64,000 bases of DNA, taken from positions 124,001 through 188,000 of the forward strand of contig NZ_CP024870.1 of NCBI RefSeq assembly GCF_002795265.1, in the 5' to 3' direction. Each line of letters opens with the position of its first letter. Position 1 is the first letter of the stretch. The stretch is from Spiroplasma clarkii. Lineage in GTDB: Bacteria; Bacillota_I; Bacilli_A; Mycoplasmatales; Mycoplasmataceae. The position numbers and the translations under genes are program-made. This document shows, one piece after another, positions 1-64,000 of the stretch. Under the pieces are notes generated by a model. It had not been told where the DNA came from. It made no database searches and saw nothing but the letters and a program-made list of their open reading frames with translations.

Positions 1-767
1 CTGGAGATGTTTTGGCATCACAAAAGGCAAATGCCATAATTAATTGAGGTTTTTTAGAACCAATAGTTTCAGGAGGATATTCACAAGAAACAATTGATTT
101 ACTAAACTCAGTTTTAGAACATTATGACTTTATTTTCAAACCCCAAAAAACTGATCTTCAAGAAATCAAACTTGCAAGAGAAAATTTAGATTGAGTTGGT
201 ATTAATTATTATGCAACAAATTTTGTCACAAAACCAGATGAAATAATAGATTTTTCAGTTAATACAACTGGAGAAAAAGGTAAATCAAAATTCAATATCC
301 CATGACTTTGAAAAACAGTTTCAAAACCTGGTGTTAAATCAACTCATTGAGATTGACCAATTTATCCTGAAGGGTTAGCAATTGTTATTAAATGAGTTAG
401 TGAAAAATACAATTGCAAGCTTCCAATTCACATAACTGAAAATGGTTATGGTGATTTAGAAGATATAACAAAAACACCGTTCATTAAAGATTATGACCGA
501 ATTCAATACATTCAAGATCATTTTGATGTAATTCAAAAATTAATTGATGAGGGTGAAAAAATTGAACACTACTATTTGTGAAGTCACATGGATATGTTTT
601 CTTGAACAAATGGATACAACAAAAGATATGGCTTATTTTATGTTGATTTTGAAACTCAAAAGCGATATGAAAAATTAAGTGCTTATTGGTGATTAGAAAA
701 ATCAAAACAAGATAGACTTGATGAAAAAGTTGACTTAAAAGAACTAGAAAAAAAACTTGGAAAGTAG
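1..767 (+). CDS. 6-phospho-beta-glucosidase, GH1 (3' part only)
   Basis: The gene enters from outside the window, with codons in phase from base 3, leaving 254 residues of the C-terminal half. It should hydrolyse phosphorylated beta-glucosides (cellobiose-6P type) made by a PTS in the cytosol. The GH1 nucleophile motif ITENGYG is visible, with the catalytic Glu codon at 438-440, as are NYYATNFV and the C-terminal SHMDMFSWTNGYNKRYG, a typical GH1 aglycone-site region. Several Trp codons are TGA, which sets the genetic code for the window. A PTS IIA gene follows 10 bp downstream, so the two are probably co-transcribed. GH1 assignment is firm; the exact substrate is inferred from the neighbouring IIA. 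Confidence 0.9.
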
Positions 768-777
768 GAATTAAATT

Positions 778-1098
778 ATGAACAATAAAGAAATAGTGAC
801 AAGAAAAGGACTTGAACTAGTAGCATATGCTGGAGAAGCTCGAAGTTACATTCTTGAAGCTTTAGAAGATGCTAGAAATGGTGATTTTTCAAATATTGAT
901 AATTTAATGAAAGAAGCTGAAGCATTAATCAATCATGCCCACAAAGCACAGTTTGATCTTCTTGTAACTGAAGCCAGAGGAGAATATGCAGATGTTACCT
1001 TAACTATGGTGCATGGACAAGATCACTTGATGACCACAATTCTTTTAAAAGAACTTGCAGTTTCACTAATAGAATTATGAAAGTTAAGTAAAAAATAG
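778..1098 (+). CDS. PTS lactose/cellobiose-family IIA component
   Basis: A 106-residue protein of the all-helical PTS lactose/cellobiose IIA family (ChbA/CelC/LacF), the usual length for this family. It carries phosphate from HPr to the IIB/IIC permease. The motif MVHGQDHLMT holds the phosphorylated His (first His) and the Asp that binds the metal at the trimer axis. EARSYILEALEDARNGDF matches the N-terminal helical pair. The last codons include TGA read as Trp before the TAG stop. It sits directly after the GH1 gene with a weak ribosome-binding site (AGGAATTAAATT). Together they are the end of a beta-glucoside operon whose IIB/IIC genes must lie upstream or elsewhere. Confidence 0.9.
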
Positions 1099-1325
1099 TG
1101 ACAATTTGATTAACAATCATTGGGATAATCCTCTTTTTGTTAGGATTAATATTGTTCATATTTATTCAAACTAAATGAAAGAAAAAGATAAAGGAACAAA
1201 AAAATGAAAATTTTGAAGTAGCCAAGGATCAAAAATGGGTTTATACTAAAATATTTTTAAACACTGTTGCAGGACTACTAATAATCAGTGGAATTGTCCT
1301 AGCTTTTTCAAAACTATATGTCTAA
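1098..1325 (+). CDS. Small two-helix membrane protein
   Basis: A 75-residue ORF starting with GTG that overlaps the IIA stop codon by one base (TAGTG), a layout of translational coupling. It has an N-terminal hydrophobic segment (residues about 3-24), a basic Lys-rich loop and a second hydrophobic segment (about 53-70). I do not recognise the family. A protein of the same size and layout closes the PTS operon at 20036-20227. The terminator follows directly, so it is the last gene of the operon. The GTG start is inferred from coupling; no other start in this frame would give a complete first helix. Confidence 0.6.
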
Positions 1326-1327
1326 CA

Positions 1328-1367
1328 AGTAGAGCAGTAGGAATAACCTGTATTGCTCTACTTTTTT
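1328..1367 (+). terminator. Rho-independent terminator of beta-glucoside operon
   Basis: Stem AGTAGAGCA / TGCTCTACT with a loop of about 16 nt, followed by six T residues. It begins three bases after the small membrane protein gene. Confidence 0.85.
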
Positions 1368-1403
1368 AATTGCCAACTAATGTTTTTAAAAATGATAAAT
1401 TTG

Positions 1404-1464
1404 TATAATTTTTGATATTTTTTTATCGTATTGTGTTAATATTAAGTTGGTGGTAAATTTACCA
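1404..1464 (+). promoter_or_regulatory. Promoter region and palindrome before the first ABC operon
   Basis: Two promoter readings are possible: a TATAAT at 1404-1409, or TTGATA (1412-1417) with TAATAT (1437-1442). Just downstream is a perfect 14-bp palindrome, TGGTAAATTTACCA (1451-1464), lying between the promoter and the ribosome-binding site AAGGAGG (1469-1475). It could be an operator or an mRNA hairpin close to the start codon. It does not resemble the xylA operator at 7226-7250. Confidence 0.4.
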
Positions 1465-1491
1465 TTGCAAGGAGGGTAGTTGGAATTAAAA

Positions 1492-2997
1492 ATGAAAAAA
1501 GCAGATATGAATTTAAACAAAATTCTCAGCCTCAACAATGTCATAAAAAAATTTGGTGATGTTGTTGCACTTAAAGGTGTAAGTTTAAATTCATACAAAG
1601 GAATTTGTATGGCAGTTTTGGGTGAAAATGGAGCAGGAAAGTCTACTTTAATGAACATCATCTCAGGAGTTTATAAAAAAACCAGTGGGGAAATGTTTTT
1701 TGAGAAGAAAGAATGAGATCCAAAAAATACAAAGCATGCTGAAAAATTAGGAGTCGCTATAATTCACCAAGAATTAAACACAGTTAATGAAATGACTGTT
1801 TTAGATAATGTTTTTTTAGGATCAGAAATTAAAACAAAACTAGGAACAATAAACTACAAAAAAGAGTTAAAAATCTTAAATGAAGTATTGATTGAAATAG
1901 AAATAAACATTGATCCAATGAAAGAAATGAACAGGTTGTCTGTTGCTGAGCAACAAATGATTGAAATTGCAAAAGCAATTATTCGAGATGCAAAAGTTAT
2001 TATTATGGATGAACCAACATCATCACTTTCAAACAAAGAAACTCTAAAATTGTTTGAAGTCATTAAAAAAATGAAAGCCCAAAATAAATCAATTATCTAT
2101 ATTTCACACAGATTGCAAGAAATTCCTGTAGTTTGTGAAAGAATGACAATAATTCGTGATGGAACTTTCATTGGTGAATACTTGGTTGGAGAATTAAGCG
2201 AAGACGAAATTATTGCTAAAATGGTGGGAAGAAGTATCACTGAAAAATTCCCACAAAAAATTAAAAAAGCTGGCGAAAAAATCTTTGAAGTAAAGCATTT
2301 AAGAAATGACTTCTTAAAGAATGTCAGTTTTGAAATCAAGTCAAATGAAATTCTAGGTTTTGCTGGATTAGTTGGAGCAAAAAGAACTGAACTTTTTAAA
2401 ACCATAATTGGTTTATATCCAAAAATAAATATGGAAATGAACTACTTAGGTAAAGAGGTTAACTTTAAAAGTCCCAACCATGCAATTCGACAAAACTTTT
2501 ACTATGTAACTGAAGACCGCAAACTTGAGGGACTTCACTTAAATGAAAGTATAAAATTTAACATTTCCCTATCATCAATTGATAAATTAAAAGTTAAATT
2601 TTTAAGATTTATTTCAGGAATGAAAGAAATCAAGAATTCAGAATTCTACTTTCAAAAAACACTTATCAAAGCTCCCGACATTGATAGAGTAGCAGGTAAT
2701 CTTTCTGGTGGTAACCAACAAAAAGTACTTATTGCCAAAGCATTATCTGCCAATCCCAAAATTATTGTTTTTGATGAACCAACCAGAGGGGTTGATGTTG
2801 GAGCCAGACGTGAGATATATGATTTAATCTATGAATTTAAAAAAAATAACAATGGTGGAATTGTAGTTATTTCAAATGATTTACCAGAAATCATTGGCTT
2901 ATGTGACCGAGTCCTAGTCATGAAAAATGGTATTATCACCAAAGAAATTCTTGAAGCAGAAATGAATCAAGAAACAATTTTGAGGTATGCAATATAG
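1492..2997 (+). CDS. Ribose/xylose-type ABC importer ATPase (copy 1)
   Basis: A 501-residue double ATPase of the RbsA/XylG/MglA class that powers import of a monosaccharide through the membrane permease encoded next. Domain 1 has Walker A GENGAGKST and Walker B VIIMDEPTSS. Domain 2 has the signature LSGGNQQKV and Walker B IIVFDEPTRGVD, while its Walker A is degenerate (GLVGAKRTEL), as usual for this family. Start is uncertain: AAGGAGG at 1469-1475 sits 16 nt before ATG 1492 and only 4 nt before an in-frame TTG at 1480. It is closely similar to the ATPase at 11689-13197, with stretches nearly identical at DNA level. Substrate is inferred as xylose or a related pentose from the xylRAB genes nearby. 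Confidence 0.9.
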
Positions 2998-3007
2998 AGG
3001 GATTTAT

Positions 3008-4762
3008 ATGAATGAATTAAATTACTTTGCAAGAAACTATAGTGAAAAAGCTATAAAACAAATTGCTGTAAAATATGACACGAGTATTCAGGTACTTAAC
3101 ACTATCAAAGAGAACTATAAATTGAGAAAATCTGATGTGATTTACAACATTTCAAGTTTTAAAGAAGCAAATTTAGTAAAAAACCAAATTAAGGTTGAAA
3201 AGATTAATTCTATTTTGGTACAAAAAAAAGCTGAACTAGAATTTAAATTGAATGATAAACAAATTAAGCAAACAGAATTTGAAAAACTGTTTGCAGCAGA
3301 AAACACCAAATTCTTAAATGATTATGGAAGCAAAATTACACAGTTAACAGATTGTTCAAAAAAATATAGTGAAAAAATGGATGCAGTTATTGCTTCAAAA
3401 CAAATAAAATTTAAAGAAATGATCAGCAAGTTTAACAAAAAAATTGAAAATAAAATTCAAGTTTTGGAATCTAAAAAAGCTAAAACTATCCAGGAGATAA
3501 TTCAAAATAAACAAGATTATATTCATGAGCATGAGCAAAAACTACTCTTGGTAAAAACAGAAAAATTAAGTAAAAGCAAAGAATACTTAGCCTTACAAAC
3601 TTTTGAAAGTGATTATCAAGCAAATAAATTTGGTGATCTAACCTATAATCAGGAAAAACCAATTTTAGAAGTTAACTTAAAAAATAGAGCAGATAAGATT
3701 GATAAAATAACAAATCTTAATCTTTCAAAATTATCTTTAAAAGTAGCTACCTTAAATTTTTACAATGAACAAAAAAAGATAAGAACCAAAACTAATGCTT
3801 TGAATCTTTTAAATCAATCAAAATTACTAATTATTATTTTGATAATTGCCATCATTGCTGGATTTTCAAATCAATATTTTTTCACAGAAAGAATATGGAT
3901 CAATTTATTAACTAACAATTTAGATTTACTATTAGTGGCTTTCGGGATGACTTTAATTATTTTAACTGGTGGCATTGATTTGTCAGTTGGTTCTGTACTC
4001 GCCTTTGCTGGTGCAGTTACAGTAAAACTGCTAACAAAAAACTATAACATTTATCTTTCGCTTATGGTTGGTCTAGGAACTGCTATGGTGTTTGGGCTAT
4101 TTTCAGGTTGATTGATAAGTTACGTTAAACTTCAACCCTTTATTGTAACTTTAGTTTTGATGTTAGTTTTAAGAGGAGCTACTTCGATTTTACTTGAATC
4201 AAAAGCAACAGCTCTTCCAAAAGATACCTTACAGTTTTTAACTCAACCTTTTATTGGTAAAATGCCTTGAACTTTCTTTATAGCAATCACAATTTACCTT
4301 GTCTTATTTATTTTAATGAAATGGTATAAATATGGAAGACATATTTATGCAGTTGGTGGCAACATCAAAGCATCATATCTTTCAGGAATAAAAACCAAAA
4401 TGGTTTCAACAAGTGTTTATGTCTTTTCAGGAGCACTAGTGTTTGTGGGTACAATCTTTTATATAAGTAAATTAAATAGTATTGCCCCAACTTCAGGTAA
4501 TCAATTAGAGTTAGATGCCATTGCTTGTATAGCACTTGGTGGAACTTCTTTACTTGGAGGAAAAGGTGGAGTTACTAAAACCCTAATGGGATGGTTTGTA
4601 ACTTGTGTTTTAAGTACAGCTATGAACATGATTGGTATTGATGGATTTTGACAAATGATTGTAAAAGGTGCTGTTATTTTAATAGCAGTATTATCAGATA
4701 AAAAATTTGATTTTATATCTAAAACTAAAAATTTATTTATGCATTTAGCATACAGAATATAG
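3008..4762 (+). CDS. Ribose-type ABC permease with N-terminal coiled-coil extension (copy 1)
   Basis: A 584-residue protein, against about 320 for ordinary RbsC permeases. Residues 1 to about 270 are highly charged and Lys/Glu/Gln-rich with coiled-coil character (for example NKKIENKIQVLESKKAK) and no membrane segment. From about residue 275 the RbsC-like membrane domain begins, with FGMTLIILTGGIDLSVGSVLAFAG and the AIACIALGGTSLLGGKGGV motif typical of BPD_transp_2 permeases. Start ATG 3008 follows AGAGGGA, 10 bp after the ATPase stop. The paralogue at 13209 has the identical length and layout. The extension must lie in the cytoplasm beside the ATPase; its role is unknown to me. Confidence 0.88.
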
Positions 4763-4774
4763 GAGAACTTAATA

Positions 4775-5839
4775 ATGAAAAAATTAATGAGTATTTTAGG
4801 AACACTATCAGTTATTGCATCAAGTTCAACAGCAGTTGTTGCTTGTGGAGATAGCAGAGACGTTATTCAATTAATTGTCCCTGAAGATCCAAATGCATTT
4901 TGAAATGAACTAATTAGTACTGCAGAAAACTATGTTAAAACTGATACTTATAAAGATAAATACACTGTAAAATGAACAAGTTCAAAACAAGATTCGAACA
5001 ATGAGTTAAAAAACACTCAATCAGCAATTGATGGAGGAGCAAAAGCAGTTATTATGGGACAAAACAATCCTGATCAAAGAGCAGCTGCAAAATATGTGGT
5101 TCAAAATGATGTTCCATTAATTGCTGTCAATATTCCTTTTGCAGATGATTGCGTTGATGGAGAAAAACCAAATTTTGAAGTATTTCAAGATGCTGTTGAA
5201 GCTTCAAAAACTATGGCAGAGAAAATAGCAAAAACACTTGCAGATAATGGAGTAAAAGATACTGATGGTAAATACAAAGTTTATGAAATTTGAGGAGATC
5301 CTTCAACTCCAACTGCAAAAGGAAGACACAAAGGATTTGCAGAGTCAGGTAAATTTGACTATAGTTGATTCAAAAATAATGACAGTCAACTTGATGGTGG
5401 CAAAGGTGTTGATGGACAGTACCTTGAAACTAAAGCAAATGAACTTACAACAGATCATCAAGCAGAAATTATAGCAGGAGCGGATTTAATTTATGCACAT
5501 AGTGATTCAATGGCTAGAGGTGCATTGACTGCATTAGGTAAATCAACTGAAGGTAAAAACTGATTAAAACCAACAGTTGCTGGAGATGGAGCAATAAAAC
5601 TTGGAGGTATTATTGTTGGGTATGATTATGATTCACTAAGTATTGACCAAATTGCTGCTTGAAAAACAAAACCTGAAGAAAATATCTTTGCTTCAATTCA
5701 TATGTCAGCTAAAGAATTAGCTGAAAAATCAATGAAAAGAGCAATTGAAGAAATTGAAAATTCAAATCAAAACAAAAACAAACATACAAAAGAAAAAATT
5801 GGTGTTGCAGTTATTACTGCATTAGATCCAAAATCTTAG
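4775..5839 (+). CDS. Sugar-binding lipoprotein, periplasmic-binding-protein type I (copy 1)
   Basis: A 354-residue extracellular binding protein of the RbsB/XylF type (peripla_BP_4). The signal peptide MKKLMSILG...STAVVAC ends in a lipobox Cys at about residue 24, so it is a membrane-anchored lipoprotein. EDPNAFWNEL, GGAKAVIMG, NDVPLIAVNIPF and GADLIYAHSDSMARGAL are typical of the fold. It is the third gene of the ABC operon, 12 bp after the permease, with AGGAG before the start. It is a paralogue of 14975-16063, though less conserved than the ATPase, as expected if the ligands differ. Confidence 0.88.
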
Positions 5840-5871
5840 TCAATAACATTATTTAAAACTTTTAAAAAAAT

Positions 5872-5919
5872 AACAACTACTAAAAAAGTGCCTGGTGCAA
5901 ATTCGAAGTAGTTGTTTTT
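5872..5919 (+). terminator. Terminator of ABC operon copy 1
   Basis: Ten-bp stem AACAACTACT / AGTAGTTGTT around a loop of about 25 nt, followed by a T tract. The second ABC operon ends in a hairpin of related sequence at 16098-16148. Confidence 0.75.
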
Positions 5920-5960
5920 AAAATTTTAATTACTTAAAGGATTTAAGAAAAATGTTTATT

Positions 5961-5988
5961 TGTTATATAATTTTTATATTACATAACA
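5961..5988 (+). promoter_or_regulatory. xylR promoter with overlapping inverted repeat
   Basis: A TATAAT at 5966-5971 lies inside an inverted repeat: TGTTATATAAT (5961-5971) and ATTACATAACA (5978-5988), 11-bp arms with one mismatch. Overlap with the -10 box suggests autorepression by XylR. The TGTTA half-site also occurs in the xylA operator, but the spacing differs (18 against 11 nt). Confidence 0.5.
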
Positions 5989-6002
5989 CATAGAGAATTG
6001 AG

Positions 6003-7172
6003 GTGAGCTTTATTAAAATAGATAAACAAAAAATGAGACAAAACAACAAATCAATTGTTATTGAAGAATTATTAAAAAATAAAGTTATTTCCCGAGCCAA
6101 GTTATGCAAAGAAACCAATTTAAATAAAGCCACAATGACTGAACTTATTAAAGAATTGATTGATCAAAATCTTGTAATTGAAACTGGAATGGGATTTTCA
6201 AACACTCAAGGTGGTAGAAAACCAGTATTGCTTGAACTAAATAAAAATAGAGGTATTATAATAGCAATAGAAATTGATTTTAATAAAATTTTGTTTTCCA
6301 TACATCTTTTGAATGGAGAGATAGTTTTATTTGAATCAAAAAAGCAAATGGTTGATAAAGACACAATAATTCAAGAGATTCTAAAAATTATTGAAGTTGT
6401 TAAAACTCAAACAGAGTTCAGAGACCATGAAATCATTGGTATGTGTATTGCGGTTCACGGAATTGTCAAAAACAACAAGTTAGAGTTTAGTCCCAAATAT
6501 AATCTTGATCAAGTTGATATTGTTGCTGAATTAAAAAAAACTTATAGTTTTCCAATTTTAATTGAAAATGAGGCCAATGCTGCTGCCATTGCAGAATCAA
6601 CCTTTAAAAATGAAACTGAAAATTTAGTTAATTTAAACATCAATAGTGGAATTGGTGCAGGAATCTTTATGAACAATAAGTTACTTAAAGGAAGCAATGG
6701 TTTTGCTGGAGAAATTGGTCACTCAATTTATCAACCAGATGGATTAAAATGCATTTGTGGTAATCAAGGTTGTGTTGAGTTGTATGCTTCAACAAAAGCT
6801 TTGGAGGACAAGATACTTACAGTTCAAAATAAAACTGAGCTTGATTATTCAACAATTCATGATGAGTTTAAAAACAATAGTAAAGTTAATGAAATTATAA
6901 CAGAAGGTGCAAGAATCCTGTCAATTGTTGCCAACAACATAATAGTTTTGTTATCTCCAGATCTATTAATTTTAAATGGAACATTACTAAGGAGTATTCC
7001 TGAAATGCTTGATATGGTTAAAGCAAACATTAAGTATCAATATCTTAACAATACAACAATTATTAGTTCTGGACTTGGTGAAAGATCTGTATTATATGGT
7101 TGTTGTGCAATAGTTATTAAAAAATTCTTAAACATTAAGAAGGCCCATCTTTATATTTCTGAAAAAATCTAA
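6003..7172 (+). CDS. xylR: ROK-family transcriptional repressor, XylR type
   Basis: A regulator of 389 residues from the GTG start, the usual length of XylR/NagC ROK repressors. An N-terminal winged helix-turn-helix (ISRAKLCKETNLNKATMTELIKEL, about 30-53) is followed by a ROK sugar-binding domain with the zinc motif CICGNQGCVE and the upstream GEIGH. It lies just before xylA and reads in the same direction. The start is doubtful: AGGTGAG overlaps the GTG at 6003, so initiation could also be at an ATT (6012) or the ATG near 6033. The longer N-terminus fits known XylR proteins better. Likely effector: xylose. Confidence 0.85.
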   Translation: MSFIKIDKQKMRQNNKSIVIEELLKNKVISRAKLCKETNLNKATMTELIKELIDQNLVIETGMGFSNTQGGRKPVLLELNKNRGIIIAIEIDFNKILFSIHLLNGEIVLFESKKQMVDKDTIIQEILKIIEVVKTQTEFRDHEIIGMCIAVHGIVKNNKLEFSPKYNLDQVDIVAELKKTYSFPILIENEANAAAIAESTFKNETENLVNLNINSGIGAGIFMNNKLLKGSNGFAGEIGHSIYQPDGLKCICGNQGCVELYASTKALEDKILTVQNKTELDYSTIHDEFKNNSKVNEIITEGARILSIVANNIIVLLSPDLLILNGTLLRSIPEMLDMVKANIKYQYLNNTTIISSGLGERSVLYGCCAIVIKKFLNIKKAHLYISEKI

Positions 7173-7190
7173 AATTTTTAGATTTTTTTT
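7162..7190 (+). terminator. Terminator of xylR
   Basis: The stem AAATCTAAA / TTTAGATTT overlaps the xylR stop codon and continues into a run of T. Confidence 0.7.
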
Positions 7191-7209
7191 CATTATTTTG
7201 TATAACTTA

Positions 7210-7250
7210 TGGTAATATATCTTTGTATGTTAGTTTAGTATGCTAACATA
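7210..7250 (+). promoter_or_regulatory. xylA promoter and probable XylR operator
   Basis: Extended -10 TGGTAATAT (7210-7218) without a clear -35 box. From the expected start point onward lies a perfect inverted repeat, TATGTTAG (7226-7233) and CTAACATA (7243-7250), with a 9-nt spacer. This downstream position fits a repressor, and the TTAG...CTAA arms resemble known xyl operators. XylR, encoded just upstream, is the obvious ligand. Confidence 0.65.
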
Positions 7251-7267
7251 TTGAAGAGGAGAAAATA

Positions 7268-8578
7268 ATGGAAGAGTACTTTAAAAATATAGGTCCTATC
7301 AAATATGAAGGACCAAATACTAAAAACTTATTTGCATATAGGCATTATGATGCAAATAAAATAGTTCTTGGAAAACCCATGAAAGAGCATTTGAAATTTG
7401 CAATTGCTTGATGACATACATTTTGTTTTGAGGGAACTGATGCATTTGGAGGACCATCTGCAACAAGAAGTTGAAACACTTCAGATCCAATGCAAACAGC
7501 AAAAAATAAAGTAGATGCTGCATTTGAGATGATGCAAAAAATGGGTGTTGGTTACTTTTGTTTCCATGATGTAGATATTGCCCCACCAGGTAAAAATTTA
7601 CAAGAATTTTTTCAAAATATAGATGTAATTACAGATCTTATTAAAGAAAAAATGGAACAAACAGGAATTAAATTATTGTGAAATACTGTTAACTTGTTTA
7701 GTCACCAGAGATACACTCATGGTGCTGCAAGTTCAAACTATGCAGATGTTTTTGCAGTAAGTGCAGCCACAATTAAAAAAGGCTTAGAAATTTGTAAAAA
7801 ATTAAATGGTCAAAATTATGTATTTTGAGGTGGTCGTGAGGGGTATGAATGATTGCCAAATACAGATATGAAATTTGAACAAGCCAACATTGCCAGAATT
7901 TTAAAAATGGCAGTTGACTATGCTAAAGAAATTGGTTTAGATGCACAAATGTTAATTGAACCAAAACCAAAAGAACCAACAACACATCAATATGACTATG
8001 ATGCAGCAACAACTATGGCATTCTTGATGAAACATAATTTAGATAAATATTTCAAACTTAATTTAGAGGCAAACCATGCTACTTTAGCTGGACACACTTT
8101 TGATCATGAGTTAGCAGTAGCTGCATGTTTTGGAGCTTTGGGATCTATTGATGCCAATAATGGTGAAACCATTCTTGGTTGAGATACAGATGAGTTTCCG
8201 ACAAATGCACTTGACAATACATTAGCTATGTATCAAGTTTTAGCTGCAGGAGGACTTGGTAAAGGTGGAATTAATTTTGATGCCAAAATTAGAAGAACTA
8301 GTTTTGCAATTGAAGATTTAATCTTAGCACATATTGCAGGTATGGATTCATATGCTCGTGGCCTAATTGGGGCTGCCAAAATTATTGAAGAAAAATTCTT
8401 AGAAAAAATTGTTGAAAAAAGATATCAAAGTTATTCAACAGGAATTGGTAAAGCAATTGTTGAAGACAAAGAAAATTTAAAAACACTTTCAGATTATGCA
8501 ATGAAACTAAAAGATGTAGAAATTGAATCAAACCATGTTGAAATCTACAAATCAATTTTAAATGATTATGTACAATAG
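7268..8578 (+). CDS. xylA: Xylose isomerase
   Basis: A 436-residue cytosolic enzyme that converts D-xylose to D-xylulose, full length for the family. The catalytic FHDVD (His about 100, Asp about 103), metal-binding IEPKP (Glu about 231, Lys about 233) and [18 protein letters not shown] are all present, as are VFWGGREGYE and [21 protein letters not shown] precedes ATG 7268. It follows the XylR operator and is followed after 21 bp by xylB, the normal order of a xyl operon. The frame is intact with TGA as Trp. One of the most secure calls in the window. Confidence 0.97.
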
Positions 8579-8599
8579 TAATTCAAGGGGAGTTTTAAA

Positions 8600-9860
8600 A
8601 TGAAATATGTAATGGGTGTTGATCTAGGAACAAGTTCTTTAAAAATAATCTTAGTAAATAAAGAAGGTCAAAATGTCTATGCAGTTAATTCTGAGTATGA
8701 TATTGAGTCAATAAAATCAGGGTTTAGTGAACAAAATCCCCAAATTTGGGTAAATGCTTTTGAAGATTGTTTGTCAAAAATAAATTCTTTGGATTCAACA
8801 GCTTTAGGGGAAGTTGAGGCAAGAATTTTTCAGGACAAATGCACACCCTAGTTACTCTTGATAGTAATTGTGAAATAATTCGCAATGCAATTTTATGAAA
8901 TGATGTTAGAACTTTTAAAGAATGTGAATTTTTAAACAATAACTTTAAAAATGAATTATTAACAATAACTAAAAATATTGCACTTGAGGGATTTACCTTG
9001 CCAAAGTTATTGTGGTTAAGAGATAATGAACCTCAAAACTATCAAAAAATTTCAAAATTCTGTTTACCAAAAGATTACTTAATTTATTGCTTAACAGGAG
9101 TTTTACAAACTGAACTTTCTGATGCTGCTGGAACTTTACTTTTAGATATGAACACAAATACTTGAAGCAAGCAATTGTGTGAGCTGTCAAAAATTTCAAC
9201 AACTATTTTACCAGATCTAAATAGTTCAGATCACCTAGTAGGAATTATTAAACCAGATTTTGCTACAAAATTTGGATTAAATAAATCAGTAAAAGTATTT
9301 TCTGGAGGAGCTGACAATGCACTTTCAGCACTAGGTTCATCAATTATTGATGCTAGTGTAAATTTATTAAGTATTGGTACATCTGGAGTGGTTCTTTCTG
9401 TAAGTCAAGACAACAAGCTTGCTGATGGTAAATTACATATTTTCAATCATGCAATCAAGAACTTATCTTATAGTATGGGTGTAACCTTGTCTGCAGGTTA
9501 CAGTCTGAAATGATTTAAAGAATGCTTCTTTAAAGAACAAAGTTACAGTGATTTAATGGAGAGTGTTAATAATTCAACCATAGGAGCCAATGGAGTTTTG
9601 TTTACTCCATGACTATTTGGTGAAAGAACCCCATATTTAAATGCCGAAGTTCGAGCAAACTTTATGGGTCTTGGAGCAAATTCAACAGCTGCTGATTTAA
9701 CTCGTTCAGTAATTGAAGGCATCACTTTTTCATTAAAAATTATTTATGAAATGCTAAACGAAAATAAAACATATCCAAAATTGATTTCAATTGGAGGTGG
9801 TGCAAAGAATAAAGAGTGATTACAAATTCAAGCAGATATTTTTGGAACTGAGGTTTATAC
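8600..9860 (+). pseudogene. xylB: Xylulokinase, 5' part (frameshifted, then cut by IS)
   Basis: FGGY-family xylulokinase starting at ATG 8600 (MGVDLGTSSLK phosphate motif). The frame is lost in a run of five T (8826-8830) and meets a stop at 8849. Adding one T restores the expected IFSGQMHTLV and the frame then runs on through GGADNALSALGSS, LSIGTSGVV, WLFGERTPYLN and ISIGGGAKNKEWLQIQADIFG. The gene is then cut at 9860 by an insertion sequence. With the frameshift repaired and the IS removed the protein would be 497 residues, the normal length. xylB is therefore broken twice; the T-run change could be a sequencing error, the IS insertion cannot. Confidence 0.9.
9829..9860 (+). repeat. Left 32-bp target-site duplication
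   Basis: The 32 bases 9829-9860 recur exactly at 11410-11441. Both copies are xylB coding sequence, and joining the gene across one copy restores the reading frame. This is direct evidence for a 32-bp duplication made on IS insertion. Confidence 0.9.
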
Positions 9861-11409
9861 CATTGTTATCAAAACAAAAAAGGACTAAATGTTATCAAAA
9901 CAAATTTGGACTTTATTATAATAATAAAGGAAATCAGGGAATAAAAATGAAAAGAAATTATAGAGGTAAAAGACAAATGAAAACCAACAAACATATACAA
10001 GATATTATTAGGGAGGCTGCTTTATCCAGGGATAAAGCAGCCAAAAGAGAACTTTTGATAAAAAGTGGTGGTAGTAGATCATGGTTTTATGATGCCATTA
10101 AAAAATACAAAGAAATTGGTGAGGCCTTCTTTATCCACAAAAATAAAAACAATAAGCATGCTCAAAAGCGAACCCATATGCAAGCACTAGAGATTAGCAG
10201 GATTTTTAGGGATGAGTACTTAAACTGTAATTTTAGGGATTTTATGCGCTATTTAAAAGCAGATAAAAGATATGACTATCAGTGGGTGAGTTATTCATAT
10301 ATTTACAATATTTTAAGATCTAAAAATCATTGCTCAAAACTGGCACATAAAAAAACTATCAAATTGTTAGCAAAAGAAGAAGAGTTGAAAAATAGACCTC
10401 AAAGTCTACTGGTTCCCTCCTCAGCTACAGAAAGAGCAAAAGAAAATATCCATATTGCAAAGCCAAGAACCCAAAGGCATGGTCATGTTGTTGAAGCTGA
10501 TGCTACATTTTGAAGATTCAGTGATGAGGAGATTTGGGCATTGCATGGTTATATTGATGAGGCAAGTGGAGAGGTTTTAGGATTATATTTTGATCATCAA
10601 GAAACTACTGAAGGTTATTTCAATGCTTTGAAACCGGTCTTAAAAAATTATGGGACTTTTGAAGTGCTAAGAACTGACAAACGCAGAACTTTTTGGAGTG
10701 AAAAAAAAGAATCTTCGCCCGAAGATTCTCGAATTCAGTTTGCATTTGTAGCTAAAAACTTAGGTATTGACATCCAATCATCAATTTCACCACAATTCAA
10801 ACCAAGGATTGAAAGGCTCTGAAAAACCATTAAAGGTACAATCACTACCTTTATGGAACAAAATAAAGTCACAAATATTAATGAGGCCAATCTAGTCTTA
10901 CCAAAATTTGTTGAGTATTTAAATAATCATGTTGTAACCCTTCAAAAAGATTTTACTACAAATTCATTCAAAAAATTTGAGGGAGATCTAAATATTATTT
11001 TGGGACACAAATCAATTAGAGTGGTTGCAAGAGATCTAACTGTTACCTATGAAAAGAAAAAGTACTTTATATGCAATTTCACAACACCATTAAATATACC
11101 CAGACGAGAGATTATGATAATTCAATGTTGTGATGGTAACCTTATCGCATCACTTGGTGATAACTATTATAGTATGATTGAATTTGATAATGAAATGCTC
11201 TACAAATCAAAAGTTGTTCTTGAAAATGAAGGAGTGAAACCTGAAGATATGCCACAAAAAATTAAAAACAACTCTGTCTGAGCTCAATCAAACTTTATCT
11301 TTTTTAAGAAAAAATACTCAAGTTGATATAAAAAGCACTCCTATTAAACTAGCAATTTATTAAAAGTTGTATTAAAATTACTAAAAGTCCAAATTTGTTT
11401 TGATAGCTA
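9861..11409 (+). mobile_element. IS1202-like insertion sequence in xylB
   Basis: A 1549-bp element with one transposase gene, flanked by 32-bp direct repeats. The right end, read inverted, begins TAGCTATCAAAAC. The left end carries two tandem copies of that motif, TGTTATCAAAACAAA at 9864-9878 and 9890-9904. The inner left copy matches the right end over 22 bp (9893-9914 with the complement of 11385-11406). Long target duplications of this kind are known for the IS1202 family (formerly ISNCY). Family assignment rests on the transposase and the duplication length, without a database search. Confidence 0.8.
9947..11347 (+). CDS. DDE transposase, IS1202-like
   Basis: A 466-residue transposase, intact when TGA is read as Trp. 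An N-terminal DNA-binding region rich in Lys/Arg is followed by a DDE core: VVEADATFW (first Asp), LRTDKRRTFW (second Asp) and KPRIERLW (Glu). The ALHGYIDEASGEVLGLYFDHQET segment resembles the core of IS1202-type transposases. Start ATG 9947 lies after weak purine-rich sequence. The gene may still be functional. Trp is encoded by both TGG and TGA, so the element has lived in a TGA-Trp host. Confidence 0.85.
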
Positions 11410-11673
11410 CAAGCAGATATTTTTGGAACTGAGGTTTATACATTAAAGAACAATGAGGGTGCAGCTACTGGTGCTGCTATGATTGCAGCAGTTAATTCAG
11501 GATGATGACAAACATATGCAGAATGTTGTCAATGTTTTGTCTCATATGATACAGTCTATACTCCAAATCTGGAAAATAAACAACAATATGAAAAAATCTT
11601 TGAATTATACAAACAAATATATAACAACAACCAGTCATTTTACAAAGCACATGCAAAAATATTTACAAACTAA
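11410..11673 (+). pseudogene. xylB: Xylulokinase, 3' part after the IS
   Basis: The remaining C-terminus of xylulokinase, beginning with the second copy of the 32-bp duplication and ending at TAA 11671-11673. It encodes QADIFGTEVYTLKNNEG, then GAATGAAMIAAV, the conserved glycine/alanine helix near the end of FGGY kinases. The stop is 15 bp from the next ATPase start with GGAGG in between, so originally xylA-xylB and the second ABC importer formed one operon. The IS and its ends are likely to affect expression of the transporter genes downstream. Confidence 0.9.
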
Positions 11674-11688
11674 CAAATGGAGGACAAA

Positions 11689-13197
11689 ATGATAAAAGAA
11701 CACAAGAATAAGAATTTAAAAATTCTTAGGTTAAAGAATATCTTTAAAAAATTTGGTGATGTCATGGCACTAAAGGGTGTAAGTTTGAATTCATATGAAG
11801 GTTTATGTATGGCAGTGCTTGGGGAAAATGGAGCTGGTAAATCAACTTTAATGAACATTATTTCAGGAGTACACCAAAAAACTAGTGGAGAAATGCTCTA
11901 TTTAAACCAAGAGTATATCCCCAAAAATACTAAGGATGCTGAAAAACTTGGAGTGGTGATTATTCACCAAGAATTAAACACAGTTAATGATATGACAGTT
12001 TTAGACAATGTTTTTTTAGGGTCAGAAATTAGAACAAATTTAGGAACAATAAATTATAAAAAACAATTAAGTATCTTAAAAGAAGCTTTACAAGAAATTG
12101 AAATCAATATTGATCCTATGATTGAAATGAATAAATTATCTGTTGCAGAACAACAAATGATTGAAATTACGAAAGCAATTATTCGAGATGCAAAGGTAAT
12201 TATCATGGATGAACCAACTTCATCACTTTCAAATAAAGAGACTTTAAAATTATTTGAAGTTATAAAAAAAATGAAAACCCAAAATAAATCAATTATTTAT
12301 ATTTCACACAGGTTACAAGAAATTCCTGTGATTTGTGAAAGAATGACAATCATTCGAGATGGAACTTTCATTGGTGAATATTTGGTTGGTGAATTGAGTG
12401 AAGATGAAATTATTGCCAAAATGGTTGGACGTAATGTCACTGAAAAATTCCCAGCAAAATTTAAAAAACCAGGTCAAAAAATTTTAGAGGTGCGAGCACT
12501 TTCAAATAGTTTTTTAAAAAATATTAACTTTCAAGTTAACTCAAATGAGATTCTAGGTTTTGCTGGATTAGTTGGAGCAAAAAGAACTGAACTTTTTAAA
12601 ACGCTAATTGGTTTATACCAAAAGGATAACTTGGAAATGATTTACTTAGGCAAAGAAGTAAATTTTAAAAGTCCCAACCATGCAATTCGCAAAAACTTTT
12701 ATTATGTTACTGAAGATCGCAAACTTGAAGGATTACATTTAAATGAAAGTATAAAATTTAACATTTCTCTATCATCAATTGATAAGTTTAAGGTAAAATT
12801 TTTAAACTCAATTTCAAATGCTAAAGAAATAAAAAATTCACAATTTTATTTTCAAAAAACTTTAATCAAAGCTCCAGACATTGACAGAATTGCAGGTAAT
12901 CTTTCTGGGGGTAACCAACAAAAAGTACTGATTGCTAAAGCCTTATCTGCCAATCCCAAAATTATTGTTTTTGATGAACCAACCCGAGGGGTTGATGTTG
13001 GAGCCAGACGCGAGATATATGATTTAATCTATGAATTTAAAAAAAATAACAATGGTGGAATTGTGGTTATTTCAAATGATTTACCGGAAATCATTGGCTT
13101 ATGTGACCGAGTCTTGGTTATGAAAAAAGGAGCAATTACAAAAGAGATTCTGGAAACAGAAATGGATCAAGAAACAATCTTGAGATATGCAATATAA
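11689..13197 (+). CDS. Ribose/xylose-type ABC importer ATPase (copy 2)
   Basis: A 502-residue double ATPase, paralogue of the protein at 1492-2997. Domain 1: GENGAGKST, Walker B VIIMDEPTSS. Domain 2: degenerate Walker A GLVGAKRTEL, LSGGNQQKV, IIVFDEPTRGVD. GGAGG at 11679 and ATG 11689 fix the start. Because it directly follows xylB, its substrate is most likely xylose. Segments such as 12541-12600 and 12949-13110 are almost identical in DNA to copy 1 while other parts differ much more, which suggests gene conversion between the copies. Confidence 0.92.
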   Translation: MIKEHKNKNLKILRLKNIFKKFGDVMALKGVSLNSYEGLCMAVLGENGAGKSTLMNIISGVHQKTSGEMLYLNQEYIPKNTKDAEKLGVVIIHQELNTVNDMTVLDNVFLGSEIRTNLGTINYKKQLSILKEALQEIEINIDPMIEMNKLSVAEQQMIEITKAIIRDAKVIIMDEPTSSLSNKETLKLFEVIKKMKTQNKSIIYISHRLQEIPVICERMTIIRDGTFIGEYLVGELSEDEIIAKMVGRNVTEKFPAKFKKPGQKILEVRALSNSFLKNINFQVNSNEILGFAGLVGAKRTELFKTLIGLYQKDNLEMIYLGKEVNFKSPNHAIRKNFYYVTEDRKLEGLHLNESIKFNISLSSIDKFKVKFLNSISNAKEIKNSQFYFQKTLIKAPDIDRIAGNLSGGNQQKVLIAKALSANPKIIVFDEPTRGVDVGARREIYDLIYEFKKNNNGGIVVISNDLPEIIGLCDRVLVMKKGAITKEILETEMDQETILRYAI

Positions 13198-13208
13198 AGG
13201 ATAATATT

Positions 13209-14963
13209 ATGAACAAACTAGAATATTTTCAAAAAGATTATAGTGAAAAAACTAGGAAGCAAATAGTTAACAAGTATAATGTCAGCATAGAACTTTTAGT
13301 TGAATCAAAAGAAAACTATAATCTCAAAAAAAATGATGTGATCTATAACATATCTACTATAAGAGAAAGAAATTTATTAAAAAATCAAAACAAAATTGAT
13401 AAATTAAATTCTCTCTTAATACAAAATAAAGATAAAATTGAATTTTTGTTGAACGATAAACAAATTAGTCAACAAGAATTTGATCAACAAATTAAAATTG
13501 CAGAACAAGACTTTTCACAAAACTATGCAAAAAAAATTAATGAGTTACATGCAAAGGCAAAAAAATATAATAAAAAAATGGATTCACTAGTTGACTTAAA
13601 AAAATTAAAGTTCAAAGAACAAATAAAAAATTTTGAAATAAAAATTAATAAAAAAATTGAAGTACTTGAAAGTAAAAAAGAAAATGCTATCAAAAAAATT
13701 ATTTCAGATAATCAAGAATTTATTGAAACTCATGAGCAAAATTTATTAGAGAAGAAGAAACTTAAATTAAAAAACAGTAGAGAATATTTAGCTTATGAAA
13801 AATTTGAATCTGATTATCAGAATAAAAAATTTGGAGAACTATCTTACAGCGAAGAGAAACCAAAGTTTGAAGAAAAAATAAATAAGCGAGTTGAAAAAAT
13901 TAATCGCTTAGGTAATTTTAGTTTATCTCGCTTAACATGAAAAGTTGCAAGTCTAGATTTTTACAGTGAACAAAAAAAGATAAAAACAAAAAATACATTG
14001 TTAAGTATTTTAGATCAATCTAAGTTACTAATTATTATTTTAATTATTGCAATTGTTGCCGGGTTTTCAAATCAATATTTTTTTACACAAAGAACCTGAA
14101 TCAATTTACTAACAAATAATTTAGATTTATTATTAGTGGCCTTCGGGATGACTTTAATTATTTTGACTGGAGGTATTGACTTATCTGTAGGTTCATTACT
14201 AGCCTTTTCAGGTGCAGTGTTGGTTAAGTTGTTAGAAAGTGATTACAATATTTACTTGGCCTTAATTATTAGTTTAGCTACAGCCATGAGTTTTGGATTA
14301 GTTTCTGGATGATTGATAAGTTATGTTAAACTTCAACCATTCATTTTCACCCTTGTCTTAATGATTGTCTTGAGAGGAGCAAATTCAATTTTATTAAATT
14401 CAACTGCAACTCTTTTACCCAATAACACTTTACAATTTTTAGTGAGACCTCTACTAGGTAACATACCTTGAACATTCTTTATTGCTATTGCGATTTATAT
14501 ATTTTTATTTATCTTAATGAAATGATATAAATACGGAAGACATGTTTATGCAGTTGGGGGTAACACCAAAGCCTCACATCTTTCAGGAATAAAAACCAAA
14601 ATGGTATCAACAAGTGTTTATGTCTTTTCAGGAGCACTAGTGTTTGTTGGAGCATTATTTTATGTAAGTAAATTAAATAGTATTGCGCCAACTTCAGGAA
14701 ATTCACTTGAATTGGATGCCATTGCTTGTGTAGCACTGGGGGGAACCTCTTTACTTGGAGGAAAAGGTGGAGTTACTAAAACTTTAATGGGTTGATTTGT
14801 AACTTGTGTTTTAAGCACAGCTATGAACATGATTGGTATTGATAGTTATTGACAAATGATTGTTAAAGGATCTGTAATTTTAGTGGCAGTATTATCTGAT
14901 AAAAAATTTGGAGTTATCCAAAAAACCAAAAATTTAATTATGCATTTTGCATATAGAATATAG
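13209..14963 (+). CDS. Ribose-type ABC permease with N-terminal coiled-coil extension (copy 2)
   Basis: A 584-residue permease, exactly the length of its paralogue at 3008-4762. Residues 1 to about 270 are a charged coiled-coil-like region (NKKIEVLESKKENAIKKI) without membrane segments; the rest is a RbsC-type membrane domain (FGMTLIILTGGIDLSVGSLLAFSG, AIACVALGGTSLLGGKGG). ATG 13209 is 11 bp after the ATPase stop with AAAGGA upstream. Conservation of the extension in both copies argues that it is functional and not an annotation artefact. Confidence 0.88.
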
Positions 14964-14974
14964 GAAAAAAAATT

Positions 14975-16063
14975 ATGAAAAAATTAATGAGTATTTTAGG
15001 AACAATGTCAGTATTGACATCATCAGTAGCAACAGTAGTTGCTTGTGGGGATAGCAGAGATTTAATCCAAATAGTAATTTCTGAAGATCCAAATGCCTTT
15101 TGAACTGATTATATTAAAGGCGCAGAAGATTATGTTAAAACTGATGAATTAAAAGATAAATATAGAGTAAAATGAATTTCATCAAAACAAGATTCAAGTA
15201 TTGAATTATCAAATACTAAGTCTGCAGTTGATGGAGGAGCAAAAGCAATAATACTTGCACAAGTTGATATGAAAGCAACTGAAGCTGCAAAATATGTTAA
15301 TGCTAATAATGTACCTTTAATTGCATCAAATGTTCCATTTGCTGATGAAAAAGATCTTGTAGATAGTGAAAAACCAAATTGACAAGTTTTCCAAGATGGA
15401 GCAAAAGCAACAGCACAGTTGGCTGAGGACATATACCAAATCCTTGAAGACTATGGTGTTGCAAAAACAAATGATAAATATAAAGTTTATGAAATTCAAG
15501 GAAACCCAGCAACCACTAGTGCAACAACAAGACATGCTGGATGACACAGCACAAATTTATTTGATAACGATTGAATGGGCAGTATGAATGAATCATCATT
15601 ACCAGATGGTGTGGGAGTTAATGGAATGTTTCTTGAAATTCAAGCCAACCAAAAAGTTGTTGCCAATTTACAACAAATTGTAGCTGAAGATGGCGCAGAT
15701 TTAATTTATGCACACAGTGATGCAATGGCTAGAGGGGCGTTGTCTGCATTACAAACAGATCAAAAAGGTAAAGATTGATTGCAACCAGAAATTGATGAAG
15801 TTACTGGAGAAGTAACCAAACTTGGAGGTATCATTGTAGGTTATGACTATGATACTATTAGTGTTACTATGCTTTCAAACTGAAAACAAAACCCTACAAA
15901 TAATATTTTTGCAACAGTGCACATGTCTGCATCTGAATTAGGTTCAAAATCTGTTGAAAAAGCAATTGAAGAAATTGAAAATTCTAATGAAAATAAAAGC
16001 AAATACAAATTAGATGAAATTACTATTACAGTGAAAGCTGCTTTAGATAAAAAAGAAGACTAG
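14975..16063 (+). CDS. Sugar-binding lipoprotein (copy 2), probable xylose-binding protein
   Basis: A 362-residue lipoprotein with signal MKKLMSILGTMSVLTSSVATVVAC and Cys near residue 24. It has the type I periplasmic-binding fold (SEDPNAFWTDY, GGAKAIILAQ, NVPLIASNVPF, GADLIYAHSDAMARGAL). It is the last gene of the xyl-ABC operon and is followed by a strong terminator. Compared with copy 1 it has an insertion around residues 190-215 and a shift from NNPDQRAAAKYV to VDMKATEAAKYV, so ligand preference may differ. Confidence 0.88.
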
Positions 16064-16097
16064 TTCATAACGCTATTTAAAAATTTTAAAAAAAATT

Positions 16098-16148
16098 AAC
16101 AACCACTTTCAAAAAAGGCTTTAGGCAAATTTGAAATGGTTGTTTTTA
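16098..16148 (+). terminator. Terminator of xyl-ABC operon copy 2
   Basis: AACAACCA / TGGTTGTT, one bulged C, then TTTCAAA / TTTGAAA, followed by a T tract. It is a strong hairpin and a diverged version of the terminator at 5872-5919, so terminator and operon were duplicated together. Confidence 0.85.
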
Positions 16149-16260
16149 AATTTTACAACCATGTTTATTAATAATGATATGTTCAAAAATGAACATTTGA
16201 GATAATTTGAACTAAGTGTTTTAAAAACAACCCCTAGCACCAAGTACACACTTATAATAT

Positions 16261-16269
16261 TGGTATAAT
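16261..16269 (+). promoter_or_regulatory. Extended -10 promoter of the RpiR gene
   Basis: TGGTATAAT, a TGn-extended -10 box, with no good -35. It lies 34 bp before the ATG at 16295; RBS AGAGGAG follows. About 70 bp upstream is a short inverted repeat ATGTTC / GAACAT (16179-16196) of unknown meaning. Confidence 0.5.
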
Positions 16270-16294
16270 AGTTATAGATAAGAGGAGAGTTTAT

Positions 16295-17086
16295 ATGGAG
16301 CATTTAGTTAATAACACTAAATTATCATCAACAGAAAGAACAGTAATTGAGTATATTATCACAAACATAGATAAATTAGAGAATATGACAATTAAAAAAA
16401 TTTGTAACCAATTAAATGTATCAGAATCTTTGATCACAAAGAGTTGTAAGAAAGTGGATTTTAGTGGTTTTAAGGATTTAAAAGATCATCTTTTAAATCA
16501 ATACTACTACAAAAAAGAAAAAAATTTAAAAGAAGATTTTTATGATAATTTGTTTAGTGATTTAAAATTAACACATAATATTATTGATCAAGATTTAATT
16601 GCAAAGATTGCAAGTCAATTATGTGAAAATAATAACAAAATAATAATCTTTGCAACAGGCAAAACCAAAATAATTGCCAGTTACTTTTACTTTACATTGC
16701 TTGAATATGGATTTAATGTTGAAATGGTCTCTTCGTTATATGCAGAAAAAGGCTTTGAAACTAATAATGCCATAATTTTTGCTCTATCAATTTCTGGAAA
16801 CAACTCAAAAATTGATAGATATTTAAATATTATTAATCAATTTAAAAAATACAAAATGATTGTTGGAGTCACTTCAACTCCAAACTTTATTTCAAAAAAT
16901 AATGTTAATTTTCATATTTATGGAAACATTAGAAAGTATTTTTCTTCAGACCAAAGAGCAAATCCCTTTGTTGAAAAATATGTTTTAATGTACTTAATTG
17001 ACAATATTTTATTAAACATCTTTGAAAAATTGAAATATGACAATAAAGTTGTTTTTGGTAACTCTAAATCAAAAAACTTTATATAA
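16295..17086 (+). CDS. RpiR/MurR-family transcriptional regulator
   Basis: A 263-residue protein with the RpiR layout: N-terminal HTH_6 domain (about 1-75; LSSTERTVIEYIITNIDKLENMTIKKICNQLNVSESLITKSCKK) and a SIS phosphosugar-binding domain (about 95-230; IIIFATGKTKIIASYFYFTL and ALSISGNNSKIDRYLN). It precedes a PTS EIIC gene by 88 bp, so it probably controls that operon in response to a phosphosugar. It is one of two RpiR proteins in the window and a candidate ligand for the shared TTTGGAAT palindrome, though no such site lies beside this gene. Confidence 0.85.
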   Translation: MEHLVNNTKLSSTERTVIEYIITNIDKLENMTIKKICNQLNVSESLITKSCKKVDFSGFKDLKDHLLNQYYYKKEKNLKEDFYDNLFSDLKLTHNIIDQDLIAKIASQLCENNNKIIIFATGKTKIIASYFYFTLLEYGFNVEMVSSLYAEKGFETNNAIIFALSISGNNSKIDRYLNIINQFKKYKMIVGVTSTPNFISKNNVNFHIYGNIRKYFSSDQRANPFVEKYVLMYLIDNILLNIFEKLKYDNKVVFGNSKSKNFI

Positions 17087-17174
17087 TTTCTATATTTTGT
17101 AAAAACTAAGAAATAATTTTCCAAGTATTCCCTAATATTTATTATTAAATCATTATGGAGGTGAAAATTAATTA

Positions 17175-18545
17175 ATGAAAAAAGAAAAAATAAAATCTAC
17201 TCAGATAACACCATGAACCAGATTTAAAGGGTGGTTATCAAAAGCTCGTGGGTCTATGGAATCATTTGGTAGGGCAATTTTAGTCCCAGTAACTGTAATT
17301 CCATTATTAGCTTTAATAGGTTCAGTTGGTTATGCCATGCAAGCTATTGCTGTGGAAGCAGGAACTTATGAAGGTACTGTAAAAATAATTGCAGATGCTA
17401 TAAAAAATATTGGGATGATTGCAATAACCAACATAGACTTTTTAGTTGCAGTTGGTTTAGCAGCAGGACTTGCAAAACAAGAAAAAATTGCAGCAGCACT
17501 TTCTGGACTTATGGCTTATGCAGCACTACATTTTGCTGCCAATCTAATGATCCAATCTATTCATCCTGATATGCTATCAGGAACAGGTCCAAAAGAAAAT
17601 GGACTTGCCATAAGATTTGGGGTTATGTCATTTCAATACAATGCCTTTGGTGGAATGATTGCTGGATTAATAGGATATATTGTCCATAAATATACTTATA
17701 GACTTAAGTTTCCAAAATATTTAGCATTTTTTGGTGGACCAAGATTCTCACCAGTAGCTTCAACCCTAATTGCTTGACTTGTGGGGATGCCACTGGGAAT
17801 AAGTTGAATTTACATTTCAAGAGGTTTAGTGGCTTTTGGAAAAGGAATAGGTTCACTAGGACCAGCATCCCCATTCTTATATGGAGTTACAAATCGAGCC
17901 CTAATTCCATTTGGATTACATCAAGTTACAAATTATTTTTTGTACTATACTTCAGTTGGAACAACTTGAGTAGATAGTACAGGTAGAACTATTGAAGGAA
18001 TTTACAGTGTAGCTATTGCTAAATTAGGAGAAGGTGTCTTTTTAACAGCAAAAGATACTTGAATAATTAACGGAACTTTCCCAACAAATATGTTTAGTTT
18101 ACTGGGAGCAGCATTAGCACTATATTTTGTAATTCCAAAAGAAAATCGTAAAGTTGCTGGTAGTGCTATTATATCAGCAATGATGGCATCATTTTTAGCA
18201 GGGACTACTGAACCAATAGAGTTTACATTCTTATTTACAGCCCCTTGGCTGTATGGGATTCATGTTCTGTTCACAGGAATAACTTATTTGCTAATGTATG
18301 TTTGTAATTTTGCTCAAGTTTCAACCAGAGGTAGCGGTCTCATTACTTGAATAGCAGTTAATGCTGTTAACTTTAGAAATATTCAAAATGTTTGAGGGTT
18401 ATTTATTATTGGACCAATAATGGGAAGTATTTACTTTGTAACTTTCTATTTCTTGATTAAATACTTTAACTGAAATACACCAGGTAGAGATGGACAAATT
18501 GCAGTAATTGGAAAAGATCTTAAAGATAAACAAGCTGATGAATAA
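17175..18545 (+). CDS. PTS EIIC component, glucose/maltose family
   Basis: A 456-residue membrane transporter with about ten hydrophobic segments. FGRAILVPVTVIPLLALIGSVG at the N-terminus, NRALIPFGLHQV and the GTTEPIEFTFLF motif identify the EIIC of the glucose/maltose/N-acetylglucosamine superfamily. RBS GGAGGTGA lies 10 nt before ATG 17175. In homologues a IIB domain normally follows by a linker. Here the reading frame ends in TAA (18543-18545) within the linker and resumes in the same phase as an intact IIB domain. Substrate not determinable; a glucoside is likely. Confidence 0.85.
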
Positions 18546-18584
18546 CCAACTACCAGCAAAGCTAAAGATATAGCTGAGGTTGAA

Positions 18585-18812
18585 TTGATAATTAAAGGGC
18601 TGGGAGGAAAAGAAAATATTCAAATCTTAACAAATTGTATTTCAAGATTAAGAGTAACTCTTTATGATAAAACAAAATTTGACAAGGAGTTAATTAATCA
18701 AACAAAACCCTTTGGTATCAAAGAAATGGGAAACCAATTCCAGATTATTTATGGGGGTAGAGTTACTAACATTGCCACAGTTGCTAAGGAATATTTGGGA
18801 ATTGAGGATTAG
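18585..18812 (+). CDS. PTS EIIB domain, in frame after a stop codon
   Basis: The codons after the TAA at 18543 continue in the same frame as a complete EIIB domain: IIKGLGGKENIQILTNCISRLRVTL, with the phosphorylated Cys in NCISRLRV, ending at TAG 18810-18812. It may be translated from TTG 18585 (GAGGT 10 nt upstream), giving a separate 75-residue IIB, or the TAA may be a nonsense mutation in a once-fused EIICB. No ATG is available. The IIB sequence itself shows no decay. Confidence 0.7.
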   Translation: MIIKGLGGKENIQILTNCISRLRVTLYDKTKFDKELINQTKPFGIKEMGNQFQIIYGGRVTNIATVAKEYLGIED

Positions 18813-18814
18813 CA

Positions 18815-19333
18815 ATGCCACATAAAAAAATCCTTGATAATTTATACCTTGGAGATCAGTTTTCAAACGAGAAAAAGTCAGTGTGGCAATTAAAGATTAG
18901 CAACATCTACTATGAAATTTTATTGAGTAGGGAATGAGAAAATATTGAGTACTTCAAAAATGATTATTTTGTTAAAACTCAAATAAAGTTAGCACTAAAT
19001 TTATTTGATTCTCATGATGTTGCAAATTTTAATGAAGTTTTATTTGCAGCAGCAGTTAAATTTATTGATGAAAATATTTTAGAAAATGAAATTTATGTTC
19101 ATTGTCAACTTGGAGTTTCAAGAAGTGCAGCAGTAGTTTTTGCATACTTAGTTATTAAAAGAAAAATTAAAAATCAAAACTTCAGTGCGGCCTTAAAAGA
19201 ATTTATTGATAATTATTATCCATTCATGAAAGTTAATTATGGTGTGTATGAATTTTTAAAAAACAATTTTCCATTTAAGAATATAGAAAAATTAGCAAAG
19301 ATGAAATGAGATGATTTACAATGTACTACATAG
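18815..19333 (+). CDS. Dual-specificity (tyrosine/serine) phosphatase
   Basis: A 172-residue protein with the cysteine phosphatase P-loop HCQLGVSRS (Cys about 97, Arg about 103) and a candidate general-acid Asp in LFDSHD (about 65-68), the layout of DSPc domains. ATG 18815 lies only 2 bp after the IIB stop, so it belongs to the PTS operon. A protein phosphatase inside a PTS operon could reverse protein phosphorylation linked to sugar status, but this is inference. The C-terminal 13 bp overlap the next gene. Confidence 0.8.
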
Positions 19334-20043
19334 ATATTGATTGAAATGAAATTTTAGTTTATAAGGATGCTGAAATTATTCACACAGAAAGTTCAATGGT
19401 GTTGAGAGATTTGATTACCTCAGAAGTTCTTTTTACTGGTGATGAAGCAGTAGAACATTTGAAAGATCAAAAAAATTTGCTAGCGATTGTTCCTGTTGAA
19501 AATAAAAAAATTCTTTCATACCCAGATTTAAATTTAGTACTTGAAGCTATCATTCAAAAATTATGCTTGAAAGAAGTTTTCTTTGTTGACAGGTATCATA
19601 TTAATAAAAATAAATTGTCAAACAAACTTGGTTTGATTGATGAAATAGATTTTTTTAAAAAAATAGCAAGTAAAAACAAATACATTGAGTTGAGAAATAA
19701 TGAACTTCAGATTTTTGATTTGACTAATAATGATTTAGAAAAAATTGAAATTGGTTATTATAAAATTCTTAGTTCCCTAAACAGTTATTGTTATTTAAAC
19801 CATAACGGATTATTGAATACAAAGAGTACCATAGAACTATTTGAAAAGTTAGTTTCAAATGAATTAAATGAGATTGAACTCAAAGAAATTGAGACTGGTA
19901 AAAATATGACTATAAAAAATTTTGACAAAGCAGCAATGTTGAGTGAGATCAATTTCTTTTATAAAAAAATTTTTGAAAAAAGATGTGAACAAGAATATGA
20001 CTACAATAAAAAGTTTTTGAAAGTGAAAAAAATTTGTGATTAA
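19321..20043 (+). CDS. Unknown protein with MreB/actin-like N-terminus
   Basis: A 240-residue protein overlapping the phosphatase gene by 13 bp. Residues 1 to about 80 recall the start of MreB: IDIDWNEILVY against the MreB phosphate loop DLGTANTLVY, then ESSMVLRDLITSEVLFTGDEA against EPSVIA...GDEA, then IVPVENKKILSYPDLNLVLEAIIQKL against the PL..GVI.D...... helix. The DLGT phosphate-binding residues are lost and the protein ends about 100 residues early, so nucleotide binding is unlikely. If the likeness is real this is a degenerate actin homologue within a PTS operon. I made the comparison by eye; a profile search is needed. Confidence 0.45.
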
Positions 20044-20227
20044 AATTGTAGTTCACGTCGTCATTGGAATCTGTTTATTACTCTGAAGCATTTTGTCATA
20101 TTATATAGTCAGAAAAGACAAACAGAATTTTATAAGTAAAAAAACACTTAGCCATTATTTTGTGCAAAGCATACCTTTAATTTTATTTGTTAGTGGTTCG
20201 CTGGTGTTGACTCTCTTATTTATTTAG
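20036..20227 (+). CDS. Small two-helix membrane protein
   Basis: A 63-residue ORF starting with GTG 20036, overlapping the end of the preceding gene by 8 bp, with two hydrophobic segments (about 3-23 and 45-62) around a basic loop (RKDKQNFISKK). Its size, layout and position at the end of a PTS operon mirror the protein at 1098-1325, though sequence similarity is slight. It contains one TGA Trp codon. Function unknown. Confidence 0.55.
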
Positions 20228-20275
20228 ATAAATTAATTTTTGCTACAGTTATTTTGATAGTAATCTCAATATTCT

Positions 20276-20311
20276 AATAGCCAGTGATAGAAGTCACTGG
20301 CTATTTAATTT
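20276..20311 (+). terminator. Terminator of the PTS-phosphatase operon
   Basis: Perfect 12-bp stem AATAGCCAGTGA / TCACTGGCTATT with a 6-nt loop. The T tract after it is short and interrupted. Confidence 0.8.
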
Positions 20312-20410
20312 GCATCACCTACAATTAGATTTTTTCCCTCATTATTTTTTGTTATTTTTCTAAATATAATTTTTAAACAACAAAACTTTCTAAAAAAAAT
20401 TTTAAACTTT

Positions 20411-20438
20411 TTGGCGAAAAAGCATTTTATCATACGAT
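20411..20438 (+). promoter_or_regulatory. Candidate promoter of the structured RNA
   Basis: TTGGCG (20411-20416), 16-nt spacer, TACGAT (20433-20438). Transcription would begin near 20445, a few bases before the first helix of the structured region. Each box matches consensus at 4 of 6 positions. Confidence 0.45.
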
Positions 20439-20445
20439 AAATTAA

Positions 20446-21455
20446 ATGAGGGGTGATACTGTTGAGGTCAAGTTGAGTTGTTGCAAATTGGCCATGACCT
20501 ATTCAATTGAATAGCACCCCTCCCAACTCAAACCTACATTTTTAATGGTTTTTATTCTATTCTTCAAAGAAAACCCAATTTTGTAGTTAGGAGTTGGCTA
20601 AGCTCTTTATTATAAACCATTTGTCATCAGTCCCATTTCTTGTTCTTGCATTACAAGATTACATTGCAAATTATCTTCATTGCATTGTGTGAAGCAATCA
20701 GCAAAATGTGAGTTCTTCTCCTCACCTAGTGGCATTTCTCTTTGGCTACTGCTTATTGCAAACACTACTGCTTGGCATAATGAGTTTATAAAAGCATGTT
20801 TTATCATAGCATGTTCCTTTCAAAATAAGTAAAATATTCTCTATCTTTCAAAATATAATCAATTAAAAGCAATTGGTAGATTAATAGTTCAATTCTCGGC
20901 TAAAATTCAGACTCATGTTTAGCCGCTCCTTATCCTTTCAAAACATTAGCTCTACCAAAAGCATTTCGTCATAAAAATAGTATTCATAGTTGTTTAATTG
21001 TAATAATAGTCTGTGTTTTGGATAACTGATTGCCTTTAATAAATCAGTTGCTTTGTTAATACTTGCTTCAAGTATTAACACACCACTTCACAAAAACCAT
21101 TAAATGAACTGTTTCCTTTTGCAATTCAAATAATGATAACCAGGATATATTCATTAAAAACTTTTGTTAAATTATTAAAGAGTCTTACAACTCTTAATAC
21201 TTTAATTTTTTCATAGAGCACCTTCTCTACAAGTCATGCCGCTCTGTGAAATCTATAGTGTATATGATCAGAATAAAATAATTATTTTGGTAGCAATACC
21301 TCTGATCATTATATATTCACTTCCATTTAAGATAACTTAAATAAACACAATTATTCCCTTTGTGGAACACTAATCACTCATTAAGTGATAACAGGTTATT
21401 ATTCAAATAACCACTCAATCATAAAAAGCCTGCAACTAGTATTGCAGGCTTTTAT
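20446..21455 (+). ncRNA. Candidate large structured non-coding RNA (about 1 kb)
   Basis: No credible ORF exists here on either strand, yet the + strand is full of strong complementary pairs. Main helices: 20448-55/20515-22 (GAGGGGTG/CACCCCTC); 20465-70/20495-500; 20523-29/20591-97, with 20473-80 as an alternative or pseudoknot partner of 20524-31; 20534-38/20582-86; 20708-12/20721-25; 20788-93/20799-804; 20873-80/20951-58 enclosing 20897-904/20918-25; 21024-31/21042-49; 21054-65/21069-80 (12 bp); 21178-83/21190-95; 21212-19/21241-48; 21265-72/21301-08 enclosing a GNRA-capped hairpin GGTA-GCAA-TACC (21289-300); 21373-78/21384-89; 21394-400/21406-12. It ends in a strong intrinsic terminator. 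Size and complexity recall ornate large RNAs such as ROOL, GOLLD or OLE, but I cannot assign a family. Confidence 0.65.
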
Positions 21456-21458
21456 TTT
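21424..21458 (+). terminator. Terminator of the structured RNA
   Basis: Perfect 12-bp stem AAAAGCCTGCAA / TTGCAGGCTTTT, 6-nt loop, then TATTTT. With no upstream gene after the previous terminator, it must serve a transcript starting within 20.3-21.4 kb. Confidence 0.9.
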
Positions 21459-21481
21459 GTAAACTCGTAAATTTATCCATA

Positions 21482-21547
21482 TTTGGAATTGCGTTCCAGA
21501 AAATTTTTTAATTTTAGATTTAAAATAAAAATGAGCAGAAAACCTGC
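21482..21547 (+). promoter_or_regulatory. Operator site 1, promoter and 5' mRNA hairpin
   Basis: Palindrome TTTGGAAT-TGC-GTTCCAGA centred at 21491, then TAAAAT (-10) at 21521-21526, 30 bp from the palindrome centre to the first base of the -10. The -35 region is poor. At the predicted transcript 5' end lies a hairpin GCAG / CTGC (21535-21547). One of six related sites in the window. Confidence 0.6.
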
Positions 21548-21566
21548 CATTGAAAGGAAAAAAATA

Positions 21567-23546
21567 GTGAAAAATCTAATTAAAATAGCAGCCTCACTTG
21601 GTTTAACTGCACCCTTAGGTATGAGTGTAGTGGCATGTGGTGGTAAAAGTAATGTTATTACATATTCATATGTAAACAATGGTACTGATAAAGATGCATC
21701 AAAAATGTTTGCAGATCTTGAACAAAAGTACTATGAAATTTATGGAACAAAATACAAATTAGAAGGAAAAGCTTACCAAGATGAAAATCAACTTCCAGAA
21801 GATATCATGACTGTTGGTAATGCTTCAGCACCTGATGTTTTTGCAGCAAATGTAGATGCAGCTGCAAAACTGGCAACAAATAATGCAATTCTTGCCCTTG
21901 AAGGAGCTGACTCTCCACAAGGAGCAGATCAAATTCTTAAAAATTTAAACTATAATGAAGATTATGCAAATCAAAAATTAACTGCCTTTAAAGCAGATGA
22001 TGGAGCCTCAATGAGTTCATCAGACAAATGAGGTGCTTGATTACCTTATGCAGTTAAAGCATCAAAAATTAAATCAAATAATGCAAGTTCAAATGAAACC
22101 AAGGCAGTACAATACGGAATTACAAAACACCTTGGAGTTGGTGGAGGAACTGCTGTAGTTTCTACAAGTGAAAAGTCAATAGCTACATTTAATGCTATGG
22201 GAATGTTAAATTCAATTACATTAAAACCAGATGGAGGAATAGACTGAAAAGCAAATGCTGACGGTTTTTCAATTAAACAATTAGCTACTTGATCCGCTGA
22301 GTCAGAAAATTCATATGTGCCCTTCTTAATTGATAGAGGAATGTGATGAATGTACCCAGTTTATGCAAATATTGTTAGTGACCCAATTAGTGGTACTGTT
22401 TATAAAGCAGCAGATATTGGAATGAACTGAGTAAATGACAGTTCACTACCATATTATGATACAAATGATGGAAAATACTCATCAGTGTGAACTAATAAAT
22501 ACTTTACTACATCAGCTAGAGAAGTTGTTGGTAAATGATTTGAATTATTTGCCCAACAATTTAAAGTAGCAAAAAACAAACTTGCTGGAACTGGTCAAAT
22601 TTCAGAACTACCAGAAAATCTGCTAGACCCATCTCAAAATGCAGCAGTTCAAGCAAATATGATTGATAATGAAATTGCTGGTGGAGTAAACTATGAACCC
22701 GGAAGCTACTTTGATATGTTAAAAGGATTTAGAGAGTTTGCAAAAATGGATTATGTTGGGCTTGACCACTTAAAATTATGAAGTGAAGCAGATAGTGCTG
22801 ATTTATATAATAAATATGAAAGCCAAGGAGTAAATAAATGACTTTCACCTGCAGGTAGTGGGATGATGGTGTTTAATGCTAGACTTGGATCAAATGCTGC
22901 TAAATTAAGAGCTGCCCAACAATGAGTTGAATTAATGTTTGGGGCATCTGAAGTTAAAAATGAAGCTGGTGAACAAGAAATTAAATTTGATGATGATGGA
23001 GGGGTATTTAACTTTAAAGACCAATTCTCAAAATTAGGTGATAACCCAGCCAAAATTGCAATTCTTGATGAATCACTTAGAGAAACTGGTGAATTTAAAA
23101 CTGCACTTGACAGTAAAGTTGATGTTAAATACAACAGAGCGATAAATGAAGATTCAGAATATAAAAGTTGAATTGGAACTGATCAAAATAAAATTAAAAA
23201 TGAAAAAGATGCAATCTTTAGACTTGAATCAATTTCTATTAGATTAGCAGCAAGTTTATATGGATCAGAAAATGCAACACTTAGTTGAGCACCAAACGTT
23301 TCATCATATGACACTGCAACAGATAATGATTGACATGGAAATAATGCAATGAAACCATCATTAACTGCTGCACTTGTTACAGGAGTTGCAAGTGATGCAG
23401 CTTTCCAAGATGTATTTGGTTTCTTTTCAGATAAATCATTAGATTGAATGAACGATACAAAATTTACATCTCGTAGAGATAAATTTGTTGATGACCTAAT
23501 TAAGAGTTTAGCTGATTTAAATAAAAATCAATCAGAACAAAACTAG
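21567..23546 (+). CDS. Sugar-binding lipoprotein of ABC importer (solute-binding family 1)
   Basis: A 659-residue extracellular binding protein. From GTG 21567 the signal reads MKNLIKIAASLGLTAPLGMSVVAC with a lipobox Cys. RBS AAAGGA is 8 nt upstream, making GTG a better start than ATG 21531, which has no RBS and lies in the 5' hairpin. APDVFAANVDAAAKL and WGAWLPYAVK are typical of sugar-binding proteins of the MalE/UgpB class, though it is longer than usual (about 420). It begins an operon with two MalF/MalG-type permeases and an ATPase. Ligand unknown, probably an oligosaccharide given its size. Confidence 0.85.
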
Positions 23547-23552
23547 AATCAA

Positions 23553-23584
23553 AATAATGTTTATTCTTAAGGATAAACATTATT
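23553..23584 (+). promoter_or_regulatory. Intercistronic hairpin after the binding-protein gene
   Basis: Perfect 12-bp stem AATAATGTTTAT / ATAAACATTATT with an 8-nt loop and no T tract, starting 6 bp after the lipoprotein stop. Probably an mRNA-processing or partial-termination element that lets the binding protein be made in excess over the membrane subunits. Confidence 0.6.
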
Positions 23585-23598
23585 TATTAAAAGAAATA

Positions 23599-24099
23599 AT
23601 GAAGAATATAAAAGATTATATTATTGAAAAAACTCAAATATTTATCAGCGAAAAAAAAGCAATGTTCATTATTGGACTCATTGCAATTAATATGGTCGTT
23701 CTATCAATGTGTTTCATTTGAAATTTAGTTAGTGATCAAAACACATTGGCAAATTTATCAAATCAGGCAGAAGAATATATAAATTTAAAAAATAAAATGA
23801 CAATGATTATTGTGTCTTTCATTTTTAATGCAGTCTTAAATATTGTTTATGTATTGTATGTCTACCTTTCAATTTCAAGAAAAAAAGTAGGTTATGTGTT
23901 TGTAATATTTTGATTTTTTGTATGAGCATTATTTTCAATTGGTACTTTTATAATGTATGATACCAATATTTGATTAAAGTCTATTAATTTACTTGTTGGA
24001 ATCAGTTGTACTTTTATGTTACTAGTTTTATTTTTTGACTTACAAAAAAGAAAAAGAGAAATTGATTTTACAAGTAGAAAAGAAAGAAGTAAATTTTAG
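23599..24099 (+). CDS. Four-helix membrane protein of unknown function
   Basis: A 166-residue protein with about four hydrophobic segments (about 22-45, 68-93, 99-121, 130-150) and charged ends. It contains TGA Trp codons (CFIWNLV, FWFFVWALF). It lies between the binding protein and the first permease, 13 bp before the next start. A comparable accessory membrane protein sits in the other importer operon at 38194-38763. I do not recognise the family. Confidence 0.7.
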
Positions 24100-24111
24100 A
24101 AAGGAAAAAAT

Positions 24112-26430
24112 ATGAAACAAGCAGAAATGGAAATGTTTAGAGCTTACTCTGCAAGTGACAACAAAAATTCAGTAATTGACTTTGAACAAACTAAAAGAAC
24201 AATTAAAAAAGTTGAACAAAAAGAATACAAAGAAAAAATAGTTGCATTAAAAAATTATATTAAGTTACATATGCAGGGAAAAAGTATTTTTCGATTGTCA
24301 CTGCTAACAATTCAAGTGAAAACTAAACAAATGTTTTCAAAAAAAGATTCAGCCAATAAGCAAGATGCTGAGTTTATAAAAAAAATTTGAAGTGATCGAG
24401 CAGCTACAAAAAAAGAATATGGAAGACAATATTATAAAACACAAGTAAATATTATCAAAGAAGAATACAAAAATAATTTATTAAAAAATATTAATACCTT
24501 TAAAAGTAAAAAGAAAAATATCTCAGAAAATAAATTACTTGTCTCAAGAGATGGTGTCATTCATGACAATAAATTTTTAAATGTAAGAACTGAAAAAATT
24601 CTTGATGTTAAAAAACAAGTTAAAGAAGTTAAACTAAATTTTAAAAGTGATTCATCAATCAGTAAAAAATTAAATAAATTAAAACTAAAAGTTCTTGTTG
24701 AAGAATTGAATTCAAAAATTTCTTATGAAGGTGAATTTAAATTTAAAATTTATAATTCAAAATATATTTACCTTGAAAAACTTTTAGAATTAAAAAAAGC
24801 ATCAAGAGAGGCAATTGCCAAGAACAAAACTTTGTTAAAAGAAGTTGACAGTAAATCTCAAAAACTTGAAATCAAAAAAATTAAAAAAGAAGAACTTAAA
24901 TTATTCTTTAAAAAGATTTCAACAAACTTGAAAGAACTATTTACTAGAAAAATTAAATATAAAAATTTTAAACAAAACAATATGCTTTTTTACAATGAGT
25001 ATAAAAGTCAAATCACAAAAAGAAGTAGTCACTTAAAATATTTTGAGTTACTACATAAAAGTAAAAGCTTAAAGATATCTGAAAACATGAACAAAAGAAA
25101 ATTATCTTTAGAACATAAAGCAGAGATATCTGAAATTTATGAAAAAACCCCAATCATCTATTCATGATGAAAAGTCTGTTTAGCTACAGTGCTAACAATA
25201 ATTCTTCCTGGATTGGGTACTCTAATTAACAAACAATTTATCAAAGGAGCACTACAAATACTCGCTTCAGTATTTTTCTACATCTTGTTGTTATATGCAA
25301 TGGGGTTTGGAAACATCGAAGGTGATGGTATTTTTGGATTAAGAAAATTGGGTCATGCCGATAACTTATGAGAAGTTGGTGATGCAAGGTACTTTATAAT
25401 CGAAGGATCTCTTGCAGTATTATTTTTAACAATGTTTATTATGTGAAATTTAATTAATGCTTATGGTACTTATAAAATTTCGATAGCAAGTAAAAATGGT
25501 GCCAGAGTTAAAACTTGAACTGAGTCAAAAAATTATTTTACAGACATTGGTTATCCGGTAATGACTTCAATTCCCACAATTGCTATGCTCCTTGTGGTTG
25601 TGTTGATTCCAATTGTCACAACATTCTTATTAGCATTTACAAACTATAAACCAAACAATGCAGCAAATTTTCAATGAGATGGTTTCAATCGTTTTAAAGA
25701 AATTTTTACACCTGAATGAGCAGAGACAATGCAAAATATTTTTGGGTGAACTATGATTTGAACAGTCTTTACATGACTAAGTGCATTTATTATTTCCTTA
25801 ACACTTGCCACAGTTTTAAATAACAAAAGAGTTAAAGGAAAATTATTATTTAGATTAATTTATGTATTGCCTTGAGCAATACCTGGCTTTATAACGATTC
25901 TACTATTCAAAATAATGTTTTTACCAGGAAGTATTTTAAGTAACTTCTTTGGTAATGATACATTTCAATCAGTACCCTTGTATGCCAAAATTTCAGTAAT
26001 AATGATCCAAATGTGATCAGGATATTGCGTCAATTTAGTTTTAATTACAGGTATTTTACAAAGTATCACCACCGATTTATATGAAGCTGCTGAAATTGAT
26101 GGAGCCAAGGGCTCATCAAAATTATTTAAAATAACTTTACCACTAATTATTTATCAAATGACTCCAATTCTTGTTGGACAATTTATGGGAGCATTCAATA
26201 ACTTTGGTATAATCTATCTTTACTTAGATGGAGGACCTTACTTTACTGATGTTAATCTCCAAGGTGGAGCCGGGGCTACTGAAACCATTGCTTCATTAAT
26301 CTATAAATTAATTAGTGCTGGTAAGGCTGGTTTGGCATCTGCTATGAACATTATTGTGTCAGGAGTCATTGTCGCAATTTCAGTAACAATCTTAATGAGA
26401 TCAAAATCTGTTAAAGGAGGTGTAGCTTAA
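24112..26430 (+). CDS. MalF-type ABC permease with long N-terminal extension
   Basis: A 772-residue permease; MalF/UgpA-type subunits are usually 290-450. Residues 1 to about 345 are very rich in Lys and Glu with coiled-coil character (EVDSKSQKLEIKKIKKEELKL) and no membrane segment. Then come membrane helices, with ILPGLGTLINKQFIKGALQI followed by the binding-protein-dependent transport domain with the EAA loop DLYEAAEIDGAKGSSKLFKITLPL, which docks on the ATPase. RBS AAGGA precedes ATG 24112; its stop overlaps the next ATG by one base. The extension resembles in character, not sequence, those on the xylose-type permeases. Confidence 0.88.
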
Positions 26431-28097
26431 TGCAAGAGTTTGCTATAACTAAGTCAGTAAAAAAAGTTAAAAAATTTAAGCGATTAAATTTAATCACTTT
26501 TGATATATTTGAAAGTTTTAATAAAGACTTTAAAAAAATAATTAGTGATGGTTCAGTAAAACTAAATTTACAATCAGTTAACAAATTTGAAAGAACAACT
26601 TCAAAAGAACTTGTTTCGTTTTATAAAAAAAATGATAGAAACTGATACATCCCCTCATGCTTTTTATTGCTGACAAAGAACTTTAAAATTGACAACGATC
26701 AAAAAAACAATTACCTGATTCTTGCAAAATACTTAAGCATTTATGCATCTCAAATTTCTAAAAATAAATTAAGTGTTGAAAGTAATAAATTATTAGAAGA
26801 TATCATTGTGGCAAAAGCAAACCAGTTAGACAAGAAATTTGGAGAACTGGTGGAAGGTATTTTTACAAGTAATCTTAAAAATTTATTACAAGATGAATGT
26901 TTTGCAGATGTTGAAAAAGATTTAATCAACATTTGAGATAAAGCAACTCAAGTAATTAAAGTTTTATTTAAAAACATTCATGACAATTATTTTATCAATG
27001 ATAACATCTCAAGTTTAATTGAAGATATAATCAAGTATTACTTTATAAAAAATGAAATGATGGTATTTTTAAAACAGAAGAAAAAACATCTTGGCTTTGT
27101 CAATGATGAAAATTATGAATACTTCTCATCTCAACAAATGATTCTACTTGATAGAATTAGACAAATGACTGTTAGAATTGATGTTGATCTATCAGAACAC
27201 ATTATTTCTGAAATAACTGAATTAGATATTAAAGTAAATTTATCAGATTTACCACCAATGACTTACAATGATTGGTTTGCTCTGTTAATCAAATATGCTA
27301 TTTTAATTTTTTGAGCCATAGTCATTCTTTATCCAATCTTTATCTTGTTGAAACAAAGTTTCAATGATAGAAACTCAAAAGTTATTATTGATATTCAAAA
27401 CTTTATTTTTACTACAAATACTTATAAAGGTTTGTTTGCTGAAACTTTGTTTTTAAGATGATTGTTGAATTCAACAATGATTGCTTTGGCAAATATGTTC
27501 TTTACAATCTTTATAGTTTCGCTAACAGCCTATTCATTTAGTAGGTTTAAATACAAAGGAAAATCTGCTTTTCTAATAGCACTGTTAGTTACTCAAATGA
27601 TTCCTTCATTTACAAGTATCATTGTGTATTACATTATGACCGAATTACTAAAAGCATCATTTTCAATCCCACCAGTCTTTACTCTAATTTTTATTTATAC
27701 AGGTGGGGGAGTTGCCAGTAATACAGTAATACTTAAAGGGTACATGGATTCAATATCTCAAGATATTGATGACGCTGCTCGAATTGATGGATGTAGTCAT
27801 TTTTGAATTTACAGCAGAATCATCATGCCTTTGTGTAAACCAATGATAGTGTTAATTGCATTAATGTCATTTATTGGTCCCTTTGGAGATGTAATTCTCC
27901 CCCAACTAATTTTAAAAAACCAAGAAGATTACACGGTAGCTGTGGGATTAAATATGTTCATTAACTCTGAACGTCTCAAAAACTATGGTGGATATTTTGC
28001 TGGAGCTACATTGGTATCAGTACCAATTGTTATACTATTTATTAGTTTACAAAAATATGTAGTTGCTGGATTAACAACAGGAGGAGTGAAAGGTTAA
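26430..28097 (+). CDS. MalG-type ABC permease with N-terminal extension
   Basis: A 555-residue permease, about twice the usual MalG/UgpE length (about 280). Residues 1 to about 285 form a soluble, charged, mostly helical region (ESNKLLEDIIVAKANQLDKKFGELVEG). The membrane part begins near WFALLIKYAILIFWAIVILYPIF and includes LTAYSFSRFKYKGK and the EAA loop QDIDDAARIDGCSHFWIYSRIIMPL. ATG 26430 overlaps the preceding TAA. Both membrane subunits of this importer thus carry large cytosolic additions. Confidence 0.88.
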
Positions 28098-28098
28098 T

Positions 28099-29172
28099 AT
28101 GAAAGTAGAACTTAGAAATATTTCAAAAAAATATGAAGGAAATAATGTTTACACATTAAATGACATCAATATGACTATTGATGATAATGATTTTTGTGTC
28201 CTACTAGGACCTAGTGGTTGCGGGAAAACTACTTTATTAAGAATGGTGGTTGGTTTAAACTCAGTCACCAAAGGTGACTTGTTATTTAATAACAAAAGAG
28301 TAAATGACTTACCACCAAAAGATCGAGATATTGCCATGGTTTTTCAAAGTTATGCCTTGTATCCTCATATGAATGTTTATAAAAACATGGCTTTTGGTTT
28401 AAAAATGAAAAAAGAAAAAACCAGTGTAATTGACAACCGTGTTAAAGATGTTGCAAAAATTCTTAACATTAGTCATTTACTCTATAAAAAACCAAGTGAA
28501 ATTTCAGGAGGTCAACGTCAAAGAGTAGCTTTGGGAAGAGCTATTGTAAGAAAACCAAGTTTATTTTTAATGGATGAACCCTTAAGTAATTTAGATGCAA
28601 AGTTGCGTGAAAACATGAGAGTTGAATTAGTAAAATTGCACCAATCACTGGGGTCTACAACAATTTATGTAACTCATGACCAAATTGAAGCTATGACAAT
28701 GGGGACAAAAATTATTTTAATGCATAACCAAAAAATTCAACAAATTGGGAAACCAATGGATTTGTATAATGATCCAAAAAATCTTTTTGTAGCAAACTTT
28801 ATTGGTAACCCAACCATAAACAATTTTAAAGGAAAAGTAAAAGACGGTTACTTTATAAATGACAGTGGTCTTTTAAAAATTAAACTAAAACCTGAAGAAA
28901 TTGAAAAAATCAACAAACTAAAAATTGAAAATATTGTATTTTGTATCAGAAGTGAAGAAATCAAGCAAGTTTTAAAAGATGAAGATGCCCAAGTTACTGT
29001 AATCCACATTGAGAGATTAGGTAAAGAAAGTGAAATTCGAGGAGCTATTGATTCAGATAATAATATTACAATCACTAGCAAAAGTGATATTGAACTTGAA
29101 GCATACAGTAAGATCAAAGTAAAATTCAATAACTATTTCTTGTTTGATGAAAAAACTGAAAACAGAATATAA
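28099..29172 (+). CDS. ABC sugar importer ATPase, MsmK/MalK type
   Basis: A 357-residue ATPase that energises the importer encoded just upstream. Walker A GPSGCGKTT, Q-loop VFQSYALYPHM, signature SGGQRQR, Walker B LFLMDEPLSNLD and switch His in VTHDQIEAMTMG are intact. The C-terminal regulatory OB domain is present and of normal length, unlike the other MalK-type protein in the window (40003-41985). It ends the operon. Confidence 0.93.
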   Translation: MKVELRNISKKYEGNNVYTLNDINMTIDDNDFCVLLGPSGCGKTTLLRMVVGLNSVTKGDLLFNNKRVNDLPPKDRDIAMVFQSYALYPHMNVYKNMAFGLKMKKEKTSVIDNRVKDVAKILNISHLLYKKPSEISGGQRQRVALGRAIVRKPSLFLMDEPLSNLDAKLRENMRVELVKLHQSLGSTTIYVTHDQIEAMTMGTKIILMHNQKIQQIGKPMDLYNDPKNLFVANFIGNPTINNFKGKVKDGYFINDSGLLKIKLKPEEIEKINKLKIENIVFCIRSEEIKQVLKDEDAQVTVIHIERLGKESEIRGAIDSDNNITITSKSDIELEAYSKIKVKFNNYFLFDEKTENRI

Positions 29173-29196
29173 AAAACCAATGAAAATTGGTTTTTT
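29171..29196. terminator. Bidirectional terminator
   Basis: AAAAAACCAA / TTGGTTTTTT with a 6-nt loop (TGAAAA). T runs on both strands let it serve both the + strand ATPase gene and the converging minus-strand lipoprotein gene, whose stop codon it overlaps. Confidence 0.85.
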
Positions 29197-29779
29197 ATAT
29201 GCCTAGATTTTTGGTGTCAATATTGTTTATATAAAGGTTCTTAATTTCCTTGGTAGAATTTAAGTTATTGTATTGGCCAAGATTACCTTCAGTAGTTTCA
29301 AATTTATATTTTTCTAAGACTATCTCTTTAAAATGTAGTTGATTTTCTTCAATATCTGGGTCTAAATTATAATTTTTAACTCTAATAATATCAACTAGTT
29401 CATTCTCATCAAGTTTAAGAACTTCATTTTGTTTGAAAACTGAATTTTGGTAATTGAAAGTGATAGTTTCTGAAAATTGTTTGTTAAAGGTGTATTCATC
29501 AACAAACTGATTGCGTAAGTGTCAAAATTTTTCATTTTCAAATTTGTCACTGGCAAATGATTTTATAGCATCAATAACTAGTGGACTCCAGTCAATTTTG
29601 GTGTTTTCTTCCTCTTTGAAGATTATTGGGTCAGATTTACTAATTAAGTTCTCATAATTTCCTGAAATTCTACTAGGTAAATACTCATAGGGATCATTTC
29701 CTGGATCTAGGCATGCAACAGTGTTGGTGACTAGATTAAAACTCATTAGTACCAGCGAAAGGTTAAGGATTTTTTTCAT
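29195..29779 (-). CDS. Lipoprotein of unknown function (only minus-strand gene)
   Basis: A 194-residue protein read on the minus strand, start at 29779 and TAA at 29195-29197, with one TGA Trp codon. Signal MKKILNLSLVLMSFNLVTNTVAC has a lipobox Cys at about residue 23. The mature part is acidic and hydrophilic (EEENTKIDWSPLVIDAIKSF) and matches no family I know. AGGT precedes the start. It diverges from mtlA; operator site 2 lies in between and, with a TATAAT reading leftward (29816-29811), may control this gene. Confidence 0.75.
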
Positions 29780-29825
29780 TTTTTACCTCATGTTTTTTCT
29801 ATCATTTATTATTATAAATCATCAA

Positions 29826-29845
29826 TTTGGAATTGGGTTCCCAGA
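29826..29845. promoter_or_regulatory. Operator site 2 (divergent region)
   Basis: TTTGGAAT-TGG-GTTCCCAG, centred at 29835. The leftward TATAAT (29816-29811) starts 19 bp away, in phase with the 29/30 and 39/40 bp spacings of the other sites. The mtl promoter lies further off in the other direction. Confidence 0.5.
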
Positions 29846-29890
29846 AGCTGATTATTCTATAAACAACACTATTAGCGTAATAATTCAAAT

Positions 29891-29945
29891 TATAATGTGA
29901 TATTTTCACTATTTCCGTTGTTTTTTAGAAATTTTTGGGTACAAT
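29891..29945 (+). promoter_or_regulatory. mtl operon promoter
   Basis: TTGTTT (29918-29923), 16-nt spacer, TACAAT (29940-29945), followed by RBS AAAGGA and ATG 29974. Just upstream is a small inverted repeat GTGA-TATTT-TCAC that could bind a regulator. Confidence 0.5.
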
Positions 29946-29973
29946 GTAATTGTGAAAGGAAAAATTATAAATT

Positions 29974-31548
29974 ATGGAAAAACAAATAAATCAAACTGGA
30001 AACTTAAATGTTAAACATAAAAGTCTAAAAGCAAAGAACTTTAAACTAAAGATCCAAAAAATGGGTGCTTTTATGGCTGGAATGATTATGCCTTCAGTCG
30101 GAATATTGTTGGCATGAGGTTTATGAACATCAATGTTTTTATATGACTATGATGCAAATAAAAACTTAGGTTGATTTAATGCCCCGATGTTGGGGAAATT
30201 AATTGAACCAGGAATTAAATGATTACTACCAATATTAATTGCTTTTAATGGGGGTAAATTAATTTATGGAATAAGAGGAGGTATGTTTGCTACATTTGTA
30301 ATGTTAGGAACAATTGTAGGAACAGATTGAATCTATGGAGAATTCATTACCTTAGCAGATGGAACTCACCCTGGAAGTCCAAATCAATTTATTGGTGCAA
30401 TGGTAATGGGTCCAGTTTCTGCATTATTCTTAAAATATGTTGAAAAATTATACATCAATAAAATTAATAAAAGTTTTGACATGTTAGTCAAAAACTTTGG
30501 AACAGCAATTTTAGGAATAGTTTTTTGTTCAATTGTCTTCTTTGGTTGAGGATGAGTTATGTGAGGAATTACTTGAGTAATGATGCAAATAATTCAATTA
30601 TTTGGTGATAACAAATGAGCTGCACCATTAATGGGGATTTTTACAGAACCAATTAAAGTAAGTTTTTTAAACAATGCTTTAAACCATGGGGTTTTAGGAC
30701 CAATTGGTTATAACGAAATTGCTTTACAAACTCAAAATGGTGTAGCAAACCCAAGAAGTATCTTCTTCTTATTTGACCCAAATCCAGGACCTGGAATGGG
30801 AATGTTAATTGCATACATTGTCTTTACAAAAGGAGAAAGCAGATACAATGCTGCAGGTTCAACTTTAATCCACACCATTGGTGGAATACATGAAGTGTAT
30901 TTTGTCTTCATTTTATCAAAACCAAAAATGGTTTTAGCAACAATGGCTGGAGTTGTGGGAGCACAATTTATTACAAGTTACTTTGGTGGAGGGACAATTG
31001 CTACACCAAGTCCAGGTAGCATAATTGCTTTAATTGCTTTGTCACCAGGAGTGCAAGCACTATTAATTAATTTATTATCATTTGCTGTTGGAGCTGGAAT
31101 TGCCTTTGGAGTTGCTACCCCAATTTTATTAAGTGATAAAAATAGAAACAAAGCTGATGCTAGCACAGGATTTACAATCAGTGATGAAGGTATTACATTT
31201 AGCAACAATGAAGAAAAACCAGTTTTAGCAAACAATAAAGACTTTAGCTGAGCAAATGTTAAATCAATTGTTGTTGCTTGTGAAGCTGGAATGGGATCAA
31301 GTGCAATGGCAAGTGGAGTAATTGCCAAATTTGTAAAACAAAATAATCTTGAAATTAAAGTTTCAAATATTGCAGTAAAAGACTTAGATGATAGTTTTGA
31401 TGTCATTGTCACAATGCAAAATTTTGTAGATTTTGCAAAACAAAGATCACCACATGCTTTTGTATATAAGATTGATAAATTTATGGGTAAAGGTGTTTAT
31501 GATGCTTTGTTTGCCTACTTACTACCTGAAAAAGTAGAGAAAGGATAG
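29974..31548 (+). CDS. mtlA: PTS mannitol-specific EIICB
   Basis: A 524-residue mannitol permease. The EIIC part includes SVGILLAWGLWTSMF, NNALNHGVLGPIGYNEI, FFLFDPNPGPGMGMLIAY and GGIHEVYF, all hallmarks of MtlA; IHE is in the substrate site. A linker is followed by an EIIB domain with the phosphorylated Cys in VVACEAGMGSSAMASG. The IIA domain is absent and supplied by the separate mtlF gene. It imports mannitol, and possibly other hexitols, as the phosphate. Confidence 0.95.
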
Positions 31549-31553
31549 AATTT

Positions 31554-32312
31554 GTGAAAAAAAATGTCTTAATTGCTGGGGGTGCAAAAAGTTTAGGAAA
31601 ATTTCTAGCTTTAAAATTCCTAAGTAAAGATTATCAAGTTATTGTCCTGGACAATAATGCAAAAAATTTGAAAATTTTAAAAACTGAAAATCCAAAAATA
31701 GCAACTTATGATTGTGATTTAACTTCTGAACAATCTGTTGCAAGTGCATTTAAATCAATTAGTGCCACTTTTCAAACATTAGATATTGTGGTTTATAATG
31801 CTGGTTATGCAGTTTCAAAAATGATTACTGAGTTTGAAACTGCTTGATTTGAAAAATGTTGACAAATCAATCTCTTGGGTTATTTTTTAGTAGCAAAATA
31901 TAGTGCTCAAATTATTATTCAAAACAAAACTAAAGGAAGTATTATTCAAATTAATTCAAAATCAGGAAGAGTGGGGTCCAAACATAATTCAGGATACTCA
32001 GCTGCAAAATTTGGTGGGGTTGGATTAACTCAAAGTCTAGCATTAGACCTTGCTCCACACAACATCAGAGTTAATGCTTTAATGTTAGGAAACTTATTAG
32101 ACTCAGAAATGTTTGAATCTTTAGTACCTCAATATGCAAAAAAATTAAATATTCCTGAGGATCAAGTAAAACAATATTACATTGATAAAGTTCCACTAGC
32201 TAGAGGATGCAGTTTTGATGATGTGTTTAATGTTTTAGAATTTTATTCTTCTGATAAAGCAAGTTATTGTACTGGTCAATCAATAAATATTACAGGAGGC
32301 CAAGTAATGTAA
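31554..32312 (+). CDS. srlD: Sorbitol-6-phosphate dehydrogenase-like SDR
   Basis: A 252-residue short-chain dehydrogenase. The Rossmann motif is GGAKSLGKFLAL, the catalytic Ser is in QINSKSG and Tyr/Lys in SGYSAAKFGG. The stretch from IIQINSKSGRVGSKHNSGY to the C-terminal GQSINITGGQVM follows E. coli SrlD almost residue for residue as I remember it, so oxidation of sorbitol-6-phosphate to fructose-6-phosphate is likely. Starts with GTG 31554. It lies between mtlA and mtlF, so the operon appears to use both mannitol and sorbitol. Its stop overlaps the mtlF start. Confidence 0.85.
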
Positions 32313-32728
32313 TGTCAAACCTTAATATTAAATTAGATTGTCAATTTAAAAATAAAACTGAAGCACTTGAAAGTGTTTTAAAAACAATGAGCAATTCAGA
32401 GGTACCTCAAAAATATCTTGATTCAATTTTTGAAAGAGAAAAACAAGCAAGTTTTAATTTAGGAAACCAAATTGCAATTCCACATGGAACTTATGAAGCA
32501 AGTAAGTTGCTGACTGAATCTAAAATGTTTTTTTGACATTTAAAAAACCCAATTCTTTGAGATGAAAGCGAAGTTAGTTTAATTATTGCACTTGCTTTGG
32601 TTGGAGACCAACAACTTGAAACTTTACAAAACATTGCAATTAATTCAATGAATGAAACAGCATTTACAGAGTTGTTAACAAATCCTACCATTGTAAAGGT
32701 TAATGCTTTTTTAGAGGGGGAATTATAA
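32312..32728 (+). CDS. mtlF: PTS mannitol-specific IIA
   Basis: A 138-residue phosphocarrier of the mannitol/fructose IIA family. The motif GNQIAIPHGT contains the phosphorylated His. ATG 32312 overlaps the SDR stop by one base (TAATG), and the stop overlaps mtlD in the same way, so translation is coupled along the operon. RBS AGGAGG lies inside the end of the SDR gene. Confidence 0.92.
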
Positions 32729-33840
32729 TGAAAGTAGTTCACTTTGGTGCTGGAAATATTGGTAAGGGTTTAATTTTACCAATTTTAAAAGCTTCACCTC
32801 AAATAAAAGAATTTATTTTTGTTGACAATGATCAAAACTTAGTTGATCATCTAAAAACAAAGAGACAAATTAATCTAGAGTTATTCACAAAAGATGCAAA
32901 AGAAGATTTAAAACTAACTAACTTTCAAATAATTTCAAGTTCAGAGTTATTTACCCAAGAAGGAAAAACTTTAATTCAAGATGTTGATATCATTACAACT
33001 TCAGTTGGACAAGTTAATTTGAGTAAAATTGTTGATAGTGTAAAACATGTAATTTCAATTAATGAAAAACCAAAAATCATAATTTGTTGTGAAAATGGTA
33101 ACAGAGTTAGTTCATATTTCAAAGAATTATTACAAGTAAATGATGAAAAGATTAGTTTTGTAGATTGTATTATCGATAGAATTATACCAAATCAAAATTT
33201 CTTAACTGCAAATACACTATTTGCAGAAAAATATTACACTTGAATATGTGACAATTTACAGTGACCTCAAACTTTTTCAAAAATTCAAGGGTTAACTTAT
33301 GTTGAAAACCTTGAAAATGAAATTGAAAAAAAATTATGCTTATTAAATGGAGTTCACTGTGCCATTGCATGGTATCAATTTAATCAAGACAACTTTGAAG
33401 TTGTCAAAACTGTTTATGAAGCTTTGCAAAATTCTAAAACTTTAGAATTTATAGATCAGTACATTGATGAAATTGCTTGTGCAATTTCAGATAACAATCA
33501 AACATTAAAGCTGCAACTAAAAGAATTTGGTGAAAAAACAATTGAAAGATTTTTAAATAAAAAGATTGATGATAATTTAGATCGAGTTGGTAGAAACCCT
33601 TTATCAAAATTAACATTTAATGAAAGAATCTTCACACCATTACTGCTAGCCATTTCAAAAAACACAAAGAGAGAAGCAATGTTAAAAGTTCTAAAATCTG
33701 GAATTTGTTATTGAAACAAAACAGATCCTCAAAGTGTAGAAATGAAAATGATTGTTTATGGACAAGGTCTAAAAGATTTATTCATAAATAAATTTGGTCT
33801 AAGTGTTGAAATTTCAAACCTACTAATTGCTGAATTATAG
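32728..33840 (+). CDS. mtlD: Mannitol-1-phosphate 5-dehydrogenase
   Basis: A 370-residue NAD-dependent enzyme converting mannitol-1-phosphate to fructose-6-phosphate. The N-terminal VVHFGAGNIGKGLI is the dinucleotide-binding motif of MtlD; CENGN, DRIIPNQ and LLNGVHCAIAW match the family. Length is normal (about 380). Last gene of the operon, 1-bp overlap with mtlF. Confidence 0.94.
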
Positions 33841-33858
33841 TAAAGCAAACCTGATTTT

Positions 33859-33887
33859 AATCCCAATATTTATTGGGATTTTTTTAT
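33859..33887 (+). terminator. Terminator of the mtl operon
   Basis: AATCCCAA / TTGGGATT with a 6-nt loop followed by seven T. Confidence 0.9.
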
Positions 33888-33934
33888 TGAAACCCAAACA
33901 CCATTAATAGGCATTTTTTTACAAAAAATATCAA

Positions 33935-34010
33935 TTTGGAATGACATTCCAATAATTAATTCCATTTTTTGTTCAAATAATTATAAAATAAAAATGCGAA
34001 TTGATATTCG
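33935..34010 (+). promoter_or_regulatory. Operator site 3, promoter and 5' hairpin
   Basis: Best copy of the palindrome: TTGGAAT-GAC-ATTCCAA, centred at 33944. The -10 TAAAAT starts at 33984, 40 bp from the centre. Around the predicted 5' end is a hairpin CGAAT-TGAT-ATTCG (33997-34010), directly before the RBS. No good -35. Confidence 0.65.
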
Positions 34011-34027
34011 GTAGAAAGAGGTATCGA

Positions 34028-35778
34028 ATGAAAAAATTATTGAAGCTATTTTTTTCATTAACAATTACTACCCCAGCTGCATTAACTGTAGCTTGTGGTG
34101 GTGATAACAGAGCAGATACATTAACCATTTATGCTGATGGTGAAAATGATGCAAAAGCTCTACAAATTATTGGTGAAGACTTTTTAAAAGAATATGGTTT
34201 AGATGGATTTAAAATAAAATCTCAACCAGTTGATATGAAAAGTATTTCATCACTGATGGTAAGTAACCCAAGAATGGTAAAAACCGACTTATACAACATG
34301 CCACATGACTACATTGGAAACTTGCACAGTACAAAAGCTATGACTAATTTAAATGACATTAAATTAGATGGTACAGCCAGCAAAGATTTAAGTGGTTTGG
34401 GAGTTAAAATCGAAGATAAAAAAATGATCGCCCCAAATGGTAAAGTTATGGCAACAGAATGGGGAGATTTTGTTGACACAGTAAAAGCAGCATGAAATAG
34501 TGCTGATGATGACACTTATGGAAAACCAGTAAGTAAAACTGCAATTGATGACATTGCAATTTATGAAAACCAACAAGGAAAAAATGTAGATTTGATTATA
34601 TCTGACCATCAACATTCCAAACTAACATGACAGAAATTAACATGAAAAAAATGGGAGACTTACAAAAAGCAATTCCAACTGCAGAAGTTGATTCTAATGG
34701 TGCATTTAATTTTGATGCTCGTGAATTAATCACAAAACAAGTAGAGTCAGGTAAGTTTACAGCAACATCAGCATCTCAAAGACAGTGAAACAATGAGCTC
34801 TTTTTTAATGACTTTAAAGCAGACTTTGTAACTTCTGCCTTCTTAATGGAATTACCAAAAATTGAAGTTGAAGGGCAACCAGGTGAATACTACACAAAAG
34901 ATCAAATTAAAGTTCTTGACTCATCAGGTGATGCTTTTTATGATGTAATAAAAGGAAAATCAAGTGAATACTTGCGTAAAGAGTTTGAAAAACATTGAAC
35001 AGATATTTTCAATTGATTAATTGACAACTACTATTCAAAAAATAGAGAATTACCTGACTATGAAGCCAATGCAAAAATTTTAAAAGGTGAATTTGGTAAA
35101 GGAAACTTATTCTTGTGAAACACTGCAACTTGAGATATGTCAGGAGCAGCAAAAGAGTTTAAACCACATGGTTCATTAACTGATGGAAATGGTAATGTTG
35201 AACTAAAATACGGACAAGCCATCAAATGAAATCAAGAAAATGAGTCAAATCCATTGATGATGATTGGTGGATTGGGAACTTATCAACTTGCAAAACATAA
35301 AGAAATTTCAATGGCATTCTTGCAATACCTTGCAAGAAAAGAATCAAGTTATACTTGAATGAAAAACTCAAGAGGTATGATGTTTGACTCTTCATCATTT
35401 GAAACAATTGAAACTGAATTAGATGCAATTGTTAATGATGAATCATTAACTGAAGATCAAAAAAATCAAAAACTTAAAGAATTCTTTGATCCAATTGATG
35501 TTGACAAACCCTATATTGACACTGAATATGTTGAATATTGAGTTAGCGGAATGAAACAAGCAATCATTAATGCTGAACAAGGAACAATTATTCCTTCATA
35601 TCCAGCATGAACAAGTTTTTTAGGTGAATTTTCATCAGCAATTAGTGCTCTATATGCTGCTACAAAAACAAATAAACTTGATGATTTTAAAGCAACAAAT
35701 GTTAAATCTTATGTAGAAAGATGAGTTAAAGCACTTGACCCTAAATCATCAAGTGGATGAAATGATGAATACCAGTAG
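34028..35778 (+). pseudogene. Sugar-binding lipoprotein of second importer, apparent frameshift
   Basis: Starts MKKLLKLFFSLTITTPAALTVAC (lipobox Cys) after RBS AAGAGG and encodes a MalE-type binding protein. Near 34606 the frame breaks: the first frame stops at about 34733, while the correct sequence (PSTFQTNMTEINMKKMGDL onward) continues in another frame to TAG 35776-35778. One extra C in the CC at 34606-34607 would join them into a 583-residue protein. The rest of the importer operon is intact, so this may be a sequencing error or a recent mutation. Likely ligand: a released N-glycan or manno-oligosaccharide, from the mannosidase in the same operon. Confidence 0.82.
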
Positions 35779-37219
35779 TTCAGATAAAAAAGGTTTTTTA
35801 AACTTTTATGAAAAATTAAGTCCAGGAAGGAAAATTTGATTTGGTTTAATTCCTGGATTTGGTCAAGTCCTAAACAAGCAATATGTAAAAGCAGCCTTTG
35901 TGGTTGCAATTGTTGCTATATTATCAGTGTTTGTGGCGATTTATTCAGCTCCCAACATTAGTACAATGTTTGTAAGAGGACTTGATCATTCTCAAACTGG
36001 TGCTTTAGGGTATGATGGTTGAACTGAAAGTTCAAAAGAAATTTATGATAAAGTAACTTCTTGAATTGGAAATCAAGGAGGAATTATGTTTGATAACTCA
36101 CTTGAAATTTTAGTTAGAGGAATATTTTCAATTTTTCTAATTATTTTTCTTGTGGCAGCATACTTAATTCAAATGTATGATGTAAAAAGAGCTGCATTTT
36201 TGATTGAATTCAATGAAATGCCCAGTGATTTTAAAGATAAATTTAAAATCATTAAAGAAAAATCATTCCCATACTTACTGTTGATTCCAGCAGTAGTAAT
36301 TTCAATTTTCTTTATTTTTACACCTGTTTTATTTACAGTTATGATCTCGCTCACTTCATATTCAGGAGAAAATAAAACTCCTGCAGTATTAATTGGTTGA
36401 GTTGGTTGGTTTAACTATAAGAAAATGTTTACAAGTGACATTTTTGGAAAAGCATTTTTGGTTGTTTTACAATGAAATATTATTTGAACTTTATTGGCAA
36501 CAACTTTGCAAATTTCATTGGGAATGTTAATAGCAGTTATTTTAAACAAAAAATTTATCAAAGGTAAATTAGAATTTAAAATTATCTTTTTGCTACCTTA
36601 TGCAATTCCGGCATTTTTATTAATCATGTCTTTTAAAGGTTTTTTCAATCCAACTTATGGAGCTATGAACAATATGATTTTAAAGATGTTTGGAATGACA
36701 GATCCTCAAAAAATCCAATGGTTAGCAGAAGGAACATTTACTAAGATGGCTTTAATTATGATTCAAACTTGATTAGCCTTCCCATTTATTTTCTTATTAA
36801 CAACTGCTGTTTTACAATCTGTTCCTCAAGATTTATATGAGGCTGCAGATATTGATGGAGCAAAAGGTAGACATAAGTTTAGTAAAATTACACTACCAAT
36901 GGTCTTTTTAACCACTGGTCCAATTTTAATTATGCAGTACACCGGAAACTTCAACAACTTTGGAGTAATATACTTATTCAATCAAGGCGGCCCGGCATTT
37001 TTAGATACAAGTTTAAGGGCATCATATGCTGGTCAAACTGATATATTACTTTCATGAATTTATAACTTGGTTGGGTTAAATGATGTCAATGCAAATTCCC
37101 AAGCTGCAGAATATGCACTTGGGGCAGCAATTGGCATTTTCTTAGCAATATTCTTAATGGTAATTGGGGTAATCCAATTTACTAAATCAAGATCATTTAA
37201 AGAAATGGATATGATGTAA
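35762..37219 (+). CDS. MalF-type ABC permease
   Basis: A 485-residue membrane subunit. The N-terminal RKIWFGLIPGFGQVLNKQYVKAAFV is the small domain seen before many MalF cores, followed by membrane helices and the EAA loop DLYEAADIDGAKGRHKFSKITLPM. Two in-frame ATGs (35762 and 35765) overlap the end of the lipoprotein gene. Unlike the MalF at 24112, it has no long charged extension. Stop overlaps the next ATG. Confidence 0.9.
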
Positions 37220-38190
37220 TGGAAAAATTAAAATATTTTATTAGTAATGCTCTCAAGTTAGATGATTCAAAAGAAATCAGAAAACAATACTATAAAAAAG
37301 TTGGAGCAAAAACACCAATTGTTTTATTGCACTATTTATTCTTATTTATAATGGTAGCAATTGTAATTTACCCAATTTTATTTGTTATTGGTTCAGCTTT
37401 TACTCCTGGAAAATATCCAGATACCCAAAGTTGATGACCAGATAATGCCAGTTGAGAACATTTTTCTTACTTGCTAAGTAACCCAAGCAAGTATCCTTTT
37501 GTATCATGAATGCTAAATACTTTGTTTGTGGCATTATTTACAATTATTTTACAAGTTATTTTTACTCTTTTTTCAGGTTATGCTTACTCAAGATTTAACT
37601 TTAGAGGAAAAAAACATGCTTTAATTTTACTACTAGTAATTCAAATGGTCCCTACAGTGGCTGCACTAACTGCTTCAATTACTTTATATGACTATTTTTC
37701 AAGATTATTTAATCCTACCAATAGTGAAGCAGTGGCAAAATATGTAGCTTACTTATTTTTAGCTTTTGCTTATGCTGGGGGTGCTATACCTTGAAATACT
37801 TATTTATTAAAAGGTTATTTAGATTCAATTCCAAGAGATTTAGATGAAGCTGCAAAAATTGACGGAGCAGGTAACTTTAAAATTTTGTGGAAAATAATTA
37901 TTCCACTTGCCAAACCTATTTTAGCAATTCAAGCACTATGAGCATTTATGGCTGGTTTTTCTGAGTTTATTTTATCAGGAGTTATTTTACAAGCAGCTAC
38001 AAGTAGTGTGACTGATTGAACAGTCCCAATGGGACTAAGAGTCTTATTAATGGGAGGGTATTACGGTGAGTCTCAAGAAACGACTTATAATGCAGGATCA
38101 CTAATGATTGCTGTGCCATTTGTACTTTTATTTATGGCACTTAATAAACAAATCACTAGTGGTTTGGTGCAAGGAGGTTCAAAAGGTTAG
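37219..38190 (+). CDS. MalG-type ABC permease
   Basis: A 323-residue membrane subunit of normal length: [15 protein letters not shown] and EAA loop [28 protein letters not shown]. It pairs with the MalF-type protein encoded just before (1-bp overlap) to form the channel. Six membrane segments are visible. Confidence 0.92.
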
Positions 38191-38193
38191 GAT

Positions 38194-38763
38194 ATGTTAA
38201 AAAAAACCTTTGCAACATTACTCTTATTGGTTTCTTTTCTGTGCCAATATATTATTATGCACATTCCTTTCTTTCAACCAGTTTTGATTGTGGGAATTCC
38301 AATTTACTTGGCAGTTCAAGCTTGAATGTTAAAAGTATTTGATTTTTATGAAAACATTTTCATAAATGTAATAGCAAATGCAGCCTTTTTAATCCTAATT
38401 AGTTGTTTTCAACTGATACAAAAAGGAGATTTTTGGTGGTATTTTAAAGATAGAATAGATTTAACAACTTTTATTCTTATTTACTGAGCTTTGTCTTCAA
38501 GTATGTACTTTGGACTATTGTTTGAGCATTGGTTTGCCAAGGCTCTGGTACCATTTTTAATTCAAATTGTTATTTGTTTAATCTTATGATTAGTTGCTTA
38601 CTTTAATTTTTCTTGAATTGATGCAAATAACCAAATCATTAAAGTCAAATGATGAACAGTTTGAGTTGCCCTCACCTCAATTGCAATTGTGTTTTGGTTC
38701 AATTTAACTATTGTCAAGTGAATGAACAAAAGCATTAAAATTAACAAAAAGGAGGTGCAATAA
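38194..38763 (+). CDS. Multi-pass membrane protein of unknown function
   Basis: A 189-residue protein with about six hydrophobic segments and no recognisable motif, rich in Trp (mostly TGA). It starts 3 bp after the MalG stop and its stop overlaps the next ATG, so it belongs to the importer operon. It may assist assembly or link transport to another membrane process; this is a guess from position. Confidence 0.65.
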
Positions 38764-38876
38764 TGTTTGGATTATCATTTTCAAAAGAAACTACAATTTT
38801 TTGAACAATTGTTTTTGCACTAATAATTATAATCTTAATTATTTTTGGAGTCCTTTTAGGAGTAGGTGCGATTTAA
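38763..38876 (+). CDS. Single-helix micropeptide
   Basis: A 37-residue ORF, MFGLSFSKETTIFWTIVFAL and then a run of Ile/Leu ending GVLLGVGAI. One membrane helix fills most of it. RBS AGGAGG lies within the end of the preceding gene and both ends overlap neighbours by one base (TAATG), which strongly suggests real translation. Function unknown; possibly a small subunit of the transporter complex. Confidence 0.6.
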
Positions 38877-39991
38877 TGAAAAATTGATTTAGGAATTTTG
38901 TGAAAACATTTTACAGCCCAACTGCTATCATTGACACAAAGTACATTAAATGATATTGAAATATTTTATATATTGTTGTTTTTACTTTAACTCTAGTTAG
39001 TTTTTGGGTGCTGATTTTATGATTTAATACCTGAAACATGTCAAACCTTATTGCTTTAGGAAAACAATTGCCTCAATATGAAATAAACCAACAAGGTTTA
39101 TTAATAAAAAAAGAAAGCTCTGATGAAGAAATTAATTCATTCTCATATATGTCTGAACTTATTAAAGTCAGATTTATCTCAGATCCAAATAACTTAAATG
39201 AATTACAAAGTTATTATTGAGGAAATCAAGGCATAGTGATTTCTGAAAATCAAATTTATGATCAAGTTGATGAGAAATTAGTGGATCGAATGAAGATTTT
39301 TTTAGGAGAGAATTCAAAAGTCGATACCGAAAATTTAAAGCTAGATTATTTTATTGGTGATCAAGAAATTAATAGAACAGATTTAGTTTACAATGAAAAA
39401 TATCAATTACATTTTAATTATGTTGAAGATTATGAAGCCAAACAATTTAAGTTAGACTTCACAATTTACAATCATGAAGATTTAAGAAAAGATGCTGTTG
39501 ATGAAAATATCTTCATCTTTAATGAAAAATCAATGGTAATTAAAACAAATAATTACTCAAAATATTTTAAACCAGTTCCATATTTGGAATCAAAGTTAGT
39601 CAATTATGATTTGAGTACCAAATCTGATTGAAGAAAAATGATTAATTTTTTTATGGATATCACTAAGTATGATTGACTACCAATGGTTACCTTAATGTTT
39701 TACTTAACAATTTTTGGCTACTTACTTGTCTACATTGTTTTGTTTGCTTTTATCAGCTGGTTAATTTGCAAGTTTGCAAAAAGAAGTTTAAGTTTTTTTG
39801 GATGTTGTGCTATAACAACATACAGCATGAATTGCCCAAGTATTGTGGCAATACTAGTTTCAATACTTTTTAAATTTAATATTCTCTATGGTTTATTGAT
39901 CTTAGCAATTGGAGGGTTATTATTTTCCTTCCTGGTTTTATTCATATACTTTAGAGGTAAAAAAACAAAAGATATTAAATTTGTATTATAG
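38876..39991 (+). CDS. Membrane protein, possibly DUF1189-like
   Basis: A 371-residue protein: one N-terminal membrane helix (about 27-50) after FVKTFYSPTAIIDTKYI, a hydrophilic extracellular-type domain of about 200 residues, then three C-terminal helices (about 270-355). This layout and its place next to MalF/MalG genes recall DUF1189 proteins of maltodextrin operons, but the likeness is weak. ATG 38876 overlaps the preceding stop. Confidence 0.6.
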
Positions 39992-40002
39992 AAAGGTAAA
40001 AA

Positions 40003-41985
40003 ATGTCAAAGTTAAAATTAAAAAATATAAATAAAGTCTATCCCAATGGAGTTCATGCAGTTTGTAATTTCGATGTAGAAATTGCTGACAAAGAATTTAT
40101 TGTTTTAGTAGGACCAAGTGGATGTGGAAAATCTACAGTCTTACGTATGATTTCTGGTTTAGAAAATATTAGTCGAGGTGAATTTTGAATTGATGACTTA
40201 GTTGTTAACTTAATTTCACCAGCAGACAGAGACATCTCAATGGTTTTTCAAAGTTATGCTTTGTATCCCCATATGACTGTCTATGACAATGTTGCATTTT
40301 CTTTAAAATTAAGAAAATATGATAAGTTTACAATTAGTGATAAAGTTAATGGTGCTGCTAAAAAATTAGGGCTATCTCATTTACTTTCAAGAAAACCAAA
40401 AGAATTATCTGGAGGTCAACGTCAAAGAGTTGCCCTAGCAAGATCAATTGTTAGAAAACCAAAAATATTTTTAATGGATGAACCATTAAGTAACTTGGAC
40501 GCAGCCTTGCGTCAAGAAATGAGAATCATGATTAAAAATTTACATAGAGATTTAAAAACAAATATTATTTATGTAACTCACGATCAAATTGAAGCCATGA
40601 CAATGGCTGACAGAATTATTGTTATGAATGATGGTTTTGTCCAACAAGTTGGAAAACCAGATGAAATCTTTTTAAAACCAGCTAATTTATTTGTCGCAAA
40701 ATTTATAGGTACTCCCCAAATTAATTTAATAAAAGGAACCTATGCTAAAGGTGTCTTTGCTGGTTGTGGATTTAATTTTTCAGTACCAAAAGTTATGATG
40801 AGTAAGTTAGATGTTTATGAAAATAAAGAAATTATTTTAGGAGTTCGTCCAACTGATATTCAGTTTAATGAAGCTACAAAATTAACTTATCCAGAAACAG
40901 TATTTAAATTAAAAATTTCAAATGAAGAAGTTATGGGTTCAGAAGTTAACTTGTTTGGAGTTAATACAAAAGATGAAACAACTAACAAAAAAATCTTAAC
41001 TGTAAAAATTCCTTTTTATGAATATTCAATTATGAATAAAAGTGGAACCAAAGAAATTGAATTTGCTATTGACTTAAACAAAATTCATTTCTTTGATCCA
41101 GTTTCACAGTTAAATATAACTGTTGAAAATAATTTAGAAACTAAAAAAGCAATTCAAAACTTTACAGAGAATGAAAAAATTAGAAATACTCGTTCATCAT
41201 TGATGAACTTGCAAAAATACAGAGATGCAAGTAAATTAAAATTAAGTCAAATTTACTCTAACTTTACTAAACTAGAAAATACTGAACATGATAAAGCAAA
41301 ACTAGAATATCAAAAATCAAAACTTGAACTACAATTAACTAAGGATAATAAAAATAACAGTAAAATTGAAAAAAATATTTCAAATTTAAATACAAAAATT
41401 TCAAAAGTTGAAGATACTATAAGTCACTTACAAAAAAAACAAGAGCATATTCAAAGTATTAAGTTTGCTCAAAGTGATTTAAGAAAATACTATGATGAGA
41501 AAATTATTTACAATAATTTCTTATTAGAGTCAAAGCTTAATAGTAAAAATTATGATAAATTAAAATCTGCTGTTCTGAAAAAGAATCATGATTTAGAATT
41601 TAAAAAATCATTAATCTTTAATGATGCCAAAATTCCAAAATTTTCTGCAAGATTTTTAATCTCACCAAAATTAAATAGAACTAGAAAATTAGCAATTCAA
41701 GATTCAATTGGTTTTAATTTAATTAAAGCTAATGCAAAATTAAAAACTGAGTTAAAAGAAACTCTTAAAGAAAATAAAGTCTATAAAAATGCAAAACTAA
41801 ATGAAGAAAATATTAACAAGAGCGATGCCATGAAAATCATTGATGAGTTCAATGCAAAAAACAAAGCAGCTAAAGAAAAATATTTAAAAACAAAAAATGA
41901 AAACATTTCAAAATTTATTGAAATGAAAATTGAATATACTAAAAAAATAAATGCTATGAAAGAAAAGGAAAGTAAAAATGTCTAG
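40003..41985 (+). CDS. ABC importer ATPase (MalK/UgpC type) with C-terminal coiled coil
   Basis: A 660-residue protein, against about 370 for normal MalK. Residues 1-235 are a complete ATPase (GPSGCGKST, VFQSYALYPHM, SGGQRQR, IFLMDEPLSNLD, VTHDQIEAMT); about 240-375 is the regulatory domain. Residues about 385-660 are Lys/Glu/Asn-rich with strong coiled-coil periodicity (EKNISNLNTKISKVEDTISHLQKK). Here the addition is on the ATPase, while in the other importers it is on permeases. The end overlaps the mannosidase start by 8 bp. Confidence 0.9.
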
Positions 41986-44656
41986 CAAGAAATTGAAAAT
42001 ATATTTTGTACCGCATACTCATTGAGATAAAGAATGATACTTCACAAAAGAAGCATCATCAGTATTTTTAGTCGACAACATTGCCAAACTAAAAGAAATT
42101 GCTGATAACAGTGATTCATTTTCACATCATATTTATGATAGTCAGTTATCAATTGTTGATGACTATCTAGAGTTTTATCCTGAAGACTATAAACATATTA
42201 AGAGATTAATTACTGAAAAGAAACTAATTGTCGGACCATGATATTCACAACCTGATATGTTTTCAACATCAGGAGAGTCATTAATCCGGAACCTAAGTTA
42301 TGGAAAACATTTTGCCAAAGAATTAGGTTTTACAGCAAAACAAGCTTACACCCCAGACTCATTTGGTTTTAATTCTAATTTACCCCAAATTTTAAAACAC
42401 AATGACTGTGATGCCATCATTCAGTGAAGAGGTGTTGATGACAGCCACATTGGTGCTGATGTTTTTAATAAATGAACAGGAATTGATGGATCACAAGTTT
42501 ATCTTTATAACTTATTTAAATATGGTTATGGTTTAACTTACTGAGCTTTTAATTCTGTTTATAAAAATTGAGATGCTTCAAACATGCGTGAACTTGCCAA
42601 AGAATATTTAGCAAAATTTAAAGATGGTTCACGTGATGATTTAATTAATTTGAAAAAAAGAAACAAGTCAAACATGTTATGTTTCCCATTTGGTTCAGAC
42701 CAAAGTCCAGTCATTGAATGGCTACCAATTTTTATAAAATATTTAAATGAACTTGATGATGAAAATGAATGGATCTTAAGTTATTATGATAATTTTATTG
42801 CTGACTTAATAAAAAATTATGATGCAGAAATTAATGAAATTCAAGGTGAATTAAAATATGGTAAATATTCAAGAACTCACCGAACAATTGGTTCATCAAG
42901 ATATGATATAAAAAGTTTAAACAAACATGCTGAAAATCTTTTATATAATGTTGCTGAACCTTTAGGAATTTTATACCACCAGTTTACAGGCAAATACCCA
43001 ACAAAAATTTATCAAAAAGCATTGAGATTACTGCTAGAATCACATGCCCATGACAGCCTTGGAGGTAGTTGTACCGATGAGGCTAATGGAGAAGTTTTAA
43101 ATAGAATTAAAAAAGCAATCTTCATGTTAGAATCTCAAAACACTTTAATTAAAAAGAGAATTGTAGAATACCTTAATTTAGAAAAAAATGATCTATTAAT
43201 TTTTAACTTGTTACCTTATGAGAGAAATGTTTCAACAAAAATAAAAGTTGTTACAAAGTCAAAAGTTTTTAAAATAATGTCTGGAGCTAAAGAACTTGAT
43301 TATGCTTTAGTCGACAGTGATTATTTTGACAGAAGTAATTTTATCATCTCAACTGATTCTCAAATTAAAAATGATGCATCAGAAAAAGGATTTTATGTTC
43401 ACAATGTAAATCTAAACTCAGTGATAATTCCTGGAGTTAGCTATAAAATTTTACAAGTAGTTGAAGATGAAGAAAAACCATTTAAAAATATTTTAAGAAA
43501 AAAACATGTTACAAATTCAATTAGTAATAGTTTTTATGATGTAAAGTTTATCAATAATGTTTTTGAAATTACTGATAAAAGTAAAAATAAAAAATATGAT
43601 TTGTATTTAGAAGCAACTCAAGATGCTGGTGACACTTATGACTTTTCACCAAAAATTGGTGCTCAAGAAATTATGGCACCCAAGTCAGCAAAATGTCTTA
43701 CTGAAAGTGATACTCAAGTTTCAAAACTTGTAACTTCATTACAATATAGCGTTAATGAAGATTTAAATTCAAAAGTAAAAATCACTCAAGCAGTTAAAGT
43801 GACAATCGCAATAATTAATGAAACTATTAATTTTAAAATTAATATGAAAAATGAAGCCAAAGACATTCGTTGAAGATTTGTTTTAAATACAAATCAAAGC
43901 AATAAAACTTCATTTGCAGATCAAGCTTTGTCACTGATTGAAAGACCAGTTTTTGAAACTGAAAAAATGCAAATTTGAGAAGCAGAGAAATGAAAAGACA
44001 TGCCAGTTGCAATTGAAAACTTTTCAAAATTTGTTTATGTAAAAACTGATAACAACAAAATTATTGGAGTTAAAAGTAATGACTTAAATGAATATGAATT
44101 AATTGGTGAGAAATTTGATAAACTTGCTCTAACATTGTTTAGGGGGGTATCATTAATTGGGCGCAGAGATCTCTTGTTTAGACCTGGTCGAGCTAGTGGG
44201 ATTAATGATTACCCACATGCAACACCAGAAAGTAATTTAAATAAAGAACTAAAATTTGAATTTGATTTATTGTTAAATAAAGATTTTGATGCTAACCAAA
44301 TTTATGATTCACTATCATATGCAGATTTTTATCAAAATCAAAATATTTCAGATTACTTATGAATTGGACAAACTTTTTGAAGAGCAAAAGTTGCTTGCAA
44401 AAATAACCAACCAGCACCACTAAATATCTTTAAAAATGTTCCAACTGGAGTTGTTGTTTCTGCATTGAAACTTTCATATGATGAAAAACACATAATTTGC
44501 AGGATTGCAAATTTAAGTGAAAATGATTTTAACTTAAAAAATCATCTAAATGATTATGAGTTATTTGAAACTAATGCTCTTGAAAAAGAACAAAGTCAAG
44601 TAACTGAGATCTTAAAGAAAAATGAAATTAAAACACTAATAGTTAAATTAAAATAG
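41978..44656 (+). CDS. Alpha-mannosidase, GH38 (MngB-like), copy 1
   Basis: An 892-residue cytosolic glycosidase. HTHWDKEWY (residues about 13-21) supplies zinc-binding His and Asp, PDSFGFN the catalytic nucleophile Asp, and ESHAHDSLGG the last zinc His. GPWYSQPD and DAGDTYDFSP also match E. coli MngB. MngB hydrolyses 6-phospho-mannosylglycerate, but linkage to an ABC importer suggests unphosphorylated manno-oligosaccharides here. The start overlaps the ATPase gene, so importer and hydrolase are translated together. Confidence 0.92.
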
Positions 44657-44680
44657 ACCTTCAGGGGTCTATTTTTTTTA
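44651..44680 (+). terminator. Terminator of importer-mannosidase operon
   Basis: AAATAGACC / GGTCTATTT with loop TTCAGG and a T run; the stem overlaps the mannosidase stop codon. Confidence 0.85.
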
Positions 44681-44690
44681 CAACACCAAA

Positions 44691-44765
44691 TGTGGGAATA
44701 TCATTCTCCAAAAATTTTTGACTTTACGGTAAAAAATTATAAAATTTTATTGAGGGTAAAACCCC
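44691..44765 (+). promoter_or_regulatory. Operator site 4, promoter and 5' hairpin
   Basis: Imperfect palindrome GTGGGAAT-ATC-ATTCTCCA centred at 44701. Promoter TTGACT (44718-44723), 16-nt spacer, TAAAAT (44740-44745); centre to -10 is 39 bp. At the predicted transcript start lies GGG-TAAAA-CCC (44754-44764). This has the best -35 of the group. Confidence 0.65.
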
Positions 44766-45182
44766 AAAAATAGAAAATAAATGAAATTGTTAAATTACTA
44801 GTTAGATAATTTAACATATTGAATTATAGATCTTTTCAATTATTATAGTCAAAGTTGTTTACTAAACAATGCAAAAGTTACTGCTAATTCAAATTGAGTT
44901 GAGTTGGTTAAAAATGTTACAAAGCTAATAATTTATTGAATATTTTAAATATATAAGTGGTGACTTGTAAAATTGAGCAACCTTTAATGAAGGGGATTTG
45001 CAAGAGATCTATTAGAAAGTTAGAAAAATAAGTTTTATCAAAATTGAAGAGTGATTAAAGAATTATCTTTGAACTATGCAGCATGTTACATAAGATAGTC
45101 TTTAACAAAGAACTACAATCTTTAAAAATATTAAATATTGTAAAACATAGTATAAAGAAAGCAAAAAGAGAGGGATAAAATT
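44752..45182 (+). other. Long untranslated leader (about 430 nt)
   Basis: Between the predicted transcription start and the lipoprotein ATG at 45183 there is no ORF with a convincing RBS. A 9-bp hairpin GTTAAATTA / TAATTTAAC occurs near 44790-44815 and short repeats follow, but far less structure than in the 20.4-21.5 kb RNA. It could hold a regulatory leader or a decayed gene. Confidence 0.4.
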
Positions 45183-46406
45183 ATGAAAAGACTATTAGGA
45201 TTATTAGCAGCAACAGGATTAGTTGCAAGTACAAGCATAACGGTTGTTGCATGTAGTGACAATGATGAGGTGGTAATATTTGATTCCATTGAATTATCAA
45301 ATGAAAAATTATCAACAGATGTTAAAAATATTACAATTGCTGAATTTATTGAAGGGAAGGACAGTTTAATATTTGAATCAAATGCAGCAACAGGAAAGTC
45401 AATTATTACTACCAGTCAACTTACTAAATTCAATGCTAGCACTTTAAAAACAGATGTTAAAATTGGTTTAAAAGAAATTACAACAGCACTTGCACAAGAC
45501 ATAAATGAGGAAATAACTATAAAATATGAAAATACAGTTTTAGGAAAAATTGTAGTTAAAATTAAATCGGGAACAACAAATCTTGAAGCACCACAAGTTC
45601 CAACAATTAATTTGGTTGGTGCTGAGAATGTTTCAATTGATCTTATTAATGAGAATAAAGTTAAAGCTGTAACGATTTCAAATCACACTGAATTAGGAAA
45701 AATCTTAGTTACTTCTAATAACACAGATGTAGCTTCAGTATCTGAATCTGCAGGAACAATTACACTAACTGGAGTTGGTGTTGGAAGTGCTAAAATTACA
45801 GTTTCATCATCAGTGGATGGAGTGTTGGATGTGTTTTTCAATGTTCAAATTTTGGATAGCACTCAAATACCAATACCTGAAATCATTCTAGATGGAGCTG
45901 AAGATGTAAAAATTAATTTGAGTAGTGAAGACAAAACTAAAACTGTAGTAATTTCAAATTACACTGAATTAGGTGAAATCTTAGTTACTTCTAATAACAC
46001 AGACATAGCTACAGTTAGCGAATTTGCAGGAACAATTACACTAACTGGAGTTGGTGTTGGAATCACAGAAATTATAGTTTCATCTTCAATTGGAGAAATA
46101 CAAAATAAGTAATTTTCAATTGAAGTTTTTGAAAATACTACACCCAAAATTATTTTGGCAGGCGCTGAAAATATTGAAATAGTTTCATCAAGTGAAGACA
46201 AAACTGCTATTGTTACAATTTTGAATTATGAAAATTTAGGAGAGATCAGCGTTGGATCTTTATCAATGTTCATAGCAAGTGCTGAGTATGATGACAATGG
46301 TGTAATCACTATTACAGCAGGGTTTTCTACTGGAGATGCAGAAATTGTTGTTCAATCATCACTTGATGAAGTTGAAAATGTATCATTTAATGTAAAAGTA
46401 ATTTAA
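45183..46406 (+). pseudogene. Surface lipoprotein with Ig-like repeats, in-frame stop
   Basis: Lipoprotein signal MKKLLGLLAATGLVASTSITVVAC, an N-terminal domain, then three bacterial Ig-like (BIG2-type) repeats of about 92 residues, each with ...GAE.V.I...EDKTK.V.ISN, then VTSNNTD.A.VSE.AGTITLTGVGVG. The first two repeats are nearly identical in DNA (about 45691-45785 and 45966-46062). A TAA at 46110-46112 interrupts the third unit in frame; the coding continues in the same phase to TAA 46404-46406 (407 residues in all). Either a truncated 309-residue protein is made or the gene is a recent pseudogene. RBS GAGGGA is good. Confidence 0.75.
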
Positions 46407-46450
46407 AACAATAATTTAAGAACCAAAATTAATGAGAGAAGGTTAAAAAT

Positions 46451-47907
46451 ATGAAAAAACTATTAACTTTATTAGCCGCAGTTGGGTTAACAACAGCAAC
46501 CTCAAATGGTGTTATTGCATGTAAAGGATCAATTTTAAAAAATCTCGAAGTTGATTCAGATCTTGCAATTGCAGTTAGAAACTATTTAATTAGTGACAAT
46601 GTCTTAGGGCACACTGATGTGTTGCTGGCTGAAAAGAATTCAGAACAAATTAAATTGCTATCTGAAAAAATTATTGACCTTTTAAAAGCAAAAGAAAATT
46701 TAAAGTTAGATTTTGAAGGAGAAAGTGTTGAAATAAAAGTAGCTTCATTTGTATTGGTTGATGGTCAAATCATTGTGGAAGTTAATAAAGAAAACACTAA
46801 AAAAACAATTGGTTTTAGTCTTGAAAATATTCCAGCACTTAACTTTGTTGAAGTAAACAAATTAAATGGAAGTGAAATGATTAGAACCAATACTGAAATT
46901 AGTGCCAAAAAATTTAGTATTAAAAAAGAATTAAACTTAAATTCCAATTATGAATCAGAAATATTCTTTGAATCAAATGCAATGATTAGTGGTTCAGGTA
47001 AGGGGGTTCAAAAGGTTTCAGGTAAAGTAACAGTTGGAGCCGAATTTATCAGCAGTAGTGCTGAGTTTGATTTAGAAATAAACCTTATAAATTCAATAGA
47101 CACTTTAGCTGCATTAGTAAAATCTGCTTGAAGTTCAAATACCTATGCAAATGGACTTACAACTTATGATTGAGCAGTTTACGGTTTAATGCCAAGTTCA
47201 TTGCATGATGCAATTGCTTTGCATACAGGTGATTCATTAACTGGGAAGTACTTATTTAAAAGTGGAAGCGGTTTTGCTTTATATGATGCAAAAACTGAAC
47301 AACAAGTTACTAACTTTAAAGAAGATGATTACCAATGATTGGTAAATAATTCTGGTAGACTTTATGAATTTGATAATACTAAATATGCAATAGATAAATT
47401 TAAAAGTAATAATGGAATGAGTTTCATATATGGAGGAATACTTGCTATTCAACTTGCTGAAGGTGGAATAGAAGCTTTAATGAAAAGAGCAGATAATGCT
47501 CAAACAATTGAAGAAGCAAAAGACATTGGTATTGTCGGAGATGCTTTCAATTGAGAAAGAAGACTAAGCGCAGCTCATTGTTTTGCAGATTACTTCAACA
47601 AATATGTTCATCAAGGAGAAAAAACAAATCCACTTGATGACACCACAACAATTTATGTTAAAAATAAAGAATTTAGTGTAACACAAGGAAGTAAGACAAG
47701 CACTTACACAATAATTGCAGTTGACCCAAAAATTAATGACCCAGAAACAATTGGTTATTATGGCTATAAAGATCAAGGTTTGATCTTTACAGTAATAATG
47801 CAACCAATGAAGTGCAATACATGGAAATGTCCATGGATCAATTCTTTGAATTTAATAAACTACATGCAGACACTCCTGCAATGGTTTTAAGTGATTACAC
47901 AAACTAA
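46451..47907 (+). pseudogene. Lipoprotein, paralogue of 50405-52129, 3' frameshift
   Basis: Signal MKKLLTLLAAVGLTTATSNGVIAC is followed by a protein clearly related to that at 50405 (shared GLVGDAFNW-type, HFADYFNKYVHQG and YYGYKDQG segments). At AGTAATAATG (47791-47800) the frame is lost; one added A restores NNATNEVQYMEMSMDQFF and the ending DTPAMVLSDYTN, with TAA at 47905-47907. The uncorrected frame ends at 47890, so only the last 35-40 residues are altered. Function unknown; a surface protein placed beside an endoglycosidase. Confidence 0.75.
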
Positions 47908-47917
47908 ATAAAATAGA

Positions 47918-47963
47918 TACACAATATAAAAGTCTAGAATTTGACATAGGTATTGTGTTTTTT
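47918..47963 (+). terminator. Terminator after lipoprotein gene
   Basis: ACACAATA / TATTGTGT with a 24-nt loop, followed by a run of T. Confidence 0.7.
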
Positions 47964-48015
47964 ATTAAACTAGGGCACTGTGGGGTTTTTATTGAAAATT
48001 ATATAAAATTTTCCA

Positions 48016-48090
48016 TTTTTGGAATATGGTTCCAAAAAATCTATTGCCTTAATTTTTCAAAATTTTAAAATAATAATGCGGAGAAATCCG
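48016..48090 (+). promoter_or_regulatory. Operator site 5, promoter and 5' hairpin
   Basis: Palindrome TTTTGGAA-TATGG-TTCCAAAA, centred at 48027. Promoter TTGCCT (48044-48049), 16-nt spacer, TAAAAT (48066-48071); centre to -10 is 39 bp. At the predicted 5' end is CGGA-GAAA-TCCG (48079-48090), a GNRA-capped hairpin, followed by AGAAAGA as RBS. Confidence 0.7.
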
Positions 48091-48106
48091 ATAGAAAGAT
48101 AATTAA

Positions 48107-50386
48107 ATGAAAAAATTAAACAGTTATTTAAAAATTTTAGCAAGTGTTGGTTTGGTTGCAACTTCAACTATTTCAGTAGTTTCATGTACAGCAAAAGCAA
48201 AAACTGATGGTAATGTAAAAACTTGAAAAGGTGCAAAAGCAGCTGAAAATAGTGGAAGTCAACTAACTTATACAAGTGAATTTAGCACAGGATATAAAAC
48301 TAAGGCTGATATTACAAGACAGTCAAATAGTGGAACACCATTTGGTAAATATTGAATGCCAAACGGTCAAAGCGAAAGTGATTTTGGATATACTGATAAT
48401 GATGACCTTATTAACAGTTTTTTAGATTATGATCCAAATACTGATAAAGATGCAAAATACAATCGTGCATCAATTAAGTTACAAGAAAGAAAACTAACTG
48501 AAGGATCTAACTCTGTCCAAGACAAAACTGGTAATGTTCAACATAATGCAATGGGTGTTGTAAATAAAAATACTTCAGGAACTCCTGCCCAAGGTAGTTT
48601 CCAGTTTGATAATTACAACTTTACAAATTGACAATATGTTGACCAGTATACAGCTTGAGCTGGAGCAATCAATGAAGGTATCATAGTTTTACCAACTGCA
48701 GATATTATTGATGCTGCACATAAAAATGGTACAGAAATTATGGGTATCATTTACTTTGATGGTTACTTTGGTTTAACAGAGCAAACATTAGCAAGATTCT
48801 TTGAAAAATATGGTGCTGGAAACTACAAAATTGTAGACAGACTAATTGAGGTTGCTGAATATTTTGGATTTGATGGATGACTTTGAAATAATGAAGCAAA
48901 TGCAACCTCTGTAATTGTTAATGAAGCAGAAGTTACAGAAGTAATGAAACAATATGTGAAAAAGGTTAAAGAAAAAAATTCTAACCTAAAAATCACAATG
49001 TACACTGACCATGGAGGCCTAGCTGATAACAACAGTAAAACAAATTTAGCAAAGGGTTACTTGGATGGTGGAGCAAATAACTACATTAGTGACTTTAATC
49101 CTTCAATTGCAGCAGACACAGATGCATATATCAAAGCAAATGATCTAGAAAAATATCGTTGAAAAAACCACAATATGATTAACATTAACAAAGCTAAATC
49201 AGAAGTGGAAAGTGGAGATATTAACTTTGATAGATTAATAAAAGTTGAAAATGGTGATGATTTAGACTTTGCCACTGGTTTAGCCACATTTGCACTAGCA
49301 GACACTTACAAAGACTTTACAAGTGCTGTTGGTGGAGTTGGTATTAACAAAGCACTTAATGTTGCTCAAAAATTCAGAGAATTGGATAGAAAAATGTTTA
49401 GTGGAACCACTGGTGATCCATCAAAACTAGGGCAATCAGGTGCCGGTTCAGGAATTGGATCTGTTATAAATGAAAGAACAGTTTTAACCAATCCAGAATT
49501 TGTCACAAATTTCTCAACAGGTCAAGGAATAAAATACTTCCAAGAAGGTAAAATGATTGAAAATTCAATTTGAAATCATCGTGGAGTTATGGACATCATG
49601 CCAACCTACCAATGAATTATTGAAAATGGTGGAGGTAATAATTTTGATGCGGACTTCACATATTCAAAAGCCTTTAGTAAAGGAAATGCCTTGAGATTTG
49701 CTTCAAGCAATTATAGTACTGAAAATGGTGAATATGAAGGTGGAACCTTAAAAGAAAATGGAACAACTAAGGTTAAATTATTTAGTGGTGACATTCCAAT
49801 TACAGATCAAGTAATGCAAATTAATTTATCAGCAGTTGCTGGTGCAAAAGACTTACTTGGAAGTTCAAATAATTCATTAGATGTTAAGTTTAATCTAGAA
49901 TTTACAGACAATACTTCAAAAGTGGTTGAGGCAGTAAATAATGGATTTATTAAAGGTTCAGAAAACTGATATGACTTAAGTGCAAACTTGAGTGAATTTA
50001 CAGGAAAAAACCTAAAATCAATTGGATTAATTTTTGAAGGTACCCAAGATCAGTCTGGTGTTTTCATTGATTTAGGTCAAATGAGTTTAGCAAAATCAGC
50101 AAAAACTGAAAACATTGAATTTGTTGATGACATTAATTTTGAATATGTAATTTCAGATTCAGAATTTGCAAATATTAGAATGTATTGAAATGAAGCTTCA
50201 ACAAAAGGTGACAGATATGAAATCTATCAAATTGTTGACGGCAAAGAAGTATTTTTAGGAACAACAAGAACAAATGCTTACTTCCTACAAGATGTAGATT
50301 TAAGTAAAAGTAAAAAATTTGCAATTAAAAATATTTCAAACTACAATTCAGAGAATTTTAAAACAACAATTAGAGAATTAAAATAA
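48107..50386 (+). CDS. Endo-beta-N-acetylglucosaminidase, GH85, lipoprotein
   Basis: A 759-residue surface enzyme that cleaves the chitobiose core of N-linked glycans. Signal MKKLNSYLKILASVGLVATSTISVVSC ends in a lipobox Cys. The GH85 barrel shows KYWMPNGQ, WQYVDQYTAWAG, GIIYFDGYFG and the catalytic segment GFDGWLWNNEAN, where the Asn and Glu two residues apart are the catalytic pair. YTDHGGL and a C-terminal beta-sandwich region follow. It is intact and preceded by operator site 5. A membrane-anchored GH85 next to importers and GH38 enzymes implies use of host glycoproteins. Confidence 0.88.
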
Positions 50387-50404
50387 AAGAAAGAAGGAAA
50401 CTTT

Positions 50405-52129
50405 ATGAAGAAACTTTTAACATTATTATCGATAGTGGGGATTACTTCAGCAACAACTAGTGGAGTGGTTGCTTGTAAACCAAAAACAGAAGATACAATT
50501 ACAGAATCTGAAAAAGCAACAGCTGCAAAACAGTATCTTATGACTGAAGAAGTTATTGGTCACAAAGACTTAATAATTTCTACAAATAATTCTGAAGAAC
50601 TTACTAAAATGGCAGAAAAAATAGTTGAAATATTTAAAACTAAAACAGATTTAAAATTTGACTTTGAAGGTGAAAGTGTTGAAATTGATAGTTCAACATT
50701 TGCAGTTAAAGGTTCAGGTATTACAGTAAGTGCCAAACAAGGTGATGTAACAGAAGTACTTGAATTTAAATGAGAAACAGCTACTGAAATTAATTTAGTT
50801 GTTGTTGAAAAATTACAAGGTAAAGAAATAATGAAATCAGCTGCAGAAATTACTGCAAAAGAATTTAGTATTAAAAAAGATTTAAATTTACAATCAAGTT
50901 ATGCATCAGATATTACCTTTAAATCAACAGCAATTGATGGAGCTAGCATAACTGTTCAAGAAGTTACAGGTGATGTTAAAGTGGGAGATGATTTCTTAAC
51001 TACAAGCACTGAATTTAGTTTAAAAATTAGTTTAGTTAATTCAGTAAATACTTTGAATGAATTAGCAAAATCTGCATGAAAATCAAACACATTTGTAAAT
51101 GGAATTCCAACATATGATGGTGGTGTTTATGGAATTATTCCAAGTTCATTACATGATGCAATTGCTTTACATACTGGTGATAATTTAACTGGTAAGTACA
51201 TTTTTATTAAAGAAATGACAGGAAGAGCTTTACAAAAAGCCGACATTAATCCAGATGATGGAACAATTAAAGAGGACTTTACTGATAAACTTGAAATTAC
51301 TAAATTTGGACTTTGAGATGCCAAGGAAAATAAAGAGATTGAGGTTTTTGATTTAGATGACTATCTTTTTGTGACTAAAACAACAGAAAGCATCATAAAT
51401 CAATACTGTTTATCTAGTGTTAATGCAAACACTGCAGGTAAAGATGAAGAACCAGAGATGGAGTGAATACCAAGTTGAGCTAGATATGCTGACGAATATG
51501 AAGATTTTTTAATCAATAATTTCCAAGCGCTATTCTATATAGGTGATACTTCAGTTGAGGCTTCAACTAAATTTACAAAAAAAATTGAAACAGCAATTAC
51601 TGAAATTAATACCAAAAATGGTATGTCATTCATCAAATACAATGACCCTGAACTTGGTTCTGGATTTGCATCTAAAGATTTAGCTGCAGGTGGAATTGAA
51701 AAAGTAATGAAAGATGCTGATGCAGCAACAACATTAGACCAAGCAAAAGAAATTGGTTTAGTTGGTGATGCATTTAACTGAGGAAGAAATATAAGTGCAG
51801 CACATAACTTTGCAGACTACTTTAACAAATATGTTCACCAAGGAGATAAAGAAAGTCCTGATGGTTCAACTTTAAAAGTTCAGAATAAAGAGTTTACTGT
51901 GACAAATGGATCAAAAACAAGCTCTTACACAATTCAAGGAATTGATCCAAAAATTCAAGATGATAAAGCAATTAGTTACTATGGTTACAAAGATCAAGGA
52001 ATTGTGTTTAAAATTGAAAATAACGCAACATCTGAGGTTACATTTGTAGAAATGACTATGGAACAATTCTTTAATTATAACGGAGAAAATGCAGATACAC
52101 CTGCAATGGTTTTAAGCGAATACAAATAG
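50405..52129 (+). CDS. Lipoprotein of unknown function (intact paralogue)
   Basis: A 574-residue lipoprotein with signal MKKLLTLLSIVGITSATTSGVVAC and an AGAAGGA RBS, 18 bp after the GH85 gene, so co-transcribed with it. It is a paralogue of the gene at 46451, sharing LHDAIALHTGD.LTGKY, AAHNFADYFNKYVHQGDK and the C-terminal TPAMVLS. It has an extra block of about 80 residues near 300-380. I do not recognise the fold. Because two copies flank the endoglycosidase, a role in glycoprotein or glycan binding is plausible but unproven. Confidence 0.8.
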
Positions 52130-52142
52130 TAAAAACTTTACA

Positions 52143-52172
52143 AATAAAAACACATTTTTATGTGTTTTTATT
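52143..52172 (+). terminator. Terminator of GH85-lipoprotein operon
   Basis: AATAAAAACACAT / ATGTGTTTTTATT, 13-bp stem with a TTTT loop; the stem's own T run acts as the tail. Confidence 0.85.
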
Positions 52173-52274
52173 CACCCTTTTAAAAAATTATGTACTTCCA
52201 CCTTTTTCCGGACAAAAAATTAAATTACATTTATATTGAATGTAAAATAATATTGTTAGGAAAGAGGTTTTTTT

Positions 52275-52571
52275 ATGGGACATTACTCAGCAAAGCAAAA
52301 AGAAAAAATAATTTTAAAATTTAGAGAGAGCAAGACAAAGGCCAAGAATTTTGTTAAAAGTTATGGCATCTCAGATCAAACACTTTTAAATTGGTGTAAA
52401 AAGTATGATCAATCTGGAATTGATGGTCTTGGGGCACCAAATTCAGCTGATAAAGAAGAACTAATAATTTTAAGAAATGAAGTTAAAGAACTGAAGAAGA
52501 AAAATGCCGAATTAGAAACTAGAAATGAAATGTGAAAAAGAATTGAGGCCCTGATAAGTAAAAAAAAGTAG
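52275..52571 (+). CDS. IS3-family OrfA
   Basis: A 98-residue helix-turn-helix protein (HYSAKQKEKIILKFRES, VKSYGISDQTLLNWCKKYDQSG) with a C-terminal leucine-zipper-like helix (LRNEVKELKKKNAELETRNEMW). GAAAGAGG provides the RBS. Its end contains eight A followed by G (52560-52568), a typical IS3 -1 frameshift site that would fuse OrfA to OrfB. Confidence 0.9.
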
Positions 52572-53419
52572 TTAAATGGGAGCTTAATATAATTAAATGC
52601 TTAGTTGTTGAGGAATTTATCTACAATGAATTCAAAATACCTAAAAATGGCTTATTAAAAATTGCTCAACTTCCAAAAAGTACATACTATGAATGAGTGA
52701 AGCAAGGGAAACCTAGGGTAAGATATTATGATCATGATTTTTATTTAAATATTGAGCAGAGCTTTATTGATTCAGGAAAAACCTATGGTTGTAAAAGAAT
52801 TGCAATAGATTTGCTCACTAAGGGGATAGCTAAGTCATCACATAAAAAAATATTGAGATACTTTAAAATGAGAAGCATCTCCACCAATAATCATGTGAAA
52901 TGAAAAAATAAGGTAGCAAAACCTGAAAAGGTTGGTAAATACCCAAACTTGTTAACTGATCCTGAAAATTTTGATAAGTATGGTGATGTTTTTTCAGTAG
53001 ACATAACAGAAAAGGAATTCAATGGTGAAAGATACTATACCTGTGGTTTTTATCATATTAAAATGAAAAAAATATTTGGTTTAGTAACAGAAAAAAATAA
53101 AGGGAATCAACTTGTAGAAAAATCATTTCTAAAAATGACTGATGAATTTGGTGTCTTCTTGCCAAACAGTGTAATACACTCAGATAATGGTTCTGAATTT
53201 AAAGCATATAATTATAAGTTGATGCTAATGTACTTTAATTTGATTCCAAGCATGTCAAGAATAGCCAAGTCTACAGATAATGGTTGGATTTAAGGGTTTT
53301 GATCAGTTTTTAAAAGAGAATGCTTAAAAGAAAATTACTGTTATAAAGGACTTGCTGAGTATCAGCTAAATGCAAGTTTATATCAAAAATTTTACAATTA
53401 TGTGAGAATAAAGTTGTAA
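52562..53419 (+). pseudogene. IS3-family OrfB transposase, nonsense at catalytic Glu
   Basis: Catalytic half of the transposase, entered by -1 frameshifting in the A8 run. DDE core: VFSVDITEKEF (first Asp) and VIHSDNGSEF (second Asp). After STDNGWI comes TAA (53291-53293), followed in frame by GFWSVFKRECL; related proteins have (I)EGFWS here, so the third acidic residue itself has mutated from GAA to TAA. The frame otherwise continues to 53419 with the usual length (about 286 codons). Confidence 0.85.
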
Positions 53420-53528
53420 AATATGTGTGTCCGGAAAAAGGTTACCTGTCACTTTTAAAAAATTAATCATTTTTCTTTGATAAAATTAATTTTAATTGAA
53501 AAGTATATATAATAAATAGTGAAAGGTA

Positions 53529-54416
53529 ATGGACATTGTGATGATAAATATATCAAATTTAACTAACGATGAAGTAGATTTTTACAATTATACATTGAAG
53601 AATGTAGACTTGTTAATTTATTCATCATTAAATGAGGTTTCCAGAGATTATGGCTGTGGGATTAGCTTTATCTACAGATTTTTTGAAAAGATCCAAGTGT
53701 CTGGTTTAAAAGAATATATCCACAGACTGTCATTTCAATTGGGGATGCAAGCTACCACTGATCAAGATTTACAAGAAGAGAGAACTACGAAAGACAAAAA
53801 AATTGGTGATAGTAATTTAAAAACAATTGAAGGTATTGGTTATAAACTATTAGCAGATTATAATATCAACAATAATTTAAATTATGCCATGATGAAAGAA
53901 CAACTTAGTAAACTAGAATATCTTTGTGAAACAATCTCTGATGTTAAAAATATTTACAGATTTGGCCTGGGTCACAGTGAACTTGCAATCAAAGAATTAT
54001 TTGGAATGTTAGAAAAGTTTGGAATTGATGTGTGTCAACATTTTAAAGATGAGAACATTGATCAATTTATCCACAACATGAAACCCAATTCAGTCTTTAT
54101 AGTTTATTCGTTTAGGGGTATGCACCCATATACTTTAAAATTAATTAAGAAAGTTCATCAGAAGAAAAACTTACATTCATTTTTATTAACTGCAAACTCA
54201 AAAACAAAGTTTGCTAAGTATTTCCAAGAAATAATCTATATCAATAACAATGTTAGAAATTTAGATTATTTAAACAAACCAGTTTTAATTTCACCATTCA
54301 ATTCTCTAGTTTTCTTTAATGATTTTATAAAAAATATTTACTACTTAATTAATCAAAAAGCACTTTCAGAAAAAAATGAATTTAAACAAGAAATTGAAGG
54401 CTGAAGAAATTTATAA
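53529..54416 (+). CDS. RpiR-family transcriptional regulator
   Basis: A protein of up to 295 residues with N-terminal HTH_6 (about 1-80; VSRDYGCGISFIYRFFEKIQVSGLKEY) and a diverged SIS domain (about 130-265; IYRFGLGHSELAIKELFGML, VFIVYSFRGMH). Start unclear: AAAGG lies just 2-3 nt before ATG 53529, better spaced to GTG 53538 or ATG 53541. The last residues WRNL follow a TGA Trp codon. It directly precedes the mannosidase-PTS operon, which begins with operator site 6, so it is the best candidate to bind the shared palindrome. Confidence 0.82.
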
Positions 54417-54437
54417 TGGACTTAGGTCCATTTTTTT
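54415..54437 (+). terminator. Terminator of the RpiR gene
   Basis: AATGGAC / GTCCATT with loop TTAG and seven T; it overlaps the stop codon. Confidence 0.85.
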
Positions 54438-54495
54438 AGTGCATTTTCTTTAAAAAAGCATTATAAAACCAAGGTTTTAATCATTTAATGCAAAC

Positions 54496-54541
54496 TTTGT
54501 GGAATATAATTCCCACATATAGAAATTAGAAATTATAAAAT
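54496..54541 (+). promoter_or_regulatory. Operator site 6 and promoter
   Basis: TGTGGAAT-ATA-ATTCCCACA centred at 54507, with TAAAAT at 54536-54541, 29 bp from the centre. No 5' hairpin is seen here, unlike sites 1, 3, 4 and 5. Drives the mannosidase-MATE-mannosidase-PTS-kinase operon. Confidence 0.65.
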
Positions 54542-54566
54542 AGTTATGTATCAATAAAGGAGAAAT

Positions 54567-57356
54567 ATGAAGAAGAACTTAAAAATCTATCTAGTTCCAC
54601 ATACACACTGAGACAAAGAATGATACTTTATTAAAGATGTCAGTGATGTTTACTTAGTGGACAACATGAAAAACATACTCAACAGTCATAAAGCTAACAA
54701 AGATGAAGCACAATTTTGTTGAGATGGTCAATATTCAATTATTGATGATTACCTTAAATTCTTTCCTGATCAAAAAAGTAAACTAAAGAAATTGGTTGAA
54801 CAAAAAAAACTAATTATTGGACCCTGATACACCCAACCAGATACTTTTAACACATTAGGAGAATCAATAGTTCGAAACTTACTAGTTGGAACAAAATTAG
54901 CCCAAGAACTTGGCCACTCAATGCAAGTGGCTTACTTACCAGATACATTTGGTTTTAATTCCAACTTACCCCAAATCATTTCTAAAACAAATAATTTAGG
55001 AATCATAAATTGAAGAGGAGCTGATGATGAATTAGTAAAACATAATCTTTTCAATTTATGAGAAGCAGATGATGGAACCAAGTATCCAACTTACAATTTA
55101 TTTAGACATGGTTATTATACTGGGGTTGGAGGTTTGTTAAAACAATATCACAAAAACTGAAGTAAAGATGATGAAGTGAATTGAGATCCAGATCAGTTTG
55201 CTAGTAAACATGCTCAAGTTTATTTAGATTGAGTAAAATCTGAAGTTGAAATTTTAGAAGCCAGGGCTGCCTCAACTAACAACAGAATTTTAATTCCCAT
55301 TGGTTCAGACCAAATGCCAATGGTTAAGGGTTGAAAAAAAGTTATAGCAGCTATGAATGAAATTGATCCAGAGAATGAATACATCTTGTCTGACTTTGAA
55401 AGTTTCTTTGCAGATTTAGTCAATGATCCAGAAGTAATGCAAAAGGCTCAAACCATTAAAGGACAATTTCGATATGGAAAATATGCTCGAGCACATAAAA
55501 CTATTACTTCATCTCGCTATGATATTAAAAAATTATCAAGAGAAGTTGAAAATTTAATTTACAAAGAACTTGAACCATTAGCTGTTATGTATAAAGAATT
55601 TAAAGGTGAGTATCCTAGTGAAATAATTTTAGAAGCCACTAAGCTACTTGTTTCATGTCATGCACACGACTCTTTGGGAGGATGTAATACTGATGAAACT
55701 AATAGAGCTATTATTGCTCGTTTAGAATCAGCACAAGGATTAGTTGAAGGACAAATTACTTTAATTAAAAAAAGAATCATGGAAAAAATGAAGTTAAATC
55801 AAAATGATATTTTGTTATTTAATTTAGAACCCTATGCTTTTGAAAAAGAGTTTTGCATCAAAGTAAATACAAGAAAACAAAGTTTTGCTTTAAAAGAAAA
55901 TCAACAAAATATAAATTTTGGTATCAGTAAACAATTATTTTTTGACAATGATAACTTTAAAATTGTTGATTCTTCAACAGATTTTATTAACAAAGAACAA
56001 AAAGTTTATTCAAACTTAGCTGAAAAAGATTTAAATGCCACTAACTTTTTACTTGAAGAAGCTACTGGTAGATTTCAAACCACAGTGAATTTTAAATTAG
56101 CAATGCCAGGATTTGGTTATAAAGTAATTTCTCTTACAGAGTTAGAACAACCAACCAACATTGTTAATCAAAAAGAAACTTACATCGAAAATGAATTTTT
56201 TAAAATTTGAGTTGAAGCCAATGAAATAAAATTGTTTGACAAAAAAAGAAATCAAACTTACTCAAATTTTTTAGAACTTGAAGCTCATATTGATGCTGGA
56301 GATACTTATGATTTTTCTCCACCCAAAGAACATCAAGAAAAAATAAATCAGTTAACTGATTTAAAAATACTAACTCAAGTTCATAACAATATTAAAGTTA
56401 TGAATTTAAACTTAGTTTATAATTTCTCCGATATAACTTACAATGAAATAAATTATCAAACAAAATCTCAAGCAATCAACTTACACATAGTTTTAAATCA
56501 AGAAAAAATTGATTACAATTTAGAAATTGCAAATCAAGTTGAAAACATTCGTTGAAGAATTATTTTTAACTCAGAAATTAAAAATCAAAGCAACTCATTT
56601 GCAGATCAAGCCTATGCAATTGTTGCTAGAAAAATAAATGATGAACATACCAAAACTGCACTGAGTGAAAAATGAGTTGATTACCCAATTGAAATTGAAG
56701 CATGTGAATCACTAGTTTACTTAACAGATAATAAAACTGCTTTTGGAGTTTTTACAAAGGGAACCAATGAATATCAAATCATTGGAGCTAATCAAGAAAA
56801 AATTGCAATCACTTTATTTAGAGGTGTATCAAGAATAGGAAATCGTGACCTCTTGTATCGAGGTGGTAGAGCTAGTGGAATTAATGATTATCCTCATCCA
56901 ACTCCAGAAAGTAACTTACTTAAAAAGTTAGAATTTAGTTTAAGTACTTATGTTAGTGAAGACATTTTTAAACTAAATGTCTTATCAAAATTAAATGCTA
57001 CTCCAAGTGTTTACTATCAAAAACAAACAATTAATCAATTTCAATGAAAAGGTGATACCTTTGTTCAATCACAAAATAGTTTAAAAATTAAAAAACTACC
57101 TAATGAAATTAGTTTTGCAAATATATTAGCATTAAAAAATTTAGTTGTTACAACTATTAAACAAACATGAGATAAAAAAAATAATTTAATTAGATTTTAT
57201 AATCCAACTTCAAAAGTTTTAAAAATAGAAAGCAATGCATTAGGAGCTGAACTTAACTTGTTAGAAGAAGTACAATCAAATAGTATTTATGAAATTAATC
57301 CTAATGAAGTCAAAACGTTTGTTTTAAAATTAACTCATGAAAAAAAGTCTAGTTAG
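54567..57356 (+). CDS. Alpha-mannosidase, GH38 (MngB-like), copy 2
   Basis: A 929-residue enzyme with the same core as copy 1: HTHWDKEWY, GPWYTQPD, PDTFGFN (nucleophile Asp), CHAHDSLGGCNTDE and DAGDTYDFSP. AAAGGAG RBS before ATG 54567. First gene of an operon that includes a fructose/MngA-type PTS, so it may act on PTS-phosphorylated mannosides, as MngB does. Paralogy with 41978 and 58823 is clear, but all three have diverged, suggesting different linkage preferences. Confidence 0.92.
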
Positions 57357-58869
57357 CGATGAACAGTTGGAATTAGTAAAAGATAATTTGGAATTAAACT
57401 TTTTACTACCAAATAAACTTTACAAAAACATTTGAGTTTTAACCTTGCCAATCTACTTACAATTAATTTCTACAGTAGTTTTATCAATGGTTAACAATTT
57501 ATTAATTAGATGAGTTGATGGAGGAGTTTGAACTTCAGTTATCAACAAAGCCAATTTTGCTTATAGTTGATTTAACTTTATCCCAACCTTTTCGTCTGCT
57601 GGTATCTTTGTTGTCATTGGCAACTTAATTGGTAAAGGTAAAAAAGATGAAATCTATCAAAGTGTCTTTCAAGGCTTTGTCTTTAACTTAGCATTATGTT
57701 GTCTTGTCATTTTAGGTTTGATCTTTTGTAAAAAATATATTTATGAATGAGCAAACCTACCACAAGAATATTGAAAAACAGCAGATATACTTTATTATAC
57801 AAACTTAGGAGCCTTACTGTTAGTCAGTGTTCACATTGTTATGCAAAGAGTTGAAGCTGCTAGCGGAAACTTAAAACATTTGTTCTTAGTGATTTTAGTA
57901 TCAGGAATCATTAATACTGTTATAGTTTGTGGCACTATGTTTTTAATAAATCCAGTGCTTAGTGTAGCACTGGGAGTAATTATTTCAAATTTATTTACAG
58001 TGATTGCGATGTTCTTTTTAAATCGTAAACATGTTAACTATAAAAAAATGTTAACTGACTTTAAAAAATGTTGGGACTCAGAGATATTAAAAACAATTTT
58101 AATTGTAATTATCCCATCAGTTGTTGAAACTTTGGTTTTCAACTTAGCTGCTGCAGTTAGTACAAAATTTATTACTGATGCTTCATTACTTTATGAAGAT
58201 GCTGATATTTTATTTGTTACTTTAATCTCAATTCAACAAATTACTAACTTTGGTTTATTAATGTCATCTGCTTTGGGTCAAGTTTCTTTAATTTATGTTT
58301 CTCGTTTAAATGGCTCAAAACTAACTGAACTTTGTGTTCCAGTTTCATTAAAAATTTGATACTTAACTTTAGTTGTGGCAATGCCTTTTTCACTAATAAC
58401 TGTGGCACTAACTTACCCATTGTTAAAAATTTATAATATACCAACAGAAGTAATTTGAAACACAGGTATTTTTATGTTTATTATTATTGCTGTTCAAGAT
58501 ATTGGTCGTTCAATGAACCAAGTTGGTTTATCCTCATTAAGGGCAGTCAAGTACACAGTTGTACCTGTAATTGTTTCAATAGTAACTCTACTAGTATTTA
58601 ATATTGGTTTTATCTATTTAACCTATTCATTAATGCAAATTCAAAAATGATTAGGTGAACAAAATGCAACTAATCAAGTCCAAGTAAAAAATATTGCTCG
58701 TAACTATTTATTAATAGTTTGTGGTATTCAAGCTGTGGAAGAAATTGTGAGAGGTGGACTCTACATGATTTTATGAACAAAAAAAGCTTGAATCAAAAAA
58801 CCCAGAAAGGAAGAAACCAATAATGAAAAAGACCAAGCTCTTTGTAGTTCCCCATGCTCACTGAGATAA
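57337..58869 (+). CDS. MATE-family membrane transporter
   Basis: A 510-residue protein with about twelve membrane helices (LTLPIYLQLISTVVLSMVNNLL near the N-terminus, IIPSVVETLVFNLAAAVSTKF at the start of the second half), the two-fold MATE layout. It overlaps copy 2 of the mannosidase by 20 bp and copy 3 by 47 bp, so it is embedded in the glycan operon. MATE proteins normally export drugs or metabolites; here it might export a by-product of glycan breakdown. Product class is likely, role speculative. Confidence 0.78.
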
Positions 58870-61432
58870 AGAGTGATATTTTACTAAACAAGAAGCAGAT
58901 CTCTTATTACAAATTAATATGCAAAAATTATTAAAGATTTTTGCTACTAAACCAAATTACAAAAACTTTATTTATGATGGGCAGAGTTCAATTATTGATG
59001 ATTACTTATTGTTTAATGATGACCACAAAGCAATTAACACAGCAGTAAAAAATAAAAAATTAGTTATTGGTCCTTGATACACTCAGCCAGATTTATTTAA
59101 TACAACTTCAGAAGGAATTGCTCGCAACTTGTTAATTGGCACTAATGCTGCTAAAAATTTGGGTCACTCAATGCAAGTGGCATATGTACCAGATTCATTT
59201 GGACAGTCATCACAAATGCCCCAAATTTTTAAAAAATTTGAACTAGATCATTTAATTTATTGAAGAGGTGTCAAAAATGAAGACATGCAAAATTCAGTTT
59301 TGCATTATTGAAAAGGAATTGATGGTACAACTATTAAAGCCTTAAATTTCTTGATGGGTTATTGAATTATGGGTTCATTCTTCCCTTATGCCCAATTAAA
59401 TTTAAATAATGTTAACAATCTAGCACAAAAATTTTTAAAAGATTTTTCTGCTAGTTTAAAAAAAATAAAACAATATAATGTTTTGTCTAGTGATAAAATA
59501 TTATTACCACTTGGTGGCGACCAAGCCCCAATTAATGAATTTATTCCTGAGTTTATTGAAGAATTAAATAAACTAGATCAAGAAAATGAATGAATTTTAT
59601 CAAACTATGAAGAATATTTTTCAGCAATAGCTGAGGTTAAAAATTTACCAACTATTACAGGAGAACTAAAGTATCCTCAAAATGCTCGGATTCATAAAAC
59701 AATTGGTTCTCAACGTTATGATATTAAAAAATCTTTAAAACAAACTGATAAACTTTTATTTGATCAGCTTGAACCATTAATTGTTTTTTCAAGTTTGGTT
59801 GGAGGCGACTCATATAAAAATATAATTAATACAGTTTTAAAAAAACTTTTAACTTCAAGTGCTCATGACTCTTTGGGTGGATGTTGCAGTGATACAGTTA
59901 ATGAAGATGTTTTAATGCGAATAAAAAATGCCAATGATACATTAGAATCTTTAAAAATTTATATTCTAAAATGTTTGTCAGTTGATGTTCATGAAAATCA
60001 AATTGTAGTTTTTAATCCATTAACAAGAGTTAATGAAACTAATTTAGAATTGACTTTGTTTACTAAATTCAAAAATTTTGAACTGCAATTTCAAGACCAA
60101 AATGTAGATTACTTAATTAAAAAACAGAAATTCATTCATGATGATGTTGATATTAATGTGGGAACTTTTGGTGAATCAACAGATGGTAAAGAAGGTTATT
60201 ATCGCACTAATTTAATTACTAGCAAAATTAACTTGCCTTCATTTGCATTAAGTACTCTAAAGATTGTTGAAAAAAAAGACTTGGTAACTAAAAAAGTCTT
60301 TGAAAATGATTTTTGAAGTATTCAAGTTAATGTCGATGGTACAGTTAACTTTAAAAATAAATTATTAAAAAAGGAATTTAAAAACCAGTATCGTCTTAAA
60401 GCCCAAATTGATAGTGGCGACTCATATGATTACTCACCGCTTGATGAGAGCAATAAAATAATTTCAAAATTAGTTGAAAATAAATATTTGGTTGAAGCTT
60501 CAAGTCAAGTGATAAAGGTACAATTGCAACAATTGTATCAAATTGAAAATAAAAAAGATCAAACCCTTACTTTAGAGTTATACTTTTTAGATAGTAATAA
60601 AATTAATGTTGAGTTAGAAATGGAGAATAAAAATTCTCAAATTCGTTGGACAATTGATTTAGATTCAAACTTCAAAAACCAACATTCATATGCTTCTCAA
60701 GCCTATGCAGATGTTAAAAGAGATGTAGAAATTCTTGAATGTAAAACTTGAAGAGAAGAACATTGAGCAGAAAAACCTCATCCCTTAGAAACTAATGAGG
60801 CCTATGTTTATTTGAAAAATAATGATTTAAAATATGGGGTCATTACTTTTGGGACTAATGAATATGAAATTATTGGCAAAGATTTTTCAACAATTGCAGT
60901 GACTTTGTTTCGCTCAGTTAGCTGTTTGGGTAAAAACAATTTGTTATGAAGGCCTGGAAGGGCTAGTGGTACTGGAGATTTTCAAATAAAAACTTATGAT
61001 TCAAAAATGTTAGGTAAACTTAAATTTAAACTGGTTCACATTGTTGATGCAAGTAAAAAATCGTTTTGAGCTTATGCTCAAGAGGAGTTGAATGCTCCTG
61101 TTTGAATTCAAAAACAAACATTAAATAAATATTTAAATAAATTTGAAAGATTTTTATTAATTGAAGATGTTAAACTAAAAAAACCACAAAAAAATATTAT
61201 TAATATTTCAAATCAAAATGTTGTAGTAAAATCATTAAAAATAAGTGAAGATGGTTCTTGTATAATTTTGAGAGTCTTTAACCCGACAGAGGAGTTACAA
61301 AATTTTGAAATTGAAGGGGTGTTACAACCAATTTGTGAAACTAATTTTTTAGAAAAAGTAGAACTACCAATATCTTTAAAATTACAAGCATATGAAATTA
61401 AAACTTATAAATTAAAAACTAGAGGAGAGTAG
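58823..61432 (+). CDS. Alpha-mannosidase, GH38 (MngB-like), copy 3
   Basis: An 869-residue enzyme: HAHWDKEWY, GPWYTQPD, PDSFGQSSQMPQI (nucleophile Asp), SSAHDSLGGCCSD and DSGDSYDYSP. It resembles E. coli MngB slightly more than the other two copies (GQSSQ, CCCSD-like segment). RBS AGGAAG lies inside the MATE gene. Its stop is 1 bp from the PTS start, which pairs MngB-like hydrolase with MngA-like permease as in E. coli. Confidence 0.92.
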
Positions 61433-61433
61433 T

Positions 61434-63374
61434 ATGAACAGTAAGGTAATAGCCACAGAAAATATTTATCTGGATATAAAACTAAAAGACCAAGCAGAAG
61501 TCTTTAAATTTATTGCTGATGTTGCTGCAAAAAAAGGTATTTGTGAAGATGATGAAGGATTAATTGCTAAACTTAAAGAAAGAGAAGAAATCTCTTCAAC
61601 TGGATTTGAAAATGGTATTGCCATTCCTCACACCCAGTTTGAAAAAATATTAAAACCAACAGTGTTATTCATTAGAACTCAAACTGGGGTCTGGTGAGAT
61701 TCAATTGATGGTCAAGATGCTAAAGTGTTTTTTTGCATTCTTGTTCCTAAGTCTACAACTCAAAATTTACATATTGAAATTTTGGGTAATTTAGCTGGTA
61801 AATTATTAAATGAACAGTTTGTTGAATTAATTAGCACAACAAAAGATCCTCAACAAATTGTTGATGCAATTGGAGGAGATTTACAACCTACCCCAACCAC
61901 TACTAGTGATGGTACCAAAGACTTTTATGTTGCAGTGGTGGCCTGCACTTTTGGTCTTGCTCACACTTACTTGGCTGAGCAAAAATTACTAAAATATGCA
62001 GCAGAGCATGACTTTGAAATAAAAGTTGAAACACATGGTGCTAAAGGTGATAATAATCTTATCAATAGTGAAGATTTGGCAAGAGCCAAAGGAGTTTTAA
62101 TTGCAATTGATAAAGATATTAATACAAAACACATCCAACATGATAACATTTTAAGAACAAGAACAATTGATGCTATTAATGATACTGACAAGATTTTTGG
62201 AATCTTAAATGGAAAAATCAAGGTTTCAAAAACAAAACAAGCAATTTCTGACTTTTTCAAAATGAAATTAGCCAGATCTGCTAGTTTTTCTTATGGTAAA
62301 ACCTACAATTATGTGAGATTTTTTGCCTTAGCAATAGGAATTTTGATTTTTATTAAACAATTTTTACCACAAAATAACTTTATTGATAATGAAGGTTTAA
62401 TAAATATCATTGCTTATGCTAGAATAATTGTAGCCCCAATGATAGTGGGATTGCTGGTTTTTTCATTTACAAAGTCTGAAACCAGCTCAGCAGTAGCTGG
62501 AATCAGTATTTTATGTGTAAGTGCTTATCGCATAATTGCCAAAAATCTTATAGAAACTAGTTTTGGAATTTTTGGAGCAATGGTGGTAGCATTAATTGCC
62601 ATACTTTACATTAAGTATATCTATGGCTTTATTAAAAAGAAAATTAAATATCGAAAATTAAATGGTGGAGTTAGATGACTCTTTGAAATTACCCTATTCT
62701 TCTTAATTTTCTTCTTGGTTTTTTACACATTCCAGTACTTTGAGTGATTAAATTTAAAAGTATTTAGTTTTTTAATCGAAACTAACACAAAGTATTGATG
62801 ATTTAGATGAATAATTGCTGCTTGTTTCTTTATCTTAATGGTAATTGACATGGGAGGTCCTATTAACAAGTGAGGATTGATTACTTCAACAATGTTGATG
62901 GTTGAAAGTTTTGCAATTGCTCCAGTTGATGTTTGACTTACCCCAATTACAGCCCAAGTTATTGGAATTACAATGCCAGGAACTTCACTATGAGTTAGAG
63001 GAGTTATTGTAGGCAAACATTTAGATGAAGCTGAGAGAAAACTATCAAAAGAATCAGGTAAGAAAGCATTTAATGGTGTTTCAGAAGATGCACTATGAAT
63101 GATTGAAAAGTATAAGTGAAAGGCAAATCTAGTTAACATTTTATTAGGGATTTATGTTGGTTTTGTCATTGGATTTTTAGATATCAAAACTTATGGTGGT
63201 TATAATACCATTTTAGGGACAGTCTTTGGTTTTTCAACTGACAACCTGTTACAACAGTTTAACATTGATTATCTTTCAATTAATTTAGGTTTCTTTATTA
63301 TGACTTTTACAGGTCCATTAGTTGGTGGGCTACTTGGTTCAGCAATTTTATGAAATAAAAGAGGTAAAAAATAA
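61434..63374 (+). CDS. PTS EIIABC, fructose/mannosylglycerate family
   Basis: A 646-residue permease with all domains fused: IIA (about 1-150; phospho-His in GIAIPHTQ), IIB (about 165-265; phospho-Cys in VACTFGLAHTYLAE) and IIC (about 285-646; DMGGPINKWG and a C-terminal TGPLVGGLLGSAI). Domain order and motifs are those of FruA and MngA. Position after a MngB-like gene favours a mannose-containing substrate over fructose. ATG follows RBS GAGGAG. Stop overlaps the kinase start. Confidence 0.88.
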
Positions 63375-64000
63375 TGAAACTATGTATTGATATTGGAGGA
63401 ATGTCCTGTAAATTTGCAGTATTTGATGAAAGACAAAGAGTAATTTTTAAAACCAATGCTAAGTATGGTCAATTAATTGATTATATTAAACTAGAAAAAC
63501 TCCTTTTTGAAAATGTTGAATTAATTATAAAAGAACACCAAATTGATTCAATTTGTATTGCTACACCAGGGATTATAGACCCTGAAACAGGTCAAATGAC
63601 TGGAATTAGCGCTATTGAAGGACAAACAAACTTTAACTCTAAAACTGCTTTAGCAGAAAAATTTAACCTGCCAGTGTTTATTGAAAATGATGCAAATTGT
63701 GCAGCCATTGCAGAGTTACGTGCAGGAGCTGCTATTAATTCAAAAAATGCAGTCTTTATTGTTGTGGGAACTGGAGTTGGTGGAGCACTTGTTGTTAATA
63801 ATAGCTTGTATCATGGTTCTTTTTTAAGAGCTGGGGAATTTGGTGGAGCACTTTATCTTAACAATCAAGATGAAGTAAAAAACTATTCAGCAGCTGCAGG
63901 CATGAACTTTTTACAAAACTATTATAAAAGCTTAGCTAAAAGTTCAAAATCAGGTGAAGAAATTTATGATAGTTATCATACAGATCAATTTGCCAAACAA
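63374..64000 (+). CDS. ROK-family sugar kinase (3' end outside window)
   Basis: First 209 residues of a ROK kinase: CIDIGGMSCKFAVFD phosphate-binding loop, ENDANCAAIAE with the catalytic Asp, and VVGTGVGGALVVN. There is no N-terminal HTH, so it is a kinase, unlike XylR. ATG overlaps the PTS stop (TAATG). Within the mannosidase operon it probably phosphorylates mannose or glucose freed by GH38 enzymes. Runs past base 64000. Confidence 0.88.
   Translation, partial: MKLCIDIGGMSCKFAVFDERQRVIFKTNAKYGQLIDYIKLEKLLFENVELIIKEHQIDSICIATPGIIDPETGQMTGISAIEGQTNFNSKTALAEKFNLPVFIENDANCAAIAELRAGAAINSKNAVFIVVGTGVGGALVVNNSLYHGSFLRAGEFGGALYLNNQDEVKNYSAAAGMNFLQNYYKSLAKSSKSGEEIYDSYHTDQFAKQ

Follow-up and report, generated by a model that had tools for sequence, protein, structure and literature searches.

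A candidate structured non-coding RNA, about 1 kb long, flanked by sugar-use operons in Spiroplasma clarkii

The longest stretch of the Spiroplasma clarkii genome devoid of open reading frames of at least 75 aa (genetic code table 4, in which TGA is read as tryptophan) raises the question of what, if anything, it encodes. This stretch occupies positions 20044-21482 of the window, by which we mean the whole 64,000 nucleotides analysed (positions 124001-188000 of the 1,560,007-base, single-contig genome). As identified by reading, its neighbours are two sugar-use operons, a PTS operon upstream and an ABC operon downstream. Inside it, on the forward strand at 20446-21455, lies a candidate structured non-coding RNA of about 1.01 kb. 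We consider the best reading of this locus to be a long non-coding RNA gene that stands alone and is restricted to one species, most likely trans-regulatory, with a probability somewhat short of even; the trans-regulatory mechanism taken by itself we put well below that, as a rather unlikely proposition.

An earlier note on this DNA had claimed that the region holds no credible ORF, and this was borne out: the longest reading frames span 63-73 aa, and a Pfam search of all six frames, with X at stops, yielded no match (best E 0.15). The same search led us to reject a decayed protein gene, one of the findings that the note had named as a refutation. Among the SD-like sites of the RNA, the strongest is at the extreme 5' end, the 5' strand of helix P1, whose duplex with the 16S tail is valued at -14.1 kcal/mol, a level reached by only 0.4% of random 30-mers. 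This site is sequestered in P1 and is followed by a 27-codon TTG frame (20462-20542) that could possibly specify a short leader peptide.

Upstream, the PTS operon appears to end before the candidate begins. Its last gene, read from the sequence, is a 63-aa membrane ORF with a GTG start (20036-20227, forward strand); no Pfam family was found for it, and in five relatives the PTS operon closes with a counterpart in the same position. Behind it, a 12-bp perfect inverted repeat with an AT-rich tail (20276-20305, forward strand), which the terminator scan did not list, is probably the operon's terminator. The promoter-like sequence described previously can be read as TTGGCG-16-TACGAT (20411-20438, forward strand), but this possible promoter is weaker than had been implied, matching consensus at 8 of 12 positions and lying below the threshold of the scanner, which left it unlisted. 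The sequence AAGCATTTYRTCATA is present in exactly three copies in the genome, in the same orientation and all within 900 bases (window 20086, 20420, and 20959); the first copy falls in the 63-aa ORF, the next in the spacer of the putative promoter, and the last inside the candidate. Repeat centres number 8, against at most 3 in 200 shuffles.

At its 3' end the candidate closes, as had been reported, with a strong intrinsic terminator (21424-21453, forward strand; 12-bp stem, T-rich tail), and the scan found no forward-strand terminator internal to the candidate. From this terminator to the likely GTG start (21568) of the ABC operon's lipoprotein gene is about 115 nt, and the candidate has the same orientation as that operon. 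Together with the sequestered SD-like 5' end, such an arrangement would suit a leader or attenuator of great length that regulates the ABC operon in cis, in which the terminator would be the switch and the TTG frame the leader peptide. However, the terminator is followed by a palindrome, TTGGAA-N5-TTCCA (21483-21498), that is probably the operator of the ABC operon and marks a boundary of the unit. Exactly three such sites exist in the genome (window 21483, 33936, and 48019), each directly before a lipoprotein gene of the sugar island, and they probably constitute the operator of a local regulon; the two other operons that share the site have no such RNA. Because the ABC operon has this operator-like palindrome of its own, and because the 5' arm of the terminator has no good antiterminator partner (7 bp at most), a cis-acting leader is argued against, and with no known riboswitch or leader family matched in Rfam we regard it as quite improbable. 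The apparent end of the upstream operon and the operator-like site of the downstream one argue instead for a separate unit.

Folding of the candidate exceeds chance, and does so preferentially on one strand. For the full-length forward strand the MFE was -241.2 kcal/mol, whereas 60 dinucleotide-shuffled versions gave -179.2 ± 7.5, so that z is -8.2; the minus strand gave z -4.2. Removal of the terminator, the 12-bp hairpin, and the 5' domain together left z at -6.0 on the forward strand and -1.8 on the reverse. The genome background, estimated from 53 random 1010-nt windows, had a mean z of -1.14 (sd 1.43, minimum -4.3), against -8.1 for the candidate on the same scale. Perfect Watson-Crick stems of at least 8 bp were also in excess (9, versus 2.1 ± 1.1 in shuffles), and many predicted helices have pair probabilities above 0.9. 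The description of the region as structured, without coding content, and unlike any known family is supported, with neither Pfam nor Rfam providing a match. An avoidance of unpaired G, initially striking, was equal in shuffles and was discarded. U and C are abundant in the unpaired regions; in a 1-kb piece of 23S rRNA from the same genome, such regions are A-rich.

The further claim that intergenic DNA elsewhere has less length and less structure held genome-wide, the remaining long ORF-free stretches having z of -0.7 to -3.7, but it needs qualifying for two of them. These additional long stretches (genome 325638-326634 and 714325-715746) carry hairpins and terminator-like ends and reach z of about -3.5. 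They have in common the 13-mer GTCTACGGAATTT, which is absent from the candidate, and no relatives of them were found in the genus.

The z-score is evidence of unusual folding, not of function. It is no test of function because the same test on the 23S rRNA piece returned only -0.5. Further, in the relative G013, a scan for an equivalent structured intergenic region (116/152 strand tests) returned only small genes, tRNA, and palindromes, and the few shorter intergenic regions that reached z -7 to -11.6 there did so because of small genes, tRNA, long inverted repeats or palindromes, or terminators. The existence of such palindrome-rich regions with strong z speaks for a reading of the candidate as non-functional foreign or decayed DNA in an acquired island that is hairpin-rich by chance, for example the tandem remains of terminators and palindromes. 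The genomic island that carries the candidate is lineage-specific, no relative of the candidate's sequence was found, and the 1.56-Mb genome of S. clarkii is reported to have many acquired genes and 472 genes without homologues (PMC6007557), all of which would fit such an origin. Nonetheless, decay lowers structure rather than raising it, the strand-specific folding excess lies far outside the genome background, and no frame shows a protein family match; we judge this explanation unlikely.

The helices, which are thermodynamic predictions with pair probabilities, form a series of forward-strand domains, and those listed in the earlier note are present in the predicted fold. In the 5' domain (20448-20522), P1 (20448-20455/20515-20522) surrounds two hairpins (pair probabilities 0.8-0.99), and the second domain (20523-20597) consists of 20523-20529/20591-20597 and 20534-20538/20582-20586 (0.91-0.92). 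A pseudoknot between these two domains had been proposed; its strand TTGAGTTG (20473-20480) is indeed a perfect 8-bp complement of 20524-20531 and does compete with helix 20523-20529/20591-20597; the pseudoknot may be viewed as a possible alternative pairing of the second domain's 5' strand. Next come a large multibranch domain (20610-20791) closed by about 21 bp (closing helices, 0.95-0.98) and an extended stem (20873-20958; 0.94-0.96) with an inner hairpin at 20897-20925. A 9-bp and a 12-bp hairpin (21023-21080; 0.94 and 0.98, respectively), the latter at 21054-21080, are succeeded by a region (21209-21317; 0.84-0.98; local z -4.65) in which an 11-bp hairpin precedes the GNRA tetraloop hairpin GGTA-GCAA-TACC (21289-21300), enclosed, as claimed, by a stem, here of 7+9 bp. 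The candidate also contains the 8-bp helix GAGGGGTG/CACCCCTC.

Searches for relatives covered RNA families, genomes, phages, and plasmids. A low-threshold Rfam scan, one of the checks proposed in the earlier note, was run on the window with all 4227 families at gathering and permissive thresholds; no family matched, and only sub-threshold small-RNA and terminator look-alikes were returned. RNase P RNA and tmRNA were rejected as identities, the genome's own genes being located at 1165819-1166163 and 1463426-1463837, respectively. Blastn yielded no relative of the candidate among phages and plasmids, nor in the genus and 320 genomes of the order, and the best short hits proved on inspection to be coding or AT-rich coincidences. 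Two covariance models, R1 for the 5' domain and R2 for a 3' domain, produced chance hits only in the 320 order genomes (for one domain, also in 395 class genomes); each was built from a single sequence and is insensitive to distant homologues, and together they span 299 of the 1010 bases, so that absence is established at that sensitivity only. One of these chance hits reads as infB. DNA patterns searched against genome and viral collections gave nothing real, and the downstream ABC genes, searched for as proteins in such collections, had no hits there. The five relatives mentioned above keep the upstream 245-aa gene and its PTS neighbours and have other genes or AT-rich DNA behind them, and neither covariance model finds the RNA anywhere in their genomes. 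The comparison with related mollicute genomes that had been called for was carried out over the order and class and brought no homologue to light, so that the helices stay thermodynamic predictions.

To our knowledge, few bacterial RNAs approach 1 kb. The nearest in size and complexity are ROOL (RF03087), GOLLD, and OLE, which are likewise large, multi-helix, and non-coding, with a possible pseudoknot; the functions of ROOL and GOLLD are unknown (PMC12286853). The ROOL covariance model matched neither the window nor the whole genome, although whole-genome controls were silent too, leaving its sensitivity uncalibrated; GOLLD gave no match at E up to 10 among all 4227 Rfam families, and the OLE model none in the Rfam scans of the window. 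By these scans the candidate is no recognisable ROOL, GOLLD, or OLE. It is also longer than these RNAs, and whereas they have a conserved, covarying architecture, its helices are predicted from one sequence. A phage, prophage, or tRNA-island context, as would be expected for ROOL, was not seen around the candidate, which is flanked by what read as sugar operons.

These resemblances bear on the main rival to a trans-acting, multi-loop regulator, namely a scaffold or structural "ornate large" RNA, which would form a compact and possibly oligomeric RNA-only or RNA-protein particle and make up its own family. Length, the many high-probability helices, the possible pseudoknot, and the GNRA tetraloop are all consistent with such a particle, and long species-restricted RNAs have a precedent in the 520-nt lncRNA of Lactobacillus salivarius, which is also structured, confined to one species, and of unknown function (PMC5643018). 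That RNA differs in being plasmid-borne and proven to be highly abundant, whereas the candidate is a sequence prediction, and no match to the former was seen among plasmids. The lack of an Rfam match counts against a scaffold, as do the U- and C-rich unpaired regions, unlike the A-rich ones of the 23S rRNA piece, and a setting in which no phage genes were recognised by reading and no tRNA occurs in the 64-kb window. We consider a scaffold RNA improbable, though worth retaining beside the preferred trans-acting RNA.

For a stand-alone trans-acting RNA, we propose a transcript that would begin near 20445 and run to the terminator, a single molecule of about 1.01 kb with several local domains and a 3' train of hairpins. 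Its helices would present pyrimidine-rich hairpin loops for pairing with purine-rich ribosome-binding sites of mRNAs, and the RNA would act in trans as a regulator. Hairpin loops are 67% pyrimidine, compared with 59% in shuffles (11 of 240 shuffles reach 67%), and 44% of loops hold a hexamer complementary to the genome's ribosome-binding-site hexamers; the figure for shuffles is 23%, and 5 of 240 attain 44%. Because the mean anti-SD loop score (reached by 60 of 240 shuffles) and the anti-SD averages across all unpaired segments were not significant, and because several measures were tried, this loop signal is a lead only. The missing homologue, the weak promoter (8/12), the failure of real rRNA to stand out in the z-test, and the fact that palindrome-rich regions of G013 do stand out all weigh against a stand-alone regulator.

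The candidate is about twice the length of RNAIII. Staphylococcal RNAIII-type regulators are multi-hairpin RNAs whose pyrimidine-rich loops can pair with ribosome-binding sites, as those of the candidate could (PMC2837412); they have no sequence relation or Rfam match to it, and its own loop signal reaches p of only about 0.02, with hypothetical targets. A new large bacterial RNA is credible but unproven. In its fullest form, as a functional structured RNA of about 1 kb with its own transcription, founding a new family confined to a single Spiroplasma lineage, exceeding ROOL, GOLLD, and OLE in size, and serving a new function (RNA scaffold or multi-target regulation), the proposal is a tentative one, to which we give appreciably less than an even chance. 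If true, such an RNA in a small mollicute genome, and with no relative detected, would imply that individual lineages can originate or acquire structured RNAs of very large size that are invisible to comparative methods. S. clarkii is available from a culture collection as DSM 19994 (PMC6007557), so the existence, ends, and structure of the RNA can be checked directly.

Two other features were observed. Three large paralogous proteins encoded in the window (41951-44656, 54567-57356, and 58721-61432) carry an N-terminal PHTHWDKEWYF/PHAHWDKEWYF motif and read as family-38-like glycosidases (alpha-mannosidases), which suggests that the island serves glycan use. Elsewhere in the genome (957647-962370), a CRISPR array adjoins genes that read as cas1 and cas2 and a 1178-aa Cas9-like gene.
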